In this document: piece by piece, positions 1 to 64,000 of the stretch
Layout: each line of letters begins with the position of its first letter
Position numbering within the stretch: position 1 is the stretch's first letter
NCBI RefSeq assembly: GCF_042453785.1
Contig: NC_091663.1
Location: 36,415,001-36,479,000, forward strand
Length of the DNA stretch: 64,000 nucleotides
Direction: 5' to 3'
From: Malus domestica
Lineage: Eukaryota; Streptophyta; Magnoliopsida; Rosales; Rosaceae
The notes under the pieces: model-generated
Seen by the model: the letters and a program-made list of their open reading frames with translations, nothing else
The model's database searches: none
Told to the model about the DNA's origin: nothing
Program-made: the position numbers and the translations under genes

Positions 1-3000
1 CCAACCGGATATTGAACAACAGGCATATCAACGAGAGATGAAGCTGAGAGGTCGTACCTCATGGTCTGCACTGGATGGTCAAATTTGCATGTAGATCCAA
101 ACTTGCACTGACCATTTTGCAGGTAGAATGTACACGGTTGCACTCCCTGTCCAAACAAAAGCACGTTAATTTTCTCCATAGAATATGACATTGTTTAACA
201 AATTAATGAAATATACGCAATTCACCACAAATATGGTATAATGCTCATAATAATCGACACAGGGGCACAAAAAGGCACGAGATATAACATTAAAAATCTA
301 AAAACGTCTGTTGCTTCACGATAATACTTTTGTTACAAAGCGGCCAACCAAATTTAAATAATAAAACAAAAAATGTGAAGAAGAAGCCTGTGAACCAGCA
401 AGACCAGATAAAGAAAAGCAACCCTACATTAGAGGGGAAAGACATCTCAAAGAATGAGGGCAACAGCAATTCTATCAACGATGAACAAACTGATAAAAAG
501 TAACTTTAATATAGAGAAAGCAAAAATATAAAACATAAAGTGAGCACTGAGAATAATGCAAGTGCTGAAGCACAAAACTCAAGCGAAGATACGTATATAT
601 CATTGCAAGGGCATACACAGCATAGATTATTTTGTTTCAGGACTGCAGCAAAGGTTTTCCAGTCAAGGAACCTTCTGTCATCTTGCTCCTTTATTCTAAA
701 GGACCTTTTGGATAGATAACTATTTCATAAGGTTTTTCAGCAACCAGAGGCACATTTGTTTTTCGAGTTACAACTTATAATGTGTTGCCGTGTCATCTGA
801 TTCCTATATTGAGCACATTACACATAAACATTATTCCTACATTAACCATACAACTACTTATGCTCATTGACACATCTGCTAAACTGGGGCCCACCGTACA
901 ACCCTACAATATTTGGAGGCATGAAACAGTAGCAAATATGGATAGGTACCTTTGGGTTTCAAACCTGAGACCACACGGCACAAACCCATGTGCCTCAGCC
1001 ACCCTACTGAGCCCCTGTTGGTTGATGCTCATTAAATATCAAAATGTCTCTTTAAATTACATCAATCACCAATCAGGTTTGTACAACACTGAGCATTAAC
1101 TTCCTCAGACCTCAATGGCAAAGATTCTTGTACAAAATATAACCTTAATAAAAGAAGACTGCTAACGAGACCAAGGTAAACGAACATACCTACCTATACT
1201 GCAGAACAATCAAAATGAAAAACATGTTTTCTCAACCTATAAACATAGTATGACTGCCTTTTCTTTGCCACCAAATTTTTATTTCATTTGGTTGTACAAA
1301 GGAGGTCAACCAGGTATGCCTTTAGATACGATAGTAGCATCCCCCAATCCCCTTTTTGGAAAAAGATTACTGTTTAATCGAGTAAAAGAAAAACAACTCT
1401 TGGGTCTACCAAATTGGATAACCAAGTGATGAACTCGATAACTTCTAACAGCGGAATTTTAAAAAAAAAAATTAAAAATTCATCAAAAATAATATAAAAC
1501 AACTTTGCATACCGGACGGAGTGGGAGACCCATCGGACTAAGGAGACAAGTTATTCTCGGTACAGTTCGATCCCGAGGATGATGATACCTACAAGATGGT
1601 CCATATTTACAGTCCCCAGTTTTCAGATAGTACTGGCATTCAAGTTCGCCAGGCCTCTCTGGGAAAACTTGTTCAATCGGGTTGCTGCTAGAAGGACCAA
1701 CAGAAGAGGGTATGGAGGTATAAGGGCTTGCAAGTCCGTGTGTTGGAGAAGGTAGCTGTGTTACTCCATATAAAGAAGTTGCTCCAACTGTGGGTTGAGC
1801 TCCAGGAGATGGTACAGGGCTAAGAGGTGCCTGCACCAAGTAATAACATATTACTATTAGTAATGAACTTCAATCATATATCAACCTGAATATGTCTTTA
1901 TCATACCGAATACGGACTCCAACCCTGAATCGGAACAACTCCAGGAGAAGGAATCAAGACAGGACCGTAAGTCCCTTGCACATATGATCCAGTTAACAGT
2001 GGAGGCCTAGCCACCCTCAAACTGGTGGATGCCCCCCCATACTGTTCTGCCAAAGGAACAGGAGACTGCACCGATGGATAAAATTGGGGTGCAGAAGCCG
2101 GTATTGTTGTTCCAGCAGGCTGTGGATGATGGAATTTACAGGTTATGCCAAATTTGCATTGCCCCGTTTTCAAATAGTAGGAGCATTCATTCTCGCCCTG
2201 TTATAAAAAAAATTAAAATTAATTTTTAACAACTGTGTAAAGCGGGAGCCTTGTGCACTGGTACGACCTTTTTTTTTTGTTTTTTTGTGAGCCACTTGCT
2301 CCACAAATTTCACAAAAGTCTACACACACCCATATGTGGATGAGAGGAAAACAGAGAGACAGAGTCAGAAAGGAAATCAAACCGGTCGTAATGGGTATCC
2401 ATAAATATTTAGGGGAGCTCGGTTTAAGGATCCAGCTCCATGTTTTGGATGGTGGAACTTGCAGGACGCACCAAATTTACAGGTCCCAGTCTTTAAATAA
2501 TACTGCACATTAGACAAACATATGCCACAATCACATATGAAGTTCAAAGCTCAAACAAATAAATGGACAACATAACAAAGTTGCCGAAAAGTTTCCAGAT
2601 CTACATTGTCATTATCAGGCAAGAAATTCACATTTTACAACAGATTAGAAAACTATTGCATACCTGACATACGGGTTCCCCCACTCTATCTGGGTAATCC
2701 CCTGTAGCTCTTACAGCTGCCACGACCTACGTGCAGCATCAAACCGAAATCATAAACAAAAGATAACAAAATTAAAATTCACAAGCAAAGACAATTTCAG
2801 TTACCAATAAAATCCAAGCAGTTGTAACTAAGACAACATTTCCCACTGCACCGAGCCCAAAACACAAATATTAGGCCTAATATTTTCATCAAATATAGAC
2901 TAGTTTAACTTTGTCGAATAAATTCCAAAAAAGGTTCCCATTTCTTTTCCCCAGCTTTCTCAGCAAACAAACAATCATCTAGTTTCAGGTAAAGGGACAA

Positions 3001-3557
3001 AAAACTACCTTCAACAAAACACTCAAACTTACGAAAATTCAAAACAACCTACATATCCTGTTGCAGTCACCTATCACCGAAAGCTTGAGTACTAGTTTAC
3101 ATATCAAAACCCGCAATTAAGCAGTATCGAAAAAGCTCATTAACTGATTGCAATGCAAGTTTACAACGAACAAGGACTTACCGCAGCACGATCGCGAGGA
3201 TGGTTGTACCGGCACCGACCACCGTATCCACAGAACCCGGTTCGCATGTAGTAGACACAGTTGGGCACGCCGGGTCTCTCCGGGTACGATTCGCCGCCCG
3301 TCAGCCCCAATTGCCACATTTGCTCTACAATTCACCCCCAAACCAGAACAAAACCCCAATCACAACCCCACATTACCAAACCAAACACAAAACCCTAGAA
3401 ACCCCAGATTACGAAATTAGCCCAAATCGAGCTCAAACGAAGCGAAATTAAAACGCCGAGCAAGTAAAGGAGTACCTTCGAGGCCGGTCTCTCCGGCTGC
3501 GGGGCTCCATTCCTGGTTCGACCCGTTTCCGGCGGGGCTTCGTCCGTACAACTCCAT
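1..3557 (-). CDS. CCCH zinc-finger protein, ZFN1-like (3' end beyond the window)
   Basis: The visible part has seven exons, with ATG at 3557: 3557-3476, 3324-3182, 2726-2664, 2502-2383, 2197-1907, 1830-1513 and 146-1 (continuing). All junctions are GT-AG and phase-consistent, and about 388 residues are visible. The product has five fingers, all C-X8-C-X5-C-X3-H: in exon 2 ([10 protein letters not shown]), across exons 3/4 ([10 protein letters not shown]), in exon 5 ([10 protein letters not shown]), exon 6 ([10 protein letters not shown]) and exon 7 ([10 protein letters not shown]). The pattern 'YPERPG' before finger 1 and a long Pro/Ser-rich spacer between fingers 3 and 4 are typical of the plant ZFN1/AtC3H subfamily. 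From family knowledge these are nuclear nucleic-acid binding proteins; the target is unknown here. A 1.37 kb intron separates the last two visible exons. The protein start [17 protein letters not shown] follows a CT-rich leader. An inverted partial copy lies at 5.86-6.45 kb. Confidence 0.93.
2235..2289 (-). repeat. Short SINE-like or retroposon-tail insertion in an intron of the CCCH gene
   Basis: Compared with the inverted copy near 6.26 kb, this intron has about 49 extra bases (2238-2286) flanked by GTG at 2235-2237 and 2287-2289. On the minus strand it reads as an A-rich run followed by a GGTCGTACC-AGTGCACAAGGC-type sequence, which I recall as a widespread plant repeat end. The copy at 6.26 kb reads straight through the site, so it looks like an empty site. 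The family assignment is from memory. Confidence 0.5.
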
Positions 3558-3880
3558 CACAAAAACGGCGGCGTGTTGGGTTTCCTGTACACCTTCAGCA
3601 ACTATGAGGAGCAGAGTAAGGGGGAAAGGGAGAGCTGTACAGGATTCCCACCACCCTTCTAGAGAGGCCTTTGAAGGATCGGAGAAGCTCGATCGAGCGG
3701 AAGAGAGTGTGAGAGAAAGTGGAGAGAGAGAGAGAGGAACGGAGACGGTTGCTTCACAGTGATGGAGAAGCTTAATTGCTCTCTCTCTTAAAGCGAACGT
3801 ATTCGTACTGTCTGGTATCGGCCTTTTGGCTTCACACTCACTGAAAGTTTGAAACACTCTTTCTTTCTCTCTCCTCATTT
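3558..3880 (-). promoter_or_regulatory. CT-rich 5' leader and proximal promoter of the CCCH gene
   Basis: On the minus strand the sequence before the ATG is rich in CT and TCTC runs (plus-strand GAGAGAG at about 3700-3740), as is common in plant 5' leaders. The reading frame of exon 1 stays open upstream, but no homologous protein sequence is seen there, so the ATG at 3557 is preferred. No clear TATA box was identified. Confidence 0.4.
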
Positions 3881-4370
3881 TCTCTCTCCTCCTTTTGATT
3901 CATTTATGGAAAAATCTTGGGTTTGTTTGGGGAAGGACTCCAAATATGGATTGGTGAGGAAATTGATCGGATTCCTTTCTCCTAATCTATCAAGGGAATT
4001 CGTGTTGTTGAAATTTGATCTAACAGCTACAAACATGAGTCCATCTTAAAAGTTATAATAAATTCAGCTGTTTGATCAAATTTTAACGATATAGATCATC
4101 TGATTTGAAGGATTAAGAGGAAGGAATCCGAAAATCTCTTTCCGATAGGTGGATTAGAACACGAAACCTCGAAGACATAGATGAATGTTATTAACTAATA
4201 TTTTATTATTAGTTCAGAATGCTAAAATAACATTTTTGCAGTGCATGTAAGTCATTTCATCAAATTTAAAGTTAAGTCTCTGGGTTGTAGTCGCTCGATA
4301 CTTGTGTAACTCAAATATTGATAACATCAATGGTAATTATGTCTGCTTTGAAGAAAGATGTCTCATGTTT
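3881..4370. other. Intergenic, no gene seen
   Basis: AT-rich sequence upstream of the CCCH gene. No coding similarity or clear repeat structure was recognised. Confidence 0.5.
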
Positions 4371-4772
4371 CTTTATACTCTCATTGACAACAAGTTTTAT
4401 GTTTGATTATGATTGACGTATGTATAACTTAGTTGAATCTCATCCTTATTTTGTTTTATCAACCAATAATAGAGATGACATGCAGATAGTTGATCAAGTG
4501 ACGATACATTTATTGCTATTAAATGAGCGGACACATCATGCAGTCAGATGAAACTTGGCTAAACTTTCATCCTTTGTTTAAACTCTCATAATCTCATTGA
4601 TAACAAATTTTACATTTACTTTATAACTGGCATATTCTGTAACTTAATTGAATATGATCTTCATATTGTTGTATCAAAATATTAAAACGACCAATAATAG
4701 AGATGACATGCATATAGCCAACAAAGTGACTATACATTTGTTACTGTTAAATGAGCGGACATATCACGCGCT
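4370..4772. repeat. Diverged tandem duplication, period about 215 bp
   Basis: Two related stretches lie at about 4370-4548 and 4588-4772. They share in the same order CTCTCATTGA(T/C)AACAA, AACTTA(G)TTGAAT, CCAATAATAGAGATGACATG and AAATGAGCGGACA(C/T)ATCA. The copies have drifted by substitutions and small gaps. There is no open frame or terminal repeat; function unknown. Confidence 0.7.
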
Positions 4773-4986
4773 CAGAAGGACTAATCCAAAATTTTCTATT
4801 TCATTAGCCACTTGGATAACGTCTCTTTCCGTACCGGACAAAGTAAAGGGCACCTGGAAAGAGAAAGTTTAGTTTGGGAACAACCGACGATGGACTTTGG
4901 AAATTACGAAGCAACCCTGGAGATTGGGGTAGGCTTCTGATTGGCTTGTTCTTTATGTTCGGAGCCGTCCACAAAGGACACCACGG

Positions 4987-5417
4987 TTAGCCTGGCATTT
5001 TGGACCCAACCCGTTAATCCGATCCGACCTAACCCGTTAATATTTGTATTTGGGTGGATGCTTAACGGGTCGGGTCGCTAACGGGTGAACCCGTTAACAA
5101 CCCGTTAAATAACGGGTCACTTTGGGTCAACCCGTTAGACCCGTTAGGACCCGTTAACACCCGTTAGCATCCGTTAGTTGAGGATATTTTAGTAATTTTA
5201 GTAAAGTCTTAATAACAAAAAATAAACTTTATGCAAAATAATAATAATAATAATTGTTAACGGGTGTTAATGGGTGAAACGGGTGACCCGTTAGCTTAAC
5301 GGGTCGGGTTCGGATGACCCGTTAGCTTAACGGGTTGGGTTCGGGTGACCCGTTAACTTAACGGGTCGGGTTGAACCCGACTCAAACCCAATAAACCCGA
5401 CCCGTTTACAGGTCTAA
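4987..5417. repeat. CCCGTTA-rich palindromic repeat element, complete-looking copy
   Basis: The 430 bp are packed with CCCGTTA and its complement TAACGGG in both orientations. The left end reads TTAGCCTGG; the right end, reverse-complemented, reads TTAGACCTG, so the element has short imperfect terminal inverted repeats. CCACGG before it and CCACTG after it may be a target duplication. An AT-rich middle with a TAA/ATA run separates the halves. Related copies lie at 19.55 and 23.68 kb. It has no coding capacity and is probably a non-autonomous DNA element. Confidence 0.65.
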
Positions 5418-5479
5418 CCACTGTGCACTGTACGGCGTGTGGTCGGGCAGTTTATATTCTAAATGTTTATATTCATTAG

Positions 5480-5632
5480 TTTTATCCGATACTGTTTATT
5501 TTAACGAAAAATCACATTTTTATACTAAAAAGTTAATTATGATACTATTCATTTTACCTTTTATTTTGTTATTATCGTTAAAACTCAAAGTTTTTAAACT
5601 ATTTTCATTAATTTTCTTAAAATTAAATTGGC
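5480..5632 (-). repeat. Short AT-rich dispersed element, copy A
   Basis: This carries the motif order seen in four other places in the window: TTTAACGAAAAA(C/T)CA, a TTTTTA(C/T)ACTAAAAAGT block, GATACTATTCA(C/T)TTTA, AAAACTCAAAG and a TTAATTTTC-like end. Copies lie at 7990-8135, 12372-12525, 12645-12805 and, partly, 23628-23672. About 150 bp, non-coding; I take it for a small MITE or SINE-like family. Confidence 0.55.
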
Positions 5633-5857
5633 GCTAAACAAAAAACCCAAATTGGTGTTAGAAATGTAGCTTAAAATGCCAAGATGGTTAACGACTCGAT
5701 CGTCGATCAATCATGGCTAATTTATCGGGGACGCTAACGAACAATAAGATAATTTACACTAAATTAATCTAAATTAGCATTTGCCTACACATTTTGTGTG
5801 TATGGACACATTTTTTAGAAAATGAGAAGGAGAGAGGGAGACAAAGAGAACGTGGGG

Positions 5858-6446
5858 GAGTGGGGGTCGTGCAACCTGTATGTCAGGTATACAATAGTTT
5901 TCTGAGCTGTTGTAAAATGTGAATTTCCTGCCTGATAATGACAATGTAGATATGGAAACTTTTCGGCAACTTTGTTATGTTGTCCATTTACTTGTTTGAG
6001 CTTTGAACTTGATATGTGATTGTGGCATATGTTTGTCTAATGTGCAGTATTATTTAAAGACTGGGACCTGTAAATTTGGTGCGTCCTGCAAGTTCCACCA
6101 TCCAAAACATGGAGCTGGATCCTTAAACCGAGCTCCCCTAAATATTTATGGATACCCATTACGACCGGTTTGATTTCCTTTCTGACTCTGTCTCTCTGTT
6201 TCCCTCTCATCCACATATGGGTGTGTGTAGACTTTTGTGAAATTTGTGGAGCAAATGGCTCACAGTTGTTAAAAATTAATTTTAAATTTTTTTATAACAG
6301 GGCGAGAATGAATGCTCCTACTATTTGAAAACGGGGCAATGCAAATTTGGCATAACCTGTAAATTCCATCATCCACAGCCTGCTGGAACAACAATACCGG
6401 CTTCTGCACCCCAATTTTATCCGTCGGTGCAGTCTCCTGTTCCTTT
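5858..6446 (+). pseudogene. Inverted partial copy of the CCCH gene (end of exon 3, exons 4 and 5)
   Basis: The plus strand here matches the minus strand of 2672-2051 almost base for base, including introns, so it is a DNA-level duplication, not a retrocopy. It holds the end of exon 3 (TATGTCAG), all of exon 4 (about 6047-6166, fingers reading [14 protein letters not shown]) and the first half of exon 5 (from about 6301, [15 protein letters not shown]). The splice signals are intact. Similarity stops at about 6446, where the frame soon meets a stop. There are no start codon, first exons or later fingers, so it is most likely a relic. Its arm and the parent exons form an inverted repeat with about 3.2 kb between them. 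Confidence 0.9.
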
Positions 6447-7189
6447 TTAATATTGTATTTTCTTTGCTATTTTTTTTTTTCAATTTGTATCTATAAAATT
6501 TAAATACTACAAATTAGAGCACCACTTTGAGTGAACAAAAGTGTTTCCTGTCTTGAAAGGTCTTCAGTTTGAAATATGTTGCATGATTTTTTTTGTGTAA
6601 AACTTATCAACCTTTTAAGTTAATAAATTTGCAAAACTTAAAAATAGCAAAATAGTTTCACAAGGACTCAAATCGGGACCCTGTGCGGTGACACTTTTTA
6701 CACACCCTCAGAATCGGCTCTGAAACCGTGGGGAAAATTTGAATAAGGGCTGCGTGGTGGTAGGTAGTGGACAAGGCGGTTCAATTGTTTTTTTATTTTT
6801 TTTAATTAAGTTAAAACCTTGCGTGTTACAATGATCAAACTAAATGTTAATAAAAATGAAGATAATTTGGTCGCATTAAAATAGAAAATCTTTTAATTGT
6901 GCTTATAAGCTGTGGTACAAATGTCGGCACCAATTTTATTTCACTGTATTATTTTTGCATTCATGTTATAATTTGTTTTTTGATATTAATGAAGTTGAAC
7001 CAATGATTTAATTAAAAAAGGCATGGTCCCATCATTTGATAGATAAATATAATTAGCGCTTTTGTGTACCTTACCATATTTGTTCATGCCTTTATAGTGA
7101 TAGCAACCATCACCCACTTTTGTTGCTAACTAGTACTTACAAGGAAACTATATAAGTTTCCTATATGTTTGTCAATTAAAATGTATTCA
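6447..7189. other. Intergenic, no gene seen
   Basis: AT-rich sequence after the inverted copy. No gene or clear terminal repeats were recognised. Confidence 0.5.
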
Positions 7190-7325
7190 AAGAGTTGGCT
7201 TAGTTGGTAAGATCCTCACTTTGTGTGTCACCCCATTAAGGTTGGAGTTCATTTGCCAGCAGTTCTCGTTAATGCATGATCTGTAAATTTCTAAGCAAAT
7301 CCATACTGGTGACAACTGACAATTA
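7190..7325 (+). repeat. Possible tRNA-derived SINE head
   Basis: TTGGCTTAGTTGGTAAGA resembles a box A promoter, and AGGTTGGAGTTC about 35 bases on resembles box B. The order and spacing are those of a tRNA-like RNA polymerase III promoter. No cloverleaf or anticodon stem is convincing, so a SINE relic fits better than a tRNA gene. Confidence 0.4.
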
Positions 7326-7589
7326 GGTTATATGTGTATGTTCTTCCAGCTCGAGGTTGTGAGTATGTCCTCATGCTGGTGATGAAAATAACCAATCTTG
7401 CCATCTTGCCATAAACTTTTGTTCACGAAAAAAAAAATAGTATTCAAGTGTAGGTTGTGGATGGAAACAAAGAGGAAGATAAAAGGAAATTCATTTCTCA
7501 GTCTAATCGTATTTTTATTCCTTCTAGCTAGGTAGGTGGTGAATGGGATCACATTTGCCTGTGTCAACTAACATTTTTGCATGGGGTGT

Positions 7590-7840
7590 TATTGTGGATA
7601 TCATGTTGAAAGACGAGAAAAAACAGAATAAACTCAGAAATCGAAAAACAAAGTAATTAACATGAATATTACCAAGAATTAACATGGTTCGGCTATTTGT
7701 GCTTAAGTCCACGAGATAACAACAACAATCTCTCACTATATTAATAATGAGTACAACGGATAATCTTAACAAGTCTCTAATTTAAGACTTGACAAACAAC
7801 TTGAAAGAACAAGAACAAGAAATGCAATCTTATCTCTTTT
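7590..7840. mobile_element. Probable LTR-retroelement fragment
   Basis: The stretch ACATGGTTCGGC...CTTAAGTCCACGAGA followed by CAACAACAATCTCTCACTA is of a kind often found in plant LTRs. It is short and no internal coding part is seen next to it. Tentative, from pattern memory. Confidence 0.35.
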
Positions 7841-7989
7841 CTTTTATTTCGCACATACTTTGCTCAAATTTTAAGTTTTAATCCAAGAAGTAAAGATAGT
7901 CTAATGCCAAAAATATTATGAACATAATTGCTTTATACAAAAGTTACTTGCATTGCATTTGTAACCTTTTGTTATTCATGTTGACAAAA

Positions 7990-8135
7990 AAAAAAGAACT
8001 TTAACGAAAAGCTTTTGGTACTGTTCACTTTAACGAAAAACCAAATTTTTACACTAAAAAGTCAATCTTGATACTATTCACTTTACTCTTAAAGCTCAAA
8101 AATTTCAAATCATTTTTATTAGATTTTCTAAAAAA
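7990..8135 (-). repeat. Short AT-rich dispersed element, copy B
   Basis: Same motif order as copy A: CTTTAACGAAAA, TACTGTTCACTTTAACGAAA, TTTTTACACTAAAAAGTCAA, GATACTATTCACTTTA. It lies about 130 bp upstream of the APG3 start codon, so it is close to or in that promoter. Confidence 0.6.
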
Positions 8136-8266
8136 AAAACCTTGTGTTATTCCGGTTGTGGGATACGATATCTAAGTTCCCAAACAGGACGCGTAGGCGG
8201 GACCTTATCTCTTCCAAACGCCACATATCTATTTAGGCGCGTTTTTCCTTCCGACCTGCAACTTCC

Positions 8267-12066
<3,800 letters not shown>

Positions 12067-12371
12067 TTTCTAGCTTGTTTTGTGGCATTCTTGTTCGAGG
12101 ATTTACAGAGCCGGATCAGGTGGTAAGGAAACCTTTGCTGGAACAAATTATTCAAAACGGGGCAATATTTTCGTATGTTTTATGTAGAGACGCAATCACA
12201 GGCACATGAGTTTTTTGTTAAATTTGTTGTCGACAGGTTAAATAGCCGAGTTATGTAATTTTTGTATACATGTAAAGTTGAGAGACTCGTGCAGCAAAAG
12301 ATGCCATAAACACCTCCATATTTTCACTTTTCACATTTAACAACAAAAATGCCAACAAAGGAAAAAATAAA
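12067..12371. other. 3' flank of APG3
   Basis: Probable 3' UTR and downstream sequence of the release-factor gene. AT-rich, with no further coding sequence seen. Confidence 0.6.
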
Positions 12372-12805
12372 GGAAAACTAACGAAAAGTTCAAAAAAATT
12401 TTAATTTAAAATGAAAAAATGACAAATAAAGAGTAGGGAATAATATCAGGAAAAGGTAAAAATTTGGTTTTTCGTTAAAAATGAATAGTATCGGGAATGT
12501 TTTGTTAAAACTTTCAAGAAATAAAATGTAAAGGTTGTGAGGAATTCAAGTGCAAATAAATAGGCGGACAAACTGTACCTCAAGGCCTTGTTATGTGCCT
12601 TTTCCAAAATGTACCTCAAGGTTCATAAAAAACGCTTTCGGTTATTTTAAAAGGAAAACTAATGAAAAGGGCTTGAAAACTTTGAGTTTTAACTATAAGA
12701 ACAAAATAAAGGGTAAAGTGAATAGTATCAGACTTGATTTTTCAGTGTAAAAATATGATTTTTCGTTAAAATGAACAATAACGGGAATTTTAAAAGAAAT
12801 TCCCT
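12372..12805 (+). repeat. Two copies of the short AT-rich dispersed element (C and D)
   Basis: Copy C (about 12372-12525) and copy D (about 12645-12805) are in the same orientation. D is the clearest in the window: AAGGAAAACTAATGAAAAGG, GCTTGAAAACTTTGAGTTTT, AAATAAAGGGTAAAGTGAAT and TTTTTCGTTAAAATGAACAA in order. C is more diverged. Both sit between the APG3 3' end and the next gene. Confidence 0.6.
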
Positions 12806-12990
12806 GTTTTTTAAAAGCAACTCCAACATACGGTTACCGACTTACCCAATAGTACCACAAACGAAGGGCAGTAGATAGCCTTGTTGAAAGCTCAAAACTG
12901 GGCCACCTGTTTGTACACCGTCAACCTCCAGCCGTCAAACAAGCCCAAGCTCCACATGGCTCCTTCTGCCTCTTCACCCCGTCTCCACAC

Positions 12991-15900
12991 ATGGCACCAA
13001 CTTCTGCACTCTTCTCTTCTTCTCTCTCTCACTCCTCTCTGCTTCTCCACAATTCTATGCTCAAACGCCTCTCTCTCCGCCGCTTCCTCTCTCATCCAAC
13101 CAAACAGCTCTCCTCTCCTCCATCACCACCGCCCCAATCTCCCTCCACTCACTTTCCCGCCCTTTCCTCACTGATTCCCCGCCGACCCTTCTCCGCCTCC
13201 AAGCTCCTCGCCATGGCCGAGCAAACTTCGAGCAACCCGGCTGCCCCGTCTCACAAGCACTCCAATCGCCTCGCCGCCGAGCACAGCCCCTACCTTCTGC
13301 AACACGCCCACAACCCGGTAAGTCTGAATTTCCGAACTGGGTTTTCTGTTCTTTGGTGTTTGGATTGCTCTGCGAGCTAAAAGATTGAAACTTGACTGCG
13401 TTTTACCAGGTGGATTGGTATCCGTGGGGAGAAGAAGCTTTCGCCGAAGCTCGAAAGAGGGACGTTCCCATCTTCTTATCAAGTAATTTTATTCTACCCA
13501 TGTTTTGTTTTCTCTTTGCAAGTATCGGAATTTGGCAGTCAGCTGATATGTGATTCGTTTGATCGTTGCAACTGCGTTGGTTTTGTATGCAAGTCGGATA
13601 CAGCACGTGTCATTGGTGAGATTTCTTGTTCGATTTTTGGGAAGTTTAATTTTAATATTCTAGTGAATGAGGACTAATTAGTTTGTGTTGGACTGTGAAT
13701 AAGGTGTCATGTTATGGAGGTCGAGTCTTTCGAGGATGAAGGCGTTGCGAAATTGCTGAACGATTGGTTTGTTAGTATCAAGGTGTGTCTAATTTGTTTG
13801 CTCATTTCCAAATCGAGTAATTACATCAATTTTATGAGAGAACTTTCTTGTTTTCTACTTTTTTGAAGTATTTTAGCTGTGTTCCATTTTTTCTAACATA
13901 TCATTACTGCAGGTGGACCGGGAGGAAAGACCAGATGTTGATAAGGTGAGCCTTACATTGTAACACACCTGTGAAGTTACTGAAGCTTTATAATGTGTCT
14001 GGAATGCTTTTTTACTTTCGCACGTCAGTGCGTCTCAAGTTATGCTATTTTCAACTACATTAGAGGTTGCCACTGGCATGAGGTTGAGTATCTTAATGTG
14101 CTTCTGAATTCTATATATATTTACAGGGGAAGGGTACGTTTTCTTAAGGCGGATAACATTCAGGCTAGACTTTGTTATAGGTCGAGATCTTTCCTAGCCC
14201 AAATCTTAAAGAAGAAAGGAAATATATTTGAATTCTGAATCCAGTGCCCACATTTTCACCTCAAATGGTTCTAGTTTGCAAGGATGTACTTTAAGAAAAT
14301 AATAATAACAATTTTCCACTGGTTATTTTGGCGTCATGATGATGTGCTGATGATTATTATTATTATTATTTTTTTCACTTTTACAGGTATACATGACCTA
14401 TGTACAGGCTCTGTATGGTGGTGGAGGTTGGCCGCTGAGTGTCTTCCTTTCACCTGATTTGAAACCTTTGATGGGTGGAACTTACTTTCCCCCAGACGAT
14501 AAGTTTGGAAGACCAGGATTTAAGACTATACTTAGGTGAGGAGACGTTGATCTCTGAGACATTAACTTATCACCATCCCTCTTCGGCCTTCTCACCCCGT
14601 CTATTCCAATGATTCTCTTGGTTGGCGAAAACACTGAAGTTACAAGTGCTTGTTGAGCTGGACGCTGCACATTACCTGAACGCTTATTGCTATTTTTTAT
14701 TTTGGCTTCCCTTGCTCATTTATTGTGTATGCCTTTTTTGTTTCAGAAAGGTGAAAGATGCTTGGGATAGTAAGAGGGATGTGCTTGTTAAAAGTGGAGC
14801 ATTTGCGATTGAACAGCTGTCAGAAGCATTGTCGTCAAGTGCTAGTTCTAATAAATTGCCAGATGGGCTTCCACAGATTGCATTGCGTCTATGTGCTGAG
14901 CAAGTAGGTGTCTTTACAGTTTACATTAAGAACTTTTTTTGTGTTTATGGGTTTTGGATTTGCAAGTATACCATCTGCTGAAAATTCGGCCTCCCTTCCC
15001 TTTTTTATTTTATGCAAGGGTATTTCAGAAAAGAAGATTAAGTTCATTACATATCTGTGCACAAATATGACCAATTTTCATTAAACTTATCAGAAGGCAG
15101 CACAATATTTCCTTCTTTTTCCTCATCCTCCTGTTTAATCTGTTTATAGCTTTCCGGAAGCTATGATGAAAAGTATGGTGGGTTCGGATCCGCCCCAAAG
15201 TTTCCTAGACCAGTTGAGGTTCAGCTCATGCTTTATTACTCAAAGAAGTTGGAGGAAACTGGGAAGTTGGGTGAGGCAAATAAAAATCTGAAAATGGTTT
15301 TCTTCACCTTGCAATGCATGGCAAAAGGGGGCGTCCACGATCATATTGGAGGTGGCTTCCACAGATATAGCGTGGATGAGTGCTGGCATGGTCAGTTTTT
15401 CTTAAGAAATCATTTCCATCAATATTCATGTGTCTTAACTGTTACGGCATGCTCAGATACTGAACTATTTGTTCAATCAAATGGCTGTCTCATACCGTTC
15501 TTTATAGTCACCATGCTTTGCCCCCAACTCCTCTGTTCTTTCTATATATTGATTATTTCTGCAACAGATTGTTGAACCAGTTCTGTTTATTGCAGTCCCG
15601 CACTTTGAGAAGATGTTATATGATCAAGGGCAGATTGCCAATGTCTATTTAGAAGCTTTTTCTATTACCAAAGATGTCTTCTATTCATGTGTTGCACGGG
15701 ATGTTCTTGATTATCTGAGGAGAGAAATGATTGGACCGGAAGGCGAAATCTATTCAGCGGAAGATGCTGACAGTGCTGAATCTGAAGGTGCTACAAGAAA
15801 AAAGGAAGGAGCCTTCTATGTTTGGACTAAAAAAGAGGTCTCCCCCTCATTGTCTCAGCCTTAAGTTTACTCTTTAGATTTGTTGATTCTAACTTTTCAA

Positions 15901-17769
15901 GTTCATTGAGGAGCTTGAAGTAGAGTATGCTTTCGTATGAGATATCCGACACCATTTTGTATTCATTGATTACAATATTCTTTTTCCCTCCATAAGTTAA
16001 CGTTTTGTTTCTATTTAGGTTGAAGACATACTTGGAGAGGATGCTACTCTTTTTAAGAACCATTATTATATAAAGCCTTCGGGAAACTGTGACCTTTCTA
16101 GAATGAGTGATCCTCACAATGAATTCAAGGGAACGAATGTGCTGATTGAGAGAAAAAGCCCGTCTGAATTGGCACCAAAATTTGCCATGCCTGTTGAGAA
16201 ATACCTTGATATTCTGGGCCAGAGCAGGAAAAAGCTTTTTGAAGTACGATCTACTCGACCAAGACCACATTTAGATGATAAGGTGTTCACTCTTAACCCA
16301 ATGCATAAAATTGCGGTAGAACCCACCTAATAAGTTTTGGCGTATATTTTCGAGCACAAATTGATAGATCAGGTGCCTTGTAGGTAATTGTGTCATGGAA
16401 TGGACTGGCTATCTCAGCTTTTGCAAGGGCTTCTAAAATTCTCAAGAATGAACCTGATGGGATCAAATTTAACTTTCCTGTGGTCGGCTCTGATGTAAGT
16501 TTATACCATCTTTGAGTTCATCTGTGGGTACCAGTAGCTTAGAATTTGTGAATTTTTTTATTTTTTTTCCGTAACCTATATTTTACTGATAATTTATCTA
16601 TCTATTTATTTGTACAATTTATAAATTTTGTTCTCCTTACTCACATTTTACTGACTATTATGTTTTATTACATTCCAAAAATATCAGCCAAAGGAGTACA
16701 TGCAGGTTGCAGAGAGGGCTGCAACTTTTATCAGGAGAAAGCTTTACGACGAGCAAACTCATCGACTACAGCACAGCTTTAGGAATGGTCCATCTAAAGC
16801 ACCTGGATTTTTAGATGATTATGCTTTTCTCATATCGGGGTTGTTGGATCTTTACGAATTTGGTGGTCAAACTACCTGGCTAATTTGGGCAACTGAACTG
16901 CAAGACACCCAGGCAAGAAATGATATATGGAATTTTGACGTTTAGTATCTATTCTCTTTCTTCTGTGTATTGATGCTAGTTTACTGGCGATTTTCCAGGA
17001 TGAATTATTTCTTGATAGAGAGGGAGGCGGCTATTTTAATACACCAGGGGAAGACCCCAATATTCTACTTCGTGTGAAGGAAGATCACGATGGGGCTGAA
17101 CCCTCTGGAAACTCGGTTTCTGTGATCAATCTTGTAAGATTGGCATCCATGATAGCTGGAAACAAGTCTGATCATTACAGGAGGGATGCCGATCATGTTC
17201 TTGTACGAGTTGCTTAACCCAAAATGTGCTTTTATATCTTATCTGGGGAGTGTGTCTCAACTACTGCTAATTTTCTCATTCTCTTTTTCAACAGGCTGTT
17301 TTCGAGACGAGATTAAAAGACATGGCGATGGCAGTACCTTTGATGTGTTGTGCAGCAGACATGCTCGCTGTTCCTTCCCGAAAGCAAGTTGTCTTGGTTG
17401 GCCGGAAGCATTCTGCAGAGTTCGAAAACATGCTTGCCGCCGCACATGCATCATACGACACAAACAAAACAGTGAGTTTGGGGTTTTTATTTCGAGTTCA
17501 CAGCTTCGTCATTTCCTTCCGCTCTGTACCCAAGTCTTATGTGATATCCGAAATGGCAGGTTATTCACATCGATCCAGCCAATTCAGAAGAAATGCAATT
17601 TTGGGAAAGCAACAATAGCAACATTGCTCTGATGGCAAAGAATCATTTTGCTGCGGACAAAGTGGTTGCTCTTGTCTGCCAAAACTTCACTTGCAGTGCT
17701 CCTGTGACAGACCCCGGATCCCTCGAGGCGTTGCTCTCCGGAAAATCATCCCCCTCCCCTTCTGCGTGA
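12991..17769 (+). CDS. SPATA20/YyaL-type protein (thioredoxin-like domain plus six-hairpin-type region)
   Basis: Fifteen exons in phase: 12991-13317, 13410-13482, 13594-13615, 13704-13782, 13913-13945, 14387-14535, 14747-14903, 15150-15390, 15596-15837, 16019-16282, 16384-16494, 16688-16912, 16999-17202, 17295-17471 and 17560-17769. They encode 837 residues, like the plant members of this family (about 820). The first 75 or so residues are Ser/Pro/Leu-rich and look like an organelle targeting sequence; a later Met ([10 protein letters not shown]) could give a form without it. The core starts [21 protein letters not shown], and GYSTCHWCHVM carries a CxxC thioredoxin-like motif. [43 protein letters not shown] and [10 protein letters not shown] follow, all family landmarks. 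The biochemical role in plants is not established. The intron after 16912 begins with GC (CAG|GCAAGA); all others are GT-AG. Confidence 0.95.
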
Positions 17770-18212
17770 CCGTAAACGGAGTACAATTTCAACGGAGGAA
17801 ACTATGTATTAAGTACGACATTCGTCCCCATTTGCGATGGTGCAGGGTAGAGCATGCAGCAGAGACATGGAGTCGTACGTGCTGGAGACTTAATAGGTAT
17901 TTATGGTCTGGAAAATATGTTGTGCAAAAAGCAAAAGTACATAGAATATTATGTCGGACGTGTTTGATATGACGAAAGTGTGTTACGAATAAAAGTTTGA
18001 GGAAATAGTTGTGCTGATTTGTGTTCCATTATGTACATTGTTTCTTGTTTCTTTCTTTCATGAAACAAATCTCTTCCTCAATCAAAAGACGGTGAAAATA
18101 CTAAATTAATTTTGTGAACGAAATTAAAGGAAAATAACCAAATTAAAAGTTATGGGCACTATAGAATAGATATTCATGGATAGACGGACATTCTATTGAT
18201 TCTTAGATTTCT
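17770..18212. other. 3' flank of the SPATA20-like gene
   Basis: Probable 3' UTR, with nothing else recognised before the mTERF relic. Confidence 0.55.
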
Positions 18213-18905
18213 GATCAGAGAGTGATTAGTATTCTGAAGCACAAGCCGTGGATCTTCCTCGAAAATCTGTCGAAAAATGTGGTGCCAAATATCGATCTTT
18301 TGAGAGATATTGGGATGCCGGAATCCTCCATTGCTCGGTTGCTTGCGCATTACCCCAACATTTTGATCAAAAAAATAAAAAAAAGAAGCCAGAATCGTTC
18401 AGTGGGATTGTTGCTGAGGTGAAAGATTTCGGATTAGAGCCGGCGATTTGTGCAGGCGGTGCGGGTGAGGTCCGGTAAAAGTCGATCTTGGAACGAAACC
18501 AAGAGGCCTACAGGAAATGTGGTTGGTCAGAGGATGAGATCCTCTCTGCTTTCATGTCCAATCCCTTGTGCATGACGAAATCGGAGAAGAAGATAATGGA
18601 GACGAATCAGACGATTGTTTTTTTGGTGAACAAGATGGGGTGGTCCTCGGCCGCCATTGCGAAATGCGCGACGGTTATGTGACTGAGTTTGGAGCGTTCG
18701 GTTTTCAAAGTGCTGGCGGGGAAGGGGTTGGTAAAAGAGAATTTGAGCTTGGCGAGTGTGATTTTTTCCGGCGGAGAAGCAGTTCTTGGAGATGTTTGTG
18801 GGTAGAAATGTTGAGCAAGTGCCTCGGTTGTTGCGTGTGTACCAAGGAAAAGTGGATTTCCAAGATTTATTGATTTTTATTGAAATTTGTATCATGATTC
18901 AATGA
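18213..18905 (+). pseudogene. mTERF-family transcription termination factor, 5'-truncated relic
   Basis: It begins mid-protein with RVISILKHKPWIFLENLSKN and LLRDIGMPESSIARLLAHYP, both typical mTERF helices. It continues as QEAYRKCGWSEDEILSAFMS and ends EMFVGRNVEQVPRLLRVYQG then a stop at 18903-18905. The similarity jumps between frames several times: after about 18365, within 18430-18490, and after about 18640. A short insertion (ETNQTIV) also seems to interrupt the usual 'KKIMEAMDFLVNKMGW' region. About half the usual protein is absent at the N-terminus. Plant mTERF genes of this group are usually single-exon, organelle-targeted and clustered. This copy is dead. Confidence 0.88.
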
Positions 18906-19072
18906 TGAATGAAGAAAACAAAATTAATTTCGGTGGTTTTCTTCAATTTCAACTTTCTCTTTTTGTTTTAAATTTTGTCAATTGGATGATTGTGTTTCGT
19001 GTTATAAGGATAATTTGGAAATTGCTTAAATTAGCTAATTGAAATTCACTAAAGCAATTTGTTTAGGCAACT

Positions 19073-19179
19073 GTTATTAGCACTCCAAAAATCTCATTTT
19101 ACACTCCTCATAAATGTAATTTTCTTTCTAATTATAGAAAGTTTAGAGTGCAAAATAAGATTTTTGGAGTGCGAATAAC
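19073..19179. mobile_element. Small hairpin MITE
   Basis: The two ends are near-perfect inverted repeats of about 35 bp: GTTATTAGCACTCCAAAAAT at the left and its complement (ATTTTTGGAGTGCGAATAAC side) at the right, with a middle of about 35 bp. About 107 bp in all. No unambiguous target duplication was found. Confidence 0.75.
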
Positions 19180-19545
19180 AATTCCCTCTGTTTATACGAT
19201 AGATTAATTATTGCCACTTGAATCATGTTATAAATAATGAATTTGATACTTAATTCTGGATTCGTTTGAAGGAGTTTTAAAAATGACTGAACCAAACACA
19301 AAGGGCCTATTGAACCCAAACTCAACCATCTCAAGCCACCAAGCACGAGCCACAGCTTGTGCGACTCAACCGCCGTTCCAAGTTCCACCTTAATGTCTAT
19401 GCTTCGTCGATGTGGGACTTATTTTTTAGAACAAGAAGGATATAAGTACTCTTTCTATTATTGGTGTTGGTGAATCGCACAATGGTAGTCAAAGAGAGAC
19501 TGAAATGCCTCTATGAGTCTTCCCCACCCTCAGAATGAGGGACTA
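19180..19545. other. Intergenic, no gene seen
   Basis: AT-rich spacer between the hairpin MITE and the CCCGTTA repeat. A short open frame here has no recognisable similarity. Confidence 0.5.
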
Positions 19546-19775
19546 TTAGACCTGACATCTTGGACCCGACCCGTTAATATTAGTATTTGGATGGATGCTT
19601 AACGGGTCGGGTTGTTAACGGATTCACCCGTTAACAACCCGTTAAATAACGGGTCACTTTGGATCAACCCATTAGCATCCGTTAACACCCGTTAGTTGAT
19701 GATGTTTTAGTAATTTCAGTAAAGTCTTAACAAAAAAAAATAAATTGTATGCAAAATAATAATAATAATGCTTTA
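19546..19775. repeat. CCCGTTA-rich element, left half
   Basis: It starts TTAGACCTGACATCTTGGAC and follows the complete copy at 4987 through the GGGTCGGGTT and CCCGTTAACAACCCGTTAAA blocks up to the ATAATAATAAT run, then stops. The remaining half is found about 3.9 kb on, at 23.68 kb, in the same orientation. Confidence 0.7.
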
Positions 19776-19955
19776 ATAAAAAGGACTTGGATCCAGAATA
19801 TTTTAACCAAAAACCACTCTATAGTTTTCTTTAACTAAAAGCACCTCAAAATTAACCATGAGGACAGGGCTTTCAAATTCTACGCGGGCTGGATTAGAGA
19901 GCTCAACATGGATAAAATTAAGTTTCCAAAAGTACCCCTAACAGTAGAAAACCTC

Positions 19956-20343
19956 CAAGGCCAACTAGAAGATCGCCTACGATTCCAAGCTCTGTTCCCT
20001 CCTCGACGAGTATGGCCAGGTCCTCATTGTCGCCCCCGACAACGTCGGCTCCAAGCAGCTCCAGAACCTCTACGAGAGACTGCACGGAGACTCCGTCGTT
20101 CTGAAGGGGAAGAACACGATGATGAAAAGGTCTGTCAGGATCCATGCGGAGAAGACGGGCAATAGTGCCTACCTCAACCTCGTCCCTCTCTGTGGTACGT
20201 TCTTTGGCTCTATTTGTGGTTGCTGATTTGTTTGTATTAGTTGGTTTTCTGATTTGTTGTTTTTGGGATTTAGAGCAACGTTGGTCTGATTTTCACAAAG
20301 GGTGATTTGAAGGAAGTCAGCGAAGAGGTTGGCAAGTACAAGG
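19956..20343 (+). pseudogene. 60S acidic ribosomal protein P0, 5' fragment
   Basis: Reads [20 protein letters not shown], then [34 protein letters not shown] and [15 protein letters not shown]. An intron follows from about 20194, then [20 protein letters not shown] ending KYK and a GT donor at about 20344. The usual Lys-rich start is replaced by an in-frame stop just before KIAYDS. The exon junction near 20194 does not keep the normal frame, and the rest of the protein is not in the window. P0 is the uL10 stalk protein of the cytosolic ribosome. An intron-bearing 5' fragment means DNA-level capture or duplication, not a retrocopy. Confidence 0.88.
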
Positions 20344-20344
20344 T

Positions 20345-20941
20345 AACCGAATTCGATTTCCTTTTTCGTTGTTCGAATTCATGATATTATCAATTTTAAT
20401 GCGTTTTAGTTGTTGTAGTGATGTAAGATGCTTATTGTTTCATAGGAAACTATAATCTGTAATTGTTTGTTGTGTAGATTTCAAATTGGTATGAAATTTA
20501 GTGTATTTATGATCAATGCGAAACCCAATTTGTTGAATTACCCGTAAGAGTAAAATTATGGAGGTTCTGCTGTTTTTGAATGTTTTTAATTCAACAAGAT
20601 CCTTTTCAAATATGATTATGTACATGGTTAAGAATTTGGTGCCCAGTGCTAAAAGAACCTCATCTGAGGGTACTTTTGATAAGGCCTGCAGTTTGCATCC
20701 TCAAGGACCATTCGCAAAAGCATATGGAATGTCCGGGGAGTGCATCCGGAGAAGGAGCATCATCGGTTATGCCAACATTTGGCAGTAGCTGGGTTGAACA
20801 TCGTAATGATTTGGTGACAGCTTTGAATTTGTTTCTCTCTCCCTCTGGTTTTGCTACTTTCAGAGCGCCGGCTGCTTGCTTACATGTACCTATCACTATT
20901 TCTTCTCAGCAGTGGTTGGCCTTCCCGTGTTCTTCTCCAGC

Positions 20942-20943
<2 letters not shown>
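20345..20943. other. Intron-like remainder plus an unrecognised open stretch
   Basis: Up to about 20560 this could be the next P0 intron. At about 20640-20790 a short open frame (AVCILKDHSQKHMECPGSAS, then GEGASSVMPTFGSSW) looks protein-like but I do not recognise it. It may be a fragment of another host gene. Confidence 0.35.

Positions 20944-20982
<39 letters not shown>
20944..20982. repeat. (GA)n microsatellite
   Basis: An uninterrupted run of about 19 GA units followed by a G run. Confidence 0.95.
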
Positions 20983-20987
<5 letters not shown>

Positions 20988-21224
20988 TAACAGAGAGGTG
21001 ACGGGAAGGGATGAATGGGTGAGGTTTGGGTGGGGCGAAAGGTTCCAGAATTTGGGTTGTTTGTTTGTTTTTTATTTATTTATTTTTTTGTTAATTTAGT
21101 TTTATTTATAGTTTGGAGAATAAGATTTAAGGATTTAAATATGATATTCAAGGTGTCATATGTTACTGGGTTGGGAACACCAGGTGAAATGTGTTACTAG
21201 CTCCTAGAAAAATTTCTCCCATCC

Positions 21225-21925
21225 TATTTCTATAATTGAACACGAGGATTATCATTATTTCTTAAACTAAACATTGGTACTATCACTATTTCTTAAACTG
21301 AATACTGACTATTTCATAAACTAAACATTGACTATTTCGTAAACTGAACATTGACTATTTCTTAAATTGAACTAACTATTTCTCAAACTGAACACTAGTA
21401 CTATCATTATTTCTTAAATTAAACATTGATTATTTCTTAAACTGAACACTGACTATTTATATAACTGAACACGACTATTATCATTATTTCTTAAACTGAA
21501 TACTGGTACTATCACTATTTCTTAAACTGAATATTGACTATTTCATAAATTGAACATTGACTATTTCGTAAACTGAACCGACTATTTCTTAAACTGAACA
21601 CTGACTATTTCTTAAACTGAACACCCACTATTTTTAGAATTGAACATGTGTATTATCATTATTTCTTAAATTGAACACTGGTACTATTACTATTTCATAA
21701 ATTGAATATTGATCATTTCGTAAACTGAATTTTGACTATTTCTTAAATTAAATATTAACTATTTCATAAATTGGACTGTGATACTACCACTATTTCTTAA
21801 ATTGACCATAAACTATTTCTAGAACTGAACTCGGGTATTATCACTAATTCTTAAACTAAACACTGATATTATCACTATTTATTAAACTGAACACTGACTA
21901 TTTATTAAAGTTGAACACCGACTAT
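21225..21925. repeat. Minisatellite 1, unit about 22-27 bp
   Basis: About 25-30 imperfect copies of a unit like CTGAACACTGACTATTTCTTAAA. Variants carry ACTATCACTATTTCTT spacers or CATAAA and GTAAA for CTTAAA. Some longer units (GGTACTATCATTATTTCTTA) recur every few copies, giving a higher-order pattern. No coding frame. Confidence 0.9.
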
Positions 21926-22035
21926 TTACTTTTCTTCTGCTTCTTCTCTAGTCTCATGCTCCAACTCAAATCTAGAACAAGAACATATATATGTAACTAA
22001 AATTTCCCTTAATTATGATCATGGCAAATTATGAT

Positions 22036-22400
22036 ATAATTTTGGTCTAGTTTCAAAAATAGTGTGGGTTATTTTGCTATAGTTTCATAAATAGTGTGGG
22101 TTATTTTGCTATAGTATCATAAATAGTGTGGATTATATTGGTCTAGTTTCATAAATAGTGTGGGTTATTTTGGTATAGTTTCATAAATAGTGTGGGTTAT
22201 TTTGCTATAGTATCATCAATAATGTGGGTTATTTTGGTATAGTTTCATAAATAGTGTGGGTTATTTTGGTCTAGTTTCATAAATAGTGTGAATTATTTTG
22301 GTTCAATTTCATAAATAGTATAGTTATTTTGTTGTAGTTATAGAAATAGTGTTTATTTTGTTCCTTCCAAAAATAGTGTAAGTTATTTTGGTTTGGATTC
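22036..22400. repeat. Minisatellite 2, unit 32 bp
   Basis: About ten to eleven copies of a 32 bp unit containing TTTGGTATAGTTTCATAAAT and AGTGTGGGTTA. The first eight are regular; the last ones shorten and decay. It is unrelated in sequence to minisatellite 1, about 110 bp away. Confidence 0.9.
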
Positions 22401-22950
22401 ACAATTTTGGTTCCGTTTTCATATCAATTTGTCATAGCCAGTAGCAAAGGTAGTTCAAATAGTCAACAGTTTCTGTTTCAAACACTTAAACGAGAAACTA
22501 CCCGGTAAGCCCCCAAAAGAAATCACATCACTCATTCACATAAACAAACAAGGAAAGTATATAAACCATGAAGCTTTCCAGAAAAAGCAAAAACAAGTGA
22601 AATTTGTATGTTGTACAACATATTACCAAAGCTTCGGCATCATCCAGTCCAATTTTAATCTCAGAAAATTTCTGCTTCTTCTGCTCTGCAATACACATTC
22701 ATAAAAAAATAACCCATTTAATAAAATGATCAGAACTCCCCAAAATCATGCAGATCAAACACATGATGGCATTAAAGGACCTGAATTGCACAAAGCACTC
22801 ACCTTCCCCAACACCGCCGAGGTACACATCGCATCGTTTTATTTTCCACCGTTTTCTCCGCAAACAAACAAGTTTTTAAATTAGATAAAAAAATTCTGAC
22901 AGTTTTTTTTTTGTCTTTTCTGTAGTTTGTTGTGATGTTTTTGGCAGTGA
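22401..22950. other. Spacer, no gene seen
   Basis: AT-rich sequence between the minisatellite and the AAE3 relic. It may include non-coding parts of the captured AAE3 locus; nothing is recognised. Confidence 0.4.
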
Positions 22951-22954
22951 TTTG

Positions 22955-23400
22955 ATGCGGCGTACACGGTGGATGAGTTCGAGTTCTACCTTTCCGAATA
23001 GGAATCGAAGCTCCTGATCATGCCGGAAGAACCGATTCATGCGGCCCAAGCGGCTGCTTCCAAGCTTAACATCCCTCACGTGACCGCCAACCTGTCTGCC
23101 GTCGCCAGCCACGTCACTCTCTCTTCCGCCGCCGAGGGGAGCCCCGACTCGGTCTCGCAACTCATCAACGACCCCTCCGACGTGGTGCTCTTCCTCCACA
23201 CGTCGAGGACCACGAGCCGGCCCAAGGGAGTCCCCTTGACGCAACTCAATTTGGCCTCCTCGGTCCAGAACATCAAATCGGTCTACAAACTCACTGAGTC
23301 GGACTCGACGGTTATCGTCCTCCCTCTGTTTCACGTGCAAGGATTAATTGCCGGGTTACTAAGTTCATTTTCTGCAGGAGCCGCTGCGACTCTCCCAGCT
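22955..23400 (+). pseudogene. AAE3: Oxalate-CoA ligase (AAE3/4CL-like) exon fragment
   Basis: Reads AAYTVDEFEFYLS followed by a stop, then AAQAAASKLNIPHVTANLSA, VSQLINDPSDVVLFLHTSRT, TSRPKGVPLTQLNLASSVQN, SVYKLTESDSTVIVLPLFHV and LIAGLLSSFSAGAAATLPA. This is the AMP-binding region of AAE3, the cytosolic oxalate-CoA ligase of oxalate breakdown. The signature Gly in HTSGTTSRPKG is Arg here, and the His of FHVHG is Gln. Similarity stops at about 23400, and both ends of the protein are missing. High GC compared with its surroundings fits a captured exon. Confidence 0.88.
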
Positions 23401-23627
23401 GCAGTCTCTCATGCTTTACGGCTCCTGTTGGTGATGAAAGGAGATGAGGGATTTGAGGTTATGGAGGCAGGGAATAGCAGAGAAGAAAGCAACAAAGATG
23501 ATAAACGGACAAGAGTCAAGACTGCTGTCGGGGCAAAATCGGAAATTTGTTGTTTGGGCCATTTTAATTGGACTAGTTTAATGTTGGGCCTTGTCCTAAC
23601 CATTAAATAAAGTTCTTACATGGTTTT
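23401..23627. other. Sequence downstream of the AAE3 relic, unrecognised
   Basis: The frame from the relic stays open to a stop at about 23610, but no AAE3-like residues are seen past LPA. Confidence 0.4.
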
Positions 23628-23775
23628 TTGTTAACATTTAAAGTTTTCAAGCCCTTATCATTAATTTTCCTTAATAATAATTGTTAACAGGTGAAACGGG
23701 TGACCCATTAAGCTAACGGGTCGGATTCAGGTGACCCGTTAGCTTAACATGTCGAATTCGAGTGACCAACTTCTA
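23628..23775. repeat. End of the short AT-rich element joined to the right half of the CCCGTTA element
   Basis: 23628-23672 matches the TTTTCAAGCCCTTATCATTA end of the short dispersed element. From about 23673 the sequence AATAATAATTGTTAAC and the GTGACCCGTTAGCTTAAC blocks follow the right half of the complete copy at 5255-5350. It decays before the expected terminal repeat. Confidence 0.6.
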
Positions 23776-23779
23776 ACAA

Positions 23780-24040
23780 TTTTATATATTAAGTATGTCA
23801 CTTGTATACGTCTCATCCACGTGGGACACATGGTCATAATTATGAACTCATACATGCTTGGAAATGAGTATAAAAAAATTGTAAAATATTCAGTTTAAAG
23901 TACATGCACATTCAACTCAAAAAAGAGAGTATTAGTCCGTTATATGTAGCGAGTTTAAGAATTTTGTGGAACTTGTGTTATCTATCATGATCGGATTGAC
24001 TTCAGTCCCAATACATTTATCAAACAAGACCGGATCAAAA
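23780..24040. other. Intergenic, no gene seen
   Basis: AT-rich, with no recognisable feature. Confidence 0.45.
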
Positions 24041-26330
24041 ACTTCTTCAAACGTTCTCTTACCGGAACTAGTCGTACTTACGGTTGCACCTCTTTTCTTA
24101 GGCCGCCTTAACAACTTCCGCATCCCACCTTTATTGCCCCCACATTGGATCGTAAGCTTGCGTTACTAAGCTCAACAATCTAACTCCCATAATTTGGTTA
24201 TATAAAGCATGAAGCTTGTACATGCTTTTCCGATGTGGTATTTATGCATATATTTTTTTTTCTTCCTCTTAAATTTCTTTGTTTTGTTTTATTACAAATA
24301 AATACACAAGTCAAAGTCAATGTTTACCAATTCTTGCAACCAAAGTTCCCACAATACAATCGAGTTTGAATCACCTACGATATTGTCCAAAGCGAATGGA
24401 TTTCTCAATGCACTAGAGTTCGAATTTCTGTTCTCACATTTTAAATTAGGTTAAAGTAGAACATCGTTTGTATAAAAGAAATAACATATGATTGAAAAAT
24501 TCATGAATTTATGATGTTCCCATTTCGATGACAATGTCAATATAGTGGCCACCATCATCGTCAGACAGAGTTAAAGTAGTGATCAAATTTTAAAGGAACC
24601 ATTAGCTCAAATGGTTAAGAGCGTTTATTCATGTACCGAGATCATGTACTTGACTCTCCCTTCACATTATCGCTTGTATAAAAGATAAAATGTAACATAT
24701 CGTTTATTCATGTACCGAGATCATGTTATGGACGAAGCTTGAATTCTAGAACAATTCAATTTTGTTGTACAAGCTAATGGACAGTTTATACATTGGTGCA
24801 GTGTGCATGGAGTAAGCCATAACTTTCGCATAAGCTTATTGTGCCTCATCGACAACACGGTAAGCCATAACTTTCGTATAGGTTTATCGTGCCATCCGCC
24901 TGGCATAGGGTCGATGTATTACCTCTCACCAACTACTTCCACACCCAACCTGTATTGCCTCCACATTGGATCATAAGCTTGCGTTACTATGCTCGGCTTT
25001 CGGCAACTTAAAAAGGTTTGATTCTCATTCCTTACAACCAAAGGTCGCTAAACCGAAAAAAAAGTTTGATTCTCATTTCCGCTTCAAAACGTGTGCGTAA
25101 CTACATTGGTTAGAGTAGATGTGCCCCCTTATGCACTTAAGTTCAATTCTCATTCGAAACTTAATTATTGTGTAGACTATAAGCTTTTCCTCCATTCTTC
25201 GATTTTCAATGAATCTAACTATACTTTGTTTTGTAACGACCTAAAATATTATACTCGAAATCGAAACGAAACACTGATCAAAATTGTATCTTATGTTGGT
25301 TAACAACCCAATGAGATTTGACACCTCTAAATACGAGAATCGATATAAAAAAGGTGGAGGTCAGTTGGACATGCTCTGATAAGCCATGGACGCTTCAGAA
25401 CGACTAAGTAAGCCACAATTTTTATGTTCTTACTGGATCTAGTCGTACTTATGGTTGCAACTCTTTTTTAGAGAAACTCACAACTTCACATTCCACCTTT
25501 ATTGCCTCCACATTGGATCGTAAGCTTGCGTTACTAAGCTCAGCAATCTAAATCCCCTAAATTTGGTCATATAAAGCACGAGGCTTGTACATGCTTTTCC
25601 GATGTGGTATTTATGCATCTTTTTCTTTTCCTTCCGCTTAAAATTCTTCGTTTTGTTTGATTACAAATAAATACACAAATAATTGCTCAGTGAGTACGTT
25701 GTTGTTCTTGAATTCTATAAATTGAAATTGCAAGTCAAAGTCAATGTTTACCCTTTCTTGCGAGAAATTTTTAGTTATGACGGGAACACGGATGATACAT
25801 CACGTGTTTTATGCAAATGGTGGAAAATTTTAATTTTTAAGTTATTACCTTTTAACACACATAACTCACTATTTATATAGAGACACGTGGTGTATCATCT
25901 CGTGTGACGGTCACAATGAAAAATCTCTTCATTCTTGCAACCAAAGGTCCCACATTACAATCGAGTTTGAATCCCCTTCTCGCAGACGTGGACCTGGCGA
26001 TATTGTTCAAGGCGGATGATTTTCTCATTGCATTAGAGTTCGAATTTCTCGTCTGACATTTTAAATTAGGTTAAAGTAAAATATCAGTTGTATAAAATGA
26101 AATAACATATAATTGAAAAATTCATGAATTTATGATGTAACCATTCTAATGACAATTCCAATATCCGAGCACCAGCATCAGCAGACAGAGTTATAGTAGT
26201 AATCAAATTTTAAACGAACTATTAGTTCAAGTGATTAAGAGCATTTATTCATATACCGAGATTATGTATTTGAAACTCCCTTCACAATATCACTTATATA
26301 AAAAAAAAAAAGTGTAACATATCACATATC
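24040..26330. repeat. Diverged large tandem duplication (units about 24040-24720 and 25420-26330, with a partial third at about 24950-25120)
   Basis: The units share in order CTAGTCGTACTTA(C/T)GGTTGC, CACATTGGATCGTAAGCTTG, CATGCTTTTCCGATGTGGTA, CAAGTCAAAGTCAATGTTTA, ATTGAAAAATTCATGAATTT and AGACAGAGTTA. The repeat distance is about 1.4 kb. The partial third copy has only the CACATTGGATC(A/G)TAAGCTTG part. The unit includes a tRNA-like stretch (about 24596-24660 and 26218-26280: TTAGCTCAAATGGTTAAGAG) that could be a SINE. Non-coding. Confidence 0.75.
25762..25929. mobile_element. Mutator-like MITE inside the second duplication unit
   Basis: 168 bp with terminal inverted repeats of about 45 bp (left GAGAAATTTTTAGTTATGAC, right end complementary with several changes, both reaching GATGATACA(T/C)CACGTGT). 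It is flanked by CTTTCTTGC (25753-25761) and CATTCTTGC (25930-25938), an 8/9 match of the 9-bp length typical of Mutator-like elements. The first unit at about 24335 has one uninterrupted ATTCTTGCAACC, an empty site. Confidence 0.8.
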
Positions 26331-26453
26331 TGGCCTCTTGCTTCTTCCAAATTCAGTTACATCGCACTCTTTTGCAAAGCAAATCGACACCTGCCTTGAC
26401 CAACTCGCCAAATCCATAAAGAAAGTGATTTTTACACTCTTTTTAACTTCTTA

Positions 26454-26838
26454 GAGCATCTCCAAAGGAGATGTCAAAATGTCTAAATTAGCAATAACGG
26501 TAACAAAAGACAACATTAATGTTTTCCAACCGAGAAGCCAAATCTGATGTGGCATGACATGAATTGACATCTCTCCCCCTTGCAGCCAAATTTGACAACA
26601 CCTTCAATTTTTTTAATTAATTATTAAATGCTTTTTATTAGTTTTTTATTGGTTTAAAGCATATCTTTTTGTTTCTTTTTTATTCCCAATGCAAAGAAAG
26701 TACATATGAATTATTATTTTATGTTGAAAATTTGACATATCGGTTGGAGAGCAAAAGTTTAAAAAATGCCAAAGTGCCACGTAAGCCTTCAAATTTAAAT
26801 TTTAGGTTTAAAATTTGACATCTTTTTTGGAGATGGTC
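26454..26838. mobile_element. Tourist/PIF-Harbinger-like MITE
   Basis: 385 bp with ends GAGCATCTCCAAA and TTTGGAGATGGTC, flanked on both sides by TTA (26451-26453 and 26839-26841). A 3-bp TTA duplication and GAGCATCTCC-type ends fit Tourist-like MITEs. It is AT-rich, non-coding, and has internal palindromic TTTGACAT motifs near both ends. Confidence 0.8.
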
Positions 26839-26841
26839 TTA

Positions 26842-27189
26842 CAAACCACTTTTTATTTATGATCTTCAGACTGAATAAGTTAAATAAAATCAATGGCTAG
26901 AATAAAACATGAATATGTAAGAATCTAAACAAATGTGTGTTTATCATTTCTCGATCCGTAAACTGAAATCGCGCTTCGAAAATTTGGTACAAGCCCAATT
27001 ATCAACAAAGCCCATTCAAATTCCAGCTCCCAAAAAAAGCAGCTGACGTCAAAACGGTCATCTACTACGTCACCGAACGCAGAAGCAGAGCAGCTGAAGA
27101 GCTTCATCAATTTCGCGCTATTTCTGTATATAATTATATACAATCTGCACCTGGAATGTACTATATGTGTTTCTATAGGCTCCATGCCA
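26842..27189. other. Upstream flank of the PEX6 relic
   Basis: Probably the copied promoter and leader of the PEX6 locus. Contains ACGTCA/TGACGTC and CTACGTCA motifs of a bZIP-binding type, but no expression is implied. Confidence 0.4.
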
Positions 27190-28129
27190 ATGGTGGAGAG
27201 GAGGAGGAGGAACCCACTGGTGCTGACTTCCACCAAAAATCTCATCAATTCCGTACTGAGTGAAGGCCACAGTCGGCGGCGGCGGCGATGGTGACGCGTC
27301 GGCGAGCTTGCAGTTGCCGCCGGAGATTCTCAGGCTGCCCAAGGACAGAACGGTCATTTCAAGCGGCCCCAAACTGGCCTCTCTCGACGACTCTGCTTGG
27401 TCGGGCTTTCCACTCCTGCCCTCAAACGGCTCTCCATCACCTCCGGCTCGCTGGTAATTATTTCAATGTTGATTTATATAAATTTTGCTGCTTTCTGTTT
27501 GGATGGCGAGAAAATTGATGAAATCACAAGAATTTACACTTGAATCCGAGCTCAAATTGTACAGCTGAAGACTGAAGTTATCGAAATTTCGATTTTCGAA
27601 TGAATTATAATAGAAATTTATTGATTTTATAGAATGTTGAATCCAATTAAATTGCACAGGTAAAACTAAAGTGATCGAACTTCGATTTTGGAAAGAATTG
27701 AAAGTCATAGTTAGACTTTTCGGGTTTAAGATTATACCAGAAATTTCTTTTGAGCTATTAATTGATACCAGTATTCCTTGTTGTTTTCTGGTTTGGCTGG
27801 ATTTTGAATACACAAGGTGATTGTGAAAAATGTGGAGACAAACACACAAAAAACAGCTCAGGCCATTGTTCTGGAACCTCCGAACAACCGTGACTGCGCT
27901 GCAAAGATTGAACAATCCTTGTCCGAGTTTTCTCACTCAATGCTTGCTTTGCCTTGTTGTGCATTTCCTGAAAATGATCGAATGTCGTTGAAGCGGGAAG
28001 TTGCCTATATATCACCTCTATTAGCATTTAACCTTGACTTGCACACATTGTGCTTCAAATCACTCGTTCATAGAGGGGAAGACACTCAAACAGCCCTTGT
28101 GCTTGGAGGGAATGTCTCTTCTGCTGTAC
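27190..28129 (+). pseudogene. PEX6: PEX6 (peroxisome biogenesis AAA ATPase) relic, 5' part
   Basis: Starts MVERRRRNPLVLTSTKNLIN. It then runs in shifted frames through LQLPPEILRLPKDRTVISSG, PKLASLDDSA and KRLSITSGSL. A GT donor lies at about 27453. Exon 2 begins at about 27818, IVKNVETNTQKTAQAIVLEP, PNNRDCAAKIEQSLSEFSHS, LAFNLDLHTLCFKSLVHRGE, and joins directly to DTQTALVLGGNVSSAV. In intact PEX6 the segment before TQTALVLGG lies well downstream, so an internal stretch is missing. Two frame changes are visible in exon 1 (near 27280 and near 27395). PEX6 with PEX1 recycles the import receptor PEX5. The locus continues at 38.17 kb on the far side of a retroelement fossil. Confidence 0.9.
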
Positions 28130-29763
28130 TGTTATGCATTTAGCAACCTAGATATTAAGCTACTAATTGCATGTTTTAAACTCGCAAGTGCACAAGATCA
28201 AACACATAGTATAGAAAGCAAGTACGAGATCATTCCCACGGAATTGCACTAATATGTATCTAGAGTATGATTCCTAACAATTTAAATTAATTAATTCACA
28301 AAACTAGCAAATATGCAAGTAAAGGTTTAACAAAATAGTTTGAGATGTCTCAAGTATAAAAGCACAATATAAGAACGTAGGCAAATAAATGTAATTGGCA
28401 ACAAGGGTTTTGAAAACGATGTTTGAACGATTGGGACTTTGACTTCCATCTCTAACCTTTTTCGCCTAAGCAACCGGTACATACTATGATACAAAACAGA
28501 TTTTGATGCTTTACGTTTGTCAACCTAAAGGCATGGTATCTGCTCTTTAAGCTATTGATTTCCCTAAACAATGAATTAGGCATGGGTGTCTACACTAACT
28601 CTTTTCATTCTCGAAGTATTTAGCATGGTATCTACTCAGTTGCACTCTGAGAAAGCATAATACAATGGAAATCGACAAACACACGAATCCTAGAACATGG
28701 TATCTATTCCAGTTAATCGTGATAATTAATTCCAAGAATCGTAACTAGTTCTCTTGTTACTCGGCATTGGTATAAGACTCGATCATCCAAATTTATCCAT
28801 GTAACATACTCAATTACAAAGCTATTCTATGGTGATCAATCATAAAATAACTCAATAAGATTAATTGGAATTAACTGGAATTAATCACTAAAGCATCAAC
28901 AAATTGTCTTGTAACAAAAGTGTATCGAAAATACTCAAGGAAACATGATTAGGACTTCAACCAAGTCCCAACTATGAAATTTAGTTACTCATAATCTAAA
29001 ATGGGCAGTAAAGACAAACAAAACAGAAATTAAAAGGAGAAGAAGAAACTCTTCGATGACGAATCGCAAAACGGTGCTCTGGTCCTTCCTTGTTCTCCCT
29101 TGTGCCGTGGGTTGTTCTTTCTCAGTTTTGGTGGCTGCTGCTGCCTATCTTTTGTTTTTTCTCTTTTGTTTTTTTTCTGCTTTTTTTATATCTCACGCCC
29201 CCCCTGCTGGTCTGATTAAGGATCCTCCTTCATTCCCTTTCTAGTTGTAACCGACAAGGCAATTAGCCTTCTTTTCCTTATCAAGCTTAATGAGCTTTAA
29301 AGTCTCATTATATTAAAAAGACTTTTAATTTACTTTTTGTCAGACTCTTTGGCTTTCTTCAACCGGTTAAAACTCCTAATAAATAGGAATTTTAATCTTC
29401 ATTTAATCTGCCACATTGATATTTGTAGAAAATTTCGTATTCGCGCATAGCCCGACCTTCATGTACTAAAACTGCCATAACTCCCTCTACGGAAAATAGA
29501 CATCCGTAGCTTTCCAAGCATATATGGAACATCTCCTGGTTCTTCTAGAGTCAATACAGTTTAACCCACAAACTCAGCTGATCTGCACAGGCTGTGCTGA
29601 TGACATAGGATTGTAAAAGCCATTTTTAACTCCTTTTGCACTATTTGCTTGTTACAACCTACAAAACACAAATATAATGTAAAACCTATATAGAAGAGTA
29701 AAACAAAGGTGTAAACAAGGAGAATTATTATATATGTATAATAGCGAATTTATGAGCATAACA
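28130..29763 (-). repeat. 3' LTR of the Athila-type fossil
   Basis: About 1.63 kb, bounded by TGTTATGC and GCATAACA. Its two flanking portions match the other LTR closely. Confidence 0.9.
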
Positions 29764-30754
29764 AATTCCTCCAAACTTAATCTTTGCTTGTTCTCAAGCA
29801 AAACAATGACGAATGCTGACACTAATCTTTCCGAACAATATTCTCAAAATGTTAACACTTGGACATGACTTGGGTCAAAATTTACAATAATATGCATATT
29901 CTTAACCTTCCTTCGCAAGATAGCAACACTCTAGACATAGTTTGTTTAAAGTGTAGTGTGTGATAGCCAAATGTCTATACAATGCACTACAATCTAAATA
30001 AGGCATATGCAAAATTTGTTTCAACCCCTTACAAGGTAAGTACTCATGTGTCTCACTCATAATTTCTGGTATAAAGTATTTCACTCAAGTGATCTCATAA
30101 AACATGCCTCTATATGCTTGCTTGTCCACCTAGACTCCGCGATCAAAATCACATAACTTCTTGAATCAAAGGTCTTAATCTAAGTTGTAATGGGGCCAAG
30201 GGTTAATTAGCTAAACAAAGAAAGGAATGGAGAACTCAAAATCTAAATAACTTGTAGAGCTTTTCAATTGTATTTGAGAGAGAAATAATTTAGACCCGCA
30301 AAACTCTTCTAAGCTTAAACCCAGACTTTAGACTTCCTTTCATTTGGCTTAATCTTTGAAACACTTTCGCAACAACTTTATTTATTTATTTTTATTTTTA
30401 TTTTTTTTTAGATTATGAAGAATGCAAAATTGAAATTACGATATTTTGCCCCTACAACTTTGAAATCTCTCCTCTCAAAAGATTACTCTACAAGCTCTTT
30501 AGATAAAAGATAGGAAACTTGAGTACAAGGCTAGGTAGAGGAGATTTGGGTTAAAGAACGAAATGGCTCTCATAGTGGCTCAAAGTGGCTTACTAGGAAA
30601 AATAATAATAAGTGTTGGCTAGGAAGGCTCAAATGAAAGAAACAATTGCCTATATCATTTCCAAGTTTGTTACATGATTTGATGTACGTTTCAAATGGTT
30701 TAAAGCAAGTTCTAGAGATTCATGCAAAAAAATGAGACCATACTCGCAACAAAC

Positions 30755-31042
30755 AAATGTGATTGAGCATAATGGTTCAATCATATAATAGGCTCAAAAG
30801 CTCACAAGGATCATGCAAGTCTCCACAAGCGTTTGCATATATTTATCTCGACCACAACACATCATATCAACCATGGCTACGTGCATTCAAAGTTTCTCAA
30901 ATGTGATTGAGCATAATGGTTCAATCATATAATAGGCTCAAAAGCTCACAAGGATCATGCAAGTCTCCACAAGTGTTTGCATATATTTATCTCGACCACA
31001 ACACATCATATCAACCATGGCTACGTGCATTAAAAGTTTCTA
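30755..31042. repeat. Direct duplication of 144 bp in the 3' non-coding tract of the fossil
   Basis: 30755-30898 and 30899-31042 are adjacent and nearly identical, each starting AAATGTGATTGAGCATAATG. The duplication is more recent than most of the element's decay. Confidence 0.93.
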
Positions 31043-34000
31043 AAAAAAAAAATCATGTTTAGGTCATGCTATCAAGTGAAGGATGCAAAGAAATCCTCAA
31101 ACTTTTAGTACGTCAAACCAATGATTAACTAAATCTCATCATAGATATTCGGAAAGTGACTCAAAACTAACAAAGCAAAATAAAACATTTTTTTATGTTG
31201 CATTTTTTTTTGGTTTTAACTAAGAAAAGCAACACAAGGACGACTTCACCCCCAAACTTGAAGTTGACATTGTCCTTAATGGCAAAAATGAGGAAGACTC
31301 AAAACAAACAAGAAATAAAAATAAAGCTCAAAGATAGCGGTACTTCCCCAGTTGAGTTGAAAGTCGACGATAACGCTGCTTCCCCTAAACTTGAAGTCCT
31401 CCACTGGTGAAACAGGTGAAAGGCTCTAATGGACTACAAAAAAAATAAAAACAGGGATTAGCTAAAGACAACATGCATAAATTTGAACAATGAAAAAGTA
31501 AATGTAGAACGAACGAAACGTTGGTTTGCCTCCCAACAAGCGCTTATTTTATAGTCTTCAGCCAAACTGTGAGACAATGTTATGCAATGTACTGAACTGG
31601 TTGGAGGGTCACATCCTCCTCTAGAGGCTCAATACTCATCTCAATATAGGGCTTCACTCTATGTCCATTCACCTTGAATGTATGATTCTTCTCTTTACTA
31701 TGAACCTCCAAAGCCCCATGAGAAAAAACTTTGGTAACAACATAAGGACCATACCATCTAGACTTGAGCTTTCCAGGGAAGAGCCTCAATTTCGAATTGT
31801 AGATCAAAACTTTCTGCCCCAAATGAAACTCCTTCCTAACTAGATGCTTATCATGATATAACTTGGTTTGTTCCTTGTACAACTTTGCATTTTCATAAGC
31901 ATCATACCTCAACTCTTTAAGCTCATTCAGTTGTAGCTTTCTCTTCTCACCTGCTTATTTCATATCAAAGTTGAACTTCGTGATGGCCTAGTATGCTTTA
32001 TGTTCCAACTCGACTGGCAAGTGACACGCCTTCCCGAAGACCAAACGGTATGGTGACATTCCAATAGGAGTCTTGTACGCAGTTTTGTATGCCCACAAGT
32101 CATCATTCAATCCCTGAGACCAATCCTTTCGGCTTGTGTTCACTGTCTTCTCCAGTATACCTTTGATCTCTCGATTGCTTATTTCTACTTGACCACTGGT
32201 TTGAGGATGATATGGAGTGCCAACCTTATGTGTGATTCCATACTTTTTCATCAACGAGACAAAAACATGGTTATTAAAATGACTACCTCCGTCACTAATG
32301 ATTGCTCTTAGTGTGCCAAACCTGGTAAAAATGTTATCCTGCAAGAACTTAACAACAACTTTGTGATCATTAGTTTTCGAGGGGATAGCCTCGACCCATT
32401 TTGACACATAATCTACGCTCACAAGAATATATAAATAATCAAATGAGTTAGGAAATGGACCCATGAAATTGATACCCCACACATCAAAGAGTTCTACCAC
32501 TTGAATATTTTGCAATGGTATATGGTTTCTGGAAAAGATGTTACCTGTCCTCTGGCATTTATTGCAAGAACTACAAAACCGAAAAGCATATTTAAACACA
32601 TTAGGCCAATAAAAACCAGATTGTAATACCTTAAGAGGTGTCTTCTTAGCTCCAAAATGACCTCCACAAGCAAACTGATGGCAATGTTTTAGGATACTCA
32701 TGTGTTCCTCCTCTGGTACACACATTCGAATGATCTGATCAGGACAAAATTTGAACAAGTACGGCTCATCCCAATAATAGTGCCTAGACATAGACACCAA
32801 TTGCTTCATTTCTTGGCTTGACATACCTGGAGGGAAAATGTTAGTATTCAAATAATTCACAATATCTGAATACCATGGAAGTTGAACATCTATTGCAAAT
32901 AATTGCTCATCTGGGAAATTTTCATTCAATGGAAGCTCATTTCCTTCTTCATCATGAAATACATGAGACAAGTGATTTGCAACTACATTTTCACTCCCCG
33001 TTTTATCCTTAATCTCTAGATCAAACTCTTGTAGCAAAAGTACTAATCAACCTAGGCTTAGCATCTTTCTTTGCAAACAAATATCTCAAAGCAGCATGAT
33101 CAGTGAAAACACTAACTTTGGAACCAATTAAATATGATCGAAACTTCTTTAAGGCAAATATGACAACTAATAATTCTTTTTCAGTGGTAGAATAATTAAG
33201 CTAAGCATCATTTAAAGTTCGAGAAGCATAGTAAATGACATGAGGTACCTTATTAACTTGTTGGCCTAAGACAGCTCCCAACACATAATCACTAGCATCG
33301 CACATGAGTTCAAAAGGAAGGTTCCAATCAGGTGCCATGATGATAAGTGCAGAAGTGAGAAGCTTCTTCAACGTGTCGAAAGCGGCCATTCACTCTTTTG
33401 TCCATATGAACTCAACATCTTTAGCCAATAACGCAGAAAGAGGTTTGGATATCTTGAAGAAATCTTTTATGAATCTTCGGTAAAATCTTGCATGCCCAAG
33501 AAAACTTCTCACGCCCTTTACTAATGTAGTAGGAGGAGGTAATTTGGAGATGATATCAATCTTGGTTTTGTCCACCTCGATGCCCTTGCTAGAAATTACA
33601 TGACCTAAAACTACTCCTTGTTGTACCATAAAATGGCACTTCTCCCATTTAAGCACTAAGTTACATTCTTCACATCTCTTGAGAACAAACTGCAAATGAT
33701 AAAGACATTCATCAAATTAGAACCAGAAACACTAAAATCATCCATAAATACCTCAATGAATCTCTCAACTATGTCTGAAAATATGCTCATCATGCATCTC
33801 TGAAATGTGGCAGGTGCATTGCATAAACAAAACGGCATCCTCCTATATGCAAATGTGCCGAAAGGACATGTGAACGTGGTTTTCTCTTGGTCTTTTGGTG
33901 CTATAGCAATCTGATTATAACCACTATAACCATCTAAAAAGCAATAATAACTATGACCTGCTAATCTCTCTAACATTTGATCAATAAAAGGATGAGAGAA

Positions 34001-37000
34001 GTGATCTTTCCTAGTTTTATTGTTGAGTTTTCTGTAGTCAGTGCAGACTCTCCAGCTTTCCTTTAACCTTGTTGGAATAAGCTCATTCTTTTCATTCTTG
34101 ACCACTGTCAATCTGCTATTCTTTGGTACAACTTGAACTGGACCTACCCACTTGCTATCTGAAATGGCGTAAATGATGCCTACGTCAAGCAACTTGAGAA
34201 CCTCTGCTTTTACTACCTCTTTCATATGAGGATTAAGTCTTCATTGTGCTTCCCTAGTTGGCTTGGCATTGCCTTCAAGAAGTATCTTGTGCATGCATTT
34301 GGATGGACTTATGCCCTTGATGTCCGCGATGGTCCACCCTAAGGTTGTCTTGTGCTCTCTCAAGACTCGCAATAGCTTCTCTTCCTCCACTACACTCAAA
34401 TTTGTAGCAACTATCATTGGTAAAGTTTCATCATCTCCCAAATGAGCATACTTCAAATGTTCAGGTAGTTGCTTCAATTCCAAGTTTGGTGCCCTGACAA
34501 TAGAAGGAACAAGAGTAGAATTAGTAGACACAAGAGGTTCAAAAGGCGGTGTATACTTACTTGGATAAGGTTTAGATATCTCAAGGGACTCCACAACCTC
34601 ACTAATTTGAAAATCAACACCATCAAAATTATGCTCTACTCTCTGCCTTGTGAAACCATGAGCTATGGTGGCCTCCAATGGATCAATGCTTTGTACCTGA
34701 AAAACTTCCTCAACAACACTTTCAACCACATCAATGTTAAAACAATCGTGGTCATGTGGTAGTTTCATTGCATCAAACACTTTAAACTCGATTTTCTCAC
34801 CATTTACTTTCATGCTTATGGTACTCTTTTTAACACATATTTTTGTATCAGCAGTAATCATAAAGGGTCTACCTAAAATAATTGGCAAAGAAGATAACAT
34901 GGAAGATTCTTCCATATCTAAAACAACAATCAGCAGGCAAAATAAATTCATTTACCTTGACCAAGGCATCCTCCAAAATTCCTCTAGGTTTCTTGACGCT
35001 TCTGTCCGCCAATTGCAATGTAATTGAGGTTGGTTTCAGTTCCCCTAACCTCAACTCCTCATAAACAGTATAAGGTAACAAATTGATACTTGCTTCTAAA
35101 TCAAGTAAAGCTTAGTAAAAAAGATGGTTACCAATCCTGCAAGGAATAGTAAAACTACTTGGGTCTTTTAGTTTAGGTGGTAATTTTCTCAATAGAACCG
35201 CACTTACTTCCTCAGTCAAGGCAATTTTCTCATATTCCTGAAACTTACTTTTGTGAGTACAACAATCCTTAAAAAATTTAGCATAAGATGAAATCTGCTT
35301 AATCGCATCGAGTTAAGGAATATTGATTTCTACTTTCCGAAGAGTTTCAAAAATATCAAGTAAGTGTTGTTCTTTCTTTTGCTTGACTAACCTTTGAGGG
35401 AAGGGTGGCAATATCACATTTTTCTTCTCACTTACCTTCTTGGAAGCCATTGCTTTTGTTGGTGATGCCCCCACAACTTCAGACTCTGGTTCTTTATCAT
35501 CTACTCCAACTTTGTTATCAACAACTTTGTCGCTCCTCAGGACTGTAATGGCTTTAAGCTCATCTTGACCTCTAGGGTTAGGTATAGTTTGTGATGGGAA
35601 CTCTCATTTCTTTCTTTCACTCATTTCTTTAGCCATTTGCCCCATTTGCGATTCTAACTTTTGAATAGCTTGACCATGTTGGCTACTTGTTTATTGTTGC
35701 TGTTGCAAAAGTTGAAGTACAGTGCTTTCAAAAGTGTTTTCAAAATTTAGCTTTTTTGGTTCTTGGGTCTGTTGTTGCACTTTTGGTTGAGCTTGAAAGT
35801 TGCTCCCTTGTTGGTAATTCATTTGTTGCTCCGGTGGATTCTGAATATTCTGCCCATTTCTCCATGCAAGATTGGGGTGATTTCTCCATCCTTGATTGTA
35901 TGAATTGGAGGATGGATTGTTCTTTGGATGGTTATTTCCTTGTCCCACATAATTTGCATGCTCTTGATCTGTAAAAGAAGACATAGGACATGTTTCAGTT
36001 GTATGATTAGAATGAGAGCAAATAGCACATACCTCAGTTCTTGAAGCTTGTTTGCCGCTAAGGGAAGACATGGAAGACATGGTTTTAACAAGCATGTCAA
36101 TCTTCGTATTCATGGTTACCATCTCTGCGTGAACACCATCATTGGTATTAATTTCATAAACTCCTTGTCTCCTCGTGGTGCTTTTTCCTCTCGTTGAGAA
36201 TTGTTGTGAATTCTCACTCAACTTTTCGAACATTTCAATGGGTTCTTCTCCACTTTTTTTTTTTCATCAGGATCTTATTGCAAGCTGAATCAATGATAGC
36301 TTTATTCGTATCATTTAAACCCTCATAAAAAGCTTGTACCCGATCATCTTTGGGCATGTTATGAGTTGGACACTTAGGAAACTTGTTCTTAAAATCCTTC
36401 CAAGTTTCAAAGAATAAATCTCCATCCTTTTGTTGGAAAAGCTCAATCTCCCTTTTCAGTTGCTTGGTCTTTCAGGCAGGAAAGAACTTTTTCAAAAACT
36501 TGGTTGCCAACTGCTCCCATGATTGAATTGATCCTGATTCCAAAGAATTATACCACAATTTAGCATTAGATTTCAATGAAAACGGAAACAAAATTAACCT
36601 GATTTGTTTGGGAGTAAGGCCTTGAACACCCTGTGTTCTGCAAGATTAAAGAAATCTATCAAGTGAAGATGAGGATCTTCCTCTGCTTTGCCACTAAAAT
36701 GGGGAACCATGCTAAGCATCTGCAGTGATAGATGCATGTTCCCTTCAACATTAGGTTGGAGGGCAATACAAGATGGAAATTCGATGTTCTTAGGCTGGAA
36801 CTTATCCTGCATTGGGACTCTAGGTTTGACTATTTCGTCAACCAATTTTGGTTTGGACTTAGCTCGCTGCCCGCACGCTTGTTTCAAATTGCGTAAAGTA
36901 CGCTCAAGCTCATGGTCAATGGGAAGAATCGCTAGATGGAGTAAGTGTCTTCCTTGCATGCACTGTAAACCCAACAAAGAAACTTTAGTAACTACCCACA

Positions 37001-37177
37001 AAAGATTATGCAATAAGATAAAGAAAAAAAATTGATAAATAACTAAAAGGAATTAAAATAAAAATGATAACTCCTAAACTACGACTAACTAAGAAGAGAA
37101 GGGAAAATAAATGACATTAGAAATACAAATTCTATACACCGATTAGAGGACAATCCCCGGCAACGGCACCAAAAACT

Positions 37178-38165
37178 TGTTATGCATTTAGCAACCTAGA
37201 TATTAAGCCACTAATTGCACGTTTTAAACTCGCAAGTGCACAAGATCAAACACATAGTATAGAAAGTAAGTACAAGATCATTCCCACGAGGATTGCACTA
37301 ATATGTATCTAGAGTATGATTCCTAACAATTTAAATTAATTAATTCACAAAACTAGCAAATATGCAAGTAAAGGTTTAACAAAGTAGTTTGAGATGTCTT
37401 AAGTATAAAAGCACAATATAAGAACGTAGGCATATAAATGTAATTGGCAACAAGGGTTTTGAAAACGATGTTTGAACGGTTGGGACTTTGACTTCCATCT
37501 CTAACCTTTTTCGCCTAAGCAAACGATACACACTATGATACCAAACAGATTTTTGATGCTTTACATTTGTCAACCTAAAGGCATGGTATCTACTCTTTAA
37601 GCTATTGATTTCCCTAACAACGAATTAGGCATGGGTGTCTACACTAACTCTTTTCATTCTCGAAGTATTTAGCATGGTATCTACTAAGTTGCACTCCGAG
37701 AAAGCATAATACAATGGAAATCGACAAACACACGAATCCTAGAACATGGTATCTATTCCAGTTAATCGTGATAATTAATTCCAAGAACCGTAACTAGTTC
37801 TCTTGTTACTCGGCATAGGAACAAGACTCGATCATCCAAATTTACCCATGTAACATACTCAATTACAAAGCTATTCTATGGTGATCAATCATAAAATAAC
37901 TCAATAAGATTGGAATTAAAACTAGAATTAATCACTAAAGCATCAACAAATTGTCTTGTAACAAAAGTGTATCGAAAATACTCAAGGAAACATGATTAGG
38001 ACTTCAACCAAGTCCCAACTATGAAATTTAGTTACTCATAATCTAAAATGGGCAGTAAAGACAAACAAAACACATATATAATGTAAAACCTATATAGAAG
38101 AGTAAAACAAAGGTGTAAACAAGGAGAATTATTATATATATAATAGCGAATTTATGAGCATAACC
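37178..38165 (-). repeat. 5' LTR of the Athila-type fossil
   Basis: About 0.99 kb, starting TGTTATGCATTTAGCAACCT and ending GAGCATAAC, next to the PEX6 sequence. A clear 5-bp target duplication was not found. Confidence 0.88.
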
Positions 38166-38316
38166 CCCAGACTTATTGATTGCTGAACAACAAGGTTTTG
38201 CACCTTTGCAAGGGGACACCGTAAAAATATTGGCTTCCATACTTACACCGCCTCTCTGCCCATCAACACTATCTTCAAAATTCAGAGTTTCAGTTCTCCT
38301 GTATGGATTGGCAGGA
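38166..38316 (+). pseudogene. PEX6: PEX6 relic, continuation beyond the retroelement
   Basis: Reads PDLLIAEQQGFAPLQGDTVK, ILASILTPPLCPSTLSSKFR, VSVLLYGLAG. This is the sequence directly following 'VSSAV' in PEX6, up to the first part of the D1 Walker A loop (GLxGCGK). Similarity ends at GLAG; both ATPase domains are missing. The next open sequence to about 38400 is not recognisable as PEX6. Confidence 0.9.
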
Positions 38317-41300
38317 GAGTTTGATTTTTCCTTTTGTAGTTTTATTTTTCATGGTGGCTTTGATGACGAGGTTATTAAGAACTATGACGGTTTGATCCTT
38401 CTGCATTGGCACAAGGTATGTAGGCAATCTAGCTGGGTAGATGCAATCAATCTCTTTTTGCTGGTGCTCTTGTTTATGATTCGTGCAACGGTTCATAGAA
38501 ATGAAACGACGATCCGGAATTCGTTAATTTCACTAGGTATGGTCCTAAACAAATTCTTTTATTTTTAGTTTATAGTTTTCAAACAATGTTATTAGAGTCA
38601 TGGTGCTCGTTTCTCAACTTACAATCCAATGTAAAGAGCTGGAACCACGATATCTACCATGGTTGCATAAAATCGAAAAAAAATCACATTTGGATTCGTT
38701 ACGTTTTTCGAGGATTTGATTTTAGAAATAGGTTTTCATAATTGTGAGAAAAATTCCCTCTAAATTTCATGCAAAGATGTCCTATGGTTTGAGAGAAAAT
38801 TAAAAAAAAAACAAAAAAACCTAGTTTTGTGATTTCTTGAAATTTCAGTTTTTTAGCCGTTTTGGGGGCTGAATTTAGGGTAAATGGAATTGAACTTTTT
38901 GTGATTTTTTGCTTCGAATTTGTTGTCTACCATTTGAGCTTCAAACCATATAAAACATACATCACTTAGATGAGTATTAAAGAAGATATGGCTTGCAAAA
39001 TCCCTTTGCAACTCTGCGATATTTGGAATTTTGCCAGAAAAATTGTAGAAAATGGGGAACAGCGATTGTTCATCACTCTCGGCTACGGCTAGAGTGTTAC
39101 TTTCCCAATTAAACCGCAACTTAAAATAATGAACAAGACATAATATGTTTTCCCAATTATATATCCTTAAGGCTTGGCTGTTTGGGTTTTATCCCACCGC
39201 CAAGCCCACTCACTTACCCACTTTGTATTTGTGACTTGGATCTCTTTTATTTAAATAAAAGCCTAATGCCTATCTAATTTAAACCATGTCCATAAACCCA
39301 AATAAGTAATCAAATATAGTTAACAATTAATTATATCTAATCATCGTCCATATAACGTTACTAGAATTTATTACATGTGAGTGACCTCTTAGATTCTAAC
39401 TAAGCCGACAGTGAAATTAATTAACGAATTAATTTAAATCCACAAATCATAAGCGGCACCTTGCAACATGTCATGGCTACTCAGATTAGTAGAAGTATAT
39501 GCGAACTAATCATGATACTCTTTTGAACCTTAATTGTAGTTACAATGCAAATCAGTTCTTCTATCATCCATACCCCGATCAAGATTTATGTGTTATTGAA
39601 TGATGTCTAATCACATATAGTCATCTCTGATCGCGATGAGACATCTCATGTTTGCAAACATAATTTGATCAATAGTTACTCTGGTCACATATTTCAAGGA
39701 TGAATCTTCAAGTGGCTTCGAGGGATATCTTCTTATATTTAACAATTACCAAAAGGTGGTAGATTCCTTATTACACATTCATGTACCATCATACTTACAC
39801 ATCGGACCCTACAATCTCATTGAAGGCTCAAGGTGAAATCAACGTTCATATCTACAAATATAAGATACCTGTGATACCTCAGATCTAAAAACTATTTGCA
39901 TACTACGTTAAGAAGCTTTGTAACGTTTGACATGTGGTAAGCGGATTCTTCCCCCAACTAAAGAAGAGATCTTGGCGGAATTTCCGCATATGAAATTGAG
40001 CACAATTTTGCATAGCCCACTTGTTTCTCGAGAAGAGATGGGAAACATGCTCAATTTCATTTGATTGAATAGTTGACCCAGCTCCTTGTTGTTTGAAGAA
40101 ACCCTCCGCTTCAATTGGTATTACCATTTTCTTCATCTCGTTGAGAAGTATGATTTTCGTTTTTGAATCACTTAATTTCGTTGAGTATTGAAGAAGTTAT
40201 GAACGTTTAAAGTTCACCCAATTTTTGGCGAGTTATCAAGTTTTCCCTCGATCAGTCAACTTTACTCTAATTAATATCGAGACATTTTGTGATTAAACCC
40301 CACACATGTCGGACTGTGTAAGTTGTAATTAACAAGTTGGGGAAAATATCGGTGTTGTTGGAAATGGGTCGTTGGCCCGTTTCTCTAATAATTTGATAGT
40401 TCACAGAAAGAACCACTATCCGTTTTCCGGCCATCTCCGGCAACCATTGGGCTTCCAAATAGGTATAATCTTATTCTACACTTTCCTATCTTCATTTTGA
40501 TATATTATGGGTCGAATTTGGTTAATAAACAATTGAGTTACGAAGCTTTGAAAATTGCCTAAACTTCCGGCCAAGAGCTCCAAGACACTTAATGGAGTTT
40601 TTAATTGAATGACCAAAATGATGGATAATGGACAATCTCAGTGACCACTTTTATTGATTTGGAATCTCAGGAACCAAAGTAATGAGTTATGCAAATCTTA
40701 GAGACCATTTTGGCTATTTAGCCTTTGAAAAATTATACAATTCCAATGTAATCTAACATGATTCGATTTGCACCAGATTTGGAGTGTTTCAAAGAAAAGG
40801 GTACATTTGATCGGGAGAAATACCGATGAACGATTTGACAGGGTAAATTCATCCTTTGCTCAATAACAAAAGAAAATTTCAAAATACCATTTATTTCTAT
40901 TAGACATGTATTGGATATTGCAAATGTCATATAACTAGAAACACATGGCTTCTGATAGCATTTAATAGTTAACCACTTTTTCTTTTGCGCACTCTGTCCT
41001 GCGTATTCACACGTCTGCTTTTCTCCTGCAGTTTGGTTTATCGCAAATACATCCCAGGCTGAAGCAGTAAGATCATTTACATATTTAAGAAGAATGATAA
41101 GATCTTTAGGGCTGAAAATTGGAGTAACTTCATTCCTTTTGTTAAAAAGATGAGCACAAATTGGTAAAGAAGCCAAAAAAACCCAGCTTACCAGTAAGTT
41201 TATTGGACTACCTAGAGGAACAGCCGCACTACCCTATAATTTTGTGTAAAGGGCATGTGTAGAAGTTTGTAACTTCCTGACATGTAGACTGAAATAACTT

Positions 41301-41583
41301 TGTGTTCCCATGACAGGCGTTCTTGAGCTGGAAGTGTAAATTTTTAAAACGGATTTGGTTGGCCGTAGAAACTAAATGCTTTACTACCAAATATGGGAAG
41401 AATAATTGGAATTGCAATTTTCGTACTACTGGTCTCATTGCATTGACAAATCCAGGTACGGCATTTCAATTTTAGGAATATCATCATATTCTCATAACCG
41501 TCACTATGAGAAAATAATGTAGTCTTTGCAGATTGAAAACAACAATAAGAAAATGGATCCGAAAATATAGCGAACAAAAAGAA
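38317..41583. other. Degenerate intergenic DNA
   Basis: No gene recognised. 39150-39900 has a texture I associate with non-coding parts of plant LTR elements, but no termini could be placed. At 40733-41176 (minus) there is an open frame of about 147 codons (KDLIILLKYVNDLTASAWDV, AINQTAGEKQTCEYAGQSAQ) that looks protein-like but is unrecognised; it could be an old exon of another gene. Confidence 0.4.
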
Positions 41584-42478
41584 CTAAGAGTTCACTCCTC
41601 CACAGTCCTTCAAGTACTTAGTCTTGATTTTGGTGAGTGTGATTGCGGCATCTTTCATGTTAATCCTCTGTCCCGGCAATGCTGCAGAGCATGCTAAAGC
41701 TAATCTCATAACAGAAGATAAGCAATCCCTCCTGCTCACAAAATCACCATCTTCCTCCGCCCCAAGTATATCGGCATCCACAACTTCACCTATTGCAACA
41801 TCTGGAAATAATGAATCTGCAATCCAATGCTTTAAATCCATTTCCCCAACAAACATCTCGTATGTTGGCTTCCTTTTTGTGAATGTCTCCATAAGTACAA
41901 TACCAAAACTATACACATCCCCTCTTGTCGAAACGCTTCCTTCCATCCCAAACTCTGCAAAATTTAAAAAGAAAATTATAACTCCTAATAAAACCAACAT
42001 ATACAAAATTGAGAAAATACAGCACCTGGAGCCATATATCCAACTGTGGCTAGGGTCATGGTTTCTGTCACCGAATCTCCATTGCCGATGAGTCTTGCAA
42101 TGCCAAAATCAGCAACATGTGCAACCATATCATCATCTAGTAGTATATTGCTTGGTTTCACATCACAATGAACGATAGGTATCAAGTAACCATGATGAAG
42201 ATATTCTAGTGCCAATGCAACATCTTTCTTTATGTCTAACCCCTGCAGGATAGTCATGGAGCGGTTTGGAGAATACAACCACTTTTCGAGGCTTCCATTA
42301 GGCATCAATTGAAGTATCAAGGCTTTGAAATCAAGTTCATCGCAGCAACTTATGATTTTAATAAGATTCCGGTGACGGATATTGCTTAGCATTTCACATT
42401 CCTTATCAAAACTCTTGAATGCCCTTTCTAGCTGTAAATTGAAAACCTTGACGGCGATACCATCTTCCGTTCTCGATC
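41584..42478 (-). pseudogene. LRR receptor-like kinase (subfamily XII), kinase-domain fragment
   Basis: Two exons, about 42478-42026 and 41954-41584, with a GT-AG intron at the same place and phase as in the neighbouring kinase (…YMAP-G|EFGMEG). It starts inside the kinase: DGIAVKVFNLQLERAFKSFD with the VAVK-type lysine, then RHRNLIKIISCCDELDFKAL, IVHCDVKPSNILLDDDMVAH (HCD, non-RD type), VADFGIARL and GDVYSFGIVLMETFTKRKPT. It ends KTKYLKDCGGVNS and a stop. The signal peptide, LRRs, membrane segment and glycine loop are missing, so it cannot be a normal receptor. The remaining 3' half is open. Similar kinases (FLS2, EFR, XA21) are immune receptors. Confidence 0.9.
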
Positions 42479-42719
42479 AAATCTTTATGTACTCAACCAG
42501 CTCAAATAAATTCCCTACAAAAATAAATTGTAAATAAAAATTAAACATAAGTGGAGAAAATAAAAATATTAGAAGCAAGAAAAACTTACTGTTGTGAATA
42601 AGGAACAAATGAAGTAGAAAGAACAAATAAGAAAGGTGCAAGAGAGAACACATGGAGGGTTTGAAATTGGAAGAACGAATAAGAAAAATGAAAGAGAGGA
42701 AGAAGAAAACATCGGGGGA

Positions 42720-43357
42720 AGTATATAAAGACCATTTTCTGTCGCTTACAACCGACACCAGATTTTAAAATATTTATAAAAACTAAAATCTATGTTGCAC
42801 AGAACCGACGCAGGCTTTAAAATATTTAAAAAATTAAGGACTAGTTTGTGTGGCGTCGAAATAAGGACAAGTTTGCGTCGGTTAAAACCGACGTTTCCCC
42901 GACAGACTTGACAGTCGTAACAGGCGGCCTCGAAATAGGACAAGTTTGCGTCAATTCAAACTGACGTGAGCCTAACATGTTAGTGCACTTGGATGTGACG
43001 TCGAAATAAGGAAGCTTTTGCAACACTGATTGAAAAAGCTCTCATACTTTATGTCGCTTAAAAGCGACACCAGTATTTAAAAATATTAAAATGTATATTT
43101 ACTTCGGTTTAAAAACGACACTAGTATTTAAAAATATTAAAATATAAGTTTACGTCGGTTTCAAAGTGACACTAGTATTTAAAATATTAAAATGTATGTT
43201 TACGTCGGTTTAAAAGCGACACAAGTACTTTATGGCGCTTATAAGCAACAGTAAATACGACGTGATGTTCAGTTAGTGTCGCAACTGTCTTTTCCAAAAC
43301 TATATTAAATTAAACCGACACCACCTACTGACACTATAAGACCATTTTGTAGTAGTG
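42720..43357. mobile_element. CACTA (En/Spm-like) transposon remnant, one end
   Basis: The right end at 43357, read on the minus strand, is CACTACTACAAAATGG, a CACTA-type terminus. Inside are at least four subterminal units of about 60 bp (43045-43250) of the form GTCGGTTTAAAAGCGACAC followed by AGTATTTAAAAATATTAAAA, plus more diverged ones from 42745. The matching left end was not found, so it is a fragment. Confidence 0.72.
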
Positions 43358-43766
43358 TGTGTGGGTTCCACATACAAACTAACATAATTGTTGACAGAAT
43401 TTTAACGGAATGACCAAATTGATGTGGGATAGTGAATGTTAAGGATGACATTGATTGATTTTGAAAGTGAGGGGCCAAAATGATGAGTTTGATCAATCTC
43501 AGGAACCATTTGTAATAAAAACCCAATTAAAATTGCATAATTAATAAGAACAACAACCAAACTTAGATTGACAAATTCCAAATTTCCGAGCAAACATAAA
43601 GATGATCTTACAAATTAAGATCATTTACAAAACATACAAAATGAAATTGCAAAACGGGAAAATCCACCTCGTCATCATTCAGAAGATCACCATGCAAAGT
43701 TCAAGCACTGTCATGGGATTTTATTTAACGATAACAGGGTATTATTACTCACTACTTGGGTCATCA
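43358..43766. other. 3' flank of the receptor kinase
   Basis: Probable 3' UTR and spacer. No other feature recognised. Confidence 0.45.
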
Positions 43767-46700
43767 TCACGGGTTCTCTCTAGACATCCTAGTTCCAGTT
43801 AGCACATCCCTTATTAGACTCAATTTAGCTACCACATTGCTCATGTCTTTTCGCTCTCTCGGCATCGCTACGGAACAAGAAACTCCTACTCTTGCAATGG
43901 AAGTCAAGCACTCAACAACCGTTCTTCTTCGATCATTTGGGGCATGATTCCCCCTATTACTTATGGGATTAGTACTGCTGCTACTTTCTTCTATTTGAAC
44001 AATTAGTGGATCACATATTTCTCCCACATGTTCTGGTAGAGCCATCATAACAAAATTGTGCAGGTCCATACCACCTTTAAACATGTCATCTGTCGGCCTC
44101 TTGCCAGTTAACATCTCCAACAACAGTATTCCGTAGCTATACACGTCGCCATATGTTGACACCTCGCCTCCCATTCCATACTCTTAAGTTATATGCACAA
44201 AAACATGGCTTTGTTCTTATGTGTGACTTCAAAAAGCTCATGCTATATACAAAACCATACTGCAAACACAAATAAAATATATACAAAAGAAAATTTACCT
44301 GGTGGAGTATAGCCTATGGTGCCTTTTATGACATTGGAACTGCTATCGTGCAAAGGAGATGGGCAAGAAGCATCCCGGAGGTACCTTGCTAAACCGAAAT
44401 CACCAACACAAGCAGTCATGTCACTGTCTAACAAAATGTTGCTTGGCTTTATATCACAATGAACTATTGGCATGTGAGAGCGGTTGTGCAAATAATCCAG
44501 AGCACACGCTACATCGATGGCAATGTTAACTCTTTGAGTGAGATTCAGATTCTTCGGCAGATTGGCTGGCCTATCTACTCCTTGAGCTGATATGTGCAGC
44601 CACTCATCTAGGCTTCCATTCACCATGAACTCATACACCAAGGCTTTGAAATCGTTTCCTTGAAAATCAATGCTTGAACAAGCAGTCAGTAGCTTGACAA
44701 GATTTCGATGCCTAATGCTTTTCAAGGCTTCACATTCAGATATGAAACTTTTAGAAGCTCTTGAAGTTTGAAGATTGAGTACTTTCACTGCAACATTTCT
44801 TTCTTCAAGCTGATTGAGAATTCCCTTGTACACGGACCCGAAACTTCCGGCACCAATCAGATTCGAAGCAGAGAACCCATCAGTTGCTTTGAGGAGATTT
44901 CCATAGGACAGTTTCAATAGTGAAACCCCCAGTGACGATCCTGAAGTTGACTTAAGCGCTCTAGCCTTTCTTGATCGATAAAGAAGCGCAAGTAACAACG
45001 CCAAGACCAAGCCGACAACCCCACAGGGAACTAAGATAATTAAGTTCAGCTTAAGAGATAACCCGCGCTTAGATTGCTTGGAGATGCATTTAGGCAATCT
45101 TAAGTGAGGTATACCTCCACAAAGCCGTGTGTTTCCCACAACAGATACTGCACTTGCATTCTTAAAAACTCCTTGGATTGGTACTGCACCTACAAAATCG
45201 TTAAATGAAAGGTTCAAATTCTGCAAGAAGGGGAAACTCCCCAAGTAGTTGGGAATTATGCCGGACAAGTTGTTGCGCGAGAGGTCAAAATCTTCAATTC
45301 CTTTCAAAGAGCTCAAGGATTTAGGAATTGTCCCCTGCAATAAATTTTCTCTCAGAGACAAGGTCGTCAAACTTGTGCAACTCCCTAAGCTTTGTGGAAT
45401 CTCACCAGATAACTTGTTTTCAGAAACATCCAAGGAAACAAGATGCTCTATGTTACCTACTTCCATGGGGATGGATCCAGTAAGCTGATTGCTGGATAGA
45501 TCCAACAAATATAGCAATGATAATAAACCGATGACTTGTTTTGGAATTGGACCACTAAGATTATTTTGAGAAAGACTCAAAGCTAATAGATTCTTGCATT
45601 CTCCAAGACTTTGTGGTATGCTGCCTTGTAACTGGTTTGAGTTGAGAAAGAATCTGCCTAATGAAGTTAGATTTCCTAGGGAAGATGGGATGGCACCTGC
45701 CAAATCATTAGAATTTAAAACCAGATCTCCCAACTTATTCAATTTACTATCGAACTTGGTAAAGTACCTGTCAAAAGGTTGTCGTTAAAGTATAGTGTCT
45801 CCAAGTTGATGAGATTTCCAACCCTAACAGGAATGTTTCCGTGTATCTGATTCTCATCAAAATATATTCCCCTGAGCTTCGTTGAGAGATTGCTAATAGA
45901 TTCAGTTAGCACTCCTCCAAAATTATTGGCACTGATAGATAAAATTTGTAAATTGGTGCAATTAACTAGAGAAGAGACGAAATCCAACTCACCTTCCACA
46001 TTATTTCCAAGGTTGTTATGATTAATTGCAAACCAATACAAATTTGACAGGTGTGCCAGATTAGGCACTTTCCCAGTAAACTTATTGTGTGAGATACAAA
46101 ATAGTGAAAGGTTTGAGGCATTGGAGATTGAAGCTGGTACTGGTCCAGTGAATTGGTTGGTATGGAAATTAAAGATTTCGAGGTTTGAAAACATAGTGTG
46201 GCCCAAGCCAGGAGGAAAAGTTCCATGAAGGTTGTTTCTATGCATATAAATGAATTTAATTGACGAGAGGTGGTATATGGAGGGAGGGATGGTACCATTC
46301 AAATAATTTGCAGACAGTGCAAAAAAAGTCAAGCTTTTCAACTGGCCAAGGCTATTCGGAATACCTCCATGCAGATTATTATGTGATGCAGATAGTACTT
46401 CAAGAGAAGAAAGATTCCCAAAAGAAGGTGGGATTTTCCCATGAAAATTGTTCCTGCCTAACTTAAGTAGCCGAAGCTTGGACAATGAGGCAATTTCAGT
46501 TGGAAGTTTGCCACTAAGAGTGTTGCGATATAAGTTAAGGTATTGGAGGTTAGAGCAACGTGATATGTTGAATGGAATATGACCACTGAAGGAGTTGTTA
46601 TGAAGGCGTAGTCTTTCCAAGCGGAACAAACGACCAATTTCTGGAGGAATGGTGTGGCTGAAGCTATTGTTTTGGAGGTTTAAAGCCCTCAGAAAGCTCA

Positions 46701-47001
46701 AGTTTCCAATGTGGGGAGATAGGTGGCCTGCCATCCCGCTTGATCGGAGGTCGAGCACTGTAACTCTCTGGTGTCTGCGGCCACAAGTGATGCCTGGCCA
46801 ACGACAGAAGTGGAGGGATTCATTCCAAGAGCTAAGGATGCCGAGGGTATCAGTCACGATTTCAGCTTTGAAGGCAAGCAAGGAAAGCCTATCCACCTCA
46901 TTCCCCGCTAAACGCGAGGAGGCAGAGCTAAAAAGAAAGAGAAGAAAGATTGGTTGGGTGAAAATAAACCAAATGCTAATATGAATGCTTGAGAACTCCA
47001 T
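43767..47001 (-). pseudogene. LRR receptor-like kinase, subfamily XII (EFR/XA21 type), near-complete with one frameshift
   Basis: Exon 1 is 47001-44299 and exon 2 is 44182-43767, with a GT-AG intron. The signal peptide is in MEFSSIHISIWFIFTQPIFL. An LRR N-cap follows (DRLSLLAFKAE, then WNESLHFCRWPGITC), then about 20 LRRs of the NNSFSGHIPFNI kind. The C-cap region leads to one membrane helix (IILVPCGVVGLVLALLLALL). The kinase has IGAGSFGSVYKG, VAVKVLNL, IVHCDIKPSNILLD (HCD, so non-RD), GDFGLARYL and GDVYSYGILLLEMLTGKRPT. It ends MSRENP. Around 45735-45745 the frame breaks: LRRs read up to TLPSSIVN then a stop, and continue in another frame as NKLGDLVLNSNDLAG, consistent with one missing base. 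Everything else is intact, so an assembly error or a very young pseudogene are both possible. About 1,000 residues would be expected. Family members sense microbial patterns at the plasma membrane. Confidence 0.9.
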
Positions 47002-47130
47002 TTTAGCTAGGCTGCAAAATGAAGCTCTGGATATTTAACCTTAGGTAATCGTAAGTTGACGCAAAGAGAGGAGTCAATTTTAGCGTCCAAATTGGGTTGA
47101 CGGGTTGGGGAACACAACACATAGCTTTTG
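47002..47130 (-). promoter_or_regulatory. Proximal upstream region of the receptor kinase
   Basis: On the minus strand TTAAATATCCAGAGCTTCAT lies about 20-40 bp before the ATG; TAAATATC may be a TATA-like box but is very close to the start codon. Weak call. Confidence 0.25.
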
Positions 47131-47745
47131 ACGTTTTACGTTAGAACTTAGAATTATCATAAAAAGCAGAAAGTAAAAGGTTCATGCAAAGTAGGTAAAT
47201 GCAAAGTAGGTAAGGCTAGAAAACGTGCAATGTAGGTAAGACTATAAAAAGTGCCCGTAAGTATGTAAGACTCGAAAAAGTGCCCGGACGTTGCCGTAGG
47301 TCTTTAAAATATTTTGCACTCGCAATAATTCTTAATTAAAAAATGCTACTCTTATCAAAATTTTCATACAATATTTGTATCAATAAAGGAAGGGCTAACT
47401 CTGTCAAAAATGCTAATCGTATCACACTCTTTAATAGAGATAAGACCTACATGTGTTGGTGGATCAACCTCTATTAAAAAAGCGGTAGAAATAATAATAC
47501 AAATATGTGATAAACTTACACGTTGGTTCTTGACGGAAAAAAATAATAAGGACTTTGACATTTTACATTAGAATTATCATAAAAAGCAGAAAGTAAAACG
47601 TAGAGACCCACTAGCTAGTTTTCTACCGTATTGGAAGGTTCATGCAAAAAGTAGGTAAGACTAGAAAAAGTGGCCGTAAGTATGTAAGACTAGAAAAAGT
47701 GCCCGGGTGTTGCCGCGGGTCTTTAAAATATTTTGGAAAAATATC
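47130..47745. repeat. Direct repeat pair upstream of the receptor kinase
   Basis: About 47150-47325 and 47565-47740 share AGAATTATCATAAAAAGCAG, AAAAGTGCCCG, GTAAGTATGTAAGACT(C/A)GAAAAAGTGC, GTTGCCG(T/C)(A/G)GGTCTTTAAA. Inside are short tandem AAGTAGGTAA(G/A) units. A third, partial copy of the AGAAAGCAGAAAGT part lies at about 48620. Confidence 0.7.
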
Positions 47746-49210
47746 AATATAGAAAACAGAGATCTCTTATGCTATGAGTTTCAAAACTGTATAGAACACA
47801 TAAGATTAGTAAATGTGTGTGTGTAGTAGCGATACTATTTACATACATGTGGAATGTAGGAAGGAAATTAGTCCTTTTGTTCTGAATCAAGATCACTAAT
47901 TCCAAAATATAATTTCAAGAACCATTTCCCTACAGTTGAACATCAAGAAGACCACTAATTCTGAAATACAGATTAAATCTCTCCATGTTAAAAAGTATGT
48001 AAGCAGAGAGACAAGGGATGTGGTTTCTATTACCAGTATGATTAGCTTGTAAAGACTTGTCCGCTGCGTTCTGAATATTGGTCTCCACTGTAACCACCTT
48101 GAGAACTTTTCTGTAGATAATTCCACTATAAAAAAATCCATTTTAGAATGCATTTCTATTCATAACACGTTTAATACTTTTTAGTGGACCATGATCGGGA
48201 TTTTAATGTTGTATGTCAATATATAAAATAGAACAAAGCCACTAACAATCTCAAAATATCATATAATTGATAGCGGTATGTACTTTTGGTAGATAATTTG
48301 TAATCAGATTGTAAAATATTGGGATGTCTAGTTCCCGCAGGAGTGTGTTATCCTTAGCAGAGAGGATACTTTTTGATATTTCGTAATTGCCCAGATGAAA
48401 TCATGGCTAATGCCTCACACATCTGTCATAAAAAAAAATCTTAAACACAAAGATTCATCATTATAGCCTAAATTAAGATCGCATTATCATATCAGAACAG
48501 ACAAAGGTACTCAAACTCAAGTGTCTCACATGCTGACATCCAACAAACCAATCAAAAAAATTTCTCTAGTGAAAGAATAAAACTGAATTAAAAAAAATAA
48601 AACAGAGAGAACTATCATAGAAAGCAGAAAGTGACTTACACGTTAGTTATGAAATGTTCGGCCTTAGTGGAATGTTATCTAGTTTTCTACCTTAGTGGAA
48701 TGTTAGCCAGTTTTGCACTTAGCTAGTTTTCTACCTTAGTGGAAGGTTAGCTAGTCTTCCACTAGCTAGTTTTCTACCGTAATGCAAATGGTAAATTGGC
48801 TAGTTTTCTACTCTCACAATTATTACTCTTGCAAATTGCGATGCATCTGTGACGTAGCCTCTTTGTTTTTCATTTTTTATGAAAGTATAATATTCATTAA
48901 GGAGACGAGAAAATGTACAAGAGGTTAGAAGGTTTAAAAGAGTGACCCCTGAAAAAAACTGATTCACTTTAAAGTTAAGCAGTAAAAAAAAGAGTTTGGT
49001 AAACGTATAATATGCTGCTTATTTTAAAAGTAATAGCTTCCAGACAACAACTTTTAAAAGTAGCTTGTAGGTTTCTTTTAAAAGCTATTTTAATAAAATG
49101 CAGAGTTAAGCCTTTAATACATATTTCAATTGTTGTAATATCTTCATTAATACTTTTAAAATGACATTATTTGCCTCCACACATATTTTATCCCTTAGAG
49201 AATAATGTGA
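47746..49210. other. Intergenic
   Basis: AT-rich; no gene recognised. 48485-48560 is a paralogous, MITE-free copy of the sequence at 49937-49966 plus 50186-50225. 48655-48800 has several TAGCTAGTTTTCTACC units forming a short irregular tandem. Confidence 0.5.
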
Positions 49211-49249
49211 CCGTTATGACCTACCATTACAAACACTAACCTTACACTA

Positions 49250-49600
49250 TAAACATCATTACCACCACCATAACCATAACCGCCACAGCTACCACTGCCG
49301 CCACAACCATAACCGGTACAACCGCCATTGTCACTACCATCATTGTTGCCGCCGCCGCCGCCGCCGCCACCACCACAACTGCAACTGTCACCACTAGCAC
49401 TACCACCATCCCTAGCAACATTGTTACCTCTACACCCCAACCACCACATCCCACTATTAGCACCACCACCATACCTCCACTATAACCACCATTGCCACCA
49501 CAAATCACAACTGCCACCACCGCCATTAGCACCATTATTACCTCTAGACCCCAATCACCATATCCTGCTATTAACACCACCACCATTCCTACTGCTTTTC
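49250..49600. repeat. Compound trinucleotide (ACC/GCC-type) low-complexity tract
   Basis: Dense CCACCA, CCGCCG and ACCATT triplets with little other content. Long open frames on both strands translate to Gly/Val/Pro-only proteins, the usual artefact of such tracts. Confidence 0.85.
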
Positions 49601-49966
49601 TTACATCACTTTTAAAACATGGTTAACCAAATGCTCATTTGTTTTATTTTACAGCTGATTATTCTTAAACCACAACATAAACATTTTTTTTAAAAGCACA
49701 GCAATCCCAAACTGGCCCTTAGTCTCACACACAATCCTGTTTAATTATGTCCCTTGTTTACGTTTAATTTATTTAATTTTGTTGTTATAATAATTAAAAA
49801 ATGAGTGAGAAGCTAATAAGAGAGTGAAAATCACTTCCGTAATTGATATTGTTGATTTGTTACTGGAATAGTGCTATTTGATGACATTACTTTAGTCTAA
49901 AGTAGGATCTCCAATTGCACTGTTCAAGTGAAAATCATATCGGAACAGACAAAGGTACTCAAACTC

Positions 49967-50176
49967 GGAGATGGATTGTCTGCCCTCCCCTTTCCATACC
50001 CTCCTCATACTCTCTTGTTTTGTGCGGTTACAGTTAAGTCACGTCAACATTTGCTTTTTGTCTTATTATTTTTATATAAAAATTAATATAAAATGTTGAC
50101 GTGGCTTAACCGTGACTGCACAAAATAGGAGGGCATGGGGAGGATATGGGAAGGGGAGGGCAGACAATCCATCTCC
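49967..50176. mobile_element. Mutator-like hairpin MITE with a 9-bp target duplication
   Basis: 210 bp with nearly perfect inverted arms of about 85 bp (left GGAGATGGATTGTCTGCCCT, right the complement). Both flanks are CTCAAACTC (49958-49966 and 50177-50185), a 9-bp duplication. The paralogous stretch at about 48512-48530 has a single CTCAAACTC and no insert, a proper related empty site. Non-coding. Confidence 0.92.
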
Positions 50177-50185
50177 CTCAAACTC

Positions 50186-51060
50186 AAGTGTCGCACATGC
50201 TGACATCCAACAAACCAATCAAAACAAAAGATGCATAAAAGGGTCTCGAGTTTTGCCAAATACCAATGAATATGCTTTACCCAAATGAAGGAATAGACTT
50301 ACCATCATAGGAAACTCATGCCTCCTCTCTACGAAGCTTTGCTGGCTCTCTGTGTTTTCTCACCTGCAATTTAGACCCAATGCGCAGAGGCATTTCACCC
50401 ATGAAATTCTAAATCAGAAACATCTAAAAATAGAGAACAAAGAACCGAGAAAATAGTGTGTGCGGGCATGCGTGTTTCTCGGGTATATTTCATCAAACAG
50501 GTGATAGGCCCTGAACAAAAAAATGCATATGAATGTAAATGTTGTTTGTAAACTCAAATGGAACGCGTAAAATTACACTATAACATGGTTTGGCAATTTC
50601 ATTTCATTTAACTGATTTCAAATTCAATAATCAGAACATAAAAGAAGAAATACGAAAAATTACAGTTAGAAGTCACACATCAGTTAAAAGAGTTGAAAAA
50701 TAAGCAAGCTTGCTTAGGGAACTATATTTAAAATTTTCTCTCAGTGAGGTTTAAATAATCAGGCATTTAGAAAATAATTATTCCAAAAATTTCAACAAAC
50801 GTAATTAATTTGGTGATTAGCAATAGTATGCACTGATACAAACAAAAACTTGAATTCCAATCTCATGATGATTAATCTAAATCTAATGCGTAGTTTTCAA
50901 TTAAAAAAAATCTAGTAAGTAATTACAAATCATACAAACAAAAATATTGGATCGTGATTTATATTGCAAAATTTGATCAAAATAAGATGATTATTAATCC
51001 AGCGGGTTTCTTCACTCCTATTACATAAGACAAAAATACCTACATCAATACTACGAAAGT
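50186..51060. other. Intergenic, no gene seen
   Basis: AT-rich. The first 40 bases continue the paralogy with 48530-48560; nothing else is recognised. Confidence 0.5.
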
Positions 51061-51671
51061 TCTATTACTTTAGTCTAAAGAAGGCTTTTCAATTGCACTG
51101 TACCAATGAACAGTGTTTTGCATCACATTTCAGTTTATTTACAAGATTACCACTCGGATGCTTTTAACCACCTTTCATTTAATTTACAAAATTGCCACTC
51201 AGGCTTAAAAACCTATTTTCAGCCGTTGGCTGCATTTCACGTTTGACTCGGCGAGAGAGAGGGGAGGGGGACATCACGCCTGACAAATTGGAGAGAGACA
51301 ATCGCTCCCATTTTTGACTCGGAGACAGCTGGGTGTGCCTCTGGCGAGCGGAGATAGGAGGATAGAGTGACTACAGAGGAGGGAGACACAGAGCCTGACA
51401 GATTGGATAGAGATGGGAGCTACGGGTTTGGACTGAGTGAGAAAGATATTTAGGTAGGTGCTCTGCCAAGCTCTCTCTGCCGCTAATCTTGATGCAAACG
51501 TGTTGATAATCATGGGAAGGGTAGAACGATGGTAAAGCTGGCCTTTTCCATTTCCTTCTCAAACCCTCATTGCCTCTTCCGTCTCGCAGACTCTCGCAGA
51601 CCCTATGAGAACGACAGTCTCGCCTCCATCCTATCCTCCAGTCGCCGCCGTCTCCCTTCTCGAGGTAGGGT

Positions 51672-52475
51672 GTTGTGCGTGTGCGGACACCATCAGTTGC
51701 TGGATTCATTAACCCCGGTTCTGAGGGATTTCAAAAGCTATTTTTCCGTTGAGGAAATCGCCATACCGGTGCACTCAAAGTAAGTCGCCATTCTCTCATC
51801 CTCTTCCTAGATTTCGTCTTTCGTGGCTGCAAGCCAAGTTTTGTATAGTTATCTATATGCATGTATGCTTGGTTAATCTTAATTTTCCATATCCAATATA
51901 TTCAAATCATGTTATTAGTCAGATTACTATTTGTGATCTGTTGTTTCGAGATTGTCTAACCTTTAGGTTGATAACTGTTGCAGCATTGAAGCATCATATG
52001 CCGCACATCCTATTGCTGATGTCTTTATCAACTTTGCTTCATACAGAAGGTCAATGATTATTCTATGAGTAGTGTTTTGGAGTGCAAAGCTTATATGGTT
52101 GCACCTAACGATGAATGTATGTTGATATATCTGCAGTGATGCTGCTTCTTCCATGGCTGCTTTGAAGCAACCAACCATTAGAGTTGTGGCAATCATTGCT
52201 GAAGGTGTACCTGAGTCAGCTGAAGGTGTACCTGAGTCAGACACTAAGCAATTGATTGCATATGCACGGGCAACCAACAAGGTTACACGATTGATGCAAA
52301 GTCATCTTAATTTCACTAACCTGGGAAAATGAACTGGCGATGCTAACTTTAATTATCGTATCTTTTGCAGGTTGTCATTGGCTCAGCTACTGTTGGAGGA
52401 ATTCAAGCTGGTGCTTTTAAGATTGGTGACACTGCTGAAACAATTAATAACTTTATTCCTGTATTTTCTGGATAA
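51672..52475 (+). pseudogene. ACLB: ATP-citrate synthase beta chain (ACLB), 5' exons, relic
   Basis: Exon pieces are at about 51672-51779 (TPSVAGFINPGSEGFQKLFF, then in another frame EEIAIPVHS), 51984-52049 (EASYAAHPIADVFINFASYR), 52137-52281 (AASSMAALKQPTIRVVAIIA, ending QLIAYARATNK) and 52371-52475 (VVIGSATVGGIQAGAFKIGD, then a stop soon after). Splice sites are kept, so it is a DNA-level copy. There is one frame change before EEIAI, and AEGVPES occurs twice in a row through a 21-bp tandem duplication (52198-52218, 52219-52239). The rest of the roughly 600-residue protein is absent. ACLB is the catalytic subunit for cytosolic acetyl-CoA supply. Confidence 0.92.
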
Positions 52476-52769
52476 TTCTTTTATCCCCTTTCTTCTGCGT
52501 TTAATTTGCTTAGGAAAATTTGTTTTGGAACTAAAAGTGTGTGTCTCGTAATGTGATTAAACTCTGTTAACAAGGATTTTGGTCTCTAGATTTTTCATGG
52601 TGGAATTCTTATGGTGATAATTTTCTGCCGATGTCTTTGTTTTTGTACTTCTCTCAATTGTATGTAAATTCAATGAATTGTGAAATTTTTGGTGTGGTGT
52701 ATTCAATGAATTGGCCAAACGGATTGATAATTAACAATAGTAATAGTTGCTTTCACTTTGCAACACTTA

Positions 52770-53013
52770 TGGTGAAGCTGTAGATACCAGTGTTATATCT
52801 GAAGTCTATGCCCTTCGGATTGCAGTCGAGAGGCAGAGAATTTCTCTAAACAATGCTGGTCGCCTTCCCATTAATAAAATAAGGGATCCAAACTTAAATC
52901 GTGCTGAGATTTCTGATCTTCCAGTTGAGGACAAGTCACATAATCTGCTGGTAGAGGCCCTTCGTGGCCAGACTAAGAAGTTCAATACCATAGTGGCAGT
53001 CCGGCCGATTTGA
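52770..53013 (+). pseudogene. Unrecognised gene fragment with exon-like open frame
   Basis: After a GTAG acceptor-like site at about 52771 the frame reads SEVYALRIAVERQRISLNNA, GRLPINKIRDPNLNRAEISD, LPVEDKSHNLLVEALRGQTK, KFNTIVAVRPI and a stop. The amino-acid mix and lack of repeats suggest a real exon. It is not part of ACLB, and I do not recognise the family. Confidence 0.45.
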
Positions 53014-54786
53014 GGTGGGTAATACAAACTTTTATGTTAAGTTGATTCGTTTTGGTTTTTTGGGATGCTTAATTTCATCTGGAAACAAGGCTGAGCATCC
53101 AAAAGTTTCAAATTTATACCCATTATTCAATACTAGCTCAGTAATCATCATGTTTTCTCTGACTTTGTTTGTGAATGCTGATATATAATCATATTTTAAG
53201 AGTTTTCTATTGGGGAAATGTTAGGAGCCGATTGTCCCACTTCGAAAAAACAGCAGCAGTGGGTCCTCTTTAAAATTAATCCAACTGAAGAGACTAAGGA
53301 CTGGGCACCTTCTACAAACTGCAGTACTACTACTCATGCAAGGTCTATTTCATTTCCTCTTTTGCTCTCTAAATCTTCATAACTTGCTTTTAGGTGCATT
53401 TTTGTTTGATTCTTATTTAAAATGAATCTAATTGAATATTCATAATCAAAAGAATTAATTTTTCTAATTGCCCAATTTTGCAGGTTTTGTATTCAAGTCT
53501 ATGTCATTGCTTTATCTAAGGCAGTTGAAATGTGCATACAATATCTTAGTTTTTGTTTTTTCTTCTTTGGCTGCTTAGAGATTATGGGTCACCAGCCTGG
53601 TTTTTAATGGTATAGCAAAAGTTTGCATCTTTTTGTAAGCTGTGAAATAAATATCAGATTATCTTTGGCCGCTGCACGCCTATTGCAGAAAACACCACGA
53701 GTATTTTCCAGATCTTTCATCAGTAACTCCATGAAATAATCTTTCGGCACCCCTCCATGGCATAGAAGGGCAATTAAATTCCTCGAAAATTTTGTATTCC
53801 TAGGCTTTGTACTGAAAAATGAAAACGTCAACTTAAAAACTACGTCTTCATTTATTTGCTCTGCATCTTAAATTCTCAACTGTAGGGGGAGCAATATAAA
53901 TTAGGCAAACATACATTCTACATAATGGGTGTACCTTACTCCAACTATCTCCAACGAATTCACTGTTTGACCATCCAGCATCTGTCTATTTGTCTCAACA
54001 TTGGACATGGAATGCTGTCAGACTAAGAGAAATGCCCTGCCCATCGGGGCAATCCATCTCTCGACATTCCAGTTGCGTTTCCCAGAAAACATTGAGGATT
54101 CAATTGGTTCACAGTCATCTGCTTCCCTCCACAGATCTTCTTCACAGCATAACATCTGCCTTCGTCTCACTCTCACTACTCAGGTATTTCACTGATTTGG
54201 GGTTTTACGCAATTACAAATTTAAGTCCATTCATGTGTTGATCTCGGTTTATTTCTGTCACTCTCTATCTGACTTGAAAATAAAAACCCTAAGTTTAGAT
54301 TGTTCTCTGAATCCAGATTGATTTCATTCACGACAATTCTTAACAAATTTCCCCAATATGACATTTTCCCTTATTATTTTCATACATTTTATGGTTCTAA
54401 TCAGTCTTTTTCGACCTTTATCACTCCCTATACAATTGTGAATAAGTAAGTTCCATGTCTGCAAAACTCTAATTACTCTAATCTAATTATCTTTCAGGAA
54501 CCTAATCCCTGAACTTATTAAATTCGTTAGAGAGGTGATTTTGGATTGAATCCCAAAGTTCCCTTCCTATTTCTAAGGTTGGTGTTTTGTGCACATTTTG
54601 GGTGGTGGGTGTTGTGAATCATCACATTTTATTAAAGGTATTTGATCTGGGTAATTCTAAACCCATGTTTGGTAGTGCGAAAATGGTCTTGATTTTTTCT
54701 GCAGCTTACTACAGTTGTGGAAGTTGTGGTTTTGGGATAGTATAGGTTGAGTTCAAAACATCCTTGAGAAATAAGGGTTGGCACAG
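53014..54786. other. Spacer inside the fragment cluster
   Basis: AT-rich. 53220-53345 has an open stretch (CPTSKKQQQWVLFKINPTEE) that may be another exon piece. 53990-54190 could be a leader exon belonging to the rhomboid fragment, by position only. Confidence 0.35.
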
Positions 54787-54975
54787 ATGGGTAGGCCATT
54801 GGTTTTTGAGATCTTGGACAAACCAGCCACAAGTTGTTTCATAGGAATATGCAGTGCAATTTGGTTCTACATACAGAAGAAAAACATTGGCTATTCACTT
54901 GTGGCCTTGAGTTATGAAACTGCGGTTGCAGGGCACCATTGGAGGATTATAACTTCAGCTTTCTCTCATATAAGC
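54787..54975 (+). pseudogene. Rhomboid-like protease, first-exon fragment (RBL13-like)
   Basis: [63 protein letters not shown]. This matches the N-terminus and first membrane helix of a plant rhomboid group, with the conserved [12 protein letters not shown]. After HIS the sequence switches to [16 protein letters not shown], which is not rhomboid; the helices with the catalytic Ser and His are absent. There is no frame damage in the part that remains. Confidence 0.82.
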
Positions 54976-55139
54976 ATGAAAGCCGTGTCGAAGCTGGTAA
55001 AAAACGATTCCTCAGTGCATCAGGTAACTTCTATATGGTTTTCCCAAAATTAGATCACTTCTAATTCCGATCTGTGTTCTTCAATCATGTTGTCTTCGTC
55101 TGTTTTTAATTTTTGGGGCAGGTTCTTGACTATTTTCAG

Positions 55140-55299
55140 GGTATGTGGCTGTGAGCCCACATCAGAGGCCGGTTCGACATTCCGTTGTTTGTGAGGTTGC
55201 CACGAAGAAGCCTGACTCTGCCGTGAAGAGAGATCGGCAGGCCGAAAAGAGGAGGATTTACAACAAATCCCAGAAATCTGAAATCAAAACCCGGATGAA
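55140..55299 (+). pseudogene. Plastid ribosomal protein S20 (bS20c), single-exon fragment
   Basis: Exon from a CAG acceptor at 55139 to a GT donor at 55300. It reads SPHQRPVRHSVVCEVATKKP, then DSAVKRDRQAEKRRIYNKSQ, KSEIKTRMK. The AEKRR(I/V)YNK core and KSEI(K)TRMK are bS20 landmarks, and the residues before them resemble the end of a transit peptide. The first exon and the C-terminal helices are absent. It lies 165 bp after the rhomboid piece, in the same orientation. Confidence 0.85.
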
Positions 55300-57357
55300 G
55301 TAGGTACTTCTCTTATCGTTCTTCTTCACTTTCAAGAAGCACCGGTGTTTATTGAAAGTATATAATCCGTTTAGACATTTAGTTTTTGACGTATCAAGTA
55401 TTTTGCGTTGTTAGTTTTCTGTTACTTTTGTTGCTGCCTGCCTTTTTTTTTCTATTTTTTCGTTTTTATCCTCTTCTCTTTCACTTTTGTGCAACCCATT
55501 GTCCTCAGTTTATAATCTTTCGTTGGATAATTTGATCGCCTAATGTATTCTCAAGCAATATCTTTGGTTTTAAACTGTTGTAACCAGTTTAATCTTTAAA
55601 CTGTTCACTTTTAATCTTTAAACTATTCAATGTTAACCCCAACATTTTACTTTCATTCTTTACACATTGGAACCAAATTTAATTGGTGCTAAAAACGTAT
55701 AGAGCCTTTAACTATACCATGAATGCAATGTTAGCCAATAAAAAATTATAAAAGTAACTTTGTCATGGGCTATAATCATATACAACATCGTTCCATGATT
55801 ATTACCAACCTTTAAAATCAAATTTAGCATCAGTATGTTTTACCTATCTGTTTCAATCTCAACCACTAGCAGCTACAATTTTGTATTAATCACCGTTATC
55901 GATTGTTCTTAACATATGATCATCAGATCCCAATATGTCGACTGTCGTTTTCCCTACCTTATTGTATGTGAAACAATTATATTTGCACTCACTTTTATTC
56001 ATTGGAAACAGTATTTGTCTCTCCGTATCCAATCCTTGGTGCAAAATGTTTACAATTTGAATCTGATTCAGCGTCCTACAGCCAAATTGTAATCAATCTG
56101 AAAGAACTGCGTCTGTTCGCGGTCTTCAAGGTATAACATTGATCACTATCAACTTTAAATTTCTTTTTCAACATTTTTTCCTTTTGCATTTCTTTAAAAA
56201 AAACCTTTATTCAATATATACTGATATGGTCACTTATAGCATAAAAAAACTTCATCTTTTTTGTCAATATTTAAGTTTTTCTTATTTTTCTTCGTGAACC
56301 AGGTTAGCCCATAACTCTGTAACCATCCACGTATAGAACTTATCCATTTTTATCATTGTGGTATCAATACAAATTTTCTCTTATTTTTTGAGGTGGGATT
56401 GGTCTTAAAATACAAGAACCAGAATTTAATTGATCCCATTGTTCTGTACACAAAAATTCCATCGACCCAAAAACCTCATGTGGAAAACAAATGTATTTGC
56501 CTTTTTTTTTCTGCTTCTCCTTAGTTTTTACGTATTATTTCATTTTTTTCCTCATCATTCTCTCTTTCATGATTAGGTTTAACGCACAGTTTTTAAACCT
56601 CTTAAACCCTGTGTGTTTTGCTTCATTATTTAACATTCATTTGGATTTGTGATTGATATCAACTTGGTCACGTTTTCATACTTGCAAAGCATCTTTAGAG
56701 TAATGCCTTTAAACTGTGTCAATTTTTCAATGAAAAACCTTGAGAACCTTATTCAGTATTTGGCGATTAGATGAAACATCAACATAATTTCCCTCGCTTT
56801 GACCGATTCTCTGTGATTAAAGTCTGGAAAAATACAGTGAAAAAGGTGCAGCTTTTTTATGGGATTGACAATTTTCGGCTTAGTTTTGGCTAAAAAAGAA
56901 TTAGCGTGTTACTTATTAAGTTGAGTTAACAAATTTGCAGGGTACAACAGAGCACATAGGACAAGTTTTCAAACGAGTTAAGATCCAGCTGAAAAGAGCA
57001 TACAAGATAGAGAACTGGTATGCTGCTTTGTCTTTGTGTTGGATTTTTATGTTTAGGTTCTGCTGCTCAGTAGACTTTATAGTGTTCTAAATCTGTTTTG
57101 TAAATGTGCTAAAAGATTGGACATGTTATTGAATATTAGCCATGTAGTTTGAATTGGATATGTGATTGAATGTTAGGTATTTAGTTTGAATTGATTTGGA
57201 TATGTGGTTTATTGAATTGGAATTTGGTTATGTGCTAATTTGAATTGGATATGTTGAATTAGAGATGTGCTACTTTGAATTGGATAGGTTGAATTGAAGT
57301 GTGCTATATTGATATATGATGAACTGATGGTTACAGAACACACACGCACACACTCAC
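55300..57357 (+). other. Spacer with two exon-like pieces of unknown origin
   Basis: 56012-56130 (AG before, GT after) is open as FVSPYPILGAKCLQFESDSA, SYSQIVINLKELRLFAVFK. 56941-57017 (TTTGCAG before, GTATGC after) is open as GTTEHIGQVFKRVKIQLKRA, YKIEN. Both have good splice borders and protein-like composition; neither family is recognised. 57110-57310 is a degenerate run of TTGAATTGGATATGT units. Confidence 0.4.
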
Positions 57358-57470
57358 CAGTTATCACATACTCTGGGGATGCATAACCATAGGTTCCCAC
57401 GACTCGCGTCGAAACATGAGTTTTATCACCCTTCGCAAGTTTGAAATCCGAAAGCTTGCCATTGTAATCC
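57358..57470 (-). pseudogene. Receptor-like cytoplasmic kinase (RLCK VII/PBL type), single-exon fragment
   Basis: A 113 bp exon bounded by TTTTAG and GTGAGT, reading [20 protein letters not shown] then [17 protein letters not shown]. This is the activation segment of PBL-type kinases. The DFG glycine is Lys (DFK), and a few residues between LAK and GDKTHVS are missing. The rest of the kinase is absent. It is the only piece of this cluster clearly on the minus strand. Confidence 0.82.
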
Positions 57471-57801
57471 TAAAATAACTCATTCATTTAACACATGAAA
57501 ATTATGCATTTTCATAATTAAAGTTTTAAATTGTCATCATTCTGGTCAAATGCACCATTTCCGTTTTGTTTCCCTTCTCTCATCTTGCAAGCACTCATGG
57601 TGTCTATTTCCTTTTAATTTCGGTTAATGTAGGTTTTGAAATTTGTGATGATCATTTTCATATTTCTATAAATTTTGAGAGAAAAAAGCATGTGAAAAAG
57701 ACACCTAAAAGCAGCTAAGTAAACAGTTTAATCAAGAAGCAATTCAGAAGTAGAACCAAATAAGCCACAGTCCAACTTTTGCACACCCTCCGACGTAATT
57801 T

Positions 57802-58010
57802 AATATCAGAAACCGTCTCCTGAATTCAAGTTTTCCTAGAGCTTCTAATTGTGTGTGCCCATAGTGTCTTTCTTGGTCTACAACAAAGCACTTATTAGTG
57901 AGAGCAATATCAGAAACCGTCTCCTGAATTCAAGTTTGCCTAGAGCTTCTAATTGTGTGTGCCCATCGTGTCTTTCTTAGTCTACAACCAAGGACTGATT
58001 AGTGAGAGCT
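57802..58010. repeat. Tandem duplication, 104 bp unit, two copies
   Basis: 57802-57905 and 57906-58010 both start AATATCAGAAACCGTCTCCT and run to TAGTGAGAGC, with about 6 differences. Confidence 0.95.
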
Positions 58011-58908
58011 TCAAAAATAGATAGTTATCATAAACAAACAATTGATCACAATGATAATTTGGGTTTATAGTGCTTCTAAATGCTGTTTTAATTGAGTTTT
58101 CTGTGTTTGGTCGATTTGTTGTTGCGGATGGGTGATACGTTTTTTTCTTTCAGTTAAGAAACGATGCCTTTCAGAATTTGTAATTTTTTGTTGGGGTTTT
58201 TTCAAGCTGCTGTGTTAAAGGTATATGATGTGTTTTTTTCTTTCGCTTTATTCTTGCTGATTTGGGATGGTTTTTACATTGTATTTTTGTTATGAGTTTG
58301 TTGTCCCATTTTTGTAATGGACTTGGAATGAAATGGGATTGGAGGGTGATAAAAATTTCTAGCTAGCTAGGGAAAGGTCAGAGTGTTCAGATTTTGCAGG
58401 TGGGATATTAGGGTGAGGGATATTAGGCCGTGCCTTTGGAAGGTCTCACTGCTTTTAAAGTTGAATGGTGCTAACTGAATATAATGCGTTCATTCTTCAT
58501 TGTGCGTGAGCGTATGTGTATGCAGTATATGTGAGTGCATGCAGTGTCACTTGGGCCGTTGGCTTTTTGAGGTATGTTCATTTATAGAGATTTTGTAACT
58601 GTATTGTTGAATTTTTAATGTATTCTTGGATTTTAAAGGGGCACCATATTTATGGGTTGTTGTACGATTCTAGGGAGATAAAGAGGGGATTGAGAGGTCA
58701 TGCTAAGGAGAGTATATTACTTGAGAACTTTTTTGGAAACCATCTCTTTCTAATCAAAGACGTTCAGTTTCTTCCCACTCATTATACAATGTGTTTATAT
58801 GCCAGCTCACTTGAATGTATATAAAAAAAATTGTTTGCTCATAATTGTGTTGAATTTATTCAACTTAAATGTGTTTTATTCATCCGATTACACCTGAAAC
58901 AACATGTT
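58011..58908. other. Spacer before the Helitron-like terminus
   Basis: AT-rich, no gene recognised. Confidence 0.45.
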
Positions 58909-59159
58909 CCCGCAGCAACGCGCGGGCATATTTTCTTGTAGTTCCTATGAAAAACCTGTATTTAACCAACCTACTCTTTTCAAATGGAATTTGGTGTCTG
59001 AAAAATGAGAAATTCAAAAACTTTGCTGCAGAAATTAAAAAACAAAAACCAAACACTTACTATGTATTATCACTTTAATTCTAATTGCCACTTCAAGCTC
59101 CCTAGCTTTTGACGCATCATGATCATACTCATAAAGCAACTAAAATTTTCAACTGGATT

Positions 59160-59926
59160 ATGCCAAAAATTAGAGAATTGGATGACAAGTTTAGGTGCAA
59201 TATATACTTGAGTTCCCACAAGGAAGATGGTATTTTAGAAGTTAGCAAATTGGACCCTAACGAAAGACTTCTTAGAGCTACTGCCAAAGTACCCAAGCAG
59301 GAGGGAATAGAACCAGAGAGCCGATTACCACCCAAATCTAACTCGGCTAGGTTGTTTAGTTGACAGAGTCCATACGGGATCTGTCCTCGCAGAACATTAT
59401 CATTAAAATACAAAGCTTGGAGATTCTGTAGCCTTTGTATTAAAGTTGGAATTGCTCCACTCAACTGATTGTTTCCTATGTCTAATGTTATCAAGCTGCT
59501 CAAATTGGCAATATCAACGGGAATGTTGCCCCTGATGTTGGAAATGCTTAAATCAACAGTTAGGAGTGTCGTAGAGATATTCCCACGAGAAGCTGGAATC
59601 GTGGTGTTTAGTGGATTATCTGCCAACAATAATTCAGTCAAATTTCTAAGATTAAGCAAGCAAGATAGAATGCTTGCTGCTTGTGGAGTAGAAGCATCAA
59701 TCATCAGATTATTCATGTACAAGCTAAGGTACTCGAGGTTTTTCAAGGAACAGAGTGTGATAGGAAGAAACCCGGTAAATGAGTTTACACTCATGTCTAG
59801 CTCCCTGAGCTTGGAAGCATTGGAGAGGTTAGGGAATAGTCCGGCCACGAGGTTATTTCTGGCTACATAAACGATTTCTAGGTTTGGAACGTTAAGACCT
59901 ATGTTTGCTGGGAGGCCACCTGATAG
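59160..59926 (-). pseudogene. LRR receptor-like kinase, LRR-region fragment (interrupted gene, 3' piece)
   Basis: Reads [20 protein letters not shown] at the right edge, then [80 protein letters not shown] and [20 protein letters not shown], ending [10 protein letters not shown]. After that the LRR pattern is lost and a stop follows. Eight to ten repeats of the plant-specific LxGxIP type are present. The frame is open throughout. The membrane segment and kinase should lie further left but are not there. The piece upstream of it is at 63.87-64.0 kb. Confidence 0.88.
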
Positions 59927-60565
59927 CTACAACAACAACAACAAAGCCTTTTCCCACTAAGTGGGGTCGGCTATATGAATCCTAGAACGCCATTGCGCTC
60001 GGTTTTGTGTCATGTCCTCCGTTAGATCCAAGTACTCAAGTCTTTTCTTAGGGTCTCTTCCAAAGTTTTCCTAGGTCTTCCTCTACCCCTTCGGCCCTGA
60101 ACCTCTGTCCCGTAGTCACATTTTCGAACCGGAGCGTCAGTAGGCCTTCTTTGCACATCTCCAAACCACCGGAACCGATTTTCTCTCATATTTCCTTCAA
60201 TTTTGGCTACTCCTACTTTACCTCGGATATCCTCATTCCCAATCTTATCCTTTCTCGTGTGCCCATACATCCCACGAAGCATCCTCATCTCCGCTACACC
60301 CATTTTGTGTACGTGTTGATGCTTCACCGCCCAACATTCTGTGCCATACAACATCGCTGGCCTTATTGCCGTCCTATAAAATTTTCCCTTAAGCTTCAGT
60401 GGCCTACAACGGTCACACAACACGCCGGATGCATTCTGACACTTCATCCATCCAGCTTGTATTCTATGGTTGAGATCTCCATCTAATTCTCCGTTCTCTT
60501 GCAAGATAGATCCTAGGTAGCGAAAACGGTCACTTTTTGTGATCTTCGCTAGATTGCTCCGGTCA
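59927..60565 (-). mobile_element. RTE-type LINE, 5'-truncated 3' end
   Basis: On the minus strand it encodes the C-terminal part of an RTE polyprotein: DRFRYLGSILQENGELDGDL, NHRIQAGWMKCQNASGVLCD, YRTAIRPAMLYGTECWAVKH, VAEMRMLRGMYGHTRKDKIG, GRRGRGRPRKTLEETLRKDL. A frame change then ends it a few codons later. The 3' end is a (TTG)n run and TAG at 59927-59943, typical of RTE elements, abutting the LRR sequence. The reverse transcriptase core and endonuclease are absent. Confidence 0.9.
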
Positions 60566-62019
60566 TTAGTGTGGATAAGTGTATAAATGGATAGAGATAG
60601 GAAAGCAAACACAAGATGTACGTGGTTCACCCAGATTGGCTACGTCCACGGAATAGAGGAGTTTCTCATTAATTGTGAAGGGTTTACACAAGTACATAGG
60701 TTCAAGCTCTCATTTAGTGAGTACAAGTGAATGATTTAGTACAAATGACATTAGGAAATATTGTGGGAGAATGATCTCGTAACCATGAAACTTCTAAGTA
60801 CTGGAGTGTGGTATCGTCTTGACTTTCTTTATCTGTCTCATAGGTAGATGTGGCATCTTCTCTGGAAGTACTCTTCCTCCATCCACGGGTGGTATCTGTA
60901 ACTGGTGGAGATGCACAAGGTAATGTATCAATGTCACTTGAAGCTTACTTGTAGTTTCAGGCTTGGTCAAGCGCGATACAAACCATGTAGTAGGAGTCCC
61001 CCAAGTCGCCGAGCTAGGGGATCTGCTGAAAGAGGTGACAGACAAGGTAAGCAATCAGAGCTCCGGCTGATTGTTCACATTCTCCCTATCTTGCAGGCAG
61101 CATGAAGGATAAAGAGAAGAAAAATGAGAAGAGATGATATGGGATACTTTTGCTTTTGAAGAAGTAACTTTCCACAGGCTTATTCTTGAACTGGGCTGGA
61201 GGGTTTTCTGGTGTCCTCCAGAGTATAAGGCTGACTGAAGAATTTGAAGGTCAAAACAAGTTCATCAAATCTAGAGTACGTTCGACCCTGCTGATATGGG
61301 ATACTTTTGCTTTTGACAGAGTAATGGATGTATCGACATGTGTGCTATTACGCTTGTTTCCACATGCTTCCTTGTATCCTTCTCACTTGCCCTATCTGTT
61401 CCTCAGGCAGATGCGGGATCTTCCCTGGAAGCATAAGATGTTGAAGATGAGTACTCGAGAGCAATGCCAGGTAAGTAATCAGGTAAGGGGTTCCAGGTAG
61501 TCAGTTCCTGGCTGGAAGCTTGATTCCAAGTGCTGACTGATTGCTCTCTTTCTCCTTGTCTTGCAGGTAAGAACAAGGCCAAAGGAAAAGACAGGGAAAA
61601 AGCATGATATGGGATACTCTTGCTTTTAACCCTGATGATATGAGATATTCTTGCTCTAGTATAGCTTGTTTACAGAGGTATTATCGGGGGGAAAGAAAGC
61701 TGAATATTTCGAAAGGCTTCGTTGGGAGTGCCCTCTCAGATAAGAGGAAGGGTTGAGCATTTTTGCAGGTCTGCCTGTCTGTTGGGGATGGAGGTCGACA
61801 TATATAGGAGTCTCCCTAACATCAAGTAATAATGCTATTCATTTACCCTGCTTGGTCATAGCACGGTAGTGGGAGCTGCCAGCTTCACAAGTTTTAACTC
61901 TGTCAGAGCACTTTGAAAAAGTGGTCTGTGGTATCTGGAAAGCTGATGTTGCGTGTGAAGATTACAGACAAGCTTTATCCAAGGAGATCCAGCTCTTGAA
62001 GTTGGGAAAGTGGTGCCTC

Positions 62020-62600
62020 TTCGGTTTTCGAACAAGCAATCCTGTCGGGGATCTGGCTCTCGAGATTCGGAGAACGATGCCTCTTCAATTTTTGAGAAAG
62101 CAATCCTACTAGGGGTCTGGCTCTCAAGATTCGGAGAGCGGTGTCTTCGATTTTTGAGAAAGTAATCATGTTGGGAGTTTGGCTCTCGAGATTCGGAGGG
62201 CGGTGCCTCTTCGATTTTGGAGCAAGCAATCTTGTTGGGAGTGTTTTCTCGAATGTGAGTAAAGGTTGGACATGTTTTCTAGTCTACCATGTTTGCTAGT
62301 CTACCTTGCCACGAAGCACATAGGTTGACACACAGGGACTTTCCAATTATCCAGCCGTGGTACTGTTCCTTTACCCTCTCTTCGATTTTTGAGAAAGTAA
62401 TCATGTTGGGAATCTGGCTCTCGAGATTCGGAGGGCGGTGCCTCTTCGATTTTGGAGCAAGAAATCTTGTTGGGAGTGTTTTCTTGAATGTGAGTAAAGG
62501 TTGGGCATGTTTGCTAGTCTACCTTGCCACGAAGCACGGAGGTTGACACACCGGGACTTTCCAATTATCCAGCAGTGGTACTATTTCTTTACCCTTGTGG
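62020..62600. repeat. Repeat modules in the retroelement-derived block
   Basis: GGCTCTCGAGATTCGGAG with CGGTGCCTCTTCGATTTT recurs about four times between 62057 and 62460. A longer module with GTTTGCTAGTCTACC(TT)GCCACGAAGCAC occurs at about 62275-62370 and 62500-62590. Confidence 0.85.
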
Positions 62601-62914
62601 GTAATAATATGGTAGCTAGACCTTCAAAATTTATGTGTCTAAACTTTGTTAGCGTTGTTTCTTTGCTAATCTTTTACCCTTCTTGGTCAGAGCGATGTAG
62701 TGGGAGCTGCAAGCTTCACTTGTCTCAACTTTGTCAGAGAACTTTGGCAAAGTTATATGTGGTACCCATGAGCTACTGTTGTGTGTGGGAAGTGGGTGAT
62801 TGAACAGTACGATTCATGTGCTTTCTACTTCGCCAGAAATCTTCGACAGAATGCCCATAATTTCCGCAAAGCTGAGTGTGCGTGTGATAGGTGCTGACAG
62901 GGCTGGAAAAGTAG

Positions 62915-63150
62915 GTGCCTCTTCGATTTCTGAGATCGGCCCTCGTGGTCTCTGAGCAGCCCACCTTTTGAGAAAGCAAGCCTCTTCGATTTCTGAGATC
63001 GGCCTTCGTGGTCTTTGAGCAGCCCAGCTTTTGAGAAAGCACACGCCTCTTCGATTTCTAAGATCGACCCTCGTGGTCTCTGAGCAGCTCAGCTTTTGAG
63101 AAAGCAAACGCCTCTTCGATTTCTGAGCAGGCGCCTCTTCGATTTCTGAA
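62915..63150. repeat. Tandem array, unit about 70-75 bp
   Basis: Three full units and further partial ones containing GCCTCTTCGATTTCTGAGAT, CCTCGTGGTCTCTGAGCAGC and TTTTGAGAAAGCAA. The last units are shortened. Confidence 0.9.
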
Positions 63151-63282
63151 GCTTCATCGAGTGCAGATTTTTATAGGGGTTGACATTAAGTTCCAAAGCA
63201 CACTTGAATATCCACCAGTAGAAGCTCCATTCTTGCACTTCTAAGATCTTGATTTGTCCGACCTCTTCTCTCTTCAACACCT

Positions 63283-63891
63283 TTGAAAATGTATGGCCCC
63301 TCCGACCGTCGTTTTGACTTGAACCTTGTTGAAGAGGAAGCCCCGCCTTCTCCAGACAACATATGGCGCCCATCATTCGTCTCCCATACTGGTCCTCTTA
63401 CCGTTGGGGATTCCGTGATGAAGAATGATATGACCGCTGCGGTAGTGGCCAGGAACCTTCTCACTCCCAAAGATAACAGACTACTTTCCAAACGGTCTGA
63501 TGAGTTGGCTGTTAAGGATTCTCTGGCTCTTAGTGTTCAGTGTGCAGGTTCTGTGTCTAATATGGCCCAACGCCTATTTGCTCGAACCCGCCAAGTTGAA
63601 TCATTGGCGGCTGAAGTGATGAGTCTCAAACAGGAGATTAGAGGGCTCAAGCATGAGAATAAACAGTTGCACCGACTCGCACATGACTATGCTACAAACA
63701 TGAAGAGGAAGCTTGACCAGATGAAGGAATCTAATGGTCAGGTTTTACTTGATCATCAGAGATTTGTGGGTTTATTCCAAAGACATTTATTGCCTTCGTC
63801 TTCTGGGGCTGTACCGCGTAGTGAAGCTCCAAATGATCAACCTCTGATGCCTCCTCCTTCTAGGGTTCTGTCCTTATCGTGGAGTTATTGA
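63283..63891 (+). other. Coiled-coil ORF of the retroelement-derived block
   Basis: 202 codons from MYGPSDRRFDLNLVEEEAPP. A conserved-looking block follows (DNIWRPSFVSHTGPLTVGDS, VVARNLLTPKDNRLLSKRSD), then a heptad-rich coiled coil (ARTRQVESLAAEVMSLKQEI, RGLKHENKQLHRLAHDYATN), then a Pro/Ser-rich end. I recognise it as a protein repeatedly annotated in apple and pear; its function is unknown. Treated here as part of the fossil; the last few codons lie in neighbouring LRR sequence. Confidence 0.65.
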
Positions 63892-64000
63892 AGAGTTTGA
63901 ATGGGATGGCCCCATAGAGATTATTACCGCCCAGTGCCAAAGTCTCTAACTGTGGAAGATCACCAATCTCATCCGGTATTGTACCTGTCACAATTTCAGC
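63874..64000 (-). pseudogene. LRR receptor-like kinase, LRR-region fragment (interrupted gene, 5' piece, runs off the right edge)
   Basis: On the minus strand it reads AEIVTGTIPDEIGDLPQLET, LALGGNNLYGAIPFKLFNNS, a canonical LRR unit. It is in the same orientation as the LRR fragment at 59.16-59.93 kb, which starts about one LRR later. The two are therefore most likely one gene split by the LINE and the retroelement-derived block. The N-terminal part lies outside the window. Confidence 0.85.

Follow-up and report, generated by a model that had tools for sequence, protein, structure and literature searches.

The window, a 64,000-nucleotide stretch of apple DNA, holds pieces of several host genes ahead of a short hairpin, which raises the question of whether these form one transposed unit and, if so, how its insertion site was chosen. 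The initial annotation read them as a gene-capturing Helitron ending at 58938 with CTTG|T and a CCCGC/GCGGG stem, and this end is exact, as copies elsewhere in the genome reach the same base. With 58700-58938 as query, 36 of the 40 scored matches (72-100% identity, window included) reach to within 4 bases of the end, and since the 40 were drawn from 235 candidates, such counts are a lower bound. The 3'-end pattern has 66 exact genome matches, and allowing as many as 3 mismatches the terminal 33-mer gives 58, with 0 for either reversed control. Treated as single-stranded DNA, the final 34 bases have a folding energy of -6.8 kcal/mol (z -2.1; 6/200 shuffles as good), and the stem stops 12 bases before the terminus, as in the short 3' hairpin of Helitrons. 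Among 69 distinct ends the terminal tetramer is CTAG in 33, CTCG in 31, CTTG in 3, and CTCA in 2; CTTG, whose departure from CTRR was remarked on earlier, is a minority variant in a family mostly ending in CTAG or CTCG. T follows all 69 right ends, in part owing to the search design, whose patterns partly built in a T at +1.

The 5' end lies further in than had been guessed. A start at 51061/51062 was proposed, but copies share sequence only from 51065, four bases on; bases 51061-51064 are shared by no copy, which rules out a TC start at 51061, and the terminus reads TTAC. The motif noticed at both 49882 and 51062 is the family's real 5' terminus, of which 49887 marks a second copy. Its 17-base form (the preceding A plus TTACTTTAGTCTAAAG) has 223 exact genome copies, the reversed control has 0, and A precedes 36 of 38 distinct left ends. 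A left-end hairpin is unsupported, as the terminus folds no better than chance (z -1.2, 29/200 shuffles as good). Of the adjoining family region, similarity extends to 51153 in 10 of the 20 fetched 10-kb loci and to 51648 in 4-5 of them. Of 44 right ends, 23 (window included) are preceded on their own strand by an exact left terminus no more than 20 kb away (spacing 4.9-18.2 kb), and the wrong arrangement is seen for 4 of 44 despite a search space three times larger; the comparison set right ends on contigs C1-C6, pooled from the 33-mer and the 3'-end pattern matches, against 100 of the 223 left termini.

The host bases bordering the block are A at 51064 and T at 58939. A query of the joined flanks gave 26 matches, 11 of them across the joint, and in two sites on contig C7, aligned base by base, 51064 is joined to 58939 with no base gained or lost; these two are paralogous and probably duplicates of each other. 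Insertion at A|T with no target-site duplication is the Helitron pattern, and the element would have arrived by a single insertion, without target duplication, into spacer beside LRR-type gene cluster sequence. It is extremely improbable that the block is instead a set of old, ordinary segmental duplications with the hairpin end there by coincidence: several pieces do occur alone elsewhere, but copies at unrelated places have identical ends and differ outside them, and the empty sites joining the flanks at A|T contradict such an origin. Both searches that the initial annotation had suggested, for copies sharing the 58938 end in differing flanks and for sites without the block between A and T, were thus successful; neither of the outcomes set beforehand as refuting, a lack of copies with that end or the gene fragments lying together, as older duplications, in species without the hairpin, occurred. 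With shared ends, empty sites, and captured gene pieces all in support, the block at 51065-58938 is one non-autonomous Helitron-type element.

Table 1. Features of the element and its target site (window positions).
Feature	Position	Strand	Remarks
Whole non-autonomous Helitron	51065..58938	+	7874 bp; shared ends and empty site
Left terminal sequence TTACTTTAGTCTAAAG	51065..51080	+	holds inverted repeat CTTTAG-T-CTAAAG
5' family-specific region	51081..51689	+	part-shared among fetched 10-kb loci
Captured piece of ATP-citrate lyase beta-type (ACLB) gene, exons and introns	51686..52458	+	stop/frame damage, 21-bp duplication
Captured stretch	52456..52767	+	93.6% to L113; several other genome places
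Captured exon of unnamed gene	52771..53000	+	94.3% to L112 (C1)
Block inherited with sibling copies	53000..53641	+	common to L014, L017 at 91%
Captured piece with RNA-dependent RNA polymerase (RdRP) fragment	53644..54002	-	93.3% to L114 (C2); PF05183
Captured 5' part of rhomboid gene	54057..54977	+	93.6% and 96.5% to L121 (C10)
Captured plastid ribosomal protein S20 gene piece	54978..55314	+	DNA matches and PDB
Blocks inherited with sibling copies	55316..58420	+	including minus-strand kinase-like exon, ~57364-57469
3' region specific to the family, with right terminus	58423..58938	+	58731-58936 common to all 20 fetched loci
3' hairpin CCCGC...GCGGG	58909..58926	+	folding
Host target motif T-AGTTC-CTA (T N5 CTA)	58939..58947	+	present in empty sites

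The interior is a mosaic of blocks that came down from sibling elements and, in alternation with these, captured sequence from no fewer than five host genes (ACLB, RdRP, rhomboid, S20, and one without a name), along with a kinase-like exon (Table 1). Multi-gene capture of this kind is already established for plant Helitrons. The ACLB, rhomboid, and plastid S20 pieces recognized at the outset are borne out by PDB, Pfam, or DNA matches. The ACLB piece has 91.2% DNA identity, introns included, with the ACLB gene L110 on contig C13, and its exon translation matches ATP-citrate lyase chains in PDB (best E 2e-29); as Pfam scans of the piece and of the whole C13 locus, read through stops, gave no match, the identification rests on the PDB sequences. 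The contig C10 rhomboid open reading frame (L121) matches PF01694 at 9.6e-24, and a Pfam scan of the rhomboid piece in the window gave no match. For S20, DNA at 54978-55248 is 93% identical to C11:6039177 and that at 55125-55313 is 92.1% identical to L115; the protein matches PDB chloroplast S20 at 2.8e-13 and PF01649 at 1.2e-5, below the Pfam cut-off. Three further pieces had been left unrecognized and placed on the plus strand. One is the RdRP fragment, which is on the minus strand and matches PF05183 at 1.7e-5, just over the cut-off; the others are the exon of the contig C1 gene, whose 169-aa open frame has no significant Pfam family, and the stretch at 52456-52767, which also matches C5:45792772 at 95%, where a further exact left terminus lies 3.7 kb upstream. 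The long block from 55316 is shared with L018, L019, and L021 (to ~58279), L013 (from 56572), and L014 and L017 (57223-58420). Its minus-strand exon, a putative RLCK exon in the initial annotation, has a weak Pkinase match below the cut-off (E 0.0075 and 0.016). The pieces had been described as mostly in one orientation; of the six coding pieces, four are on the plus strand and two on the minus strand.

As the 5' terminus is TTAC rather than TC, we do not file the element as a canonical plant Helitron (Helitron1); its 3' CTTG is not CTRR either, although CTAG is found in 33 of 69 distinct family ends. Finders based on TC and CTRR would miss such elements. Helentrons (Helitron2), in the part of the account available, insert at TT or TTTT|T and have terminal inverted repeats (PMC5148889), whereas insertion here is at A|T and the ends, by inspection, are not mutual inverted repeats. 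A putative autonomous partner lies at C7:10886975-10903176 (16.2 kb), with a left terminus 94.9% identical to that of the window element over 78 bp and a right end 76% identical over 96 bp. Between these ends, on the same strand, are PF14214 (1.7e-35) and PIF1 (1.5e-88), in separate frames and from ~5.8 kb of the 16.2 kb read. The Rep (HUH) and PIF1-type helicase of Helitrons are thus present through the contig C7 partner, linked to the window copy by shared ends; the window copy itself would need no such domains, and none was expected there. The Rep-helicase of such full-length relatives would move the window element in trans. A Rep copy at C9:17884451 was dropped in favor of this partner because no left terminus (at most 3 substitutions) was found in the fetched 9.9 kb upstream.

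The flanks bear on how the site was chosen. CTA follows the right end at +7 (T-N5-CTA) in 41 of 66 cases, at +8 in 9, and at neither position in 16. When identical flanks are counted once (71 reduced to 69), CTA is at +7 in 45 of 69 and at +8 in 11, a count that omits two genuine right ends lost to filtering, L046 and L091 (CTA at +8 and +7, respectively), L039 and L041 (right end unmatched), and chance matches in L008, L014, L017, L018, L019, L029, and the window. The background is 1.16% with CTA at +7 among 53,480 A|T sites of fetched DNA, from which neither the elements nor overlapping loci were removed; in 2000 within-flank shuffles the highest CTA count at any offset was 8. At least 4 of the 5 bases of CTAAA at +7 to +11 are matched in 41 of 69 flanks, and G at +12 is not preferred (11/69). 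These counts rest on old genomic insertions, so survival bias may contribute, and the motif before insertion is seen for the window copy alone. The family would choose A|T-N5-CTA targets and, in fewer cases, targets with N6.

The motif is laid out like a Helitron left end (TCTATTCTAAAG), and a left end of this type opens 8 of the 69 distinct flanks. In all, 12 of 69 flanks (8 TCTATTCTAAA, 1 TCAATTCTAAAG, and 3 TATATACTAAAAC) resemble Helitron left ends, and the flanks are A+T rich, as would be expected if the motif were not chosen at insertion and insertion merely favored A+T-rich DNA or positions in front of Helitron left ends already in place. We consider this quite unlikely, since without the 8 TCTATTCTAAA flanks CTA is still at +7 in 37 of 61, C occupies +7 in 53 of 69 though the DNA is 18% C, and the target of the window element, LRR-cluster DNA, also exists free of any element. 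In the family's own left end CTAAAG is at +11, not +7, so that the target better resembles the TCTATTCTAAAG layout; right ends of TCTATTCTAAAG elements were not found in the 1.5-kb downstream stretches. Given the left-end layout of the target, target nicking would use the same readout as left-end nicking. We put at roughly 0.9 the probability of this reading as a whole, a non-autonomous Helitron, mosaic for gene pieces, that targets A|T-N5-CTA. The boundaries, copies, empty site, Rep- and PIF1-bearing partner, captured pieces, and motif with its rate are shown directly; movement in trans, the left-end-like readout, and the order in which pieces were captured are inferred from them.

How a transposase might pick such left-end-mimicking sites (A|T-N5-CTAAA) is suggested more tentatively: it may be through recognition of the donor left end or through pairing of TTTAG in the manner of IS608. 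IS608, of the IS200/IS605 group, is a bacterial element with HUH-type single-strand transposition, a sequence-specific target, and no helicase. The available part of one account has it reading a tetranucleotide target by base pairing (PMC5934647); the element here is alike in HUH-type, sequence-specific targeting, and guide pairing is only an analogy. In such a scheme, left-end TTTAG (51069-51073) would pair with CTAAA of the target strand. The CTTTAG adjoining CTAAAG in the left terminus, the CTAAA preference, and the IS608 precedent are consistent with this pairing, but the repeat folds no better than shuffles and the sixth base, G, is not preferred at +12, and we consider it unlikely. If left-end mimicry holds, the element's own terminus would program target choice, and head-to-tail stacks of unlike Helitrons would follow; the motif connects recognition of the donor directly with that of the target, in a way open to test, and would account for such stacks.

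The sharp target motif weighs more than the element itself, as it bears on Helitron site choice beyond the AT dinucleotide. We found no report of such a Helitron motif in the open-access literature searched, which does not prove its absence. The following comparisons draw on the available parts of each source. Non-autonomous Helitrons of maize and rice likewise have A before the 5' end, and in rice an A+T-rich 3' flank, but maize flanks have no consensus except that A, in contrast to the CTA at +7/+8 here (PMC2575219). Helraiser/Helibat of bats are alike in RepHel drive, A|T target, CTTG as an alternative end, and a preference strongest on the 3' side; they differ in an A+T-rich preference over ~20 bp surrounding the insertion site, with no C-containing motif described in those parts, and in a left end of TC (PMC4778049, PMC5876387). 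Wheat Xuan-Feng Helitrons also comprise a non-autonomous element moved by a RepHel partner and target AT, but for their de novo insertions (49 and 86) the AT dinucleotide alone is reported (PMC13286980). The maize gene-capturing set, including HelA and HelB, begins with TC and ends with CTAG, compared to TTAC and CTTG/CTCG/CTAG here (PMC2267711).

Left-end-like target choice would imply that elements also stack directly before the left ends of other Helitrons. The junction TTTCTNG|TCTATTCTAAA, a right end directly before TCTATTCTAAA, is found at 15 genome places (reversed control, 1), compared to one case of adjacency in the available account of the maize set; of the two models given there, the second, in which the AT used for insertion combines a host A with the T of the next element, fits the apple data (PMC2267711).

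The window is C3:36415001-36479000 of a 651-Mb genome in 19 contigs (named C1, C2, and so on), which was searched with each end of the element. With the 3' query (58700-58938), 36 of the 40 scored matches, the best 40 of 235 candidates and including the window itself, reach to within 4 bases of 58938, and with the 5' query (51000-51300) many of the best 40 of 252 candidates start at 51063-51065. Twenty loci of 9.9 kb each were fetched around right ends; the 3' end region is present in all 20, and 14 (L013-L021, L023-L026, and L030) have an upstream left terminus in the correct orientation. None was seen within the 9.9 kb of the other six (L022, L027, L028, L029, L031, and L032), where the element may extend beyond the fetched stretch or be broken. 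Family copies are alike from TTACTTTAGTCTAAAG on the 5' side to CTNG on the 3' side and unlike outside. Of 38 distinct left ends, 36 are preceded by host A; all 69 distinct right ends are followed by T, to which some search patterns with a final T contributed in part. Position 51064 joined to 58939, used as a genome query, matched at 26 places, and 11 of these matches run across the joint. Two empty sites on C7, read base by base, show no interruption there and, having identical alignments, are probably copies of one another. As the copies agree to these ends and the empty sites join 51064 to 58939, the element extends from 51065 to 58938 (7,874 bp). The initial annotation thus placed the 3' end exactly and the 5' end four bases too far out; the TC start that it expected is not the terminus. 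Its reading of a gene-capturing Helitron is borne out by the shared ends with differing flanks, by the uninterrupted sites joined between A and T, and by the captured pieces described below. The element is real and non-canonical, and as a kind it is ordinary; the part worth following is its target motif.

The 17-mer left terminus ATTACTTTAGTCTAAAG occurs 223 times in the genome (reversed control, 0), with positions listed for 100 places and completely for C1-C6, and the right-end pattern CGCGGGCNTANTTTCTNGT occurs 66 times (control, 0). On C1-C6, at least 23 of the 44 right ends are preceded within 20 kb by a left end on the same strand, a lower bound because the list excludes left ends with mismatches; the paired ends lie 4.9 to 18.2 kb apart (median, 8.6 kb). 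Left ends in a wrong arrangement are near only 4 of the 44, though the search space for these was three times as large. A second left terminus of the family lies 1.2 kb upstream of the element at 49887-49963 (TTACTTTAGTCTAAAGTAGGATCTCC after host A 49886); no right end was recognized for it within the window, and it is probably a broken older copy.

A candidate source of transposition proteins is found on C7. Among 142 PF14214 matches in the genome, one at C7:10898119 (+) is enclosed by an exact left terminus at C7:10886974 and by a right end at C7:10903177, which show 94.9% identity to the window over 78 bp and 76% over 96 bp, respectively. Between these ends are frames of 212 and 800 aa with PF14214 (1.7e-35) and PIF1 (1.5e-88), which are separate in this copy, owing to introns or to damage; about 5.8 kb of its 16.2 kb was read. 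This partner may be able to move the window family.

Right ends gathered irrespective of flank sequence reveal a target motif. Among 69 distinct flanks, CTA begins at host base +7 in 45, at +8 in 11, at +9 in 2, and at +6 in none, while 2,000 within-flank shuffles give a maximum of 8 at any offset, and the background at +7 is 1.16% of 53,480 sites between A and T in the fetched DNA. C occupies +7 in 53 of the 69 flanks, compared with 18% C overall, and A occupies +9, +10, and +11 in 51, 50, and 50. The motif is found with both main end variants (CTA at +7 in 20/31 CTCG ends and 22/33 CTAG ends), and a separate whole-genome pattern count, whose 66 right ends overlap with the 69-flank set, places CTA at +7 in 41, at +8 in 9, and at neither in 16. 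As the window copy's motif, T-AGTTC-CTA, is found in empty sites, the element did not bring it in. The 5' flanks are distinguished only by A at -1 and by T or C at -2 (30 of 38 left ends).

Directly after the right end, 8 of the 69 flanks carry TCTATTCTAAAG (T at 1, CTAAAG from 7), and TTTCTNG followed immediately by TCTATTCTAAA occurs at 15 genome places (reversed control, 1). We take TCTATTCTAAAG to be the left end of related Helitrons, as it has a TC start and continues like the left end of the element's family, with TCTAAAG, then a G-rich stretch, and then a G/CAC box; two stretches downstream of such ends are 68% alike over 115 bp. Given this and the T-N5-CTA layout, the target resembles a Helitron left end. 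In the left end of the element's own family, this layout (T-N5-CTAAAG) starts at the fifth base (TTAC, then TTTAGTCTAAAG), four bases further in. Recognition of target and left end alike by the Rep protein would fit these sequences, as would pairing of left-end TTTAG with target CTAAA; the former is simpler. At one locus, L088, the right end is followed by TCTATTCTAAAACCGCAGCAACGCAC, a left-end-like word that almost immediately enters right-end-like hairpin sequence.

No description of a CTA target motif was found in the literature searched. In the available text of the sources, maize flanks have no stated consensus beyond A and the rice 3' flank is A+T-rich (PMC2575219); AT targets and an A+T richness most pronounced 3' of the site, together with an alternative CTTG end, are described (PMC4778049); AT is reported for wheat insertions (PMC13286980); and other non-canonical Helitrons have targets of TT or TTTT type (PMC5148889). 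One adjacent maize Helitron pair is described in PMC2267711, where one of two proposed models places the insertion at an AT that host A makes with the T of the next element.

Pieces of host genes within the element and their relatives on other contigs of the same genome
Piece	Position	Relative
ACLB	51686-52458	91.2% to C13 locus, introns included
Exon of C1 gene	52771-53000	94.3% to C1 frame
RdRP-containing piece (RdRP fragment on minus strand)	53644-54002	93.3% to C2
Rhomboid	54057-54977	93.6% and 96.5% to C10
S20	54978-55248; 55125-55313	93% to C11:6039177; 92.1% to S20-like C11 locus

The ACLB, rhomboid, and S20 pieces claimed initially are supported by their relatives and by PDB or Pfam matches. 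The ACLB translation matches ATP-citrate lyase chains in the PDB (best, 2e-29), and the C13 frames flanking the captured part on both sides look like ACLB by eye; in the piece, the frame is broken and 21 bp are duplicated, a unit that is single in C13. A 275-aa open reading frame at the C10 locus matches Rhomboid (9.6e-24), with no left terminus within the 4.8 kb read there, and the S20 translation matches chloroplast S20 in the PDB. For the proposed minus-strand RLCK exon, a kinase match is present and weak. The RdRP fragment matches PF05183 at 24.2 bits (cutoff, 23.8), and the C1 frame has no significant Pfam family. As the rhomboid-S20 joint also occurs at C9:30277496 and C16:35223297, it either predates the window insertion or is derived from it by copying.

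The interior is mosaic. Blocks 51690-52999 and 53642-55315 of the window copy are absent from all 20 fetched loci, while 53000-53641 and 57223-58420 are shared with L014 and L017, and 55316-57699 with L018, L019, and L021. As the window-only blocks sit between inherited ones and not at the 3' end, the arrangement suggests internal gain or exchange beyond mere read-through past the 3' end, though these blocks may instead have been lost from sibling elements. A C5 element (left terminus, C5:39534478; right end, C5:39521145) likewise contains the ACLB piece, at about the same distance from its left terminus. A 104-bp tandem duplication lies at 57802-58009; the L013 alignment suggests three units, so unit number varies among sibling copies.

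Outside the element, 49972-50180 is a MITE-like repeat with inverted ends (GGATTGTCTGCCCTCCCC and GGGGAGGGCAGACAATCC), and stretches of L017 and of L019 match it in either orientation at 72 to 75%. Another repeat starts at 59929-60000 (AAGCCTTTTCCCACTAAGTGGGGTCGGCTATATGAATCC) and is also found in L025, L027, and L028 at 91 to 100%.
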